DNA from: Singulisphaera sp. GP187
Lineage (GTDB): Bacteria; Planctomycetota; Planctomycetia; Gemmatales; Gemmataceae
Length of the DNA stretch: 48,632 nt
Assembly (NCBI GenBank): GCA_945861245.1
Contig: CAMAUE010000022.1
Coordinates: 1-48,632, forward strand
Direction of reading: 5' to 3'
Shown: one piece after another, positions 1 to 48,632 of the stretch
Position numbering within the stretch: the first letter of the stretch is position 1
How the letters are laid out: each line of letters begins with the position of its first letter
Made by a program: the position numbers and the translations under genes
The notes under the pieces: model-generated
The model's database searches: none
Told to the model about the DNA's origin: nothing
The model's input: the letters and a program-made list of their open reading frames with translations, nothing else

Positions 1-68
1 GGTTGGGCGGTGGCGATGCTCGTGCTCAGGAGCAGGGCGATTAACAGCGTGGTCATTTGGAATCGCAT
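1..68 (-). CDS. Serpin family protein, second tandem copy (5' end only)
   Basis: The first 22 codons of a minus-strand gene that runs off the left edge. The translation begins MRFQMTTLLIALLLSTSIAT, nearly identical to the signal peptide of the complete serpin starting at 1751 (MRTQMTTLLIALLLSTRIAT). The upstream DNA also matches that gene's upstream DNA over about 260 bp, including an AAGGA ribosome-binding site. I infer a second serpin gene from a tandem duplication. Only the signal peptide is visible, so the mature protein could differ. The start is the ATG at 68. Confidence 0.7.
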   Translation of the reverse strand, partial: MRFQMTTLLIALLLSTSIATAQ

Positions 69-335
69 GAAGTTATCCTTTCCATTAGTGAGGTTGGCTC
101 ACGCACTGTGAGCCGGCGGAATCCTTCCCATCATAAGCGAGATTGGCAAGCGAGGGAATCGGAATTATTGGACGCGCGGAAGCCCAAGGGTTCGGAGTAC
201 CTCACCCTTGGGCTTGCTGGTTCTGGTATTTGCAGTGGAAACGAACGCGCTACTCTGCGTGAAGCGTTGAAGCGTTGAAGCGTTGAAGCGTTGAAGCGTT
301 GAAGCGTTGGGCACGGGAAATCTCCGCTGGGTATC
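69..335. repeat. Duplicated serpin upstream region, left copy
   Basis: This stretch is a diverged direct copy of about 1752-1980. Both contain the serpin ribosome-binding region, a run reading gagattggcaagcgagg, and a hairpin (arms AGCCCAAGGGT 181-191 and ACCCTTGGGCT 204-214, matching 1865-1873/1886-1894). Similarity fades near 335. It marks one edge of the tandem duplication. Confidence 0.75.
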
Positions 336-550
336 GGCAAACCGGATATGACCACGCCATCATAGCTGGCTCCATCCATAGGTGACTGGCCAAACTGCAC
401 ATCCGATCCCGCGATCACTGGAACGATTCGCTTTTCGAGCTGCTCGATGTCCAATACGGTACGAAATATCTGCGAAATGGAACGCCCGTTTCGCCTGAAG
501 GGTTGAGTTTTCTTTCCGAATAAACCAGAAAGCCATGCCGGAATGTACAT
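131..550 (-). pseudogene. Truncated planctomycete extracellular protein N-terminus
   Basis: A 139-codon frame begins at the ATG at 550, 10 bases after the serpin stop, with AGGGAGAA just upstream. Residues 1-50 look like the N-terminus of planctomycete surface proteins: a short basic stretch followed by EQLEKRIVPVIAG, close to the LExLExRxVPA motif of the Planc_extracel family (PF07595). After about residue 70 the frame enters DNA that is a copy of the serpin upstream region, so its tail (NASTLQRFNAS and on) is read-through of the octamer repeat. I infer that a longer surface-protein gene was cut by the duplication. It may still be expressed with the serpin. Confidence 0.45.
261..308. repeat. 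Octamer tandem repeat GAAGCGTT x6
   Basis: Six perfect head-to-tail copies of GAAGCGTT. The matching place in the right duplicate (near 1941-1949) has a single copy, so the array expanded after, or was lost since, the duplication. The unit is not a multiple of three, so it scrambles any reading frame across it. Confidence 0.95.
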
Positions 551-560
551 ACAATTCTCC

Positions 561-1751
561 CTATTCGATTGGTGCCGATGGATCGTTGACTCGTCCCATG
601 AAAATAATCGCTCGTGTCCGTTTGTCGAAGATAAAGAAGAAGAACGGATGGTCCGCGTAAAAGTTGATACCTGCACTTAACGCCCACCCACCAGCCGTAG
701 CCGCCGCTGCCTCGGTGCCCTGTTCGTCAACGTCAATGCGCGCCTTATGAACAACGGAGCGGAGAGGTGGAACCGATGCGCCGATTCCGGAGAAATCGGC
801 AGCGGGGCTGAATGCGTGAGACATTCCTAGGTCTGTTAGGGTTGGGCGCAGCCTAAAGCTGGATTGCATCTTGAATCGTGGCAAAATAATAGAGGACATT
901 TTCCATTTTGTGAGGCAATCGAAGGCAAAGTCCATTTGTTTCGCTGTTAAAGTTGCCTCCAACTCCGCCAAGCCGCCTTTTTTCACAGGTAGGACCACAG
1001 CCATCGCGAGGCGATCATCAGCGTAAGGCAATTCCAACATCTTAAAGTTGGCGGTCAAGGAACAGTTAAAGTAGTGCATGCCGAGTCGCATCATGGGCAC
1101 GACGACTTTCTTGCCCGGCTCGACTAAAAAATCGGCGTCCTTCGTGTCCTTCTGAGGAAAAACGGTTTTCCATTCGTCCTTGAAATGGATCGCATTCGCG
1201 AGGACGAGGCGAGTGCTGGCGCCTGCATCCGCTGGGCTGAGTAAGTCGCGGATTTTGCCCCGCGTGTGCTTCTCTACCCACCGATTGATGGTGTCGCGCG
1301 TTGTGGCGTTCGAGAAATCGACCTCGCCCAACTCGGCCCGATAAGACTGGCGGGCCACGGCCATGAAGGGATCTCGCAAAAGAAAGCCCTGTTGTCGCCA
1401 GAGACCGTTGGCCACGTTGACTTGATCCGGCATTTCCCGCATGAGTTTGCCGAACGCCGGATGCAGCTTTTCCTGGCTCAAAGTAAAATGGAGCGTTTTC
1501 GCCATTTGTTCGGCGGTTTCGCCCCTGGCCCCAGCATAAGCCATTCCCAACATGGTGGAGATGCTGTACGGGGAGAAAAACAAGTTGCCCTTTTGGTGCC
1601 GCAATTGATGGTACAGGTCAAACGCGAACTCGTTGTTGCCCTTGACGAGCGCGGCTACATCCGCATCGAGCGGTTTCGCGGGCGGTTGAGCGGTGGCGAT
1701 GCGCGTGCTCAGCAACAGGGCGATTAGCAGCGTGGTCATTTGGGTTCGCAT
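561..1751 (-). CDS. Secreted serpin (serine protease inhibitor) family protein
   Basis: 396 residues, full length for a serpin, with a Sec-type signal peptide (about 1-21). Serpin hallmarks are present: NLFFSPYSISTMLGMAYAGA near the N-terminus, LVLANAIHFKDEWKTVF in the middle, and HPFFFFIFDKRTRAIIFMGR at the C-terminus. The reactive-loop hinge EQGTEAAAATAG has small residues throughout, as in inhibitory serpins. The scissile bond probably lies in GGWALSAGI, with Leu or Ser at P1, which suggests an elastase- or chymotrypsin-like target (inference). The ATG at 1751 follows AAAGGA. A second copy starts at the left edge of the window. It likely acts outside the cytoplasm against host, prey or self proteases. 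Confidence 0.92.
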   Translation of the reverse strand: MRTQMTTLLIALLLSTRIATAQPPAKPLDADVAALVKGNNEFAFDLYHQLRHQKGNLFFSPYSISTMLGMAYAGARGETAEQMAKTLHFTLSQEKLHPAFGKLMREMPDQVNVANGLWRQQGFLLRDPFMAVARQSYRAELGEVDFSNATTRDTINRWVEKHTRGKIRDLLSPADAGASTRLVLANAIHFKDEWKTVFPQKDTKDADFLVEPGKKVVVPMMRLGMHYFNCSLTANFKMLELPYADDRLAMAVVLPVKKGGLAELEATLTAKQMDFAFDCLTKWKMSSIILPRFKMQSSFRLRPTLTDLGMSHAFSPAADFSGIGASVPPLRSVVHKARIDVDEQGTEAAAATAGGWALSAGINFYADHPFFFFIFDKRTRAIIFMGRVNDPSAPIE

Positions 1752-1980
1752 GTGTGGTCCTTTCCATTAGAGGGGTTGGCTCACGCTCTGTGAGCCTGCG
1801 GAATCCTTCCCATCATAAACGAGATTGGCAAGCGAGGTAATCGGAATTATTGAACGTGCGGAATCCCAAGGGTTCGGCGTACGTCACCCTTGGGCTTGCT
1901 GGTTCTGGTATTTGCGATGAAAACGAACGGACTATCCGCGTGAAGCGTTGGACATGGAATACTCCGTTGGGTCATGAGGC
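1752..1980. repeat. Duplicated serpin upstream region, right copy
   Basis: Direct counterpart of 69-335. It contains the serpin ribosome-binding site and a leader hairpin (CCCAAGGGT 1865-1873 with ACCCTTGGG 1886-1894). If transcribed with the serpin, the hairpin would sit in the 5' leader about 110 bases before the start codon. Confidence 0.7.
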
Positions 1981-2331
1981 CGGAGGTTATCGGTTTCACC
2001 GACGCATGTAAATTGAGATGGGCTGGCAAGTGTCGTTGTTGTAGTTATTTCAAATTACTTTCGAGACGAGAAAGGGCCAAGAGTTGGAATAGGTGATTAT
2101 TTCTAGAGCGACTCTCCTTCAGGCACCTTTGCATAACACGCTGCAAGCGCCTTCGCCGGTCTGCCTGGATCCGTGGGCTTAAAGAGCATTCGCCCTGAGT
2201 CCGGCCTGTAAACATGCGTGCATCATCGCCGGTAGGCGGTTCGTGAGAATTTTATTTTACGTTGGTGAAGTATTGCCAACGAGTTGCGCGCGGCGAGCCC
2301 TTTTTGACATGATGATTTCATCGAATCAGGG
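1981..2331. other. Intergenic region without recognised gene
   Basis: No frame here shows coding character or a family I recognise, and I see no tRNA-like fold. The serpin promoter probably lies in or just left of this stretch. Confidence 0.5.
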
Positions 2332-2359
2332 TTGACAGGACTGGAAAAGTCGTTATCCT
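2332..2359 (+). promoter_or_regulatory. Near-consensus sigma70-type promoter
   Basis: TTGACA at 2332-2337, a 16-base spacer, then TATCCT at 2354-2359. Transcription would start near 2366 and run into a region without a credible protein gene but rich in hairpins. Confidence 0.55.
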
Positions 2360-2365
2360 CTCTTT

Positions 2366-2885
2366 CATCAACAACGCCAGCTGCAAACGTAGTTGGGGTA
2401 GAATTTCTGGACGATTTATTACACTGCAGGCACGACGCCTCGTCGTGATTTCATCGTGGTGGATTTTTTCAAGCAGTCGTCGGATCGTCGCCGGGCCAAG
2501 CATTCGGGCAGGCCGCGCGGCAGGCCGTGAGCCTCGTCTTTCTCCAAGCACAAGCATCATTGAAGCGTCGGTTTGAAGCAAAGCAAGAATCACTGCGTGC
2601 CTCGTGCGCGCTGATGCAGACTTCCGCTGCGCGGATGGATGAATGGTCCTTCTCGCAGGCCAAGGAATGGGCCTAGTGAGATAGGACTTCTCGGAGAAGG
2701 ATCATTCATCTTTCGCGCAGCAATAGGCTTGCCAGGTAGCAAGGACGGTTCCCTGGTGGCCGCTTACTGTCCGCAAGGACAGAGGTGCGATCCTGCCCGC
2801 CATGGCAGGATGGTCAGGCATGGACGCCGGCCAGAAGAAAGGCCGATCACACGCCAAGGATGGCGCGGATCGGCCTTTTTTCGTT
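2366..2885 (+). ncRNA. Candidate structured non-coding RNA, about 0.5 kb, family unknown
   Basis: The stretch lies between a near-consensus promoter and a strong intrinsic terminator. Hairpins seen by eye: CACGACG/CGTCGTG (2431-2447), a 17-bp stem pairing 2638-2654 with 2694-2710 with one G-U pair, CTGTCC/GGACAG closed by a GCAA tetraloop (2767-2782), and ATCCTGCC/GGCAGGAT (2790-2811). No frame looks coding. I checked for hallmark sequences of RNase P RNA (GAGGAAAGUCC), tmRNA and SRP RNA and did not find them. It could also be a decayed element. Calling it an RNA gene is inference from promoter, terminator and folding. Confidence 0.4.
2838..2880 (+). terminator. Rho-independent terminator
   Basis: AAAGGCCGATC (2838-2848) pairs perfectly with GATCGGCCTTT (2868-2878); an inner GCCA/TGGC extends the fold, and a run of T follows. 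It ends the candidate RNA read from 2366. Confidence 0.8.
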
Positions 2886-2893
2886 TCTGTATG

Positions 2894-2947
2894 CCGCTTG
2901 CGGCTTAGCGCTCACATGGGCCGATCCGAGCGCTAAGCCGCAAGCGG
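2894..2947. repeat. Intergenic palindrome, family A
   Basis: Arms CCGCTTGCGGCTTAGCGCTC and its reverse complement around a 14-base loop, flanked by gtat/atac that also nearly pair. It sits between the candidate RNA and the 3' end of the minus-strand gene at 2954, so it may terminate the latter. Confidence 0.9.
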
Positions 2948-2953
2948 AATACT

Positions 2954-4135
2954 TCACCGCTGCGACGGAATGATCCACCGCAGGGCCTGCATCACAAGGA
3001 AGACGGCGAACAGCGGCAGGATGGCCCAGGCCAGCCAGGGTTGCCAAGTGGACAGGATCAGCACGACGACGGTGAGCCAGATGAGGCTGCAACCGACGAG
3101 CGTCATCGTGCCTTTGAAGCTCGCCTCCTCGGTCGCCTCTTGATGGTCGAGTGTACCGACGCGGCCATAGACGACGCAACGGCGGGTGGCGTCGTCGAGT
3201 TCCAGGGCACGCAGCTCGTCCTGCCAACCTAACGTGGGTATCGGGTTCGTCAGGCAAGCGATGTCGATTTGGCCCGGTCGCGGGATTTGTTTGCGGGATG
3301 TTTCGACGGCTTCCTCGAATCGGCGGATCAGTGTTTCCCATGGATGATGCGCAGGCCAGGTTTCCGTTTGCGATTGGCCGGCGGCGTCAACGAAATCCAG
3401 CCGCGCGGGGCCGGGCCAGCCGTCGGGAAAATCAAGCGTGATGCGATCCGTCGGCGTCACCAGCGCGATGCGCCAATGTTGCGCGGCCTGGCTCGGCAGC
3501 AGCATGGCACGGAAGAGCAGCCCGCTCAGAAACCTGCCGGAAAGCAGTAGCGGTTCGCCTTTTGCGAATGCCGATTTCCCCGTCTGCACGTAGACTGCGT
3601 CCACCTCGCCGCCGACCCGACGAAGCACGTCCCAACCAGGCAGGCTCGGTTTTGGATTGACGCCGCCTGTGTTCTGAAGCACTTCCTCGCTGGATGCGAT
3701 CTCCAATTCGAGAACCTGCGCCGCCACGGTTGCTTGCATCAATTCCGTGAATCGCGCCATGGCCGGGTGTAGAGCCATCGGCAGCATTGGCAGCAGGACG
3801 CGATTCGTGTCGGCCTGGATCATGGCTGCCTCGTACGCAACATCCGGCGACGGATCGGCGGGATGCACACAGAACACATGGCGTTCCGATTGCAGCGCTC
3901 GGCGAAGGTGAGCAGGACGTTGCGCGATCGGCGTGGCCACGATGACCGCGTCGATGTCGGGGTCCGCGAGTACCTCTTCCAGATCGCGATAGTAGATGAT
4001 CGTGCCAAGCGACTCGACCTGGCCTTGGCCTGTGCGCGTGCCGCCGAAGGCGCGCAATTGATGGCGGCATGTCGCGACAAGTGCTCGCGCCAAATCCAAT
4101 CCGTCCGGATGTTCACCGAGGAGTGCGAAACGCAT
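2954..4135 (-). CDS. Gfo/Idh/MocA-like protein with C-terminal membrane anchor
   Basis: 393 residues. Residues 1-120 resemble the nucleotide-binding half of Gfo/Idh/MocA oxidoreductases: FALLGEHPDGLDLARAL, then DLEEVLADPDIDAVIVATP and HLRRALQSERHVFCVHP. The classic GxGxxG loop is replaced by GEHPDG, so NAD(P) binding is uncertain. The middle part fits the family's alpha/beta C-terminal domain. The last 50 residues hold two hydrophobic helices (GCSLIWLTVVVLILSTW and AWAILPLFAVFLVMQAL), unusual for this soluble family, so it is probably tethered to the inner membrane. The substrate is unknown. The start is the ATG at 4135; no clear ribosome-binding site is visible. Confidence 0.75.
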   Translation of the reverse strand: MRFALLGEHPDGLDLARALVATCRHQLRAFGGTRTGQGQVESLGTIIYYRDLEEVLADPDIDAVIVATPIAQRPAHLRRALQSERHVFCVHPADPSPDVAYEAAMIQADTNRVLLPMLPMALHPAMARFTELMQATVAAQVLELEIASSEEVLQNTGGVNPKPSLPGWDVLRRVGGEVDAVYVQTGKSAFAKGEPLLLSGRFLSGLLFRAMLLPSQAAQHWRIALVTPTDRITLDFPDGWPGPARLDFVDAAGQSQTETWPAHHPWETLIRRFEEAVETSRKQIPRPGQIDIACLTNPIPTLGWQDELRALELDDATRRCVVYGRVGTLDHQEATEEASFKGTMTLVGCSLIWLTVVVLILSTWQPWLAWAILPLFAVFLVMQALRWIIPSQR

Positions 4136-4154
4136 GCATTGCGACCGGATTCAA

Positions 4155-4234
4155 TTCGTTTAGCGGCTTACCTTTGGCGAGCGCGAACAAGCGATCCAAA
4201 GGCCGCGCTTGCCAAAAGCGAGCGGCTAAACGAA
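4155..4234. repeat. Intergenic palindrome, family B
   Basis: TTCGTTTAGC...GCTAAACGAA outer arms with an inner GCGAGCGCG-type stem. It lies between the kinase stop and the start of the downstream Gfo/Idh-like gene. Confidence 0.85.
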
Positions 4235-4244
4235 ACACGTCCGG

Positions 4245-7200
4245 TCATCCCTTCTTTCTCAAAATTCCAACGGCGAAAAGGTCAGCCCCGGGCGGTGCCT
4301 GGGTCAGATCGCCACGCAATGTTTTGGGCAGCACCAAGCGATCGAGTTGCCGCAACATATCCGGATGCGTGGACACATCGAGGCCGATGAGCTTCGTCGT
4401 CACATTCATGTCATAGGAAAGCGATGCCTGCTCGGCTGTCGGTCCCCATGCGGTTCGCCAGTCGTTGAGTTGCTGGCGTGCAGCGGGTTTGGCCTCGAAG
4501 CCCGCGAAGAATGCATGCAACCGGCCGTCGTAGACGTTATGCCAGCCTTGCCAATGCCATCGGCCTCGCGAGGCGAAAGGCTCGACGCCGTGCAGGAGTA
4601 TTGGTTTCTCGGCGTCGTCGGCGAACGGTGCAAGAAACACGTTGCTATGGGCGAAGAACGACGAATCGCCTTCGAGTTTTCCGCTGCTCTTGTGTTTAAC
4701 GACGACGAGATTATGTTTCAGGGCAAACGTGTTGTGGTCGAGCGCATGAACGAGTTTCGTCGTGGGAGCCGCCTGATCGAAGACGATGGCGTCGCCAAGC
4801 GCGATGAAGACGTTTCCGCGTGCCCGCAGTTGCGTTTGATTGTTGAGTTGCAGCATTGTTTTCGCGGCGACGAGATAGCTATCGCGCAGAGTGAGGGTGC
4901 CCGGAATCGAGCCTTGGGTGTTCATGCCGATGAGATATTGGAACGTCTCCGCTTTGGTCAGCGGGCCTTCGAGATGGCAGCGAGTCAGCGTCAGATGGCC
5001 CTGTTGAACTTGCACGATGGCGGGAACGGTTGACGCGGGATTGATGCGGACGCGGCAGCTGAAGAGTTCAAAATTCCCGCCGGTGATCTCGAACATCGGC
5101 GACTGCTGGATCAGCACTTTAGGTTTGGCCTCCAGCACGAGAACGTCCTTTGGATCCTTGGTCGGCTCGAAAACCAAGACAAGGTTTGGCACGTTGACTG
5201 CGATGAGTGGGCTGGTTTGGCAGATGCCGCGGCCGGTGAGATGCATGACAATGCGAGGCGCTGGACGGAAGCCGTCCTGTTTGAACATCGCAGTGAGGTG
5301 AGCGCCGAGATCGACCTTAGTGAGATCGAGCTGTTCGCCGTGATAGAGACCATCATTCGGCGATTCGATTGCCGGTGGATTGGGCTCGCTCTGCGTGATG
5401 ATCGGCATCGTCTCGGCGGCGAATGCGCGCACGAGGCCATGCTCTGGGCTCGGCGGCAGATGGCCGACCACGCAGCCAACTGCCGAGGGCGAAGTCAATG
5501 CGGCGAACGCCACGGGATCCCCATTTGGGTCCGGGCGTGGGACAAAAATGTCCAATGGCACCAAGTGGATATCCGGTGGTGGGCTGGTCGGCCAAGTCTC
5601 TGCAAGCGAGCGATCACCAGCGGTGATTTTCCATTGCGACCTCCAGGCCTCCAGTTCCAAGGACGAGAGCGTCTTGAGCCGCGATGACAGTAAATTTCTC
5701 CAGCCCGCGTAGACGGCGTTGTCCACCCTCCAGGTAACCTTCGATAAGTCGAGCGCATCGTCGAGTTGCAGAAGATCGCCCTGGGAAGTCGTCGTATCAT
5801 CTCGGCTCAGGATGGTGTCGAGCAAGCGCACGAAGATCTCGGGATTTGCGCGTTTGCCGAGCGAGGGCGCCCAGCGTAGCCAGCTATGCCCGGTGACGAC
5901 GGTCGAGCGGATAAAGCGAAAGCCGAACGCACAGCCCACGCACGAACGCAGGCGAATTACGGGATGTTGATAGCCGGCGAAAAAACTGTCCGAAACGAGC
6001 ACGTCGCCCGGCGATTCAGCGAAATCAAACAGGACGACATCCGAACCGCGGATCGTGCAATGCTGAAGCCAGGTCTGTGTGCGTTTGTCGTCGGGCTTTT
6101 CCTTGGGAGGATCGCGTCGAACGAGCGTGACGCCGAGTGTCGAAGAGCCGGCGATCGCAAACGTGGCGTCACGCAGATAAGCGTCGGTTCCGGGCAAGTG
6201 GAAGATCGTCGCTGACAGATCACCTGATGATTGCATCGTGAAATCCAGTCGTTCGACGATGAGCTTGCCGTCCGTGAGCGTGAACAGATTCGGCGGCGAC
6301 TCTGCGTCTATCCTGCGCTGTGGGCTGTTCCAGACGAGCAATGGGCGGAATCCGTCGCCGGGCCGCAGCCAAATCGTGCGCTTGGTAAGGGCTGGCAGCG
6401 ACTTGATGTGAATCGGGCCATCGTCGTGAATTTCGATGACGTTGACCTTGCCCGGCTTGGTGTCGTTGAGAGCGTCGGCCAAGGTCCGAAAGACGCTTTT
6501 GCTAGTGGATGCGAGGCGGGATATCTTTACAATGCGGGCATCTTTGGGCAGAGCCGGGAACGCTTCAAACGGGCCGGCGTATTGCTTGTTGAGCGCATCG
6601 CGCTCACTCCTGTCGGGTTTGCGATCCATGATTGGGAAATCGGGTCCGATCACCGTCATCTTCCGTGGCGACGTGTCGATCACGACCTTGGGCGTTTCGA
6701 TCGGCTTCTGGGGCGTTTTCTCGACGAGGATCTGTGGCGGATCATCGGGCGGTGGGTCGACTTTGGCCTTATTGGCATTCTGGGATTGTCTGCCGCCCAA
6801 TAGCATCGCGGCAACCATCACCGCCACAAGCAGACAGATGACGGCGCCGGCGCCAAGCAGCCAGGCCTGTGCACCTATCCCGGCGGATTGCGGCCTATCG
6901 CGGCGTGCAGGCTCGCTCTCGGTTTGGCGTTTCGCTTTGTCCTTGCGCTCCGCGCGAGGCGTCGGTTTCTCGGTGGGTGCAGCGTCGGTTACGGCCTCGT
7001 CCGTCGAGGCCTTTTTCGCCCGCAGCGTTTTCACTTGCTGCGGCTCCTCCGGCGGGATTTCCGACTCGTTCTTTTCAACGATTTGGGTCAGCTCATTCTT
7101 TGCTCGGCGTTGGGCCGCGACATCGAGTTTGCCTATGGACAAACCGCGTTTGTCGCCAATCACGTTATCGGGGTTTTCGAGATCGTTGAGCAACTCCGTC

Positions 7201-8069
7201 GGCGTTTGATAGCGGTCCTCCGGTTTTTTAGCTAGCATTCGCTGCAAGATCGCGACGATCGCCTCCGGCACGGCCTTGTTATACTTCCGAACGTCCGGCG
7301 GTGCCGATTGCAGGTGATGCATGAGCCGCTCAGGCATCGAGCCGCGAGCAAATGGCGCGACGCCCGCCAGCGCATGAAAGTACGTGCAGCCGAGCGAATA
7401 GATGTCGCTGCGAATATCGGCTGCCCGGCTGTCGCGTGCTTGCTCAGGCGATATGTAGTCCACGGTGCCGAGGGTCGTATTGTCGCGCGTGATGCGGTAC
7501 TCTTCGCTGCTTTCGTTGCGAATCGCCAGGCCGAAATCGGAGAGCTTGACGACGATGCGATGATCTTTTTGCAAGAGCAAGAAATTCGAGGGTTTGATGT
7601 CGCGGTGTACGATGCCCTGTGCGTGGGCATGCTGCAAGGCTCGGGCCGCCTGAATCATGAGCTGGCGAGCTTCTTCGGGATCGAGCCGGCATTTGCGGTT
7701 GATGTAGTCCTGGAGATCGGTGCCTTCGATGAATTCGAAAGCGATGAAGTGCGTGCCCGCTTCCTCGTCAACGTCATAGATGGCGACGATGTTCTCGTGC
7801 GTGAGATGCGCCGCCGCCTTGGCTTCACGATCGAAACGAATAAGCGTGTTTTTTTGTTTTGCGAGATCGGCCGGGAGAAGCTTCAGTGCGACAATTCGAT
7901 CGAGCTTGAGATCGCGTGCCTTGTAAACGATGCCCATTCCGCCCGTGGCGATGTGTTCAAGGATTTCGTATTTGCCGATGCGGCTCATGGGGGCAGTCGA
8001 TTTGGGTGTTTCCTCATTCATAGCGAACCGCATCCGCTGAAAAAGGAGCGCGTCGGGCCATGCAACCAT
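4245..8069 (-). CDS. Transmembrane Ser/Thr protein kinase with large ectodomain
   Basis: 1274 residues. The kinase domain spans about 34-300 with all key residues: glycine loop ATGGMGIV, Lys63, Glu82, HRDIKPSN (Asp157), DFG (Asp178) and SPEQA. It resembles PknB-type bacterial kinases. A charged linker (about 310-400) leads to one transmembrane helix (about 401-426, WLLGAGAVICLLVAVMVAAM). The remaining 850 residues should lie outside the cytoplasm. They contain repeated short hydrophobic strands (for example NLFTLTDGKLIVERLDF and MFEITGGNFELFSCRVR), suggesting a right-handed beta-helix (inference). This is much longer than typical PknB. The start is uncertain: ATG codons at 8069, 8033 and 8021 are in frame, and MNEETPK at 8021 is plausible. 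Confidence 0.92.
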   Translation of the reverse strand: MVAWPDALLFQRMRFAMNEETPKSTAPMSRIGKYEILEHIATGGMGIVYKARDLKLDRIVALKLLPADLAKQKNTLIRFDREAKAAAHLTHENIVAIYDVDEEAGTHFIAFEFIEGTDLQDYINRKCRLDPEEARQLMIQAARALQHAHAQGIVHRDIKPSNFLLLQKDHRIVVKLSDFGLAIRNESSEEYRITRDNTTLGTVDYISPEQARDSRAADIRSDIYSLGCTYFHALAGVAPFARGSMPERLMHHLQSAPPDVRKYNKAVPEAIVAILQRMLAKKPEDRYQTPTELLNDLENPDNVIGDKRGLSIGKLDVAAQRRAKNELTQIVEKNESEIPPEEPQQVKTLRAKKASTDEAVTDAAPTEKPTPRAERKDKAKRQTESEPARRDRPQSAGIGAQAWLLGAGAVICLLVAVMVAAMLLGGRQSQNANKAKVDPPPDDPPQILVEKTPQKPIETPKVVIDTSPRKMTVIGPDFPIMDRKPDRSERDALNKQYAGPFEAFPALPKDARIVKISRLASTSKSVFRTLADALNDTKPGKVNVIEIHDDGPIHIKSLPALTKRTIWLRPGDGFRPLLVWNSPQRRIDAESPPNLFTLTDGKLIVERLDFTMQSSGDLSATIFHLPGTDAYLRDATFAIAGSSTLGVTLVRRDPPKEKPDDKRTQTWLQHCTIRGSDVVLFDFAESPGDVLVSDSFFAGYQHPVIRLRSCVGCAFGFRFIRSTVVTGHSWLRWAPSLGKRANPEIFVRLLDTILSRDDTTTSQGDLLQLDDALDLSKVTWRVDNAVYAGWRNLLSSRLKTLSSLELEAWRSQWKITAGDRSLAETWPTSPPPDIHLVPLDIFVPRPDPNGDPVAFAALTSPSAVGCVVGHLPPSPEHGLVRAFAAETMPIITQSEPNPPAIESPNDGLYHGEQLDLTKVDLGAHLTAMFKQDGFRPAPRIVMHLTGRGICQTSPLIAVNVPNLVLVFEPTKDPKDVLVLEAKPKVLIQQSPMFEITGGNFELFSCRVRINPASTVPAIVQVQQGHLTLTRCHLEGPLTKAETFQYLIGMNTQGSIPGTLTLRDSYLVAAKTMLQLNNQTQLRARGNVFIALGDAIVFDQAAPTTKLVHALDHNTFALKHNLVVVKHKSSGKLEGDSSFFAHSNVFLAPFADDAEKPILLHGVEPFASRGRWHWQGWHNVYDGRLHAFFAGFEAKPAARQQLNDWRTAWGPTAEQASLSYDMNVTTKLIGLDVSTHPDMLRQLDRLVLPKTLRGDLTQAPPGADLFAVGILRKKG

Positions 8070-8594
8070 TTAACCAGGATTGCGAGCGGACGTCAACGGA
8101 TTGGGAGAATGACCTGGAATTCGCTAAAATCAAAAGGGGTCCGAATTTGGTGTGAGGACTTTGATAATGATTGGTCCTTTGAACGCTCTCCATTCACTCG
8201 GCGAACTCAAACGTACAAGGTCGTTGGAATTGCCAGACAAAGCAGAGCTGCTGGGATTTCGCGACAAAGCCGGCAGGATATGGAAGCGGGCGGACCTACG
8301 CCGGCTATTGCTGCTCTCGATAAACTTGCAAGCAAATATTTATTTGAAGTCGAGGTATTGAGAAAACGGCGAACGATCACGCCCGTCCGAATCGCAAGTA
8401 CTGAGTTCTTGATAATTGCCGCGATTTTGCACAAGGCGATGAGAACGATCTTATTGCGACGATGTCGGAGCCACGCACGAAGTAGGTGGTTTGAACTTGC
8501 AAGCAGTGTGTGTCCAAACCACTTACTTCGTGCGTGGTTCTGATACGATTGCAAATGGCTTGATGATCGTCGCCCGATTCGCCGAGGTTCACTC
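8070..8594. other. Divergent intergenic region
   Basis: 525 bases between the minus-strand kinase and the plus-strand DUF58 gene. It should hold both promoters, though I see no near-consensus pair. A long palindrome lies at 8471-8537. Short frames (for example 8152-8361) match no family I know. Confidence 0.5.
8471..8537. repeat. Intergenic palindrome upstream of DUF58 gene
   Basis: Arms of 23 bases (8471-8493 and 8515-8537) beginning CCACGCACGAAGTAGGTGG, complementary except one G-U position. Unlike most palindromes here it lies in front of both flanking genes rather than after one. Confidence 0.85.
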
Positions 8595-9488
8595 ATGCCC
8601 GACACCGCCACGCCGACGCTGCTCGATCCGCAGTTTCTGCATCGGCTGGAACAGCTCGAACTCGTGTCGCGCAAAATATTCACCGGGGCCGTCAAAGGCG
8701 AACGCCGCAGCAAACGCAAAGGCCAATCGGTCGAATTCGCCGACTATCGCAACTATGTCATAGGCGACGACCTTCGCTTCCTCGACTGGAACCTCTTCGC
8801 CCGGCTCGATCGGCTCTTCATCCGCTTGTTCCAAGAAGAGGAAGATTTGCACTTCTACGTGTTGATCGACAACAGCTTGTCGATGGATTTCGGTACGCCT
8901 TCGAAACTCCACTATGCTCGCCAAGTCGCGGCGGCGCTAGCGTTTGTCGGGCTGGTCAACATGGACCGCGTCGTCATCCACGCGTTCAACGACAAGATCA
9001 CGCAATCGCTGCCGGCCGTGCGTGGCCGCAAGTCGCTGTGGCGCGTTCTCGACTTTCTGCAAAAACTCGAAACTGCCGGGCCTAGTAATTTGCGCGAATC
9101 GCTGCGGACGTTCACCATGAAGTCGTCAGGCAAGGGCATCGTGATTTTGCTGAGCGACATGATGGACAAGGCCGGTTACGAGGACGCGCTGCGTTACCTC
9201 GTCGCTCGGCAATTCGACATTTACGTGATTCAAATTCTCTCGCAAGAGGAATTGGAGCCGGGTATCATGGGCGATCTGAAACTGGTCGACATCGAAGACG
9301 AGGACGAAGCCGAGGTCAGCGTATCCGCACCGCTCATCAAACGCTACAAGCAAACGCTCGCAGCGTACCAGGCCGGGCTGCAGGAATTTTGCAATCGCCG
9401 CGGGATCAGTTATTTGATGACGAGCAACCAGATGCCGTTCGATCGGCTGGTGCTGACGTATCTGCGGCAGCGCGGGCTGGTTCGATGA
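8595..9488 (+). CDS. DUF58 domain-containing protein
   Basis: 297 residues. The DUF58 signature is clear: SVEFADYRNYVIGDDLRFLD followed by W and AR (about 46-70). A von Willebrand A-like fold follows with a metal-site motif DNSLS at 92-96 and a later LLSDMMD strand. DUF58 proteins usually work with a MoxR-type AAA+ ATPase and BatA-like VWA membrane proteins, probably as chaperone-like assembly factors. Here the next gene is BatA-like, but no MoxR gene lies next to it in the window. The ATG at 8595 gives the expected N-terminus. Confidence 0.9.
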   Translation: MPDTATPTLLDPQFLHRLEQLELVSRKIFTGAVKGERRSKRKGQSVEFADYRNYVIGDDLRFLDWNLFARLDRLFIRLFQEEEDLHFYVLIDNSLSMDFGTPSKLHYARQVAAALAFVGLVNMDRVVIHAFNDKITQSLPAVRGRKSLWRVLDFLQKLETAGPSNLRESLRTFTMKSSGKGIVILLSDMMDKAGYEDALRYLVARQFDIYVIQILSQEELEPGIMGDLKLVDIEDEDEAEVSVSAPLIKRYKQTLAAYQAGLQEFCNRRGISYLMTSNQMPFDRLVLTYLRQRGLVR

Positions 9489-9543
9489 AATCCGAAATCC
9501 GAGAATCGAAATCCGAAAGAAGATGGAAATGTGGTCGATTCAA

Positions 9544-9636
9544 AACGAATCACGAAAACACGAAAGCATGAAATCACGAAAAAAATCATCTGTTCTCCTC
9601 TTTCGTGTTTTCATGCTTTCGTGTTTTCGTGATTCG
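9544..9636. repeat. Intergenic palindrome (CACGAAAACACGAAAGCATG type)
   Basis: Two arms of about 37 bases reading cgaatcacgaaaacacgaaag and its near reverse complement, with a short loop. It sits between the DUF58 and BatA-like genes, so the two may not form a simple operon. Confidence 0.85.
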
Positions 9637-9671
9637 TATTTTGGATTGGCGCATCGGAAGGATGGGACCAA

Positions 9672-12137
9672 ATGAAACGCCTGTTTGCGCCCATCGCGAA
9701 TCACTGGTTCCCGGTCGCGCTCGTTGTGCTGACGCTGTCGGCGATACCTGGATACATCCTCGTTGCGCTTCGGCTGGTTGGCCTGGACGGCTGGATCAAT
9801 GGCATTCTCGCAAACGACTTCGACATCAGCTACGAATTGCGTATCAACGAATGGGCGGCGCTATTCTTGTTAATGCTGCCGATCGTGCTCGTGATTCTGT
9901 ATTTCCTTAAACTCAAACGCAAGCCGTTGCAAGTGCCGAGTACGTTTCTGTGGAAGAAGAGTATCGAGGACTTGCACGTCAACACGCTGTTTCAATGGCT
10001 GCGCAATAATGTGTTGCTCGTGCTTCAGCTTAGTGCGTTGTTGTTCCTGATTTACTCAATCCTCGGCTTGCGTTTCCATGGCGCGGTCGGGGCGGGCAAG
10101 CATTACATACTACTGATCGACAATTCCGCCAGCATGTCAGCGAACGATGTCGAACCGAACCGTCTCGAGTGGGCCAAACGCGAAGCATTGCGTGAAATCG
10201 ATGCCGCCTCCGATAGCGATGTTGGCATGGTGCTCGTTTTCAACTCGAAAGCCTCGACACTGCAAACCTACACCAACGACAAGGAAAAGCTCCGGGCAGC
10301 GGTGCAATCGATCAAGCCCACCGAACGACCGACCCGCATCGAGGAGGCGCTCGCACTCGCTGAGGGCTTGGCCAACCCCGTGCGTTCGACCGAGGATGCC
10401 GCGTCACAGCCCAACGACGTGCTGGAGGATCAGAAGCGCACCTTCGTGCAAACGCGTGGTACGAAGACGCAGGTTCACCTTTATTCCGACGGCCGATTCG
10501 CGAAGCTCTCCGACGCGACGCTTGCCGGCCTGAACGCTCGGCTCGCCGGCAATGCATCGGCGCTGGGCAACCTCAATCTTCGCTATCGCATGGCCGGCAA
10601 ACGGAAGACTCCTGGCGACACCGACAATCTCGCCATCGTCGGCCTCAATGTGCTGCGCCGTCCGATGCAACAAGACAAATTTGAAGGCCCAGCGAAGACG
10701 CCGGAAGAGCAGAAAAAGCGCGAGGAGCTAGCAAGGCAGATGGCATCATTACAACAGCTCTACGCCTATGTCCGCGCTGCCAACTTTCGCGCCAGGGAGG
10801 CGACCGCGAACCTCAAACTCGATGTCTATATCGATGGCAAACTCGCCTATCCGCTGCAACGAATCGTGAAGATGACGGCTCGCAAGTTCACCGAGGGCAC
10901 GGAAAAATCCGACGAGGTCGATGAACCCGGCGAGATGCGCGCCAACGATGGCCGCTTCGTGCTGCCGCCGATCGATCCGCGTCAGAATGTGACGTTGCAT
11001 GCCTATCTCGAAAAAGTCGGCGACGCGTTTCCGTTGGACGATCAAGCCTGGCTCGCGCTGGGAACGACGCGCAAGGCGAAAATCTTGATCGTCGGGCGAC
11101 CGAACCCCGTGCTCGATGCGTTTTTCGACCAGGAGGGGACACGCAAAATCGCCGACGCTGAGCGCATCGCCGCCAGCGATCTGACGACCGACAAGTACCG
11201 TAAGATTGCCCGCAGTGGCGATGCCGATCTCGTCATCTTCGACCGTTGCACGCCGGACGATGAGACCGACATGCCGCTCGCTAACACCTATTTCATCGAC
11301 CAGGTCCCGCCGCCGTGGCGACGGTCCGATAAGAAATTGAAGAACCCGCTGTTGATGCCGAGCAAACAGCAGCATCCTCTGCTTCGGCACATTACCACAA
11401 TCTGGGACGCTCGGACACATGAAGCGTTTGTTTTTGACGTGAAGAACGACCTTGACGCGAAAGCAGCGGAGCAATTCGACCTGCCCGATGGTGACGCGAA
11501 AAAGCGCAACCTGCCGGCGATCGCAAGGGTCATCGAGACGAGCAATCAGGCCTCGCTGTTGTTCACCTTGCCGCGTGGGCCGCATTCCGATCTCGTGCAG
11601 ACGTTTGCGCTGATGAACGACAAGGAAGAACTCGTCAGCGATTGGCCGTTGCAAACGAGCTTCCCGCTGTTCCTGCGGAACGTGCTGTACACGCTGGGCA
11701 ATGTCGATGATTCGGTGCGAGCGATAAGCGTGGCGCCGGGCGAGCCCGTCGTACTTCGACCCGAGGCTGGGTTCCGGGCGATCGACCTGACGCAGCCTGG
11801 GAATAAGAAGGTGCAGCTGGCACGCGGCGAACGGAGTGGAATTGTATTTTCCGATACCGAAAAAACGGGCATTTATCGCTATCAAGCAGGCGACAAAGCC
11901 GCGCCGGCCAAGGACGGTGTGTCGGCTGTTCAGCCCGTCCGGGCGTTCGCCGTAAACCTTCTTGATGTCAACGAAAGCAACATCGAGCCGCGCGAAGCGA
12001 TCCACATCGGCACGGAGCGAATTGCGACGGATGAAGAAAAAATGCAAGCACGTGAGATTTGGAAGTGGATTCTGTTGCTGGCAGTGCTATTGTTATCTTT
12101 GGAATGGTTCGTTTACCAACGCCGAATAGCCGTTTGA
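9672..12137 (+). CDS. BatA-like membrane protein with VWA domain
   Basis: 821 residues. Helices near 13-33, 58-78 and 112-132 frame an N-terminal BatA (aerotolerance regulator) domain with PSTFLWKKSIEDL between helices two and three. A von Willebrand A domain follows with DNSAS at 150-154. The long middle part (about 330-780) is probably extracytoplasmic, and a last helix (WKWILLLAVLLLSLEW) lies near residue 805. This is the BatA/BatB-like partner expected beside DUF58. The ATG at 9672 has GGAAGGA upstream. Confidence 0.85.
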   Translation: MKRLFAPIANHWFPVALVVLTLSAIPGYILVALRLVGLDGWINGILANDFDISYELRINEWAALFLLMLPIVLVILYFLKLKRKPLQVPSTFLWKKSIEDLHVNTLFQWLRNNVLLVLQLSALLFLIYSILGLRFHGAVGAGKHYILLIDNSASMSANDVEPNRLEWAKREALREIDAASDSDVGMVLVFNSKASTLQTYTNDKEKLRAAVQSIKPTERPTRIEEALALAEGLANPVRSTEDAASQPNDVLEDQKRTFVQTRGTKTQVHLYSDGRFAKLSDATLAGLNARLAGNASALGNLNLRYRMAGKRKTPGDTDNLAIVGLNVLRRPMQQDKFEGPAKTPEEQKKREELARQMASLQQLYAYVRAANFRAREATANLKLDVYIDGKLAYPLQRIVKMTARKFTEGTEKSDEVDEPGEMRANDGRFVLPPIDPRQNVTLHAYLEKVGDAFPLDDQAWLALGTTRKAKILIVGRPNPVLDAFFDQEGTRKIADAERIAASDLTTDKYRKIARSGDADLVIFDRCTPDDETDMPLANTYFIDQVPPPWRRSDKKLKNPLLMPSKQQHPLLRHITTIWDARTHEAFVFDVKNDLDAKAAEQFDLPDGDAKKRNLPAIARVIETSNQASLLFTLPRGPHSDLVQTFALMNDKEELVSDWPLQTSFPLFLRNVLYTLGNVDDSVRAISVAPGEPVVLRPEAGFRAIDLTQPGNKKVQLARGERSGIVFSDTEKTGIYRYQAGDKAAPAKDGVSAVQPVRAFAVNLLDVNESNIEPREAIHIGTERIATDEEKMQAREIWKWILLLAVLLLSLEWFVYQRRIAV

Positions 12138-12146
12138 GCTTCATCC

Positions 12147-12884
12147 ATGAATTCCCAACAAACCCTCCCATCGCCTGTGTCGGCGACAAAGAACCCGATC
12201 ACCTCTGCCTTAAAGAAGGCACTCGAATCAGGCCAGATTCGCCGTAAGAATTCGACGGAATACCGCAGCTTCATTAAGCATCACTACGACGGTATCGCCG
12301 GCAAGCTCACGCGCGTATCCGGCATCCTCACCGGGCATGCTTTGCTCGCCGGCCAGGTCTTCAAGCCGGAAGCGTTCGATGTGCGAGGTTGCAAACGCAT
12401 TCTCGATGCGGGCTGCGGCGACGGTCGCTACTGCCGGGAGATACTCCGCCGCGCCGACCCCGATGCATCCATCGCGGCGTTCGACCTTTCGCAGTCGATG
12501 CTTCGTCGGGCCTCTCGCCGGCTGAAGAGCGATCGCATCAGTTATGTCTCCGCCGATCTCACTCGCTTGCCGTACCCCGACCAATTCTTCGACGCGATGG
12601 TATGCGGTTGGGTGATCGAGCACCTTCCTGACCCTCGGCCGGCGCTGCGTGAATTCGCTCGTGTGCTAAGGCCAGGCGGTAAACTGCTGCTCATGACGAC
12701 GGAGGACACCTTCGCGGGCGCATTGTGCAGCAGCCTTTGGCACTGCCGAACCTACAATCGCCGCGAGATTCAAGGCTACGTCGAGGAATGCGGATTGATT
12801 TGGCAGAGGCCGCTCTACTTCTCAAATCTTCACCGCTTGTTCCGCATCGGTGGTGTCATCCAAGAAGTGCGTCGTCCAGAGTGA
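12147..12884 (+). CDS. Class I SAM-dependent methyltransferase
   Basis: 245 residues. Motif I is RILDAGCGDGRYCREIL (about 88-104), followed by AAFDLSQSML, a post-motif segment YVSADLTRLPYPDQFFDAMV, and VLRPGGKLLLMTTED. This matches the Methyltransf_11/UbiE-like fold. The substrate cannot be told; the chain has an extra N-terminal 85 residues. It starts 9 bases after the VWA gene, so it may be co-transcribed. Confidence 0.88.
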   Translation: MNSQQTLPSPVSATKNPITSALKKALESGQIRRKNSTEYRSFIKHHYDGIAGKLTRVSGILTGHALLAGQVFKPEAFDVRGCKRILDAGCGDGRYCREILRRADPDASIAAFDLSQSMLRRASRRLKSDRISYVSADLTRLPYPDQFFDAMVCGWVIEHLPDPRPALREFARVLRPGGKLLLMTTEDTFAGALCSSLWHCRTYNRREIQGYVEECGLIWQRPLYFSNLHRLFRIGGVIQEVRRPE

Positions 12885-12945
12885 ACTCGGGAAGCTGAAA
12901 CAAGAAATATGGAACCAAATCCGAGCCTCGATCGGAGGAACGCAG

Positions 12946-13188
12946 ATGACGGTTCAAACCTTTCGCGACCTACTGCGAGCGCAACCTTTTAAACCGTTTC
13001 GGCTCATTATGTCGAGCGGCCTGACCTATGAAGTGCGTCATCCGAAAATGGCATGGCTCACCCGCACCGACATCCTTGTTGGCATTGATGCTGATAAGGA
13101 GGGCGTGCCAAGCGAATTCCGGATATGCTCCCTTTTGCATGTGACGTCCGTTGAGCCGATGGAGAAACGATCGGCGAAAGCGAAGTAA
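12946..13188 (+). CDS. Small conserved planctomycete-type hypothetical protein
   Basis: 80 residues. The ATG at 12946 follows a perfect GGAGGA (12934-12939), which decides against the longer frame overlapping the methyltransferase. The sequence MTVQTFRDLLRAQPFKPFRL then SSGLTYEVRHPKMAWLTRT resembles small proteins I associate with planctomycete genomes. No function is known to me, and no membrane segment is seen. Confidence 0.75.
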   Translation: MTVQTFRDLLRAQPFKPFRLIMSSGLTYEVRHPKMAWLTRTDILVGIDADKEGVPSEFRICSLLHVTSVEPMEKRSAKAK

Positions 13189-13213
13189 CAATCGGTAGTA
13201 CCCACCTTTGCTC

Positions 13214-13612
13214 CTACCGCGTCAGGCGAAACGATCCCCGCCAAAGGCGTGAGTCATATTGCGCGTTGAAGTTGTTACCGTCCGCGGCGCCGTTGTAGTT
13301 GAAGCGTCCGAACAACGGCAGCCGTGATGACCCGCCGAGGATGACCTGATCGCCGTCGCGTCCGACGACGTTGAGCTTGGTAGAAAAGAAGAACGGGACG
13401 ACCTTGGCATATTTTCCCGTGAAGGCCACGCGGTAGTGGCCGTCGTGAGTCTGCTTGAACCATCCGCGCAACGGACCGGTGTGGTCCTTGTTTTCATCAT
13501 GCCATGTGCCGCGCCAGCCGCCGCCGGATAGTTCTTGGCTACGCCCTGTGTTTGCATAGGATGCGATGGCGATGAGGGAGAGAAACAGCGGAACAAAGTG
13601 GTAGCGTGGCAT
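13214..13612 (-). CDS. Small secreted hypothetical protein
   Basis: 132 residues with a clear signal peptide (MPRYHFVPLFLSLIAIASYA). The mature part is rich in Gly, Trp and Phe, with GGGWRGTWHDENKDHTGPLR, YRVAFTGKYAKVVPFFF and a final GSFRLTR, suggesting a small beta-sandwich or barrel (inference). The ATG at 13612, with AGGAA upstream, puts the signal peptide at the very N-terminus; the longer frame to 13693 would bury it. The function is unknown. Confidence 0.7.
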   Translation of the reverse strand: MPRYHFVPLFLSLIAIASYANTGRSQELSGGGWRGTWHDENKDHTGPLRGWFKQTHDGHYRVAFTGKYAKVVPFFFSTKLNVVGRDGDQVILGGSSRLPLFGRFNYNGAADGNNFNAQYDSRLWRGSFRLTR

Positions 13613-13689
13613 GGAGAAGTTCCTGGTGAATCGAGGTTGCACATCGGGGTGTGTGACTTTCATCGACACTGGATGTCGCACTCCATGAA

Positions 13690-13720
13690 CCAATTGTCAC
13701 GGCGGTGTCGCGACAATTGG
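13690..13720. promoter_or_regulatory. Palindrome CCAATTGTC-N13-GACAATTGG, possible operator
   Basis: A 9-base perfect inverted repeat in the divergent gap between genes starting at 13612 (minus) and 13901 (plus). The spacing suits a dimeric regulator. A TACAAT box lies at 13772-13777. No matching regulator is encoded nearby. Confidence 0.3.
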
Positions 13721-13803
13721 GAACGCGGTTCAACTTCGCCAGCCCGTGCGGAACAAATCGATCCTGCCGTGTACAATGATGGTAAGTTATCGCCTTGTCC
13801 GAT

Positions 13804-13860
13804 CCGAGCCTGAGCGCCAGCGAAGGGAACCCGGTGCCTTTCGCTGGCGCTCAGGCTCGG
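13804..13860. repeat. Intergenic palindrome (CCGAGCCTGAGCGCCAGCGAA)
   Basis: A perfect 21-base arm (13804-13824) pairs with 13840-13860 around a 15-base loop. It lies in front of the plus-strand gene at 13901. Confidence 0.9.
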
Positions 13861-13900
13861 ACGATCGTCGATTCTGCATGCGTGGGGTCTAACAGTAGCC

Positions 13901-14323
13901 ATGTCGCGAATGTTTCAAGAGGATGGGGTCCGCTTTCAATATCCATCAAACTGGACGTTGACACGCGAGAATTCAGACAACGGCTGGACCGTTGCCGTGC
14001 AGAGTCTCAACTCAGCGTTTTTTGTGCTGACGTTCGACGCGGAGATGCCGGAAGTGGGTACCGTCGCGGAAACTGTGCTCGAAGCGCTGCGAGCGGATTA
14101 TCCAGGTTTGGAAGCCGAGGAGGCCATCGAATCGATTCTTGGGCAGCCGGCGGTGGGACATGACATTCAGTTCTTCACGCTCGACTTCACGAATACGTGC
14201 GTCACGCGGTGTTTTTATGCGGAGACGGGAACCGTGCTCGTAATGTGGCAGGCGACCGACCTCGACATTGACGAGATGTTGCCGGTATTTCAGGCGATTC
14301 GGGCGTCGTTGCGAATTGATTGA
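13901..14323 (+). CDS. Hypothetical protein, DcrB/PsbP-like
   Basis: 140 residues without signal peptide or membrane helix. The pattern FQEDGVRFQYPSNWTLTREN, then a beta-rich middle and a closing MLPVFQAIRASLRI, resembles DcrB/PsbP-like folds in small bacterial proteins of unknown function. The match is by eye only. Confidence 0.6.
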   Translation: MSRMFQEDGVRFQYPSNWTLTRENSDNGWTVAVQSLNSAFFVLTFDAEMPEVGTVAETVLEALRADYPGLEAEEAIESILGQPAVGHDIQFFTLDFTNTCVTRCFYAETGTVLVMWQATDLDIDEMLPVFQAIRASLRID

Positions 14324-14324
14324 T

Positions 14325-14390
14325 TGTTTACGATTAACGCTCGTTGGATGCCTCGCAGGCAAGATATCACGCGAGCGCTAAACGTAAACA
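14325..14390. repeat. Intergenic palindrome, family E
   Basis: Arms gtttacgattaacgctcg (14326-14343) and cgagcgctaaacgtaaac (14372-14389), 16 of 18 positions pairing. A similar right arm recurs at 30577-30596. It abuts a second palindrome and follows the stop at 14323. Confidence 0.75.
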
Positions 14391-14499
14391 TGACGCGACC
14401 GACAAAAGTCACTTTACGAGCCGGAAGCGTAAGCGACGGACTGGAGAAATCCGTCGCTTACGCTTCCGGCTCGTACTTTTGTCGGTGGCGTCAAACATG
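14391..14499. repeat. Composite intergenic palindrome, family C inside a second stem
   Basis: The inner stem ACGAGCCGGAAGCGTAAGCG pairs with its complement near 14451-14475. Outer arms cgaccgacaaaagt and acttttgtcggtgg also pair. It sits at the convergent end of the genes at 14323 and 14503. The same inner stem recurs at 19537-19600. Confidence 0.85.
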
Positions 14500-14502
14500 T
14501 CA

Positions 14503-15894
14503 TTATCCCAGCTCCGCGATCGGCGTACCGAAGGGCAGAATCGGCATCGGGCGGCCGGTGTGATCGAGGAACGACGTGTGATTGTGGTCGATGCCCAGGT
14601 GCGCAAACATTGTCGCCCAGAGGTCGTTCGGCGTCATTGCCCGATCACGCGGATGCTCGCCTCGCGCATTCGTTGAACCGATCACCTGACCCATCCGCAT
14701 GCCGCCGCCCGAGACGATCAGGCTCATCGCCGCCGGCCAATGGTCGCGGCCCGGGCGGTCGTTGGAATAGGTAATTCGCGGCGTGCGACCGAATTCACCG
14801 GTCACGATCAGCAGCACTCGGCGATCCAAGCCGCGATCGTACAAGTCTTCGATCAACGCGGTCACGGCACGGTCATACATCGGGAAGCGGTACAGGCTGT
14901 CGTTGAAGATATGACAGTTGACCGCGTGCGAATCCCAGTTGTACGTCGCATCGGACGGGAACGATTGGCCCGGAAACGACGGATTCTCCATTACCATCGT
15001 CACAAAGCTCGCGCCGGCCTCGACCAATCGCCGTGCCAGTAACGCTCGTTGCCCGTAGCGATGCATGCCGTAACGTTCGCGTACATGGCGAGGTTCCAGC
15101 GACAGGTCAAACGCCCGGCGAGCTTCGTCCGTGGTCAGCATGTCGAGCGCCCGGCGGCGATAGGTGTCGATGGCGTTCATCGAGCCGTTGACATCGTTGG
15201 CGTTTTGGTTTTGCTCGATGCGTTGTAGCAGTTGCAGGCGTTCGCCGAATCGTTCGTCGGACTGGGTCGGCCGCAGGTTGCGAATCTGGAAGTTCGGATC
15301 GGTCGGATCGCCGCCGAAGGTGAATGGATGCACGGACGGTCCGAGATAGGCGCTGCCGAAGCTGAACGTATCGATATTTTCGCGTCCGCCGTCAGTGCCG
15401 TTGATGTAGTTGGGCACGCCGCCGGATCGTTGGCCGCGAACTTTGTAGACCATCGAGCCGACCATCGGGTGATCGTTGACGAACCCGACGGGCGACGCGG
15501 GATCGCGGCCTGTGAGGAAGCGTTTGTGCCCGCCGCCGTGATCGGCGAAATTGTGCGCGATCGAACGGATGATCGTGAACTTATCCGCAATCCGCGTGTG
15601 CATCGGCAGATGTTCGCAGACGTCGATGCCTGGCACGTTCGTTCGCACAGCCCGAAAGTCGCCGCGATACTCCGCCGGGGCGTCCGGCTTCATGTCGTAC
15701 ATTTCCATGTGCGGCGGCCCGCCCGGCAGCCAAATGAAAATGACGGAAGTGTCCGGCGAGCGATCACCCGGTTCGGTCGCGCTGACCTTCCAGGGTACAA
15801 TGCCCGCGGTACCGAGGCTGCCGAGGGTAAGCCCGCCGATTTTCAGGAAATTACGCCGCGACATTGGCCCGGAGCAGCGGTGCGGTTGTGTCAT
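14503..15894 (-). CDS. DUF1501 domain-containing protein (Tat-exported)
   Basis: 463 residues from the ATG at 15894. The N-terminus has a twin-arginine motif SRRNFLKIGGLTLGSLGTAG. DUF1501 features follow: FIWLPGGPPHMEMYDMKPDA, HNFADHGGGHKRFLTGRDP, NWDSHAVN, VTGEFGRTPRI and GRDHWPAAMSLIVSGGGMR. These match the sulfatase/alkaline-phosphatase-like family common in planctomycetes, whose reaction is not established. A longer start at 15930 is possible but would push the Tat signal inward. No ribosome-binding site is obvious. A truncated paralogue lies at the right edge of the window. Confidence 0.9.
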   Translation of the reverse strand: MTQPHRCSGPMSRRNFLKIGGLTLGSLGTAGIVPWKVSATEPGDRSPDTSVIFIWLPGGPPHMEMYDMKPDAPAEYRGDFRAVRTNVPGIDVCEHLPMHTRIADKFTIIRSIAHNFADHGGGHKRFLTGRDPASPVGFVNDHPMVGSMVYKVRGQRSGGVPNYINGTDGGRENIDTFSFGSAYLGPSVHPFTFGGDPTDPNFQIRNLRPTQSDERFGERLQLLQRIEQNQNANDVNGSMNAIDTYRRRALDMLTTDEARRAFDLSLEPRHVRERYGMHRYGQRALLARRLVEAGASFVTMVMENPSFPGQSFPSDATYNWDSHAVNCHIFNDSLYRFPMYDRAVTALIEDLYDRGLDRRVLLIVTGEFGRTPRITYSNDRPGRDHWPAAMSLIVSGGGMRMGQVIGSTNARGEHPRDRAMTPNDLWATMFAHLGIDHNHTSFLDHTGRPMPILPFGTPIAELG

Positions 15895-15978
15895 GGATTG
15901 CTCGCGCAGAACGAAAAAAGGGACGATCACCTATGTAATAAAAATACACGAGCGGCAGGAATGTGTCAATGAGTATAC

Positions 15979-16060
15979 GTTTAGCCGTTCGCTTTCGGCG
16001 AGCGCGAACATGTACCACGGCAACACGTAGGCCGCGCTCGTTGAAAGCGAGCGGCTAAAC
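15979..16060. repeat. Intergenic palindrome, family B
   Basis: GTTTAGCCG...CGGCTAAAC arms with inner GAGCGCGAA/GCCGCGCTC pairing. It is located between the SET-domain stop and the DUF1501 start. Confidence 0.85.
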
Positions 16061-16073
16061 CGCGATGGCATCG

Positions 16074-16451
16074 TCACACCATCTCAAAGCTCAACGGGTC
16101 GCGGTTGCCGGGGTAGTAGTTGTAGTTGATCGTGATCTCCTCGCCGGGTTCGATGACACGCTTTGCGCGATAGGTCATCTGCTTGGCGCCATAGACGTAC
16201 TTGGCGTTCGCCTCGAAGGAGTGGTTATACATCAAGCCATAGCCCAGACAGATGGCCATGTACTCATCGTCCCAAACGTAGAGATAGGTGTTGACGAATT
16301 TATTGTCGCGCTCGCCGGCGAACGCCTTAATCGGAACGAGAACGATCGGCACGCACTCGATAACCGCGCCTCTGGCGATTCGTTTCTTCGCGAAAACGCC
16401 TCGTCCTTTGCCTTTAACCTTCTTGACCTCAATCAGCGGTGACTGTTCCAC
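16074..16451 (-). CDS. SET domain-containing protein
   Basis: 125 residues, essentially a bare SET domain: KGKGRGVFAKKRIARGAVIE at the start, YNHSFEANAKYVY (the NH motif of the SAM pocket) and EPGEEITINYNYY near the end. SET proteins transfer methyl groups from SAM to lysines; bacterial examples are scarce and their targets mostly unknown. There is no pre- or post-SET cysteine cluster. The start is GTG at 16451 with no clear ribosome-binding site. Confidence 0.85.
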   Translation of the reverse strand: MEQSPLIEVKKVKGKGRGVFAKKRIARGAVIECVPIVLVPIKAFAGERDNKFVNTYLYVWDDEYMAICLGYGLMYNHSFEANAKYVYGAKQMTYRAKRVIEPGEEITINYNYYPGNRDPLSFEMV

Positions 16452-16549
16452 GACAATGGCCCTATATTGAAAAAGACATGCGACTTACCCGTTATCGAAA
16501 ATATCCTATCTTTTTTCCGCACGCGGGCGAATCGGTGCGTGAGTTTGCT

Positions 16550-16578
16550 TGCGGCTTCGTGCTGGTGTGCTTAGAATG
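16550..16578 (+). promoter_or_regulatory. Possible promoter of polA
   Basis: TTGCGG at 16550-16555, a 17-base spacer, and TAGAAT at 16573-16578, about 90 bases before the polA start. Confidence 0.4.
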
Positions 16579-16668
16579 CGAGGGTGGGGATTATGTTGAG
16601 TCGCGAAACGCTTCCACAGCTGCTCACTGGCCTGATCCTGTTATCCGATCGATCTTGTTTGGAATGTC

Positions 16669-19518
16669 ATGACAATACCAGCGCCGGAAAAACTGTACTT
16701 GATAGATGCGTTTTCGCTGATATTTCAGGTCTTCCACGCCATCCCGCAGATGACCAGCCCCGCCGGGTTGCCGACGAATGCGCTGTTCGGCTTCACCAAG
16801 GACATGCTGTTCATCCGCAGGGAACGCACGCCGACACACTTGGTCGTTTGCTTCGATTTGCCGGGCAAAACATTCCGCGATGAGATGTACGCCGAATACA
16901 AGGCCCAGCGAGCGCCGATGCCCGACGATCTCCAGCTGCAAATGCCGCTGATTGAGCAGATGCTCGAAGCGATGCGTATCCCCGTTGTGAAGATGGAACG
17001 CTTCGAGGCTGACGACCTGATTGCGACTCTCGCCGACGCTGGTGCGAAGCATGGCATGGATGTACATATCTGTTCAAGCGACAAAGACTGCCGTCAGCTG
17101 CTCAGCAACAAGATCCACGTCTTTAACCTGCGCAAACAGATTGTGTACAACGCCACTTCGCTCTTCGAGGATTGGGGCGTTCGGCCCGAGCAAGTTGTTG
17201 ATTTCCAAACGCTGGTCGGCGACTCCGTCGACAACGTGCCCGGCGTCGAAGGTGTTGGTCCCAAGACGGCGACGAAGTACCTGCAAGAGTACGGCACCGT
17301 TGAGAACCTTATCGCTCATATCGACGATCTCAAGGGCAAGAAGAAGGAAAATCTCCAGGCGTTTCTGCCGAATCTCGAACGCAGCCGCAAGCTGGTGACG
17401 CTCGATCGCAATGTGCCGGTGGCGATCGACTGGGACGGCTGGAAGATGCGCGAGGGGGACGGCGCCAAGCTATTCGACCTATTCACCGCCTGGGGCTTTC
17501 GCGGCTTCGCGCAACAAGCGAAGGCGAGCATCAAGCATGCGCCGACCGAACCCGTGGCCGACTCGAGGCCGATGCGTATCGTTCAGGGCGGCCTTTTCGA
17601 CAGCGACGAGGCATCCGTCGGCTCAACCGAAAGCGTCGCGCCAACCGCTTGGCCGCACTCGTATCACCTCGTCAACACCGCTGCGGGATTTACTGACTTC
17701 CTGGCGAAGTTGCGTGAACAGAAGCGTTTTGCGATTGACCTGGAGACGACGGATCTCGATACATCGAACGCAGACATCGTTGGTCTCGCATTCTGCTGGC
17801 AGGCCGGTGAAGCGTACTACGTGGCCGTGCGCGGCCCCGCTGGCGAGACGGCGCTCGATCCGCAGGCGACGTTGGCGATACTCAAGCCGATCCTCGAAGA
17901 TGCTACGATCGCCAAGATCAACCAGAACATCAAGTACGATTGGAAGGTGCTCCTTCGCCATGGCATTCGCATGCAGAACGTCGTCGGCGATTCTATGCTG
18001 GCCGACTATTTGCTCCACGCCGGCGAACGCAGCCATGGGATCGATTTGCTGTCGGATAAGTATTTCGGGCATCGCAAGATTCCAACGAGCGAATTGCTTG
18101 GCAAAGGTAAGCATCAGATCACGATAGATCGCGTTCCCGTAGCTCAGGTTGCCGAGTATGCCGCCGAGGATGCCGATGTCGCCTGGCGATTGTGCGAACT
18201 GCTCGAGCCGCCGTTGGAGGAGGTGCGATTCAAACGCCGAGCCGGCGAGGAATCGCGTGAGCGCTGGTTTTTGTATGACGACCTGGAGATACCGCTCATC
18301 GAAGTGCTGGCCGAGATGGAAACCATCGGCGTTCGGCTCGATGTGCCACTGCTCGCACGGATGAGCGGCGAGATGGATGTGACGCTGGCGCGATTGGAGA
18401 AGGAGATCTACGCCGCGGCTGGTCGGCAGTTTAACATCAACTCCGTGCCTCAGATGCGCGAGGTATTGTTCAATCAGCTGGGTTTCAAACCGATCAAAAA
18501 GACAAACATCGGCGGCGAATCGAGCACCGACTCCGAGACGCTCGAAGCCCTGGCGGCGACGGATCACCCGGCCGTCGAGTTGCCTCGCAAGATATTAGAG
18601 CAACGCAAAATCGCCAAGCTGAAAGGCACGTATGTCGATGCTCTGCCCGCCGCGATCAATGCCCGCACAGGGCGTGTGCATGCGTCGTTCAATCAGACGG
18701 GTGCCGCCACCGGTCGGCTGAGTTCGAGCGATCCGAATCTGCAGAACATTCCGATCCGCTCGGAGATGGGTGGCCAGATTCGCCGTGCCTTCGTGGCCGA
18801 ACCGGGTTGGACGCTGCTGTCGGCGGATTATTCGCAAATCGAGTTGCGCCTGCTCGCACATTTCAGCGAGGACCCAACGCTCCTGCAAGCGTTTGCCGAG
18901 AACCGCGACATTCATGCGATCGTCGCCGCTCAAATCTACGGCATCGATGTCGCCGCCGTCACGGATGAGATGCGCCGTGCCGCCAAGACCGTGAACTTCG
19001 GCGTGATTTACGGCATCAGCGCGACGGGCTTGGCGACGCGCTTACATCTTTCGGTCAAGGAAGGCGCGACGTTCATCGACGCCTACTTCCAAAAGTACCC
19101 GCGTGTCGAACAGTACCAGCAAAAACTGCTCGCCGATTGCCATGCGTCGCAGTTTGTGGCGACGATCTTAGGCCGCCGTCGCCGCATCGAAGGTGTGCGA
19201 GCGACGACGACTTACAAGAATCGCAATCAGCCGGAGCGTGAAGCGATCAACATGCAAATTCAGGGTTCCGCCGCCGATCTGATCAAGGTCGCGATGTTGA
19301 ACCTGCATCGCCGACTGAAGCGAGAGAACCTGCGGGCGCGGATGCTGCTACAAATCCACGACGAACTCGTGTTCGAGACGCCGCCGGAGGAGCAGGGCAC
19401 ATTGATGGCGATGGTGCGCGAGGAAATGACGCAAGCATTGTCGCGCGAACTGCGCGTGCCATTGCGCGTGGACATGAGCGTCGGGCCGAACTGGCATGAC
19501 CAGATTGAGGTAAGTTAA
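16669..19518 (+). CDS. polA: DNA polymerase I
   Basis: 949 residues with all three domains. The 5' nuclease domain spans 1-290 (KLYLIDAFSLIFQVFHAIPQ, SDKDCRQLL, VDNVPGVEGVGPKTA). The proofreading domain is about 340-520 with an intact active site (Asp357 and Glu359 in FAIDLETTDLD; Tyr497 and Asp501 in YAAED). The polymerase domain is about 570-949, with motif A LLSADYSQIELRL (Asp720), motif B RRAAKTVNFGVIYG (Arg769, Lys773) and motif C QIHDELVFE (Asp898). It fills gaps and removes RNA primers in replication and repair. coaE and rho follow, an order I recall from other planctomycetes. Confidence 0.98.
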   Translation: MTIPAPEKLYLIDAFSLIFQVFHAIPQMTSPAGLPTNALFGFTKDMLFIRRERTPTHLVVCFDLPGKTFRDEMYAEYKAQRAPMPDDLQLQMPLIEQMLEAMRIPVVKMERFEADDLIATLADAGAKHGMDVHICSSDKDCRQLLSNKIHVFNLRKQIVYNATSLFEDWGVRPEQVVDFQTLVGDSVDNVPGVEGVGPKTATKYLQEYGTVENLIAHIDDLKGKKKENLQAFLPNLERSRKLVTLDRNVPVAIDWDGWKMREGDGAKLFDLFTAWGFRGFAQQAKASIKHAPTEPVADSRPMRIVQGGLFDSDEASVGSTESVAPTAWPHSYHLVNTAAGFTDFLAKLREQKRFAIDLETTDLDTSNADIVGLAFCWQAGEAYYVAVRGPAGETALDPQATLAILKPILEDATIAKINQNIKYDWKVLLRHGIRMQNVVGDSMLADYLLHAGERSHGIDLLSDKYFGHRKIPTSELLGKGKHQITIDRVPVAQVAEYAAEDADVAWRLCELLEPPLEEVRFKRRAGEESRERWFLYDDLEIPLIEVLAEMETIGVRLDVPLLARMSGEMDVTLARLEKEIYAAAGRQFNINSVPQMREVLFNQLGFKPIKKTNIGGESSTDSETLEALAATDHPAVELPRKILEQRKIAKLKGTYVDALPAAINARTGRVHASFNQTGAATGRLSSSDPNLQNIPIRSEMGGQIRRAFVAEPGWTLLSADYSQIELRLLAHFSEDPTLLQAFAENRDIHAIVAAQIYGIDVAAVTDEMRRAAKTVNFGVIYGISATGLATRLHLSVKEGATFIDAYFQKYPRVEQYQQKLLADCHASQFVATILGRRRRIEGVRATTTYKNRNQPEREAINMQIQGSAADLIKVAMLNLHRRLKRENLRARMLLQIHDELVFETPPEEQGTLMAMVREEMTQALSRELRVPLRVDMSVGPNWHDQIEVS

Positions 19519-19536
19519 TGGAATGTTGGCGTTATG

Positions 19537-19600
19537 TTTACGAGCCGGAAGCGTAAGCGACGGATATCTTCATCCGTCGCTTACGCTTCCGGCTCGTAAA
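19537..19600. repeat. Intergenic palindrome, family C
   Basis: A perfect stem of about 28 bases from TTTACGAGCCGGAAGCGTAA to its complement, with an 8-base loop. It lies between polA and coaE. Confidence 0.92.
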
Positions 19601-19631
19601 TCAATCGCTGACCATCGCATTTGGTGTCAGC

Positions 19632-20234
19632 ATGATCCCCGTCGTCGGCATTGTAGGTGGAATTGGCAGCGGTAAGAGCGCTGCGGCGCTCGTCATGCAA
19701 TCGCTCGGCGGGCATCTCGTCGTCGCCGACGCGCTTGGCCACGCGGCGTTGCGCCAGCCCGATATTCTCACCCAACTGATCGATCGCTGGGGCCCGGGCA
19801 TTCTCAACGCTGCCGGTGAAGCCGAGCGCCGACATATCGGGCATATCGTGTTCGCGGACGAATGGGAACTGCACGCCCTCGAAGCGTTGGTGTTTCCGTT
19901 TATCGACCAGCGAATTCGTGAAGAGATCGAGCGTGCCAACGCCGGCACAGCCGCGAAATTCGTTATACTCGATGCGGCCATCCTCTTCGAGACGGGCTGG
20001 GATCGGCATTGCGACAAGGTCGTGTTCATCGATTCGCCGCGAGAGCTTCGCCTGGCCCGCGTGGCCCAATCGCGCGGCTGGGACGAGGCGGAGCTGGCTC
20101 GGCGTGAAAGTCGCCAACTGCCGATCGCGGAAAAGCAGGCCCGCAGCCATGCCGTGATCGTCAATGCTGACGATTTCGTCAAACTTGAAAAAGCAGTGAA
20201 AGATACCCTGGTGCGATTGCGAATTATCTGCTAG
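19632..20234 (+). CDS. coaE: Dephospho-CoA kinase
   Basis: 200 residues, the usual length. The P-loop is GGIGSGKS (9-16). A conserved VVADALGHAAL segment follows, and LDAAILFETGWDRHCDKVVFID matches the family core. It phosphorylates dephospho-CoA at the 3'-hydroxyl using ATP, the last step of coenzyme A synthesis, in the cytoplasm. Confidence 0.95.
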   Translation: MIPVVGIVGGIGSGKSAAALVMQSLGGHLVVADALGHAALRQPDILTQLIDRWGPGILNAAGEAERRHIGHIVFADEWELHALEALVFPFIDQRIREEIERANAGTAAKFVILDAAILFETGWDRHCDKVVFIDSPRELRLARVAQSRGWDEAELARRESRQLPIAEKQARSHAVIVNADDFVKLEKAVKDTLVRLRIIC

Positions 20235-20360
20235 AATCAACCATCATACCTAAGCCTGCCGCTGGCGTGTCCGTAAGAGCACCGTTTCATGTCGTGCTTC
20301 CTTGCGGGAGAGGAACAGGATCTTCCAATCTCGTGCCAGCCTCTTAGAGGAGGATTTTTC

Positions 20361-21818
20361 ATGCCGGATATTCGTGGCCGAAAGTACGGCGAATCAACTC
20401 CATCCCGCCACCCCAATGACGGTTCCACCGATTTCGCCGCCGGCGTCCTCGAACCGGAGAGCAACCTGTCAGCGTCTGGCATCGACCAGAGCCAGGGCGA
20501 TCACATTGGATTCGACGCAGAAACCAACAGCCGTTACGAAGAGATCAAGCGCGGTACGACGCACATCTCCGAGTTGCAGCAGATGACCATGGCGCAACTC
20601 CTCAAAGTCGCCAAGGACGAGGACCTCACCGAATACAGCGGCCTGAAGAAGCAGGACCTGATCTTCAAAATCCTCAAAGAACGCGTCAAGCAAAACGGCT
20701 TGATGTTCGGCGAGGGTACGCTCGAAGTGCTGCCCGACGGCTTCGGCTTCCTGCGCAGCCCGGATTACAACTACCTGCCATGCCCCGACGATATCTATAT
20801 CTCGCCCAGCCAAATCCGCCGATTCGGGTTGCGCACCGGCAGCGTCGTCTCCGGACAGATTCGTCCGCCGAAGGAAAACGAACGCTATTTCGCGCTGTTG
20901 CGTGTCGAAGCGATCAATTTCGACGACCCGGATATGCTGACGCAAAAGGTCGTCTTCGACGATCTCACGCCGTTGCATCCGAACAAACGGCTGCACCTCG
21001 AAACGGAGGGAACCGAGATCAACATGCGCATCGTGGATCTCGTAACGCCGATCGGCAAAGGCCAGCGTGGTCTGATCGTCGCCCCGCCGCGAACTGGTAA
21101 AACGGTGCTACTGCAAAAGATGGCCAACAGCATCATTGTCAATCATCCCGAATGCTATGTCATTGTTCTGCTCATCGACGAGCGTCCCGAAGAAGTCACC
21201 GAAATGGAGCGCTCGGTTCGCGGCGATCACTCCGAGGTCGTGTCGTCAACGTTTGACGAACCCTCGAGTCGACACGTCGCCGTCAGTGAAATGGTTATCG
21301 AGAAGGCCAAACGTATGGTCGAGTTCGGCATTGATGTCGTCATCCTGCTCGATTCGATTACCCGCCTGGCACGAGCGTACAACAACGAGACGCAGCACTC
21401 CGGCAAGATTCTATCCGGCGGCATGGACGCTAACGCCCTGCATAAGCCCAAGCGATTCTTTGGCGCTGCTCGCAATATCGAAGAAGGCGGCAGCCTGACG
21501 ATTCTCGCTACCGCACTCGTCGATACCGGTAGCAAGATGGACGAAGTCATCTTTGAGGAATTCAAAGGCACGGGCAACATGGAACTCCACCTCGATCGTC
21601 GGCTGGTCGACAAACGCGTTTGGCCCGCGGTGGACGTGAACGCATCGGGCACGCGCAAGGAAGAGTTGCTCACAACGCCCGACGAGCTTCGCATGACCTA
21701 CATCCTGCGCAAGGTGCTCTCGGACATGAATCCCGTGGAGGCGATGGAGTTGCTCATCAACCGTATGAACCGAACTAAATCCAACGTGGATTTCTTGAAA
21801 ACGCTGAATTTGGCGTAG
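20361..21818 (+). CDS. rho: Transcription termination factor Rho
   Basis: 485 residues. The ATG at 20361 follows a strong AGAGGAGGA, so I prefer it to 20289. After an acidic N-terminal extension (about 1-70), a Rho N-terminal domain ([20 protein letters not shown]) leads to an RNA-binding fold ([38 protein letters not shown]) and the hexameric ATPase: P-loop APPRTGKT (Lys247), [24 protein letters not shown] and [12 protein letters not shown]. It ends untranslated transcripts by ATP-driven RNA tracking. Confidence 0.98.
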
Positions 21819-21832
21819 CAAGAAGGGATTTT

Positions 21833-21884
21833 CGCTTGCGGCTTAGCGCTCGGATCATTTCATGTGAGCGCTAAGTCGCTAGCG
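21833..21884. repeat. Intergenic palindrome, family A (slightly decayed)
   Basis: Arms CGCTTGCGGCTTAGCGCTC and GAGCGCTAAGTCGCTAGCG pair except at two positions. It follows the rho stop by 14 bases. Confidence 0.88.
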
Positions 21885-21912
21885 GAAAACAGCAAAAAAG
21901 GTGACGACGCTT

Positions 21913-22377
21913 ATGCCGACCTACGAAGGTTCTTTTACCGTTCCGCAGGGCCGATTCGCCATCGTCGCGGGACGGTTTAATCGTTTTGTCGTCGAAAGTC
22001 TCGTCACCGGCGCGATGGACGGCCTCGGGCGCCATGGCGTAGCTACCGACGCGATCGATCTCGTGTGGGTTCCCGGCTCGTTCGAGATTCCGCTCGTCGC
22101 CCAGCGTTTGGCGGGATCGGAGAAGTATGCCGCTGTGCTCTGTCTCGGCGCGGTCATTCGCGGCGATACGACGCACTACGATCACGTCTGTGCGGCGGCA
22201 ACCAGCGGCATCACCCAGGCGGGATTGTCGACCGGCGTACCGGTGATCTTCGGCATCCTCACGTGCGATACTGTCGAACAGGCGCTCAATCGGGCTGGTG
22301 TGAAGGGCGGCAACAAAGGCTTCGACGCCGCCCTCGCCGCCATCGAAATGGCGAACCTGCTGAAGCAGTTGCCTTAA
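21913..22377 (+). CDS. ribH: 6,7-dimethyl-8-ribityllumazine synthase
   Basis: 154 residues, typical for RibH. Motifs are [13 protein letters not shown] (substrate loop), [36 protein letters not shown] (with the catalytic His region) and [20 protein letters not shown]. It joins 5-amino-6-ribitylaminouracil and dihydroxybutanone phosphate in riboflavin synthesis, usually as an icosahedral or pentameric assembly. A GTG at 21901 is an alternative start; I chose the ATG at 21913 because AAGGTGA lies 8 bases before it and the length fits. Confidence 0.95.
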
Positions 22378-22394
22378 CTTCCAAGGAGAGGATC

Positions 22395-22734
22395 ATGTCC
22401 ATTTCCGCGACGCCGTCGACGCTGTCGTTAGCTAATCGATTTTTGGAGGAGTATGCAGCGAAACACAACTTGGCCGGTGAAATTCTGAAGGATGTGCCGG
22501 ATGCCGTGTTCGAGGTGCGTTCGAAGTCGGACCGCTGGGTCACTGTTTTTGCAAGGGTGGTCGATTGGTTGGACGCTGGCGCACGCATTGGGATATTAAC
22601 TTGACGAACCCTCGGGTTCCGCATCCGTGTATCGTTCCGATGAACTACCACAGATATTCCACAACGGCGACGAACTCGTCATTCCCGACGTGCTGCCCGG
22701 GTTCGCCGTGCCGGTGCGGCGGTTTTTTGAATGA
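22395..22734 (+). pseudogene. Broken Uma2-family endonuclease gene
   Basis: A start at 22395 behind AAGGAGAGGA opens MSISATPSTLSLANRFLEEY and reaches VFEVRSKSDRWVTVFARVVD then WLDAG, the Uma2 core. The frame then stops at 22604. In another frame, SASVYRSDELPQIFHNGDEL and VIPDVLPGFAVPVRRFFE complete a normal Uma2 C-terminus ending at 22734. A short stretch between them (INLTNPRV) fits the third frame, so one or two small indels occurred near 22590-22625. The first 90 or so residues of a normal Uma2 protein are also missing. The gene sits between ribH and thiL. Confidence 0.8.
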
Positions 22735-22747
22735 CGACACCTGGCCC

Positions 22748-22803
22748 GTTAACCGGACGCGCAAGCGACGGTGAAGCGTCCGTCGCTCGCGCGTCCGGCT
22801 AAC
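22748..22803. repeat. Intergenic palindrome, family C-related
   Basis: GTTAACCGGACGCGCAAGCG...CGCTCGCGCGTCCGGCTAAC with short loop. It lies between the broken Uma2 gene and thiL. Confidence 0.85.
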
Positions 22804-22821
22804 GACTCTCGCCACGACACC

Positions 22822-23733
22822 ATGAACGAATTCGACTACATCGCCTGGATTCGCCAACAAACGGCGCTCTCGCCTGGCGTGCTCATCGGTCCAGGCGACG
22901 ACTGCGCCGTGCTGGCGGGGACGGGGCAGCCGACTCTCGTGACCACCGATATGTTGCTAGAGGGTAGCCACTTTCGCCTGGCCGAAACGACGCCCGAGCG
23001 TATCGGTCGCAAGGCGATGGCGGTGAACATCAGCGACATTGCGGCGATGGGCGGGACGCCAACGTTTGCGTTTGTGGCGGTCGGTTTGCCTCGGGGTGGG
23101 GCAGGGCAGATCGCCATGGAGCTCTATCGCGGCATGCGCGACGTTGCCGATCGGTTTGGCGTCGTCATCGCCGGCGGGGATACGAATAGCTGGACCGGCG
23201 GCCTGGCCGTGTCGGTCACGTTGCTCGGTACGCCCGGTTCGCACGGTCCGATCCTGCGCTCGGGTGCCAGGCCAGGCGATTGGCTGTTCGTCACCGGTCC
23301 GCTGGGTGGCAGTATCGTCGGCAAGCATTTCGATTTCATGCCGCGCGTGGCGGAAGCCAGGCAGTTGCAGGATCATGCTGCGATCCACGCGATGATCGAC
23401 ATCAGCGACGGTCTCGCTGGCGATGTCGGCCATCTCTGCGCCGAGAGCGGTTGCGGCGTCGAATTATTTGCGGATTGGATTCCGATCAGCGATGTCGCTC
23501 GGTCGTTGGCGGATGAACGTTCATCTCTCGAACATGCCCTCCACGATGGCGAAGACTTCGAGCTGGCCTTCGCAGTGTCTCCCGAAGATGGCCGGCGCTT
23601 GCTGGCGTTGCAGCCGATAGTTGATGTGTCGCTATGCCATATCGGTGTGTTTTTGGCCGAGCCGGGTATGTTTCTTGTGGGTGAAAATAGCCGCAAGGAG
23701 ATCATGCCGTGCGGATTTATTCATGCATTTTAG
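22822..23733 (+). CDS. thiL: Thiamine-monophosphate kinase
   Basis: 303 residues. Family motifs are IGPGDDCAVL, VTTDMLLEGSHF, AVNISDIAAMGGTPTFAFVA, IAGGDTNSWTGGLAVSVTLL and DISDGLAGDVGHLC, placing it in the AIR synthase-like fold. It uses ATP to make thiamine diphosphate from thiamine monophosphate. The ATG at 22822 starts the conserved MNEFDYIAWI; the longer frame from 22771 crosses the palindrome and is rejected. Confidence 0.95.
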   Translation: MNEFDYIAWIRQQTALSPGVLIGPGDDCAVLAGTGQPTLVTTDMLLEGSHFRLAETTPERIGRKAMAVNISDIAAMGGTPTFAFVAVGLPRGGAGQIAMELYRGMRDVADRFGVVIAGGDTNSWTGGLAVSVTLLGTPGSHGPILRSGARPGDWLFVTGPLGGSIVGKHFDFMPRVAEARQLQDHAAIHAMIDISDGLAGDVGHLCAESGCGVELFADWIPISDVARSLADERSSLEHALHDGEDFELAFAVSPEDGRRLLALQPIVDVSLCHIGVFLAEPGMFLVGENSRKEIMPCGFIHAF

Positions 23734-23799
23734 TAATAAATCGGCAAAAATCTCTTACAATGATATTTCGCTCCAAACAAGCACCTAGGGGAGAGATTG

Positions 23800-25017
23800 A
23801 TGCCGTTTAAGGCACTGAATTTGAATCCGCGGTTAGTCCAATCGACGGGGGAGATCGGTTACACCGAGCCAACGCCGATCCAGGCCCAGGCGATTCCGTT
23901 GATTCTCGCTGGACGCGACATCATCGCGACCGCACAGACGGGAACCGGCAAGACGGCGGCGTTTTTGCTGCCAATCCTGCATCACCTGATGCAGAAGCCG
24001 CCCAACGCCACGCATGCGCTCATCATCACGCCGACGCGCGAGTTGGCCAGGCAGATCGAAGTGGTTTGTCGCGATCTCGCCAGGCATACGAAATTGCGTG
24101 TCGCCCTACTAGTCGGCGGCGTGTCAATGATGCCGCAAGAAAGAGCCATTCGCGCCGGCGTGGAGTTGTTGGTCGCCACGCCTGGCCGGTTGCTGGATCA
24201 TATGCAATTCCAGGGACAGCGGTTTAATGGACTCTCGATCGTCGTTCTCGATGAGGCCGACATGATGCTCGACATGGGTTTCCTGCCCGACCTGAAGCGC
24301 ATCCTCGCGAAACTGCCGGGCCGCAAGCAGACCCTAATGTTCTCGGCGACGATGCCGCCGGTGATCGGGCGTCTGGCGACGGAGATTTTGAAAAAGCCGG
24401 AAACGATTGAGATCGGGAAGCGCAGCGCACCGGCAGTGGGCATCACGCAAGCGGCGTTTCCCGTGCCGGAACACCTGAAGACGCCGCTGTTGCGCCATCT
24501 GCTTCGTCACACGCCGATGCCGTCGGTGTTGGTGTTTACACGCACGAAACAGACGGCGAAACGTCTCGCCAAATCGATTGAAAGCGACGGCTTCGCCGTG
24601 ACCGAGCTTCATAGCAATCTGTCGCAAGGCCAACGAACCCGCGCCATGGACGGATTCCGTCGCGGCGATTTCCAGATCATGGTGGCGACAAACATTGCAT
24701 CGCGCGGTCTCGACGTTTCGCACATCACCCACGTCATCAGCCACGACGTGCCTCATGTGCCCGAAGATTATGTCCATCGCATTGGCCGCACCGGAAGGGC
24801 CCAAGCCGAGGGCGATGCGTTCGTGCTTGTGTCGCCGGCGGAAGAGAAGTCGCTGTCGCAGATCGAGCGCCACATTGGCGAACGTCTTCCCCGGGTGACG
24901 CTGCCCGACTTCGACTATCGGGTTCCGTCGGGCACCAAGATGGAGGCGCGGCAGGGCGGCCCAGGAAAGTCAGGAAAGTCAGGGAAGCCGAAACGTCAGC
25001 GTGGGCAGAATCGGTAG
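23800..25017 (+). CDS. DEAD-box ATP-dependent RNA helicase (RhlE-like)
   Basis: 405 residues. Helicase motifs appear in order: Q motif PTPIQAQAIP, motif I AQTGTGKT (Lys51), PTRELARQ, DEAD at 151-154, SAT in MFSATMP, and HRIGRTGRAQ. The C-terminal 20 residues are basic (GKSGKSGKPKRQRGQNR), likely an RNA-binding tail as in RhlE proteins. It unwinds short RNA duplexes, probably in ribosome assembly or RNA decay. The ATG at 23800 follows GGGGAGAG. The exact subfamily (rhlE, csdA or srmB) is not certain. Confidence 0.95.
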   Translation: MPFKALNLNPRLVQSTGEIGYTEPTPIQAQAIPLILAGRDIIATAQTGTGKTAAFLLPILHHLMQKPPNATHALIITPTRELARQIEVVCRDLARHTKLRVALLVGGVSMMPQERAIRAGVELLVATPGRLLDHMQFQGQRFNGLSIVVLDEADMMLDMGFLPDLKRILAKLPGRKQTLMFSATMPPVIGRLATEILKKPETIEIGKRSAPAVGITQAAFPVPEHLKTPLLRHLLRHTPMPSVLVFTRTKQTAKRLAKSIESDGFAVTELHSNLSQGQRTRAMDGFRRGDFQIMVATNIASRGLDVSHITHVISHDVPHVPEDYVHRIGRTGRAQAEGDAFVLVSPAEEKSLSQIERHIGERLPRVTLPDFDYRVPSGTKMEARQGGPGKSGKSGKPKRQRGQNR

Positions 25018-25056
25018 CAGATGTTGCCAGTTCACTCATCCATTCCTCGGCAATCA

Positions 25057-25131
25057 TGTTTAGCCGTGACACGCAAGTGGAGCGAGTCGGCCTTCACCTC
25101 ACGCGCTCCGCTGGCGCGTCGCGGCTAAACA
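25057..25131. repeat. Intergenic palindrome, family B (divergent)
   Basis: Outer arms TGTTTAGCCG and CGGCTAAACA match family B, but the inner part differs (acgcaagtggagcgag, tcgcgccagcg type). It follows the helicase gene. Confidence 0.75.
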
Positions 25132-25394
25132 ACATATTCGTAAAGATCATCCTTCGCCCAACGAACAAGTTAGCAGGGATGAACGTTTTCCTGTTGGCCT
25201 GCCCTCCGAAGGTATACAATGAAGGCGTATCGTATCGGCTGGCACGGATTTGTGGGGGTGTGCTGGTTCGTTCACTACGCGATATGCCTGCTTTGTCGAC
25301 ACTGCTGCTTGACAATAACTGAATGCGCCCGCAAAGTTGTGGAAAGTGTAAAGTAACGGAAATAAATCATCTACCGCACGGGCGAGAAACACGT
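25132..25394. other. Leader region of the channel/VWA gene set
   Basis: No coding frame is convincing. A TATACAAT box at 25213-25220 and a TTGACA at about 25309-25314 are possible promoter parts for the gene at 25395, but neither has a good partner at the right distance. Confidence 0.35.
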
Positions 25395-26264
25395 ATGGCG
25401 CAATCTTCCTCGCAAAAACCGACGCGCGAATGGCCGCTCTTGATTCTGACGATCTTCCTCGTTGGAGCCGTGGTCTATCCGCTCTGGACGACGTTCGGCG
25501 TAGAGCCGCCGGTGGCTGCTGATGGTGAAACGACCCTGGCGCGGAAACCTCGCTGGGCGCAGTTGCTACTTGGCCCTGAGCAAATCGCCTGTTATTGCTG
25601 CTTTGTCTGGGGATGCTTCATCTTCGTTGGCCGATTTGTGGAGACGATGCGACAGCGCCGAGCCTTCGGGCTTATCCTACTGCCGACCGACGACGGAGCA
25701 CGCATTCTTCCCGATGATGCACGCGGCTTGCAACGGCAGATCGATCATGCAACCAATGAGGAGCCGTACATTCTCGCAACCATGATTCGTGCAGGATTGG
25801 CCAAGCTTTCGCTCAGCCGCTCAGCTCAAGACGTGCGCGAGACGTTAAAAACGCAAGCCGATGTCGATCTCGGTCGGTTGATCTCTAGCATGGCGACCTT
25901 GAATTACCTCGCCTGGGCGATCCCAGCGATTGGCTTTTTCGGTACGGTTCGTGGGCTGGCAGGCAGCATGACGTTGGCGGGCGAAGGCGGTAAGCAGCTG
26001 GAACAGGCAACTAGGCACCTTACCGTCGCCTTCGATTGCACGTTGGTCGCGCTGGGCCTAAGCCTGATCGTAATGTTTCTGATTCATACGTTGCAGCGCG
26101 AGGAAGAATCACTGGTGATCGATTGCCAGCAGCATTGCCTGGACCATCTCGTCAATCGGATCTACGAACCGGAACTCGGCGCTGCGGCTGCCGGTGCGGA
26201 CTCGGCGGCGCAGGGGCCGGTCGGCATGATCGCAGGCACGTTGCCTGAAAGGGCGGCACGATGA
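25395..26264 (+). CDS. MotA/TolQ/ExbB-like proton channel protein
   Basis: 289 residues with about four membrane helices: near 14-32, 65-85, 168-190 (LNYLAWAIPAIGFFGTVRGL) and 215-237 (FDCTLVALGLSLIVMFLIH). The GFFGTVRGLAGSM run and the following TVAFDCTLVALG are the hallmark of the ExbB/TolQ/MotA family, whose pentamer carries protons beside a two-helix ExbD/TolR/MotB partner. The start is the ATG at 25395; the longer frame gives no plausible N-terminus. Its stop overlaps the next start by four bases (ATGA), so the two genes are translationally coupled. Confidence 0.85.
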   Translation: MAQSSSQKPTREWPLLILTIFLVGAVVYPLWTTFGVEPPVAADGETTLARKPRWAQLLLGPEQIACYCCFVWGCFIFVGRFVETMRQRRAFGLILLPTDDGARILPDDARGLQRQIDHATNEEPYILATMIRAGLAKLSLSRSAQDVRETLKTQADVDLGRLISSMATLNYLAWAIPAIGFFGTVRGLAGSMTLAGEGGKQLEQATRHLTVAFDCTLVALGLSLIVMFLIHTLQREEESLVIDCQQHCLDHLVNRIYEPELGAAAAGADSAAQGPVGMIAGTLPERAAR

Positions 26265-27778
26265 CATTGCTGGGGCTAGACTGGAATGCGACGCGCGTGC
26301 GCGCGGTGGTTGGCCCCGCTCGGGACTATCCGCTGCCGGCCTCGCTCGATGCGCCGCACGCTGAATTGGCGCTGGCATGCGACCTGCAACAGGTGAAGCC
26401 GGAACTTGGCGCGGCGGCTCTCGGCGTGAGTCGCGTTCGGCCCCGCACGATCTGCCAGGGTTTCCTACCGTACCTCGCTGTGGAAGCCGGACACGGCCCG
26501 CGTTGGCAGGCGGGGCGTAACGAACTCGATGCCCGCAGCGCCTGCGAAATGGTTTGGCGTCGTCTCCAACCTCTCGCAGCGTCCGCGCGCGGCGTGTTTA
26601 TGGTGACGCCGGGATACTTTCAACCCGCTCAAGCCGACACGTTACGGCGGATGGGCGAGTTAATCAAACTGCCGATTCTTGGTTCGCTGCCGACGCCTTT
26701 GGCGATTGCACTGGCGGGCCATCTCGAACAATTCTGGTCACGTTCGACGCTCGTGCTCGATGTCGATGAAGGCGCGCTCACGCTTGGCTGGGTCAAAGCC
26801 CTGGATGATCGCGCCCATTTGTTGGCGTGCCGGTCGTTCTCGCATCTCGGTCTGCGTTTCTGGCGGGATCGCCTCATCAATATGCTTTCGGATTTGTTCG
26901 TCTTCCAGCATCGGCGTGATCCTCGCGATGTGCCCGGCGCCGAGCAGAGTTTATTCGACCAGCTTGACGTGCTCGCCGACGCCGCACTGCAACGCCGAGC
27001 GATCCAGCTTGGCGTGCAGGGTCAGCAATGGTTCAAGCACTTGCTTGTGCATCCGGAGCAGACCTCACAGTTCTGCCAGGTACTTGTGAACAAAGCAGTC
27101 GCGGAAGTAGACGACTTAATGATGACGTGCCCGACGGGCGAGTCGCCGCGCGGCATTCTTCTCACGCACGAGGCTGGACGCCTGCCTGGCCTCGTCGAAG
27201 CGTTGCGTACACTCGTCCGACCCACCTTTGCGTCGGAGCCGCGGCGCGTCGTCGGAGGCGGATCCGAATTTCACGGTGATTTCGGCGACGAGCTCCTCTT
27301 TCACGAGGACGAACCGCGCGGCGTGTGGGTGCTTCCACCCGAGGCGCTTGCGCGATCGGCTCATTCGCTGGCGGAGTCTGCGCTTCAGGGTGTGATTCAG
27401 CGTGGCCATCTCGAAACCATCGTGCCAATCTCGGTTCCCCTGGCTGCGGATATCGGACCGCCGCGCTTGCATTTTCAGGGACGTGATTTTCTCCTTCGCG
27501 ATGCGAATTTCAATATCGGGACAAAGTTCGGGTGTCAGCTTTGGCTCGATCGGGCGGACCATCCCGATGTCGATGCCGTGCATTGCGAAATCGTTTACGA
27601 CCGCCGGGTCTATACCATGTACAACCACAGCCGCGATTGCACGCTGGTGAACGATCACCCCGTCACCGGTTCGGTTCTGCTACACGCCGGCGACCGCATC
27701 CGCCTCGGTCCGCGTGGCCCGCAGGCGCGGTTTCTCGGCAAGACGTTGCCGCGACCGGTCCATGCGGTCTTCGGGTGA
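26261..27778 (+). CDS. Hsp70-like (ASKHA) ATPase fused to an FHA-like domain
   Basis: 505 residues. The N-terminal part follows the Hsp70/actin ATPase plan: LLGLDWNATRVRAVVG like phosphate loop 1, GVFMVTPGYFQPAQADTLRR and LPILGSLPTPLAIALA like the Hsp70 ITVPAYF and NEPTAAALA segments, and STLVLDVDEGALTLGWV like phosphate loop 2. The acidic phosphate-loop residues are only partly kept, so hydrolysis is uncertain. The last 95 residues resemble FHA (NIGTKFGCQLWL, HCEIVYDRRVY, NDHPVTGSVLLHAGDRI), though the phosphothreonine-binding residues are not well conserved. The domain reading is by eye. It starts inside the previous gene's stop and probably regulates the channel/VWA machine. Confidence 0.65.
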   Translation: MTLLGLDWNATRVRAVVGPARDYPLPASLDAPHAELALACDLQQVKPELGAAALGVSRVRPRTICQGFLPYLAVEAGHGPRWQAGRNELDARSACEMVWRRLQPLAASARGVFMVTPGYFQPAQADTLRRMGELIKLPILGSLPTPLAIALAGHLEQFWSRSTLVLDVDEGALTLGWVKALDDRAHLLACRSFSHLGLRFWRDRLINMLSDLFVFQHRRDPRDVPGAEQSLFDQLDVLADAALQRRAIQLGVQGQQWFKHLLVHPEQTSQFCQVLVNKAVAEVDDLMMTCPTGESPRGILLTHEAGRLPGLVEALRTLVRPTFASEPRRVVGGGSEFHGDFGDELLFHEDEPRGVWVLPPEALARSAHSLAESALQGVIQRGHLETIVPISVPLAADIGPPRLHFQGRDFLLRDANFNIGTKFGCQLWLDRADHPDVDAVHCEIVYDRRVYTMYNHSRDCTLVNDHPVTGSVLLHAGDRIRLGPRGPQARFLGKTLPRPVHAVFG

Positions 27779-27789
27779 TTCACAATTTT

Positions 27790-27810
27790 CGCTTGCGGCT
27801 TAGCGCTCGC
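27790..27810. repeat. Orphan left arm of a family A palindrome
   Basis: CGCTTGCGGCTTAGCGCTCG without a matching right arm; downstream bases read caaggagcccacggg. It is the only half copy in the window and lies inside the three-gene set, just before the VWA gene. Confidence 0.8.
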
Positions 27811-27853
27811 AAGGAGCCCACGGGATCGATATTTTCAGTTTGGAGGGCCGGCC

Positions 27854-29599
27854 ATGCTCCTTCGCCATAAAGTGCCGACGATTTTCAATATCTACATGCT
27901 CGATGTTATCTGCTGCGCGCTCGGCTGCGTGATCTTACTTTGGCAGGTTGCCCATCAAGAGGCTTCCACGCAATCGCAAGAGGCGAAATCGCAGACCGCG
28001 AAAGCAATCTCGCAGGGCGACGCGGCTGTGCGGGCTCGTAGCAAGTACGAGAGGGCTCAGCGTGATTTCCTCGGTGCGTCGAGCGATGTCACGAATTTGC
28101 AGAACGCCCTCGCCGATTGGCAGAAGCGATACCGTGACATCGATGCCGCCTTGGCCGCTTTGACCAAGGATCGCGACGGCATTCAAATTCTCGCCGACGA
28201 TCGCCAGAAGACCCTCGATGCTAAGGCCAAATTGCTCGCGCTGAGCGAAGACGCCTACAAGAGACTGCAGGAGGATCTCGAACAGGCTCTCGCATCGTAC
28301 AAGAAAACGAAGGCAGACCTGACGGGTACCGTAAAACTCAATGCTGAGTTGTTGATCAAGTTCGGCATGGCCGAGAAGCAGGTGTCGCTCTTACGAGTGG
28401 AGTTACTGGAGAACAAGGCCGAGCTGGTGAATGCCGCCAAGAAATCGCAAGAACAGCTTGTGCAGATGAAGCTATCGCAGGACGACGCGAAGCGGCTGCA
28501 AGATTTGCTCAAGGCTCTGCAGCAGGAAAACGACAAGACGAAGAACAAGGTGCTCATCACCGAACTCTTGCTCAAAGTCAGCGACCAGAATCTTGAAGCG
28601 ATGCGGAAGGATCTCAAACTGGCACTGGTTTCGCGCGACCTCTTCGAGCAGAATCTTGACCTGACCCGGAAGGACCTGCAACTCGCCCTGGTGTCGCGCG
28701 ATCTGCTGCAAAAAAATCTCGACCTGACGAAGAAGGACTTGCAATTCGCGCTCGTGGCCAAAGATACGCTCAGCAAAGATCGTGAAGTCGGCGCCAAGGA
28801 CACACTTGCATTGCGTCAAACACTGGCGGCGGCGCAGGCCGAACGTGACTTGCTCAAGGATAAGCAGGCCAACATGCTAAAGGAACTTGCGATCGCTCGG
28901 AACGCAATCGGCACGTTTCGGCTTGACAAGGACATGCTCCGCCAGCGCATCGTCGATCTCGAGGCTGATCTCGAGCATCGCTTCGCCGGCGTGCCTTTGA
29001 CGGGCGAGAACGTCATCTTTCTCATCGACACCTCCGGCAGCATGGCGATGAAAGACCCCGATACCGAGGACCCCGACAAATGGCCGTTCTTGTGCGAAAC
29101 GCTTATGCAACTCATGAAAAGCGTGCGCTCCATGAAACGCTACCAGATCATTCTTTTTTCGGATAAGACAAGTTACTTGTTCGGCAAGCGCGGCGAATGG
29201 CTCGGATACGCCGGTGCGGATACCGCGATGATGGCACGGGATACGCTTCGCAAAGTCAAACCTGACGGCAACACGAACATGCACGACGCCTTTGACGAAG
29301 CATTCTCCTATCGCAAAAGCAAAGTCAAACTCGACACCATTTACCTCTTCTCCGACGGCCTGCCCAACGTCGGCCTCGGTATACCCGCCGACCTGGCCAA
29401 ATCTACCGAAGCCAAGCGGAGCTTCTATCTCAGCAAAGCAGTGCGCGAGAAATTAGCGTTTGACTGGAACCGCAAGGCCGACGATTCACCGCAGGTACGC
29501 ATCAACTCCGTCGGCTTTTTCTTCGAAAGCCCCGATGTCGGCGCGTTCCTCTGGGCCTTATCGCGCGAACACCGCGGCAGCTTCGTGGGGTTGCGCTAA
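27854..29599 (+). CDS. Membrane-anchored coiled-coil VWA protein, ExbD/MotB-like N-terminus
   Basis: 581 residues; the ATG at 27854 follows GGAGGG. The first 30 residues hold the only membrane helix, IFNIYMLDVICCALGCVILL, with Asp17 at the position where ExbD, TolR and MotB carry their proton-binding Asp (compare the N-x-x-P-x-I-D-V pattern). Residues about 33-370 form a long coiled coil with a 21-residue repeat (233-316). A C-terminal VWA domain has the metal motif DTSGS at 392-396, NTNMHDAF and LFSDGLPNVG. I infer that this is the D/R partner of the ExbB-like channel two genes upstream, with the VWA domain as effector outside the membrane. Its topology and function are untested. Confidence 0.72.
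   Translation: MLLRHKVPTIFNIYMLDVICCALGCVILLWQVAHQEASTQSQEAKSQTAKAISQGDAAVRARSKYERAQRDFLGASSDVTNLQNALADWQKRYRDIDAALAALTKDRDGIQILADDRQKTLDAKAKLLALSEDAYKRLQEDLEQALASYKKTKADLTGTVKLNAELLIKFGMAEKQVSLLRVELLENKAELVNAAKKSQEQLVQMKLSQDDAKRLQDLLKALQQENDKTKNKVLITELLLKVSDQNLEAMRKDLKLALVSRDLFEQNLDLTRKDLQLALVSRDLLQKNLDLTKKDLQFALVAKDTLSKDREVGAKDTLALRQTLAAAQAERDLLKDKQANMLKELAIARNAIGTFRLDKDMLRQRIVDLEADLEHRFAGVPLTGENVIFLIDTSGSMAMKDPDTEDPDKWPFLCETLMQLMKSVRSMKRYQIILFSDKTSYLFGKRGEWLGYAGADTAMMARDTLRKVKPDGNTNMHDAFDEAFSYRKSKVKLDTIYLFSDGLPNVGLGIPADLAKSTEAKRSFYLSKAVREKLAFDWNRKADDSPQVRINSVGFFFESPDVGAFLWALSREHRGSFVGLR
28550..28801 (+). repeat. Four 63-bp repeats coding 21-residue coiled-coil units
   Basis: Residues 233-253, 254-274, 275-295 and 296-316 align as LxLALVSRDLxxxNLDLTxKD units, three heptads each; the second and third are nearly identical and the first and fourth are degenerate. 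The pattern points to lengthening of the rod by unequal crossing-over. Confidence 0.85.
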
Positions 29600-29698
29600 C
29601 CGCGTGCCGTTTAGCGCCCGCATGTGCTGGAAAAAACGATGACATTTTGGTATGGTTAAACCAGCCCTGTTTTGAGGTGAATTGCCGGAGGAGGCGAT

Positions 29699-30268
29699 AT
29701 GTCGACCGTACTCGAAGCACCTGCGATCACGGTCGCTGTACTGCTCGCGATGCCTGAAGATGGATACGATTATTTCCTGATTCAAGGGCAGCTTCGCCGA
29801 AAGAAGAATGTACTCCATACGCCCGCTCACGGTCTGGCTATGGTGCGAATCGGGAGCAGCCTCGAAGCCTGGCGTGAACGACAACCGTTGCCTCGCGGTT
29901 CGGTCCATTGTGGGAATGCGGACGTATGTTTTGCGCGCAACCCAGACACGGTAGTCGGTATCGATGTCGTCTACATCGCCGCCAATCTCGTCAATTTTGA
30001 CACGGACGACACGACGCTGATCGACGGCGTGCCGACGCTCGTCATCGAAATTCTTTCGCCGAGCGATGTCTTCGAGGACATCAAAGATAAGATCGACCTC
30101 TACCAGAAGCATCGCGTGCCGTTGATCTGGGTCATCGATCCCTACGACCGCACGGTTACGATCTACCGCCTCGACGCGGAACCGGAACTCGTCAATGTTC
30201 GCCAAGAACTAAGTGCCGAGCCGTTCCTGCCTGGCTTCCGCGTGCCGGTGGCGGAGATATTCGGGTGA
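29699..30268 (+). CDS. Uma2 family endonuclease
   Basis: 189 residues; the ATG at 29699 follows GGAGGAGG. Uma2 (DUF820) proteins have a PD-(D/E)xK nuclease fold. Here GIDVVYIAA and TLVIEILSPSD hold the catalytic Asp/Glu region, KIDLYQKHRVPLIWVIDPYD and FLPGFRVPVAEIFG close the fold. The length and order are normal. The biological role of Uma2 proteins is unknown, but they are extremely common in planctomycetes. A broken relative lies at 22395. Confidence 0.88.
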   Translation: MSTVLEAPAITVAVLLAMPEDGYDYFLIQGQLRRKKNVLHTPAHGLAMVRIGSSLEAWRERQPLPRGSVHCGNADVCFARNPDTVVGIDVVYIAANLVNFDTDDTTLIDGVPTLVIEILSPSDVFEDIKDKIDLYQKHRVPLIWVIDPYDRTVTIYRLDAEPELVNVRQELSAEPFLPGFRVPVAEIFG

Positions 30269-30316
30269 CAGTTGTTGTTCGCTGCTTCGTTCAATTCTTT
30301 TTTGAACGCTCGTTAG

Positions 30317-30551
30317 TTGGACAGCGCCACTTTTGAGATTGTATTTGAGGCAAATGCTGTTGGAATAGGAAGTTCGGCTTGCGATGAATGGCATCGTGGC
30401 CGGGGTCGGTACTCCGACCCCGGTGAACCCGCGAGGAAGCCTTTATTGCATGCGTCAACGACGGCCAAAAAGGATAAATCACGGATTCACCGGGGGTCTG
30501 AGTACAGACCCCGGCCACGTTCTCCGCCACAAGAAAAGTGGCGCTGTCCAA
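30317..30551. mobile_element. MITE-like nested palindromic element with TTAG flanks
   Basis: Terminal inverted repeats TTGGACAGCGCCACTTTT (30317-30334) and AAAAGTGGCGCTGTCCAA (30534-30551) are perfect. TTAG lies directly outside both ends (30313-30316 and 30552-30555), like a 4-bp target duplication. Inside are inverted copies of a 37-bp unit (30395-30431 and 30483-30519), each itself a hairpin (GGGGTCGG/CCGACCCC; GGGGTCTG/CAGACCCC). There is no transposase, so movement would need one supplied elsewhere. The element appears to sit within the loop of a family E palindrome. Confidence 0.7.
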
Positions 30552-30737
30552 TTAGATGTCTCGATCGTATGGCACGGCGCGAGCGCTAAACGTAAACTAA
30601 ACTCATTCAACATCATTTTTCCGAACCCAATCCACGTCCATGTGTCCTTCTACCGTCACATAACGATTTCCGCTACGATTGACAGTGATCGCCCACAACT
30701 TACCGCATTCGGCAAGCCAGCGATCTGGAGCACACCC

Positions 30738-32201
30738 ATGGCAAAGGAAGTCTTCACCGGCCCGCTCGAGCAAGTCGATGCGTGCTGTTACCGCATCCCC
30801 AAGAGCTACAAGCAAGGCATGCGCGTCGATGGCATGATCTTCGCCAATGCGGAGTTGCTCAAGCAACTCAAGCTCGATCAGGCTGCCGAACAGGTCTGCA
30901 ACGTCGCGTTTTTGCCGGGCATCCAGCACGCCAGTATCGCCATGCCCGACATCCACTGGGGCTACGGCTTCTGCATCGGCGGTGTCTGCGCGACCGATCC
31001 GGAGGAAGACGGCGTCATCTCGCCGGGCGGCGTGGGCTACGACATCAACTGCGGCGTCCGTCTGTGCCGCACGAACCTGTTCTATCGCGAAGTCAAGCCG
31101 CACCTGACCACGCTCATCGATGCGCTGTTCAAGAACGTGCCGACCGGCGTGGGGCGTTCGGGCCGCTATTCGTTCAAGGGCAAGGATCTTACGCGGCTGC
31201 TCAGTGAAGGTTCGAGCTACCTCACGTCGCGCGATTTGGCGACGCCGGGCGATATCGAGCACACCGAGGCGGGCGGCTTCCTCGCCGGCGCCGATCCCGC
31301 TGCCGTCAGCGAACACGCCAAGACGCGCGGCCAATCGCAGTGCGGCACGCTCGGTTCGGGCAACCACTTCATGGAAGTGCAGGTCGTTGACGCAATCGTT
31401 GACGCCGAGGCCGCCGCTGTTATGGGCCTGGAGAAGGACATGATCTGCGTCATGATCCATTCCGGTTCGCGCGGTCTGGGCTACCAGGTCTGCGACGATT
31501 CGTTGGCGCTGCTCCGCAAAGCGCCGGAGAAGTACGGCATCGTTCTGCCCGATCGCCAATTGGCGTGCGCGCCGGCCAACAGTTCGGAGGGCCAACAGTA
31601 CATCGCTGCGATGCGGGCGGCGGCGAACTTTGCCTGGTGCAATCGCCAACTCTTGATGTGGCAGGCACGCGAGGTCTTCGCCGACGTCTTTGGCCGCACC
31701 TGGCAGGAACTGCAAATGAACCTGATCTATGACGTATGCCACAACATCGCGAAATTGGAGGAGCACACAGTCAACGGTGTCAAGAAGAAGGTATGGGTCC
31801 ACCGCAAGGGAGCGACGCGGGCGTTTCCGCCGGGCCATCCGGAAGTGCCGTCGATGTACCGCGGCATCGGGCAGCCGGTCATCATCCCGGGCGACATGGG
31901 CCGAGCGAGTTGGGTGTTGGTCGGCCAACCCGGCAGCATGGAGCGTTCGTTCGGCACGACCTGCCACGGCGCCGGACGCGCGATGAGCCGCACCGCCGCA
32001 ATCAAGGAAGCCGCCGGTCGCCGCATCGACAAGGAACTGCTTGCCCGTGGCGTCATCGCGAGAGCGTCGAGCCACAAGGGCCTCGCGGAGGAGCAACCGA
32101 AGGCGTACAAGGATGTCGATGAAGTCGTTGATGTCGTCCATCAAGCGGGCCTGTCGAAGAAGGTCGCCCGCATGCGGCCGATTGGCGTGATTAAAGGGTA
32201 A
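30738..32201 (+). CDS. rtcB: RtcB RNA ligase (RNA-splicing ligase)
   Basis: 487 residues. RtcB motifs: LPGIQHASIAMPDIHWGYGF, ISPGGVGYDINCGVRL (manganese and active-site region), GTLGSGNHFMEVQ, IHSGSRGLGYQVCDD, FPPGHPEVPSMYRGIGQPV and TCHGAGRAMSR, where His410 is probably the guanylylated residue. It joins 2',3'-cyclic phosphate or 3'-phosphate RNA ends to 5'-OH ends with GTP and manganese, in RNA repair or tRNA splicing. The ATG at 30738 is chosen because the longer frame upstream crosses the palindromic element. Confidence 0.96.
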   Translation: MAKEVFTGPLEQVDACCYRIPKSYKQGMRVDGMIFANAELLKQLKLDQAAEQVCNVAFLPGIQHASIAMPDIHWGYGFCIGGVCATDPEEDGVISPGGVGYDINCGVRLCRTNLFYREVKPHLTTLIDALFKNVPTGVGRSGRYSFKGKDLTRLLSEGSSYLTSRDLATPGDIEHTEAGGFLAGADPAAVSEHAKTRGQSQCGTLGSGNHFMEVQVVDAIVDAEAAAVMGLEKDMICVMIHSGSRGLGYQVCDDSLALLRKAPEKYGIVLPDRQLACAPANSSEGQQYIAAMRAAANFAWCNRQLLMWQAREVFADVFGRTWQELQMNLIYDVCHNIAKLEEHTVNGVKKKVWVHRKGATRAFPPGHPEVPSMYRGIGQPVIIPGDMGRASWVLVGQPGSMERSFGTTCHGAGRAMSRTAAIKEAAGRRIDKELLARGVIARASSHKGLAEEQPKAYKDVDEVVDVVHQAGLSKKVARMRPIGVIKG

Positions 32202-32207
32202 ATGTCC

Positions 32208-32261
32208 CCTTGCGGCTTAGCGCTCCGCATGGTGCCGTGCGGAGCGCTAAGCCGCAAGCGG
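32208..32261. repeat. Intergenic palindrome, family A
   Basis: CCTTGCGGCTTAGCGCTCCG pairs with CGGAGCGCTAAGCCGCAAGCGG around a short loop. It follows the rtcB stop by 6 bases. Confidence 0.92.
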
Positions 32262-32279
32262 TAATTCGGAGGTATACAC

Positions 32280-32727
32280 ATGCCCGACACCATCAACTTC
32301 TACAACCTCGGCGAACCGTACGGCGAGTTCTCGAACTTCGCGCGATTTCCGATTGAGCTGGATGGCAAAACTTGGCCGACTTCGGAGCACTATTTCCAGG
32401 CGATGAAGTTTCTGGATGACGCCAATCGAGCAGAGGTCCGCGATGCCAAGACGCCAGATGTCGCCGCGCGGATGGGGCGGGATCGGTCGAAGCCGTTGCG
32501 TGAAGATTGGGAGTTGGTCAAGGACAACGTGATGCGCCAGGCCGTGCTCGCGAAGTTCACGCAGCACGAGGACCTACGTAAACTCCTGCTCGAAACCGGC
32601 AACGCGAACCTCGTCGAACACACCGTCAACGACGCCTATTTGGGGCGACGCCGGCGACGGGTCCGGCAAGAACATGCTCGGACGGATATTGATGGAGGTT
32701 CGGGGCCAATTGCGCGAAACAGCGTAA
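32280..32727 (+). pseudogene. NADAR (YbiA-like) N-glycosidase gene with a frameshift
   Basis: The frame from 32280 gives a good NADAR fold: MPDTINFYNLGEPYGEFSNF, TWPTSEHYFQAMKFLDD and NLVEHTVNDAY. At 32637-32642 one extra T (tatttgggg for tattgggg) shifts the frame. In the next frame the expected end follows, WGDAGDGSGKNMLGRILMEV then RGQLRETA and a stop at 32727. Without the shift the protein would be about 148 residues, normal for the family. NADAR proteins cleave ADP-ribose conjugates or early riboflavin intermediates. An assembly error at T3-G4 is possible. Confidence 0.8.
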
Positions 32728-32741
32728 CGAGAAAATTCCGT

Positions 32742-32813
32742 GAGCCTAGCCGCATAAGCGGCATGTCGAATCGGCGATCGTGCGTTCAACCTGCCGCTTA
32801 CGCGGCTAGGCTC
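32742..32813. repeat. Intergenic palindrome (GAGCCTAGCCGCATAAGCGG)
   Basis: 22-base arms (32742-32763 and 32792-32813) pairing with one G-U position. It lies between the NADAR remnant and rsmD. Confidence 0.88.
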
Positions 32814-32878
32814 GCCAAGTCGTCGTCGTCTGCCGCACCGAACCTCCGCGTTTCGCTCTGCGTCCCTATAACAATATT

Positions 32879-33484
32879 ATGCGAACACAAATTCGAATCG
32901 TGGCGGGTGAGTTGCGCGGGCGTAAGGTCACGTGCGTTGTCTCCAAGGAGCTTCGGCCGACGCCGCAGATGGTGCGCGAGGCGTTCTTCAGCATCCTTGG
33001 CAACGCCATTCCGGGGCGGGTGTTTATCGACATCTTTTCCGGCACGGGTGTTATCGGCATCGAAGCGCTGAGCCGAGGGGCGTCGCAGGCAATACTCATT
33101 GAACGTGATGTTGAGCTTTCGGCGAACATCGACAAGAATCTGCGCGAGTTTGAACTGATACGATCCGCCAAGCTGTATCGCACCGACGCCTATCGTTGGA
33201 CGGCAGCGTGGCGGGCACCGGCGGAACCGGTCAATATCTTCATCAGCCCGCCGTTTGTCGATCTCAAGAGTCGGCCCGAAGAAATGCTGAATATGCTCAA
33301 GACGTTGCAAGAAAAGGTCGCCGAGGATTCGGTGATCGTGGTGCAGACCGAGCGCGGCTCGCCGCTTGACGACGCGGAGTTGCTGCGCGATTGGGAACTT
33401 CGCCAGTACGGGCGGAACGAGTTGCGCATCTGGCAGCGGATGCCGGCTTCGGCCGTAATCGAGCCGGAAGCGCCGCCGTCGTAG
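32879..33484 (+). CDS. rsmD: 16S rRNA (guanine966-N2)-methyltransferase RsmD-like
   Basis: 201 residues. N-terminal RIVAGELRGRK and RPTPQMVREAFFSIL, then SAM motif FIDIFSGTGVIGIEALSRGA fit RsmD. It would methylate G966 of 16S rRNA on the assembled small subunit. Motif IV, usually (D/N)PP(F/Y), reads ISPPF here (around residue 124), with Ser in place of the residue that contacts the guanine amino group. It may be a tolerated lineage variant or a sign of altered activity. Confidence 0.85.
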   Translation: MRTQIRIVAGELRGRKVTCVVSKELRPTPQMVREAFFSILGNAIPGRVFIDIFSGTGVIGIEALSRGASQAILIERDVELSANIDKNLREFELIRSAKLYRTDAYRWTAAWRAPAEPVNIFISPPFVDLKSRPEEMLNMLKTLQEKVAEDSVIVVQTERGSPLDDAELLRDWELRQYGRNELRIWQRMPASAVIEPEAPPS

Positions 33485-33491
33485 GGAGAAA

Positions 33492-33611
33492 GCAATGAGG
33501 AACGGAGAACGAGGAATTAGGAATTAAGAAATGAAATAACCAATTCGCAAAATACCTTATCGACAATTGAAATTCCTCATTTCTAATTCCTCGTTCTCCG
33601 TTCCTCATTGC
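33492..33611. repeat. Intergenic palindrome (GCAATGAGGAACGGAGAACG)
   Basis: Arms of about 29 bases, gcaatgaggaacggagaacg at 33492 and its complement ending at 33611, with a loop of about 60 bases. It follows rsmD. Confidence 0.88.
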
Positions 33612-33672
33612 ATTTTTCTACGTCATAGCTCTAGCCGCAAAAGAGTGAATAGGGAAGCTCGCCAGGTGTCGC

Positions 33673-34998
33673 ATGACTGAGCGTGATTTCGCTGTCTCCG
33701 TGGTACGCCAGCTGCAAGACGCCAGGTTTGAGGCGCTCTGGGCCGGTGGCTGCGTGCGCGATGAATTGCTCGGACTCGCGCCGAAGGATTATGACGTCGC
33801 CAGTAGCGCGCGACCGGAGCAGGTGCAGGCCCTTTTTCGCCGCACGATCGCGATTGGCGAAAGCTTTGGCGTCGTCGAGGTGCTCGGTCCGAAGGTTGCC
33901 GGCCAGCATCTGAAGGTGCAGGTCGCCACGTTCCGCAACGATGGGGCATATACCGATGGCCGTCGGCCCGATCAGGTGGTTTTCTCATCCGCACAAGAAG
34001 ACGCCCAACGTCGCGACTTTACGATCAACGGCATGTTCTTCGACCCGATCCGCGGGCATCTTCACGACTACGTCGGCGGGCGCGATGATCTGCACGCACG
34101 CATTCTTCGCGCGATCGGTGAGCCGAACCTGCGCTTTCAAGAGGATAAGCTGCGCCTGCTGCGAGCGGTGCGCATCGCCACGCGGTTTGAACTGGTGATT
34201 GAGTCCACGACCGAATCGGCGATTCTCGCGATGGCCGACCAGCTGCCGGTCGTCAGCGCAGAACGCATCGCGGAGGAGCTTCGGCAACTCGTCGTTCACC
34301 CACGCCGGGTGCGCGGGTTGAATTTGCTGATGGACCTCGGCCTCGCGCAGGCGGTGCTGCCGGAACTCGTGCCGATGAAGAGATTGCCGCAAGGTCCGCC
34401 GAATGCGCCGACGGGCGATCTGTGGGATCACGTCATGCGCGTGATGGATGGTTTGGGCGATCACCCGTCGTTTCCGCTCGCGTTTGGCACGCTGCTGCAC
34501 GACGTCGGCAAACCGGGGACGTTTGCCCGAACTGCCGATCGTTTGACGTTCTATCACCACGAACATCTCGGCTCGCGGATGGCCGACGAGATTTGCCTGC
34601 GGTTGAAACTGTCGAACACCGAGCGAACGCGCATCGTTTGGCTGGTCGAGAAACACCAGTACCTTGCCGATGCCGAGCGGATGAAGCCGAGCAAGCTGAA
34701 ACCGATGTTGATCCATCCGGGCATTCATGAGTTGCTCGTATTGCATCGCGCGGATGCGTTGGCGACGGGCAAGGATGTCGAGCACGTCGAGTTCTGCGAG
34801 CGGCTGTTGCGCGAAAGCGATCCGAGCGAACTCAACCCGGCTGTGCTGATTACGGGCAACAATCTGCTGGCGATGGGCATCGCCCAGGGGCCTCGCTACA
34901 AGCAGATACTCGATGCCGTCCGCGAAGCGCAACTTGACGGTACGCTGACGACGCATGCCGAGGCGCTGGCGTTGGCGCGGCGGATGTCCGATGTTTAG
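33673..34998 (+). CDS. cca: CCA tRNA nucleotidyltransferase / poly(A) polymerase family
   Basis: 441 residues. The class II nucleotidyltransferase active site is AGGCVRDELLGLAPKDYDVA (Asp39 and Asp41). RRDFTINGMFFDP and LRLLRAVRIATRFE mark the neck region, and LLHDVGKPGTFARTADRLTF marks an HD domain. The family adds CCA, or only some of its bases, to tRNA 3' ends; some members add poly(A). I cannot separate these by eye, so the symbol is provisional. The ATG at 33673 begins the expected N-terminus. Confidence 0.88.
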   Translation: MTERDFAVSVVRQLQDARFEALWAGGCVRDELLGLAPKDYDVASSARPEQVQALFRRTIAIGESFGVVEVLGPKVAGQHLKVQVATFRNDGAYTDGRRPDQVVFSSAQEDAQRRDFTINGMFFDPIRGHLHDYVGGRDDLHARILRAIGEPNLRFQEDKLRLLRAVRIATRFELVIESTTESAILAMADQLPVVSAERIAEELRQLVVHPRRVRGLNLLMDLGLAQAVLPELVPMKRLPQGPPNAPTGDLWDHVMRVMDGLGDHPSFPLAFGTLLHDVGKPGTFARTADRLTFYHHEHLGSRMADEICLRLKLSNTERTRIVWLVEKHQYLADAERMKPSKLKPMLIHPGIHELLVLHRADALATGKDVEHVEFCERLLRESDPSELNPAVLITGNNLLAMGIAQGPRYKQILDAVREAQLDGTLTTHAEALALARRMSDV

Positions 34999-35066
34999 CC
35001 GCTCGCCTTTGGCGAGCGCGAACAGCTGATTCGCAGTCCGCGCTCGCCAAAGGCGAGCGGCTAAAC
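34993..35066. repeat. Intergenic palindrome, family B
   Basis: GTTTAGCCGCTCGCCTTTGG pairs with CCAAAGGCGAGCGGCTAAAC. The left arm overlaps the last codons and stop of the gene at 33673. Confidence 0.92.
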
Positions 35067-35225
35067 GAACACATCCTTCCTATCTTGCCAACAAATCCGT
35101 GCAAAATTGCTATCCACAATCTGGATTGTTTCTGGTAGATTCCGCGATGAATCTTCATTCGTAGAAGGCGCACAAGCTCCGTCCCGCATGGACTCGCGGG
35201 ATCGGCCTGGCACGGAGGTCGCAGT

Positions 35226-36854
35226 TTGGCCTGCTCCTGGCGTATTCGCCACAAGCTCATGCTCGGCATGTTCTTGGTGGTCGCGATCATGGCTCTGCTC
35301 CTGGGCGGAACCGTGCACGCCATTGTTTCCTATCGCAACACCATGCGCATTTGGGACAGTAAACTCGACGAACTCGAATTCGCCTACAAACTCAAAGACG
35401 CCATTAACGCTCTGTCCGCTCCGATTTCCGACCCGTCTCGGCAGTGTGGGATATTGCTCGATCGCATCTCTCCCGTCCAAGTGGCACTTTCTGAGTTCAG
35501 GAAAAAACTGGTCGAAATTGTCGATTTGGGGCGTTTTCCGGACAACGGTCGGCGGGAAAACAGCCAGATTGAAGCGATTGAGAAGGATATGACCAAGCTC
35601 GACAAGCTACTCAGGTCGGTTGGGCCAACTGTTCGCGAAGCCGGTCATCCCGATCTTCTGGAGCCGCAAACGCCGATTGCGATTTCTATCAAAGGTCTCA
35701 ACACCGACGTAACCGATCTGATTGGCTCGATCACTGATGAACTCAGTCGCAGCGTGCAGAAGACGCGTGCCGATGCACGTAAGAGCATCATGCTGTTGCT
35801 AAGCACGGGCGGCCTGGCAGTGCTGCTCATGGCGGGACTTTTGCGGTTCTTCTATCGCTGGGTTGCTCAGCCAATTCGCGATCTCGAACTGGGCGTGAGC
35901 CGAGTGGCGCGGGGCGATTTCGAGCATCGCATTGAGATCAAGAGCGGCGACGAAATCGAGGATCTCGCGCGGGCCTACAACGAGATGACCGACAAGCTTC
36001 GGGCGATGTATCAGAATCTGGCGGAGCAGGTCAACGAACGCAGCCGACAGCTGGTGCGGTCGGAACGATTGGCTGGCGTCGGATTCTTGGCCGCCGGCGT
36101 GGCGCATGAGATCAACAATCCGCTCGCCGCCATTGCGTTTAGTAGTGAAGCATTGGAAGGCCGACTTGCGGACTTGATGCGCGTGACGCCGATGAACAAT
36201 GCGGACAAAGAAACGATCGCGAAGTACCTGAAGATGATCCAGGAGGAGGCCTTTCGTTGCAAGGAGATCACGCAGAAGCTGCTCGCCTTTAGTCGGGGTG
36301 GAGAACTCAAACGCGAGCCAAGTGACATTGTGGTCGTCGTGCAGGGCGTGCTCGATATCGTTCAGCATGTGCCGAGTTGTAAGGGAAAGCGCGTTGAGTT
36401 TCGCGCATCGGGGCCGATGTTGGCGTGGATCAATTCGCAAGAAGTGAAGCAGGTGTTTCTCAACCTCGTTATCAACGCAATGGAAAGCATGGAGGAAGGT
36501 GGCGCGCTTACGATCAGCTATACGCAAAAACCGGGAGTCGCCGAAATCGCTTTCAAAGACACCGGTTGTGGTATGACGCCCAACGTGCTGGAAAACATCT
36601 TCGAACCATTCTATACGCGCAGCCGAACCGGAAAAGGCACGGGGCTTGGGTTGTCGATCAGCCATCGCATCATCACGCAGCACGGCGGCGAAATCGAAGC
36701 GACGAGCGTCGGACCGGGCAAGGGCAGCACGTTTCTCGTGCGTCTGCCGACGGACGCGCCCGCCAACGTCGAAGGCACCGGCAAGGACGTGCAGGATCCC
36801 GTCGAAGAGTTCCTCAAGCTCAGCAACGCCAAACGCAACTCCCGCGCGGCATAA
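35226..36854 (+). CDS. Membrane sensor histidine kinase (NtrB/AtoS type)
   Basis: 542 residues. The start is TTG at 35226, 5-7 bases after GGAGGTC. Helix one is about 11-33, a sensor loop of about 145 residues follows, and helix two is about 180-203. HAMP follows (about 205-257), then HisKA with GVAHEINNPLAAIAFSSEAL (His294). The ATPase domain has the N box NLVINAMESM, DTGCGMTP and GTGLGLSIS. It autophosphorylates His294 and probably passes the phosphate to the sigma54 regulator encoded next. The sensor loop has no fold I recognise, so the signal is unknown. Confidence 0.92.
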   Translation: MACSWRIRHKLMLGMFLVVAIMALLLGGTVHAIVSYRNTMRIWDSKLDELEFAYKLKDAINALSAPISDPSRQCGILLDRISPVQVALSEFRKKLVEIVDLGRFPDNGRRENSQIEAIEKDMTKLDKLLRSVGPTVREAGHPDLLEPQTPIAISIKGLNTDVTDLIGSITDELSRSVQKTRADARKSIMLLLSTGGLAVLLMAGLLRFFYRWVAQPIRDLELGVSRVARGDFEHRIEIKSGDEIEDLARAYNEMTDKLRAMYQNLAEQVNERSRQLVRSERLAGVGFLAAGVAHEINNPLAAIAFSSEALEGRLADLMRVTPMNNADKETIAKYLKMIQEEAFRCKEITQKLLAFSRGGELKREPSDIVVVVQGVLDIVQHVPSCKGKRVEFRASGPMLAWINSQEVKQVFLNLVINAMESMEEGGALTISYTQKPGVAEIAFKDTGCGMTPNVLENIFEPFYTRSRTGKGTGLGLSISHRIITQHGGEIEATSVGPGKGSTFLVRLPTDAPANVEGTGKDVQDPVEEFLKLSNAKRNSRAA

Positions 36855-36859
36855 GTTCG

Positions 36860-36913
36860 CCGCTTGCGGCTTAGCGCTCGCACGGCGCCACGCGAGCGCT
36901 AAGCCGCAAGCGG
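36860..36913. repeat. Intergenic palindrome, family A
   Basis: A perfect stem CCGCTTGCGGCTTAGCGCTC with complement. It lies between the sensor kinase and its likely response regulator. Confidence 0.93.
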
Positions 36914-37065
36914 AACACACATCAAGGCCGAACTGCTCTTGTAATTCTTTCCAAGGTATCGTATCTGGGGATGAAGCAAATAATGAAGGCCACAATCGTG
37001 CCACAAATAGTAATCTAGGCCGGGACCATGGATGGGAACCCGACGGCTGGCAAAGGAGGACGGGC

Positions 37066-38490
37066 TTGGCATCGCATCAACCACTTCGCATTCTGTTCGC
37101 GGACGATGAAAAATCACTCCAGGAAGTCATGCGTACCGAGCTGCCTCGCCTGGGGCATCAGGTTACCGTTTGCCCCGACGGTAAAGCCGCTGTGAAGGCT
37201 CTGGAAAAGAACACGTTTGACGCGGCTATTCTTGATCTGCGCATGCCGGGGCTTACGGGCATTGAAGTGCTCGAACAGATAAAGCAGGTCTCGCCGGATA
37301 CCGAAGTCATCATCATGACCGGGCATGCCAGCGTTGACACCGCCATGGACGCGGTTCGGCTTGGCGCGTTTGACTACATCACCAAGCCTTGCAAGATGGC
37401 CCAGATTGAAACCATCTTGCGAAAGGCTGTCGAGAAACGCGAACTCAAGCACAAGACGCTCGCCTTGCAAACGCGCGTGCAAGCAGCCGAGGGCGAGAGC
37501 ATCATGGTTGGGCGCTCGTCGCCGATGGCGGGTGTGCAGAAAATCATCGGCACCATCGCGCCGACCGATTCCACGATCATGATCCTGGGGGAGACAGGGA
37601 CGGGCAAAGAACTCGCCGCTCGCACGATCTTTCAGCAGAGCAAGCGTGTGGACGAAGTTTTCGTGCCTGTCAACTGCGGCGCCTTGGCGGAGAATCTCGT
37701 CGAGAGCGAACTATTCGGCCATCGTAAAGGCGCGTTCACCGGCGCCGACCGCGATCATAAGGGACTGTTTGAAGTTGCCAACGGCGGGACGTTGTTTCTT
37801 GACGAAGTCGGCGAACTAAACAAGGGCATTCAAGTCAAGCTGCTTCGTTTTCTGGAATCGGGCGAAATCCGCAGGCTAGGCGACACCGAACCGTTCCGCG
37901 TGGACGTGCGCGTTATCTGTGCGACGAACCGCGATCTGCGTGACATGATCAAGGAAGACCTGTTCCGCGAAGATCTGTACTTCCGCTTGAATACCTTTGA
38001 AATCCGCTTGCCGGCTTTGCGCGAACGCCGACAGGACCTTCCCGAACTCGCCAGGCACCTGCTGGCGCGGTCGGCGCGTCGGCCCATCGAACAGGTTGCG
38101 AACCTGCTGACGCCCGAGGCGATCGATGCACTTCTGGAGTACCATTGGCCGGGCAACGTGCGAGAATTGGCGAATGTCATGGAGCGTGCCTACATCCTGG
38201 CGGGCGGCGGTTCGATTACGCCGGAGCATCTGCCTTACCATCTCACGCAGCATCAGGAACCGGATACCTTGAGGTTCCCGACGGGACGGACAATACCCGA
38301 TGCGCCATTGCAACCGAGGACGTTGAAGGAAGTCGAGAAGGAGCATATCCTGCGCGTGCTCGACAAACATCAGGGCAACAAGGTGACCGCCGCTGCGGAG
38401 TTGGGCATCGTTCTCAAGACGCTGTACAACAAAATTAATCAGTGGATGGAAGAAGAGCAGCAACGCATGCCGCAACGCCACGCGGGGTGA
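37066..38490 (+). CDS. Sigma54-dependent response regulator (NtrC family)
   Basis: 474 residues. I choose TTG at 37066 because AAAGGAGGA ends 5 bases before it and the receiver domain begins right after (LRILFADDEKSLQEVMRTEL). The receiver has Asp57 (AILDLRMPG) and ITKPC. The AAA+ domain has Walker A GETGTGKE (Lys181), GAFTGA, the sigma54-contact loop, and LFLDEVGEL. A Fis-type helix-turn-helix ends it (GNKVTAAAELGIVLKTLYNK). After phosphorylation it should open sigma54 promoters. Its partner is most likely the sensor kinase just upstream. The frame can be extended to 36646 but only over other sequence. Confidence 0.93.
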   Translation: MASHQPLRILFADDEKSLQEVMRTELPRLGHQVTVCPDGKAAVKALEKNTFDAAILDLRMPGLTGIEVLEQIKQVSPDTEVIIMTGHASVDTAMDAVRLGAFDYITKPCKMAQIETILRKAVEKRELKHKTLALQTRVQAAEGESIMVGRSSPMAGVQKIIGTIAPTDSTIMILGETGTGKELAARTIFQQSKRVDEVFVPVNCGALAENLVESELFGHRKGAFTGADRDHKGLFEVANGGTLFLDEVGELNKGIQVKLLRFLESGEIRRLGDTEPFRVDVRVICATNRDLRDMIKEDLFREDLYFRLNTFEIRLPALRERRQDLPELARHLLARSARRPIEQVANLLTPEAIDALLEYHWPGNVRELANVMERAYILAGGGSITPEHLPYHLTQHQEPDTLRFPTGRTIPDAPLQPRTLKEVEKEHILRVLDKHQGNKVTAAAELGIVLKTLYNKINQWMEEEQQRMPQRHAG

Positions 38491-38506
38491 TTGCATTGGC
38501 TTTTCA

Positions 38507-38570
38507 GTATTCCGCTTGCGGCTTAGCGCTCGGATGATCCGACGAGAGCGCTAAGCCGCAAGCGGAATAC
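38507..38570. repeat. Intergenic palindrome, family A
   Basis: GTATTCCGCTTGCGGCTTAG to its complement; the flanking GTATT and AATAC also pair. It is placed at the convergent ends of the regulator and the FHA gene. Confidence 0.93.
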
Positions 38571-38592
38571 AGTAATGCCGACTAATTTCGTG

Positions 38593-39036
38593 TCACTCGC
38601 CATTCGCCGGCAACACGTCGGCAATTTGCCGAAGGATAGCATGGCGAATCGGCTCTTTTCGCGTGGATTTCACGCCGGCGATAGATTCGACGAGCAACTC
38701 GACCGTGCCGATCCGAATGTGGTCGCCCGTGCTGAGTGTCGCTTCCACGATGAACTTATCGTTCAGGAAGATACCGTTCAGGCTTTTCAAATCGCGGATT
38801 GTCCAATTCCCGTTAACATAGTCAAACTCGCAATGGCGTCGGCTGACTTCTGGAAACCCCAGGCACAGGTCGCAGTCCGAGCGCCGGCCGACGATCACGC
38901 ATGGCCTCGTGATTTCCACATGCACGCGGTTCTCGACGATGTATAATCCCAAGGGAAGGAATTTGTCAGGCGGCGCAAAATGCGGCCCTGGTAAACCATG
39001 ACGCGCATGGCCAATCGAACGGAATTGTTCGGACAT
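38593..39036 (-). CDS. FHA domain-containing protein
   Basis: 147 residues. The FHA core is PCVIVGRRSDCDLCLGFPEV SRRHCEF-like, with the GRRSDCDL loop, SRRH and RDLKSLNGIFLND in normal order, so phosphothreonine binding is likely. The remainder is short. A start at 39036 has GGGGGA upstream, better than the ATG at 39087. It could read marks made by the kinases encoded in this window (inference). Confidence 0.85.
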   Translation of the reverse strand: MSEQFRSIGHARHGLPGPHFAPPDKFLPLGLYIVENRVHVEITRPCVIVGRRSDCDLCLGFPEVSRRHCEFDYVNGNWTIRDLKSLNGIFLNDKFIVEATLSTGDHIRIGTVELLVESIAGVKSTRKEPIRHAILRQIADVLPANGE

Positions 39037-39180
39037 AAGCAGTCCCCCGAAAGCGAGCGAGATTCCGACCCCCATCGGAATCGCCAAGCCCTATAGCAAA
39101 ACCTAAGATTTACGCAAGCGGATTTTGTTGATAATTCGCACGGCCAGACTCGGACGATCGGACCCCTTTGTCGAAACACC

Positions 39181-40410
39181 ATGCAGGCATCATACCATCA
39201 CTATTGCGTATCCCTGCTTCTTGGCGTGCTCCTATGCGCCGGTGTTCGCGCGGACGAAGCGGTCGAGCATTCTGGCGTTCGCCATCGTGGCACACTCAAG
39301 CGTGAAGCCGGCGGCTGGGCATTTCGCGATCAAGACGATGGCCGCGTGCCGATGTCACGCATCGCCTACATCCGCTTCGCCGATGGTATCCCGCTAACAC
39401 CCAGCCAACTGCCGGCGCACTCTTTGCTTCTGGCGGACGAACAACGTGTAACGGGCAAACTGATCGCCGTGAGCGAGAATAAGATCATATTCGCGCCATC
39501 GTGGGGCGGCGCGATCACGCTCGATCGCGACAAGGTCATCGGCCTCGTGCAAGCCGATAGTTCCCTCGTCGTGGCCCGCGAGGATTTTGCGACGCCATCG
39601 AAAGCGTGCACATTGCTCGGTTCGCCGACGACCGAGAGCAATGCGTTGCGATTCGATGCGCCGGTGCAAGTCATGTTGCGAAGCTGGAAGCCGGGAGTGC
39701 GCGATGGCACGGTGCGAATGCTCGTACGATCCGATGGCGAATCTCCTAAGCTACCCTGGCGATACGACATCATTGGAATCGACGCGAAGCCGAGCGTCGT
39801 GCTCGATGCCAACGGCTGGCGTGCAATCAACGTCAAAACCGCGTATCCCGCTGCGCAAATCACCGACAAGCATCGGCTTCTCGCGCTCGAGCTTCGCGAT
39901 CAACGGCTGCGCATCTATTTGGATGACATGTGCCTTGGGGAGACTGCCATCGCACCAGACGATGCGATCACCGGGATTCTCGTAAGCACGGACGCGGATG
40001 GCACCAAGATGAAACCCGGCAAGTTCTGGCTCCGCGAGCTGCACGCTGTCCGGCGAGTTCCGTTCGTGACGAATCCAGCAAATGATCTGGATCGCGACAT
40101 CATGCAACTCGAACACGGCGAGCAGATTTTTGGCCGTGTGATCGCGGTCGACGCCAGCTTGGTGCAGTTCGGAAAGCGAAACTTCGCGTGGCCAGGCATT
40201 CGCGGCATCTTTTTTGCAGCCAAGAATAAGTCGCTCGTGCTCGACACCGCCGAGGTATCGTTTCGACCCGCTCCCGGTTTTCCAGTGGACACGCTCCGGT
40301 GTGAATTGATACGCTGGGAGGATGGCCGATTACTCGTTTGCCATGACCTGTTCGGAATAATAAGCCTCACGCGCGGCCAGTTACGCCGCATTCGCTTAAC
40401 GGCGAAATAA
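39181..40410 (+). CDS. Secreted hypothetical protein, beta-rich
   Basis: 409 residues with a signal peptide (YHHYCVSLLLGVLLCAGVRA). The rest alternates short beta-type segments; ALELRDQRLRIYLDDMCLGE resembles a concanavalin-like lectin/glucanase sandwich strand pair. SH3-like pieces such as RGTLKREAGGWAFRDQDDGR occur near both ends. I do not recognise a named family. Confidence 0.7.
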   Translation: MQASYHHYCVSLLLGVLLCAGVRADEAVEHSGVRHRGTLKREAGGWAFRDQDDGRVPMSRIAYIRFADGIPLTPSQLPAHSLLLADEQRVTGKLIAVSENKIIFAPSWGGAITLDRDKVIGLVQADSSLVVAREDFATPSKACTLLGSPTTESNALRFDAPVQVMLRSWKPGVRDGTVRMLVRSDGESPKLPWRYDIIGIDAKPSVVLDANGWRAINVKTAYPAAQITDKHRLLALELRDQRLRIYLDDMCLGETAIAPDDAITGILVSTDADGTKMKPGKFWLRELHAVRRVPFVTNPANDLDRDIMQLEHGEQIFGRVIAVDASLVQFGKRNFAWPGIRGIFFAAKNKSLVLDTAEVSFRPAPGFPVDTLRCELIRWEDGRLLVCHDLFGIISLTRGQLRRIRLTAK

Positions 40411-40488
40411 TTGCCAGCAGTGGCGAAGCAAGAGTCAGGAATAGGTTTCGCGTGCGGCTACGTAGGAAAAAGAAAATAACAACCTGCC

Positions 40489-40556
40489 GATTCCGCCGCT
40501 TGCGGCTTAGCGCTCGCAAGGCGCCTAGCGAGCGCTAAGCCGCAAGCGGCGGAATC
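40489..40556. repeat. Intergenic palindrome, family A (extended arms)
   Basis: GATTCCGCCGCTTGCGGCTT pairs with its complement, so this copy has eight extra paired bases beyond the family core. Confidence 0.93.
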
Positions 40557-40626
40557 GAAATCGGGAAGTTATTATTTGGCTGATCTTTACTGGCAACTAT
40601 CAACTAACAACTAATTAGGAGAAGCC

Positions 40627-41751
40627 ATGTCTTTATCTCGCAAATGGATGTTTGCCATCGCGCCTGCCATCGGAGCCGGTTTGTTAATTGCGATTGATGC
40701 CGCATTTGGGCAGCAACCGGTTGGCGCGAAGGCGGACGAGACGCAGGTGCTCGTTAGCAAGGCCATCGACTTCCTCAAGACGGCGCAAGGCAAAGACGGC
40801 GCGTTTTCGGCGAAATTCGCCGGCCCGGGCATAACGGCGATCGTCGTCGCCGGCCTGGTGCGCAATGGCGTCAGCCCGGAAGAACCGGTCGTCGCCAACG
40901 CCCTCAAGTTCCTCGAAGGGAAGGCCCAGAAGGACGGCGGCATTTATGACAAGGCCCTCGCCAACTACACGACATCGGTCGCGATCATGGCCTTCAAGGA
41001 TGCCAATATCAAGGGACGCTATGATGCCGTCATCAAGAGTGCGGGCGAGTTCATCAAGAAGATTCAGAATGACGAGGAAGAGACGCACCTGAACTACGGC
41101 GGGTTCGGGTACGACAAAAAAAGTCGGCCTGACATGTCGAACACCGGTTTTTCGGTCGAAGCGCTGCTCGCTGCCGGTCTCAGCAAGGACGACCCGGCTG
41201 TGCAGCGGGCGTTGAAGTTCATCAGCCGTTGTCAGAACCTGCCGGGTGAGACGAACGATCAGCCGTTCGCGAAAAAGACGACCGACGACGACAAAGGCGG
41301 CCTCGTCTACAACCCAACGCCCGGCGAGAAGAACCCACACACCACGGCGACGGGCGGGTTGCGTTCCGTCGGCGGCATGACCTATAGCGGCCTGAAGAGC
41401 TTCTTGTACGCCGGCGTGAAGAAGGACGACCCGCGCGTAAAGGCTGCCGTTACCTGGGTGCGCAACCATTATACGCTCGACGAGAATCCCGGCATGGGCA
41501 AGGCAGGATTGTACTACTACTATCACACCTTCGCCAAGGCAATGGACGCGCTCGGCGATGATATCTTCGTCGATGGCAAGGGCGCCAAGCACGACTGGCG
41601 CCGCGAGTTGTTCAACGCACTACAGAAGCAACAACTTGCCAACGGCAGCTGGCGCAACATGGGGGAACGCACCTTCGGCGAAGATAACGCCGAGCTAGCC
41701 ACCGGCTTCGCGCTGCTGAGCCTGAGCTATACGAAGTCGCCGAAGCGATAG
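40627..41751 (+). CDS. Secreted prenyltransferase/squalene-cyclase-repeat protein
   Basis: 374 residues. The start ATG at 40627 has AGGAGA upstream. A signal peptide (about 1-29) is followed by toroid-forming repeats such as GAFSAKFAGPGITAIVVAGL, VVANALKFLEGKAQKDGGIY and NTGFSVEALLAAGL. These match the alpha/alpha barrel of prenyltransferase and terpene-cyclase repeats. The DxDD cyclase motif is not seen, so catalysis is uncertain; planctomycetes have many exported members of unknown role. Confidence 0.8.
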   Translation: MSLSRKWMFAIAPAIGAGLLIAIDAAFGQQPVGAKADETQVLVSKAIDFLKTAQGKDGAFSAKFAGPGITAIVVAGLVRNGVSPEEPVVANALKFLEGKAQKDGGIYDKALANYTTSVAIMAFKDANIKGRYDAVIKSAGEFIKKIQNDEEETHLNYGGFGYDKKSRPDMSNTGFSVEALLAAGLSKDDPAVQRALKFISRCQNLPGETNDQPFAKKTTDDDKGGLVYNPTPGEKNPHTTATGGLRSVGGMTYSGLKSFLYAGVKKDDPRVKAAVTWVRNHYTLDENPGMGKAGLYYYYHTFAKAMDALGDDIFVDGKGAKHDWRRELFNALQKQQLANGSWRNMGERTFGEDNAELATGFALLSLSYTKSPKR

Positions 41752-41760
41752 ATGGGGTAT

Positions 41761-41822
41761 TCCGCTTGCGGCTTAGCGCTCGCTTGCGTCTACTTGAACT
41801 TGAGCGCTAAGCCGCAAGCGGA
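41761..41822. repeat. Intergenic palindrome, family A
   Basis: TCCGCTTGCGGCTTAGCGCT and its complement with a longer loop (about 22 bases). It lies at convergent gene ends. Confidence 0.92.
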
Positions 41823-41830
41823 AATCGGAC

Positions 41831-43201
41831 CTACGCCGCCAGTCGCGTTTCAGGCGACGCGGCGTTTTCTGCTATTTGCCGTCGCCCAGACCCACGCGCC
41901 AACGTGATCGCGGCGAGCGTGAAGAAGATCAGCCCGACATAGGTCGTCAGCCCAAGTTGCCGACAGGTACGAAATATTTCGTAGTCGTGCATATGCGCAA
42001 TGACATGCACCAGGTTGTTAAGCACCAGCAGTCCGATCCACAGACGTCCAACTCCCAGCGTGGTGTGGTGTTCCCAACGCAAGGCCATCAATGCCATAAT
42101 CGTTGGCAAGAGCCAGGAAAAGTAAGAGAGATGACACACGGGTGAGAGCCACATCATTAGCATGCACAACATGCCCAGGAATAGCACCTCGCCAACGGGG
42201 CGTTCCTTTTTCCGCCAGCCGGCACACAAACATGCGATCAACGCCAACGCTCCGCTGAGACCCCAGTGGGCGAGGCGGACTTCGCTGGATGGCTGATCCG
42301 GTTTCGTAGCCGAACCCAGGTGGATCGCGTTGTGCATCATCGCCATGAACGATTGCGTATCGGTTGCCGTGATCGCGGTCAGCGTTGCTTTGCGGGCCTC
42401 GTTCTTGCCCTTGCCCACGCCGGGCATCAGGACCAGTTCAGCGAATTCTTGATAGTACGCGACGGTCTTCGTTGGCCCGAATACCGCGCTGGGGATCAAC
42501 CCAAGTCCGAGAATCAGCCCGGCTGCGAATCCGCCTGCGCAACGCCAATCACGCCGCCAAAGCGGATAGATCACGAGAAACGCGGGAAAGACCTTAAAGC
42601 AGACCGGCCCCGCCATCCACAGCCCCGCCAGCCAACTGCGACCACGCAGCACGGCGGCGGCGGTTGCGCATAACATCGCCAGGATGATGACGTTCGTCTG
42701 CGCATGGCTTAGCGAACTGCCAATCGCGAGCAAGCAGCCATAGATTGGAATCAAACGCAGAGCCCACCAACGCCGGCATCCGACTGGTTGGTCGCGCACG
42801 TTCGGATCATCGGAAGTTTCCTCAAACGCTTTGGCGAGATGATGCACCCCCCACGCCAGGATGAACAGGTTCAGCACATACCAAATCGCCACGGCGATCG
42901 GATACGGAATCATCCAGCTACGATCATGCCCCGGCGGCGATTCGGCCAAGGGCGTCATCAGAATCGCGAACAACGGCGGGTAGACGTAATACCAGCCGTT
43001 ACCCTCGTCGGACACCTGATAAATATCCTCTCCCGCCCGGACCGCCCAACCGGCGCGCATGAAGACGGTGAGGTCGGACATGCGCCGATCGACGAAGGCC
43101 GAGCGAATTTCAACAAGCACGCCGAACACGAAAAGTAGGCCAAGCATCGACCAAAGGTGCCAGCGTTCCCAACGTCCGAGTGAAGCAGTCGCGAAATTCA
43201 T
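41831..43201 (-). CDS. DUF2029/GT87-type membrane glycosyltransferase
   Basis: 456 residues from the ATG at 43201 (others at 43219 and 43234). About ten hydrophobic helices are visible. The segment near the N-terminus, RRMSDLTVFMRAGWAVRAGE and YYVYPPLFAILMTPL, matches the DUF2029/GT87 polyprenol-phosphate mannosyltransferase group, in which an Asp after the first helix is catalytic. It probably moves a sugar from a polyprenol carrier to an acceptor outside the membrane. The identity of the acceptor is unknown. Confidence 0.8.
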   Translation of the reverse strand: MNFATASLGRWERWHLWSMLGLLFVFGVLVEIRSAFVDRRMSDLTVFMRAGWAVRAGEDIYQVSDEGNGWYYVYPPLFAILMTPLAESPPGHDRSWMIPYPIAVAIWYVLNLFILAWGVHHLAKAFEETSDDPNVRDQPVGCRRWWALRLIPIYGCLLAIGSSLSHAQTNVIILAMLCATAAAVLRGRSWLAGLWMAGPVCFKVFPAFLVIYPLWRRDWRCAGGFAAGLILGLGLIPSAVFGPTKTVAYYQEFAELVLMPGVGKGKNEARKATLTAITATDTQSFMAMMHNAIHLGSATKPDQPSSEVRLAHWGLSGALALIACLCAGWRKKERPVGEVLFLGMLCMLMMWLSPVCHLSYFSWLLPTIMALMALRWEHHTTLGVGRLWIGLLVLNNLVHVIAHMHDYEIFRTCRQLGLTTYVGLIFFTLAAITLARGSGRRQIAENAASPETRLAA

Positions 43202-43307
43202 CCGTGAACTCCGAAGCATCCCAAAGGTAAACAATCACGCGTTATTGCGGAGTCATATAACACCATCGCAAGCGAGATTCTACGCCAATTGTAACTTGAC
43301 CGAAGAT

Positions 43308-43422
43308 CTAACCACAGAGGCACCGAGAAATACGACCGATAATACAAGAGCCTTGCGTTGGCAGGGATGATGCAGTTTGTCTATGCTACTTATCGCATTT
43401 TTCTCTGTGCCTCTGTGGTTAG
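43308..43422. repeat. Intergenic palindrome (CTAACCACAGAGGCACCGAG)
   Basis: The left arm ctaaccacagaggcac at 43308 pairs with gtgcctctgtggttag ending at 43422. The loop is about 70 bases. It lies in the gap between the GT87 gene (minus) and the UPF0173 gene (plus). Confidence 0.85.
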
Positions 43423-43449
43423 GTTTGCATTTGCTTGAAGGGTGTCTTG

Positions 43450-44136
43450 ATGTCAACGCAAATTCGCTGGTTGGGCCATGCTGCCATGTCGTTGCAGACG
43501 GCCGGGTTCGAGATATTGATCGACCCATTTTTCACAGGCAACCCCAAGGCCGCCATCACCGCGGACGACGCCAGGGCCGACTTCATCCTGATCTCGCACG
43601 GTCACGGCGATCACGTCGGCGATTCCGTCGCCATCGCCAAACGCACCGGCGCCACGATCATCGCCAACTACGAAATCGCCTGCTGGCTGGAAGGGCAGGG
43701 TGTCAAGCGCGTTCACGGTCAACAGCACGGCGGTGGGTTCAATCATCCCTTTGGCCGTGTCAAGCTCACGCTCGCCTTTCATGGCTCCGCGCTTCCTGAT
43801 GGCTCCAACGGCGGCAACCCGTGCGGGTTTCTCATCTATACCAAGGATGGCAAGAAAATCTATCACGCCGCCGACACGGGCCTGTTTGGCGACATGCGTC
43901 TGATCGGCGAGGAAGGCATCGATCTCGCCGTGTTGCCGATCGGCGACAACTATACGATGGGCCCCGACGATGCCCTGCGTGCGGTGAAAATGATTGAGCC
44001 GAAGAAAGTGATCCCGATCCACTACGACACATTCCCGATCATCGCGCAAGACGCATACGCCTGGGCCGCCCGGGTGCGTGCGGAAACGAAGACGGAGGCG
44101 ATCGTGTTGCTGCCGGGGCAGGGCGTGGAGGTGTGA
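43450..44136 (+). CDS. UPF0173 metal-dependent hydrolase (metallo-beta-lactamase fold)
   Basis: 228 residues, usual for UPF0173. The metal motif is SHGHGDHVGD, with later metal ligands in YHAADTGLFGDM and IPIHYDTFP. RWLGHAAMSLQTAGFEILID is the typical start. The reaction is not established for the family. The ATG at 43450 gives the family start; a TTG at 43435 is an alternative. Confidence 0.92.
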   Translation: MSTQIRWLGHAAMSLQTAGFEILIDPFFTGNPKAAITADDARADFILISHGHGDHVGDSVAIAKRTGATIIANYEIACWLEGQGVKRVHGQQHGGGFNHPFGRVKLTLAFHGSALPDGSNGGNPCGFLIYTKDGKKIYHAADTGLFGDMRLIGEEGIDLAVLPIGDNYTMGPDDALRAVKMIEPKKVIPIHYDTFPIIAQDAYAWAARVRAETKTEAIVLLPGQGVEV

Positions 44137-44146
44137 AACCTGGCAT

Positions 44147-44210
44147 TTCCGCTTGCGGCTTAGCGCTCGCGTCGAGGCGCCATTCCGCGAGCGCTAAGCC
44201 GCAAGCGGAA
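44147..44210. repeat. Intergenic palindrome, family A
   Basis: TTCCGCTTGCGGCTTAGCGC and its complement. It is placed at the convergent ends of the UPF0173 and ABC-2 genes. Confidence 0.93.
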
Positions 44211-44219
44211 TTGTAAATC

Positions 44220-45092
44220 CTAACTCACATCCAGATACTCATTCCGCGTAAACACGATCGCGCCGATAACCAGGCACGCCACGGTGATGCCGGCGAGCAC
44301 GAGCCACGCCGTCAGACCGCTGACGGGCAGGAAGATGCCCGGACGATCCGGATGGATCCCGAACTCGTGGGCGCGATCGAACATCAAGCAGCGCGTGTAG
44401 AAGCTGATCGACAGGCGTTTGAAATGGCCCGGCATGTTGCCCATTACCGTTTCCAGGAAGAACGCATACAGCAACGCCAGCACTGCCGAACGCTTCAGGC
44501 ACGCGGCCATCAGGTGGAACAACGCAGAAAACGCGAGCGTGCTCCAGACAACCGCAGGCCAATAGGTCGTCAACGCCATTCGCCCATGGCGTCCGCCACA
44601 TAGGCAGATTGCGGCGAACCCGCCGAGGTTTAGCATCATGCACCACGGCAGCAACGCGAAATACTTCGCCAAAAAGATCGCCGGCCGACTCAGCGGTCGG
44701 GTTAGTACCCAGAGCAGGTTCTGTGCCTCGCGCTCCCGGCCCAGACCTTCCGACGCGAAACTTGTCGTCCAGAGCGGCAACAGGAACGTCGTGAACAGCG
44801 AGAACACGACCCATTGCGAAAAGACGACGAACCCGCTGGCTTGATTCAGTGCCGCGTCAAATGTCGATCGCGTCATCTGCTGCACCATGGCGTCGTGCGA
44901 CGGCCAGGGCAGAGCGGCAACTTGAGCAAGTTGCTCGATATGCTCGTTGTAGGTCGGCCCCTTGCCACGAGGGTGCGTCCAGTGCCCCATCGACCAGCGT
45001 CCGCCGCTCGTGTTGACGCTCACGATGAACATCGTCAGGCCGAGCAGCAGGAACGCGATCCAGAGCATCCAGTGTGCCCGAGCCTGGCGCAT
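44220..45092 (-). CDS. ABC-2 type transporter permease
   Basis: 290 residues with about six helices: a first (MLWIAFLLLGLTMFIVSV), a periplasmic loop, then several more including FVVFSQWVVFSLFTTFLLPL and VWSTLAFSALFHLMAACL. The order and the loop TRPLSRPAIFLAKYF match ABC-2 membrane subunits. An ATP-binding partner is not adjacent. The frame stays open upstream of the ATG: codons for AFRAWCYLVQLSF precede it, and GGGAGG lies 5 bases before an in-frame ATT at 45146, so the true N-terminus may be 18 residues longer. Confidence 0.8.
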   Translation of the reverse strand: MRQARAHWMLWIAFLLLGLTMFIVSVNTSGGRWSMGHWTHPRGKGPTYNEHIEQLAQVAALPWPSHDAMVQQMTRSTFDAALNQASGFVVFSQWVVFSLFTTFLLPLWTTSFASEGLGREREAQNLLWVLTRPLSRPAIFLAKYFALLPWCMMLNLGGFAAICLCGGRHGRMALTTYWPAVVWSTLAFSALFHLMAACLKRSAVLALLYAFFLETVMGNMPGHFKRLSISFYTRCLMFDRAHEFGIHPDRPGIFLPVSGLTAWLVLAGITVACLVIGAIVFTRNEYLDVS

Positions 45093-45175
45093 GAAGCTCA
45101 GTTGTACAAGGTAGCACCAGGCACGAAAGGCGGATGGTTCGGAAATAACAGCCTCCCTCGTTGTTCAGAGAAGGG

Positions 45176-45271
45176 CTCACGCAAAGGCGCAGAGGCGCAA
45201 AGAAAGATCGACCAAAGTATTTCCTGCCCAACTCCTATGTGTTTCTTTGCGGCTCTGTGCCTTTGCGTGAG
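45176..45271. repeat. Intergenic palindrome (CTCACGCAAAGGCGCAGAGG)
   Basis: Arms ctcacgcaaaggcgcagagg at 45176 and cctttgcgtgag ending at 45271, about 28 of 30 positions pairing. It lies upstream of the ABC-2 permease. Confidence 0.85.
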
Positions 45272-45328
45272 GCTCCCCTATCTATACTTCGCACGGTAGA
45301 AATTGTCGCTATTCCGAATCGATCAAAA

Positions 45329-45417
45329 CATTTCCGAGCCGCGACCGTAAGGGAACGGCCGACCTAAACCGCACGGCATCCTGTCGGCCGCTCCCTTATG
45401 GTCGCGGCTCGGAAATG
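45329..45417. repeat. Intergenic palindrome (CATTTCCGAGCCGCGACCGT)
   Basis: Arms of about 35 bases (45329 onward, pairing with a segment ending at 45417), broken by one or two mismatches. It follows the FHA gene's 3' end. Confidence 0.88.
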
Positions 45418-45476
45418 CGTCAAACTCACCCGTGAAGGGTATACCGCCCCAGAGAGCGATTTGGAAATCGGAGAAA

Positions 45477-46097
45477 TCATGCGACCTCGAATTTGAGCCG
45501 AATCGCGCCGCCGAGGATGATACGATGCCCAGGACGCAGTGGGTAATCACGCATCGGTTCTAGCAAATCCGCTTCGAGCTGCGTGCCCGTGTTTCCAGCG
45601 AGTGGCCTCAATACAAACGTGCCCGTCACCCGGTTGCGCAGAATGACTGCATGTTGCCGTGAAATCTTGCGAACCACGGCTCGGCCAAACCATTCGTCGA
45701 GATCGATGTCGGGGAAGGTGCCCCTTACGGCATCGAGTCGGCCGACCGTCGTCGCGTCTTTGGTTAACGCGAAATAGCCAAGCGGTTGCTTGTTCGGTCC
45801 ATACAGCACGAGGCATGGCGTGCCCGGCTCAGGCTTCACCGGTCCAGTCGGTTCGTCGAGCACATCAGCCATCGGCGGAACCGCATCGTCAAGCACATCA
45901 GCCATCGGCGGCTCATCGCCATCGAACGGCGCCATCGGCAGGTCGTCCAGGATTGGCGCCATCGGCAGGTCTTCCGCCGGCGGATCGGTGCGCAACAGTG
46001 TCCCCATCGGGAGGAACTCGTCCGCACTCGATCCGCAGATCGCGCAGGTTCGTTCGCCGTCCCGCAGCTTCTCGCCGCAAACGCTGCATTCTGCCAT
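45477..46097 (-). CDS. Zinc-ribbon FHA domain protein
   Basis: 206 residues. The ATG at 46097 starts a zinc ribbon, ECSVCGEKLRDGERTCAICG, with two CxxC knuckles. A low-complexity linker has repeats of DLPMAP and MADVLD (about 35-85). The C-terminal FHA domain spans about 105-206, including TVGRLDAVR and RKISRQHAVILRN. The longer frame to 46175 would put extra residues before the ribbon and is rejected. It probably links a zinc-bound partner to phosphothreonine targets (inference). Confidence 0.85.
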   Translation of the reverse strand: MAECSVCGEKLRDGERTCAICGSSADEFLPMGTLLRTDPPAEDLPMAPILDDLPMAPFDGDEPPMADVLDDAVPPMADVLDEPTGPVKPEPGTPCLVLYGPNKQPLGYFALTKDATTVGRLDAVRGTFPDIDLDEWFGRAVVRKISRQHAVILRNRVTGTFVLRPLAGNTGTQLEADLLEPMRDYPLRPGHRIILGGAIRLKFEVA

Positions 46098-46493
46098 GTT
46101 GGCCGCCTCGAAGCAAGCGACACTCGAATGGAAACACCAGAAGTTGTTATATGCGCTGCCCGGTGGAGCATTCAAGCGGAAGGTACTCTACGACCATTTC
46201 AATAATCCATGGTAAGCTCGCCGTTTGATCACGCCGCCACGCGTATCGAGGAAGCAAGAGCAACCCAAAGTTGCCGATCTGAAGGGCTGACAGAAACGGC
46301 CTTTCAGGCCGACGAAAAACGTACACCAAGGCTTCCATCCTCAAAAATTGGCGATGTCCAATTAGTGCTCGTTCAGAAGTTCGGACTCAGGGCGAACGTC
46401 CAAAAAATCCTGGCGGATTTGCTGTAGCATTGCGTCCCATCTTCCGAGTAATATTCCAGTCGCGTAAACTTTTCTTTGCTTGTGGCGGGAAAG
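46098..46493. other. Divergent intergenic region with a MITE-end-like sequence
   Basis: No coding frame is convincing. TTGGCGATGTCCAATTAG (near 46348-46365) matches the right end of the element at 30551 (GTGGCGCTGTCCAATTAG) at all but two bases. No matching left end is visible nearby. A GGCCT/AGGCC hairpin lies near 46299. Confidence 0.5.
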
Positions 46494-47336
46494 ATGGAAA
46501 AACTGGGAAAGCCTCGACCGGCTTTGTTTAGGGCTTTGGGTAAGATAGACCCGCCTCTCATCGTGGAAGTCGATGGCGTTACGTATCAACGCATCGAAAT
46601 TTTCAAACACGATTCCTGGGCCGCCACCGCGCTCTATGAAGGCGGCGGGCAGAAGATCGTCTGCAAGTTTAACCGCAAGCAGTCGATTCTCGGCTTTCCC
46701 ATGCGCTGGCTAGGCCGACTCCTGGCCCGGCGCGAGGCGTATCATTTCCAGCGACTCGCCGACATCCCGCTCGTACCGCGGTTGTTCGGCACGGTCTACG
46801 CTGATGGCGTTGCGCTGCCGAATACGGTGGCACATGCATTTGTCGAGGGCCATCCGCTGCGAGCTGACGAAAAGGTCGATGCGGATTTTTGCGATGCGTT
46901 GATCGCGCTTTTCGATGAAGTGCATCGCCGTGGGATGGCGTATGTCGATCTGCACAAGCGTGAGAATGTGCTCGTCGGCGACGATGGCAAGCCGTATCTG
47001 ATTGACTTCCAAGTAAGCTGGACTGGTAACGCCGAGCCGAATCGCCGCGGTTGGATTTCAGGATGGATTCTTCGCCAGATGCAGGCGGCGGATCGCTATC
47101 ACTTGCAAAAACACCTGTCGCATCTCGAACCGGCGCGGTTTGGCACGTCAGAAGCCACACACTCAGCCAGACCGTGGTGGATTCGCATCCATCGGGTGTT
47201 CGCACAACCGTTACGTGGGTTACGCCGCCGATTTCTCGTGCTGCTCGGCGTACGCCGCGGGAAGGGCCGAGCCGAAACCGAACATTTCGCCGAAGATGCC
47301 GTGCGCCAGGAACAAGACCACGCCAAGGCGGCGTAA
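46494..47336 (+). CDS. Kdo/RIO-like protein kinase
   Basis: 280 residues. The N-lobe shows SWAATALYEGGGQKIVCKFN, with a probable catalytic Lys. The catalytic loop is YVDLHKRENVLVG, like HxDLHxxN in lipopolysaccharide Kdo/RIO kinases, followed by LIDFQVS in place of DFG. The rest is a basic C-terminal tail (about 215-280). It may phosphorylate a sugar or lipid rather than protein. The ATG at 46494 is chosen; an alternative TTG is at 46476. Confidence 0.75.
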   Translation: MEKLGKPRPALFRALGKIDPPLIVEVDGVTYQRIEIFKHDSWAATALYEGGGQKIVCKFNRKQSILGFPMRWLGRLLARREAYHFQRLADIPLVPRLFGTVYADGVALPNTVAHAFVEGHPLRADEKVDADFCDALIALFDEVHRRGMAYVDLHKRENVLVGDDGKPYLIDFQVSWTGNAEPNRRGWISGWILRQMQAADRYHLQKHLSHLEPARFGTSEATHSARPWWIRIHRVFAQPLRGLRRRFLVLLGVRRGKGRAETEHFAEDAVRQEQDHAKAA

Positions 47337-47351
47337 GCAGTGCTCCCATAT

Positions 47352-47379
47352 AGCCTGCCATTTATGGCGGGCTATTTTT
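47352..47379 (+). terminator. Rho-independent terminator
   Basis: AGCCTGCC (47352-47359) pairs with GGCGGGCT (47366-47373) with one G-U pair, loop ATTTAT, then ATTTTTG. It lies 16 bases after the kinase stop. Confidence 0.8.
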
Positions 47380-47522
47380 GCCGAGCCGGCGCGTTCTTCC
47401 GGGCGGTCTGAGCTTGAAGAAGTTGCGGCAACGTCAAGCCAAACAGGCCCGCTCCGCCGATGAAAAAAAGTCACGCCGATTTATACGAATCGCCTATCTG
47501 AAATACCCGCTCAAATCCGCCC

Positions 47523-48527
47523 TCATGCAAGCTGAGGGATCGGCTCTGTTTCCTCAATCATTTGAACAAGGTCGCGCGGCACGGAATCAGTAAGTCGCAC
47601 GCGGCTTCTATCGAACAAAGTCTGCATTATCGTCCCCAAGAGATTTCTGGGGGTGATCGGATCACTGTTGGGTCGTTCGCCTCGGGAGTCTGAACGTCCG
47701 ATGACCTGCCCCATGCGCCAGCCGCCGCCCGCCAGGACCAACGGACAAAGGCCTGGCCAGTGGTCGCGGCCGCCATTGCGATCGATTCGCGGGGTGCGGC
47801 CAAATTCACACGTGATGACGAGCAGTATCTTCTCCGACAAGCCGCGCTGGGCGACATCCTCAAGAAAAACGGTGACGGCATGATCCACAGCTCGGGCTTC
47901 GTGTTCCATGGTGTAGACGACACCTGGGTGAACTCCGTCGCCATGCGAATCCCAGGCGGGATTGTTAATGGTTACCATGCCGCAACCCGCCTCACACAGG
48001 CGGCGTGCGAGCAACAGGTGTCTACCCAACGGCGAAGGATGGTCCCGATAATTCGCGCTGCGGTTGCTGCCCGAAAAGCCGACGGTGATATGCCGTGTGT
48101 CATATCGTTCGAGTATCCGCGGACTTTCCTTGGACAGGTCAAATGCATCGCTACATTGGCCGAGGATCACGTCAAATGCCTGTCGCCGATTGACATCGTG
48201 AGTCGCCATTCGGCCGTTCACGTCCAGCCCGTGTTGCAGACTGTCGAGAGCATTCAGCAACGTGCGCCGATCGGTCAAGCGATCGATGGGCATGCGCAGG
48301 GTCATGTTGCTTCGCAGATCGCCTTCCCGCGACGGATCGAAGGGAGCATACGCTGGCCCCAGTAAGCCGGGTGAGTTTCCCACGTAGTAGCGACCGCGTG
48401 CTTCTTCGTATTCCCCCCCAAATTCCGGGTCGGCGAGTTGGACGAATGTCGGCATGGCGGTCGTCGGGTGGACGACGCCGCGCAACCACGGCCAGCGCGC
48501 ATAACTGGGCAGTTTGAGGGGCTTGCG
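47523..48527 (-). pseudogene. DUF1501 protein, N-terminally truncated
   Basis: The C-terminal two thirds of a DUF1501 protein: PTFVQLADPEFGGEYEEARG, RHLLLARRLCEAGCGMVTIN, TCEFGRTPRI and GRDHWPGLCPLVLAGGGWRM. A complete member has about 450 residues with a Tat signal. In frame upstream, LPSYARWPW continues the family pattern, but TAG at 48528-48530 ends it. Beyond that, no Tat signal or N-terminal domain is seen in the remaining 100 bases. A gene starting at TTG 48485 (320 residues) would lack the N-terminal third. A full paralogue is at 14503. Confidence 0.7.
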
Positions 48528-48632
48528 CTATAGCGGCCTTCTCCATATCTGTGAGTCATGGCCATCGACTTGCTGTACGTCGCTTTCTGACATGCAGAGG
48601 TCGGTTGCTGATCTCACGGATGTCTCTCATGA

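Follow-up and report, generated by a model that had tools for sequence, protein, structure and literature searches.

The window, meaning the whole stretch of 48,632 nucleotides that was analyzed, carries three neighboring genes (named gene 1, gene 2, and gene 3) with the following features.

25395..26264, plus strand: gene 1, ExbB/TolQ-like channel subunit of 289 aa (PF01618 match, AlphaFold2 model fold)
25770..26123, plus strand: MotA_ExbB domain of gene 1 with the invariant Thr184 and Thr216 (numbering from start 25395)
26261..27778, plus strand: gene 2, Hsp70-NBD-like protein of 505 aa (family profile against DnaK, model fold, lost motifs)
27515..27709, plus strand: FHA domain of gene 2, degenerate (PF00498, E 4.2e-9; pocket Arg and Ser replaced)
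27854..29599, plus strand: gene 3, one-helix coiled-coil VWA protein of 581 aa
27902..27904, plus strand: codon of gene 3 Asp17, within the N-terminal hydrophobic helix (NIYMLDV)
27956..28981, plus strand: coiled-coil rod of gene 3, 342 residues, proline-free
29009..29596, plus strand: VWA domain of gene 3 with the MIDAS residues D392, S394, S396, T474, and D501 (PF13519, E 2.7e-8)

The stop of gene 1 overlaps the start of gene 2 in the ATGA at 26261-26264, and gene 2 is separated from gene 3 by 75 bp, confirming the layout of three plus-strand genes with an ATGA overlap of the first two that the sequence-only reading had given. The gene 1 start at 25395 agrees with the homologues; an alternative in-frame ATG lies upstream at 25323. 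Of the 102 Gemmatales genomes, 91 contain gene 3 and 88 contain all three genes, and 78 of these 88 complete trios lie on one contig in the same gene order. Contig ends split the trio in another seven, and the genes are truly apart in three (G011, G027, and G060), so the proposed linkage is conserved and genuine separation is rare. Because the same trio recurs across the order, it is real and not a chance arrangement. Eight of the 102 genomes, two of them listed as 100% complete (G019 and G088), contain none of the three genes, and the system is therefore dispensable. In a survey of neighbors based on mechanical ORFs of at least 120 aa, by which short genes are missed, no flanking family is shared by more than 4 of the 26 Gemmatales loci, and a fixed wider operon of such ORFs is rejected.

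Gene 1 matches PF01618 (MotA_ExbB) with an E-value of 4.7e-12, exceeding the Pfam cut-off. The closest solved folds to its AlphaFold2 model, which is of moderate confidence (pLDDT 77.6, pTM 0.65), are TolQ and ExbB, with TolQ 9avi as the best PDB entry (TMt 0.71, E 2.5e-4). Both results bear out the stator-like character first read from a sequence motif. All 25 aligned rows keep Thr184 and Thr216, which by eye line up with Thr residues in the canonical ExbB of the same genome. The model and the sequence contain an additional hydrophobic helix at the N-terminus, which we take to be extra relative to ExbB/TolQ. The gene 1 family profile has no match among PDB sequences at E up to 1, and gene 1 is therefore distant from the solved motors. 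The ExbB tree does not unite the Gemmatales rows in a single clade (2 changes, weakly supported). It places the canonical ExbB rows at the ends of very long branches and, because of these, does not settle the closest group.

Gene 3 has one hydrophobic helix (best window 10-28) that contains Asp17. This residue is kept in all 26 aligned homologue rows, at a mean column identity of 30% over the full length; a 27th row, L057, was dropped, its contig ending ahead of the N-terminus. All 14 outgroup proteins that were checked and a Rhizobium relative likewise have the Asp, and the canonical ExbD genes located elsewhere in the genome have the same Asp-in-helix layout. Its invariance supports the earlier assignment as a helix Asp of the ExbD/TolR/MotB type. 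Homologues without the Asp, which that assignment does not lead one to expect, are lacking among the 26 rows, but two VWA homologues outside them lack the entire helix. One (G076) is a Ser/Thr kinase fusion with a hydrophobic stretch in between, by eye, and the other (G002) is a second VWA gene. The VWA domain is therefore not tied to the motor, and the kinase fusion with its intervening hydrophobic stretch fits an outward VWA. Of the 26 rows, 23 carry more positive charge on the N-terminal than on the C-terminal flank of the gene 3 helix, and three fail this check.

Behind the helix, the proline-free stretch shows a 3.5-residue periodicity (z 4.0), confirming the long coiled coil whose length had been estimated at about 330 residues. 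The periodicity exceeds z 3 in 19 of the 26 rows, and the rod varies from 181 to 399 residues, corresponding, if fully extended, to approximately 51 nm in the window and 27-59 nm across the rows. The rod profile matches myosin, tropomyosin, and SMC coils, as composition alone can cause. The C-terminal VWA domain was identified correctly in the sequence-only reading: the VWA_2 match is past the Pfam cut-off, and all five MIDAS residues are present in 26 of 26 rows. Gene 3 does not match PF02472 (ExbD/TolR) at E up to 1. Matches to this profile in the genome are confined to contig C123, away from the trio, though the profile can miss divergent ExbD-like genes, one of which was seen by eye on contig C230. 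None of the three proteins matches a PADLOC family at E up to 1, which together with the PF02472 results upholds the proposed distinctness from ExbD and Zorya.

The gene 2 family profile spans residues 1-403 and matches DnaK with an E-value of 2.3e-15; single-sequence matches to HscA/DnaK are weak (best E 2.7e-4), and Pfam HSP70 is matched by just 2 of 25 homologues. A Foldseek search with the gene 2 model (pLDDT 86.5, pTM 0.80) retrieved DnaK at E 4.7e-23 and Hsp70 nucleotide-binding domains (NBDs) at TMt up to 0.78. The kinship with Hsp70 thus stands, but what had been described as Hsp70-like segments is, by profile and model, a whole Hsp70-type nucleotide-binding fold. The column aligned to the Hsp70 catalytic Thr holds Ala in 23 and Gly in 2 of 25 homologues, the first phosphate-loop glycine column holds Asp in all 25, and both glycine motifs are lost. 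Assuming that these positions have the roles known for the Hsp70 catalytic Thr and glycine-loop residues, gene 2 probably has no Hsp70-type ATPase, as judged from the alignment. Since none of the 25 homologues keeps the catalytic Thr, the ATPase label given to gene 2 earlier is unsupported, and an Hsp70-type ATPase is disfavored.

No substrate-binding domain is present in the 25 gene 2 homologues, whose NBD-like part is followed by an FHA domain or little else. The FHA domain, at residues 419-483 in the window, is found by Pfam in 9 of the 25 and has no match in the other 16. The pocket Arg and Ser, presumably the phosphothreonine contacts, are lost in the gene 2 of the window and both retained in 2 of the 9 FHA-bearing homologues. 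The domain is degenerate, as had been noticed, and the control role proposed for it is not supported; present in 9 of 25 homologues, FHA is rejected as a general control part.

Outside the order, the channel gene adjoins an Asp-rod-VWA gene in five outgroup loci (L103-L106 and L132) in which no gene 2 match was found, which suggests that this pair is the core of the system. Four relatives (L117-L119 and L122) have two Asp-coil genes; in the two that were run through Pfam, L117 and L122, the VWA is on the first gene alone. In the window, gene 3 is single and the vWA genes are not in a heterologous pair. Several relatives have FHA, kinase, or PP2C genes next to them, and some have trypsin genes. 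In most of the loci L063, L121, and L123-L136 (L132 excepted), a related channel gene adjoins a helix-plus-coil gene or a pair of them. At these loci the gene 3 profile matches end ahead of the VWA part; Pfam found no VWA in the L063 partner, the single partner examined, and in several such loci the Asp is missing, by eye, from one of the partners. L063 lies in the trio's own genome, and L130 yielded the channel alone. Among plasmids, neither gene 3 nor the L132 protein has a match, and the L117 channel query returned three records, including Rhizobium and Anabaena. The phylum scans scored at most 3 or at most 6 candidates per genome, so that an absence outside the order is not a firm one; G179, for example, which the scan of up to 6 listed, carries a gene 3 relative (L132) that is missing from the matches of the scan of up to 3.

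The trio is probably a proton-driven, envelope-spanning force machine in which the Asp-bearing axle doubles as the force rod and gene 2 serves as an adaptor. Gene 1 would form a TolQ/ExbB-like pentamer in the inner membrane. The pore of this pentamer would house a dimer of the N-terminal gene 3 helix in a putative 5:2 assembly, and Asp17 would carry the protons. Their flow would rotate or push the axle, and the coiled coil would cross the periplasm and offer the metal-dependent VWA to a partner that lies in the wall, the outer membrane, or the surface. Gene 2, with the Hsp70 nucleotide-binding fold minus its catalytic residues, may be a cytoplasmic adaptor that holds or gates the inner face of the stator. 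Of the stator, rod, and control parts proposed from the letters, the channel, the Asp, and the linkage are retained, and the ATPase, the FHA control, and the word "undescribed" are not. A broader proposal, which we put forward tentatively, is that the trio is one branch of cross-phylum, pmf-driven, phosphorylation-gated envelope motors, each pairing an ExbB-like channel with a coiled-coil axle that bears the Asp, and switched by cytoplasmic FHA, Ser/Thr kinase, and pseudo-Hsp70 parts. The phospho-reader would have decayed in the Gemmatales, with the pseudo-Hsp70 left as the sole coupling part and the motor operated by way of a dead chaperone fold.

It is unlikely, though worth weighing, that the trio is a sensor and not a motor, in which the VWA rod would sense an outside ligand or load and alter gene 2 via the pentamer, the signal passing inward and proton flow serving as a gate or leak. 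In the order's one kinase-VWA fusion this VWA seems to serve as the input domain, signaling genes (FHA, kinase, or PP2C) lie beside several relatives, and gene 2 looks like a binding platform rather than an enzyme. However, the conservation of the Asp and Thr residues is of the pmf-motor type, no neighbor family recurs beyond 4 of 26 Gemmatales loci, and 16 of 25 gene 2 homologues have no FHA match. A static tether, with the channel fold and the Asp as relics and the rod-VWA simply linking the inner membrane with either the wall or the outer membrane, would suit the widely variable, spacer-like rod length (181-399 residues); we consider it improbable, as a relic Asp is not expected to be invariant in 26 of 26 rows at such low identity. 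A Zorya-like anti-phage defense system, suggested by the resemblance in outline of the stator-type pair and long coiled coil to ZorAB, is hardly credible and disfavored by the PADLOC result (no family matched by any of the proteins, E up to 1), the wide distribution through one order, the absence of recurring neighbors, and the absence of a helicase or nuclease from the trio.

The Gemmatales are known for their enlarged, convoluted periplasm. If the force machine is real, they would gain a widespread energised rod bridging tens of nanometres, and a catalytically dead Hsp70 fold would be linked to an ion-driven motor.

The trio shares its channel fold and its Thr and Asp layout with ExbB-ExbD and TolQ-TolR. 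Gene 3, in contrast, has a long rod and a VWA where ExbD/TolR have a small periplasmic domain, and there is no TonB or TolA among the three genes. MotA-MotB and ZorA-ZorB follow the logic of a pentamer with an Asp-bearing dimer, and in Zorya the coiled coil is on the channel protein ZorA; the axle of the trio carries the coiled coil itself and ends in a VWA instead of a peptidoglycan-binding domain. Gene 2 shares the fold and sequence profile of the Hsp70/DnaK NBD, whereas it lacks the substrate-binding domain, the catalytic Thr, and the glycine motifs. The planctomycete loci of the L063 type, with an ExbB and two coiled-coil partners, resemble the trio in having a related channel gene beside helix-plus-coil genes.

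The combination of channel, Hsp70, and VWA has no earlier description among the literature matches listed, which exclude preprints and most subscription journals, and ExbB or MotA terms are absent from the available parts of PMC7159879 and PMC8195603. The motor as such is no longer undescribed: section 8 of PMC12204202 (Mol Biol Evol 2025), the one paper among those matches seen to describe the core pair, proposes motors of a TolQ-like pentamer, an Asp-bearing helix, and a vWA, with AF3 models and direct force transduction. The "TPH-vWA" proteins proposed there lie beside tolQ-like genes with no tolR/exbD, their vWA genes being mostly heterologous pairs and mostly from Proteobacteria and Verrucomicrobia. 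For the PVC group, the paper also describes tolQ accompanied by a pair of tolR-like genes. Its section 8 mentions neither Hsp70 nor FHA. Against the account in that section, both systems have a linked TolQ-like gene, an N-terminal Asp helix, a C-terminal vWA, and no tolR/exbD in the cluster; the trio differs in its single vWA gene, its long coiled coil, the pseudo-Hsp70 gene in between, and its occurrence in Gemmatales. The trio extends the TPH-vWA idea to the Planctomycetota, a phylum that the section names just for the paper's other vWA family, and brings in a third, constant partner, which makes the coupling question open to genetics in cultured Gemmata. New here are the one long-rod axle, the pseudo-Hsp70 partner, the near-core status in one order, and the relatives beside FHA, kinase, and trypsin genes.

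The three genes of the trio lie on one strand of the window, a contig (C22) of a 6.04-Mb genome, and each carries a recognizable domain.

25395-26264, plus strand: gene 1, ExbB/TolQ-like channel protein with a MotA_ExbB domain (E 4.7e-12)
26261-27778, plus strand: gene 2, protein with a C-terminal FHA domain (E 4.2e-9)
27854-29599, plus strand: gene 3, protein with a VWA domain (E 2.7e-8)

The end of gene 1 and the start of gene 2 are joined by an ATGA overlap, and gene 3 encodes a hydrophobic N-terminal helix bearing Asp17, 342 proline-free residues and then the VWA domain. The trio is flanked on one side by an ORF that we take to be DEAD-helicase-like and on the opposite side by a 189-aa ORF. 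PADLOC models gave no match to any of the three genes at E values up to 1.

The sequence-only reading had likened Asp17 to the proton-binding Asp of ExbD-type proteins, and this residue proved invariant in 26 aligned gene 3 proteins, as did the MIDAS residues D392, S394, S396, T474, and D501. A 27th protein (L057) was left out since its contig stops before the N-terminus. The expectation that homologues keep the Asp held in all 26 aligned rows; VWA homologues outside this set in two genomes, G076 and G002, lack the Asp helix. In G002, a second gene 3-type VWA gene downstream of gene 3 (L042:2373-3917) encodes a protein whose N-terminus is long and acidic, with another hydrophobic stretch replacing the Asp helix. 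In G076, a Ser/Thr kinase domain (PF00069, E 2.8e-52) and a gene 3-type VWA are joined in one protein (L072:6405-8411) with a hydrophobic stretch between them, and profile scans of this genome found no strong match to gene 1 or gene 2. The rod of the 26 proteins is 181-399 residues long (median 267), corresponding to 27-59 nm if it forms a single straight helix, and a 3.5-residue period reaches z > 3 in 19 of them, with a lowest z of 1.2. In 23 of the 26, the helix has more positive charge on its N-terminal side than on its C-terminal side, a pattern compatible with an ExbD-like orientation.

Thr184 and Thr216 are invariant in 25 aligned gene 1 proteins and line up by eye with Thr residues of the canonical ExbB of the same genome, which is paired with its own ExbD genes on contig C123. 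The predicted gene 1 fold (pLDDT 77.6, pTM 0.65) is nearest to TolQ and ExbB, and every one of its 10 PDB matches with E no higher than 0.001 is a structure of one of these proteins. On contig C3 of the same genome (L063:4107-8357), another ExbB-like gene is accompanied by two helix-plus-coil partners, and by eye the helix of one partner contains an Asp and that of the other does not. On contig C230 (L140), the ORF after an ExbB-family gene contains, in its later part, a helix with an Asp (FFIPLIDVLILLF) and a coil-like stretch, and the ExbD Pfam model gives no match to this ORF. Separately, on the Anabaena cylindrica plasmid pANACY.03 (L144), a single hypothetical gene separates a MotA/TolQ/ExbB gene from the type III-B CRISPR (cmr) genes upstream of it.

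The predicted model of gene 2 (pLDDT 86.5, pTM 0.80) has DnaK/Hsp70 as its nearest structures (E 4.7e-23), with TM-scores on the Hsp70 NBD reaching 0.78 in the 50 matches listed. The family profile also matches DnaK (E 2.3e-15), and the Pfam HSP70 model is matched singly by just 2 of 25 members. When the 25 proteins were aligned to DnaK, the positions that we take to be the glycine run of the phosphate loop and the catalytic Thr were replaced in every one: Asp occupies the first loop glycine column throughout, the Thr column holds Ala (23) or Gly (2), and both glycines of the presumed adenosine motif are absent from all 25. An RxDxR motif (R218, D220, R222) is invariant and marks the family. 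An FHA match was found in nine of the 25, two of which keep both residues presumed to contact phosphothreonine.

Each of the three genes was searched by profile in 102 genomes of the order, here called Gemmatales, a label taken from six named relatives, all planctomycete MAGs and two of them assigned to Gemmataceae. Gene 3 was matched in 92 genomes, among them 67 of the 71 of good quality; both counts include G076, whose kinase fusion, present in this one genome of the 102, was not counted as an instance of the system, leaving 91. Gene 1 was matched in 99 genomes at E 1e-20 or better, or 92 without seven weak matches (E 1.1e-26 to 1.5e-24) to a different, longer ExbB-like frame of 451-605 residues, and gene 2 in 90. 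The complete trio is present in 88 genomes. Five (G023, G042, G064, G068, G109) hold one or two of its genes, in every case at a contig end, G076 has the kinase fusion alone, and the scan found none of the three in eight (G008, G019, G046, G088, G091, G092, G102, G104), two of which, G019 and G088, have a listed completeness of 100%.

Of the 88 complete trios, 78 bear out the idea that the genes stay together: they lie on one contig in the same strand and order, with genes 1 and 3 at most 3,519 bases apart by listed coordinates. Gene 2 itself is split between the contigs bearing genes 1 and 3 in G056 and G110, and a contig end interrupts the trio in five genomes (G059, G067, G086, G103, and G108, where gene 1 sits 0.6 kb from the end). 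Separation is real in three: G011 has 2.2 kb without gene 2 after gene 1 and a different ORF in front of gene 2, gene 3 of G060 is located elsewhere, and the genes of G027 lie inside three separate long contigs (L054, L076, L077), which offers a natural way to see if they function when unlinked. Across 26 loci, no neighbor family recurs beside the trio more than four times.

Across the phylum, a gene 3 profile scan of 392 genomes, with up to three candidates scored per genome, gave matches at E 1e-15 in 57, including the window's own. Four (G135, G197, G215, G230) span the N-terminal helix into the VWA, and 52 cover the VWA part without the helix. Further loci were reached via the gene 1 profile. 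In group B (L103-L106, L132), the channel gene adjoins one Asp-coil-VWA gene; an FHA protein lies just upstream in four of the five loci, three times with a trypsin domain, and the upstream ORF of L106 is MazG/HD. Suspected kinase ORFs near L105 and L132, the two tested, were confirmed by Pfam. Group C (L117-L119, L122) combines a channel and two Asp-coil genes with a gene 2-like protein (A2, the gene 2 profile, E 2.9e-28 to 5.9e-7). Pfam searches of L117 and L122, the two loci tested, score the first Asp-coil partner as VWA-like (at and below the cut-off, respectively) and give no match for the second; the gene 2-like protein has a sub-threshold FHA match in L117 and none in L122. L120 encodes an FHA-trypsin protein, an Hsp70 (E 3.8e-9) plus FHA (E 5.2e-22) protein, a channel and an Asp-coil protein with a sub-threshold DUF2135 match instead of VWA; by eye, kinase-like ORFs lie nearby. 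On the Rhizobium leguminosarum plasmid pRlBT01d (L143, NZ_CP125637.1), PP2C, FHA, ExbB-like channel and Asp-bearing coiled-coil genes are consecutive and adjoin a Ser/Thr kinase gene on the opposite strand. All 14 proteins checked from groups B and C and from L120 retain the Asp. The tree recovers group B, group C and the two-partner group E as one clade each, the Gemmatales rows need two changes with weak support, and L120 groups with L143 at a meeting of long branches. From the gene make-up of these loci, the channel and Asp-rod look like the core and the VWA like one of several tips; FHA, kinase and pseudo-Hsp70 look like recurring cytoplasmic parts.

In the proposed working, gene 2 would, as a guess, sit at the cytoplasmic face of the channel, and the VWA of gene 3 would act with a putative ligand. 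By architecture, the trio is the same kind of machine as the TPH-vWA motors proposed in PMC12204202, which calls the function of its other vWA family unknown. What sets the trio apart from those motors is its single axle with a long rod, the pseudo-Hsp70 gene between the channel and axle genes, and its near-core status in one planctomycete order.
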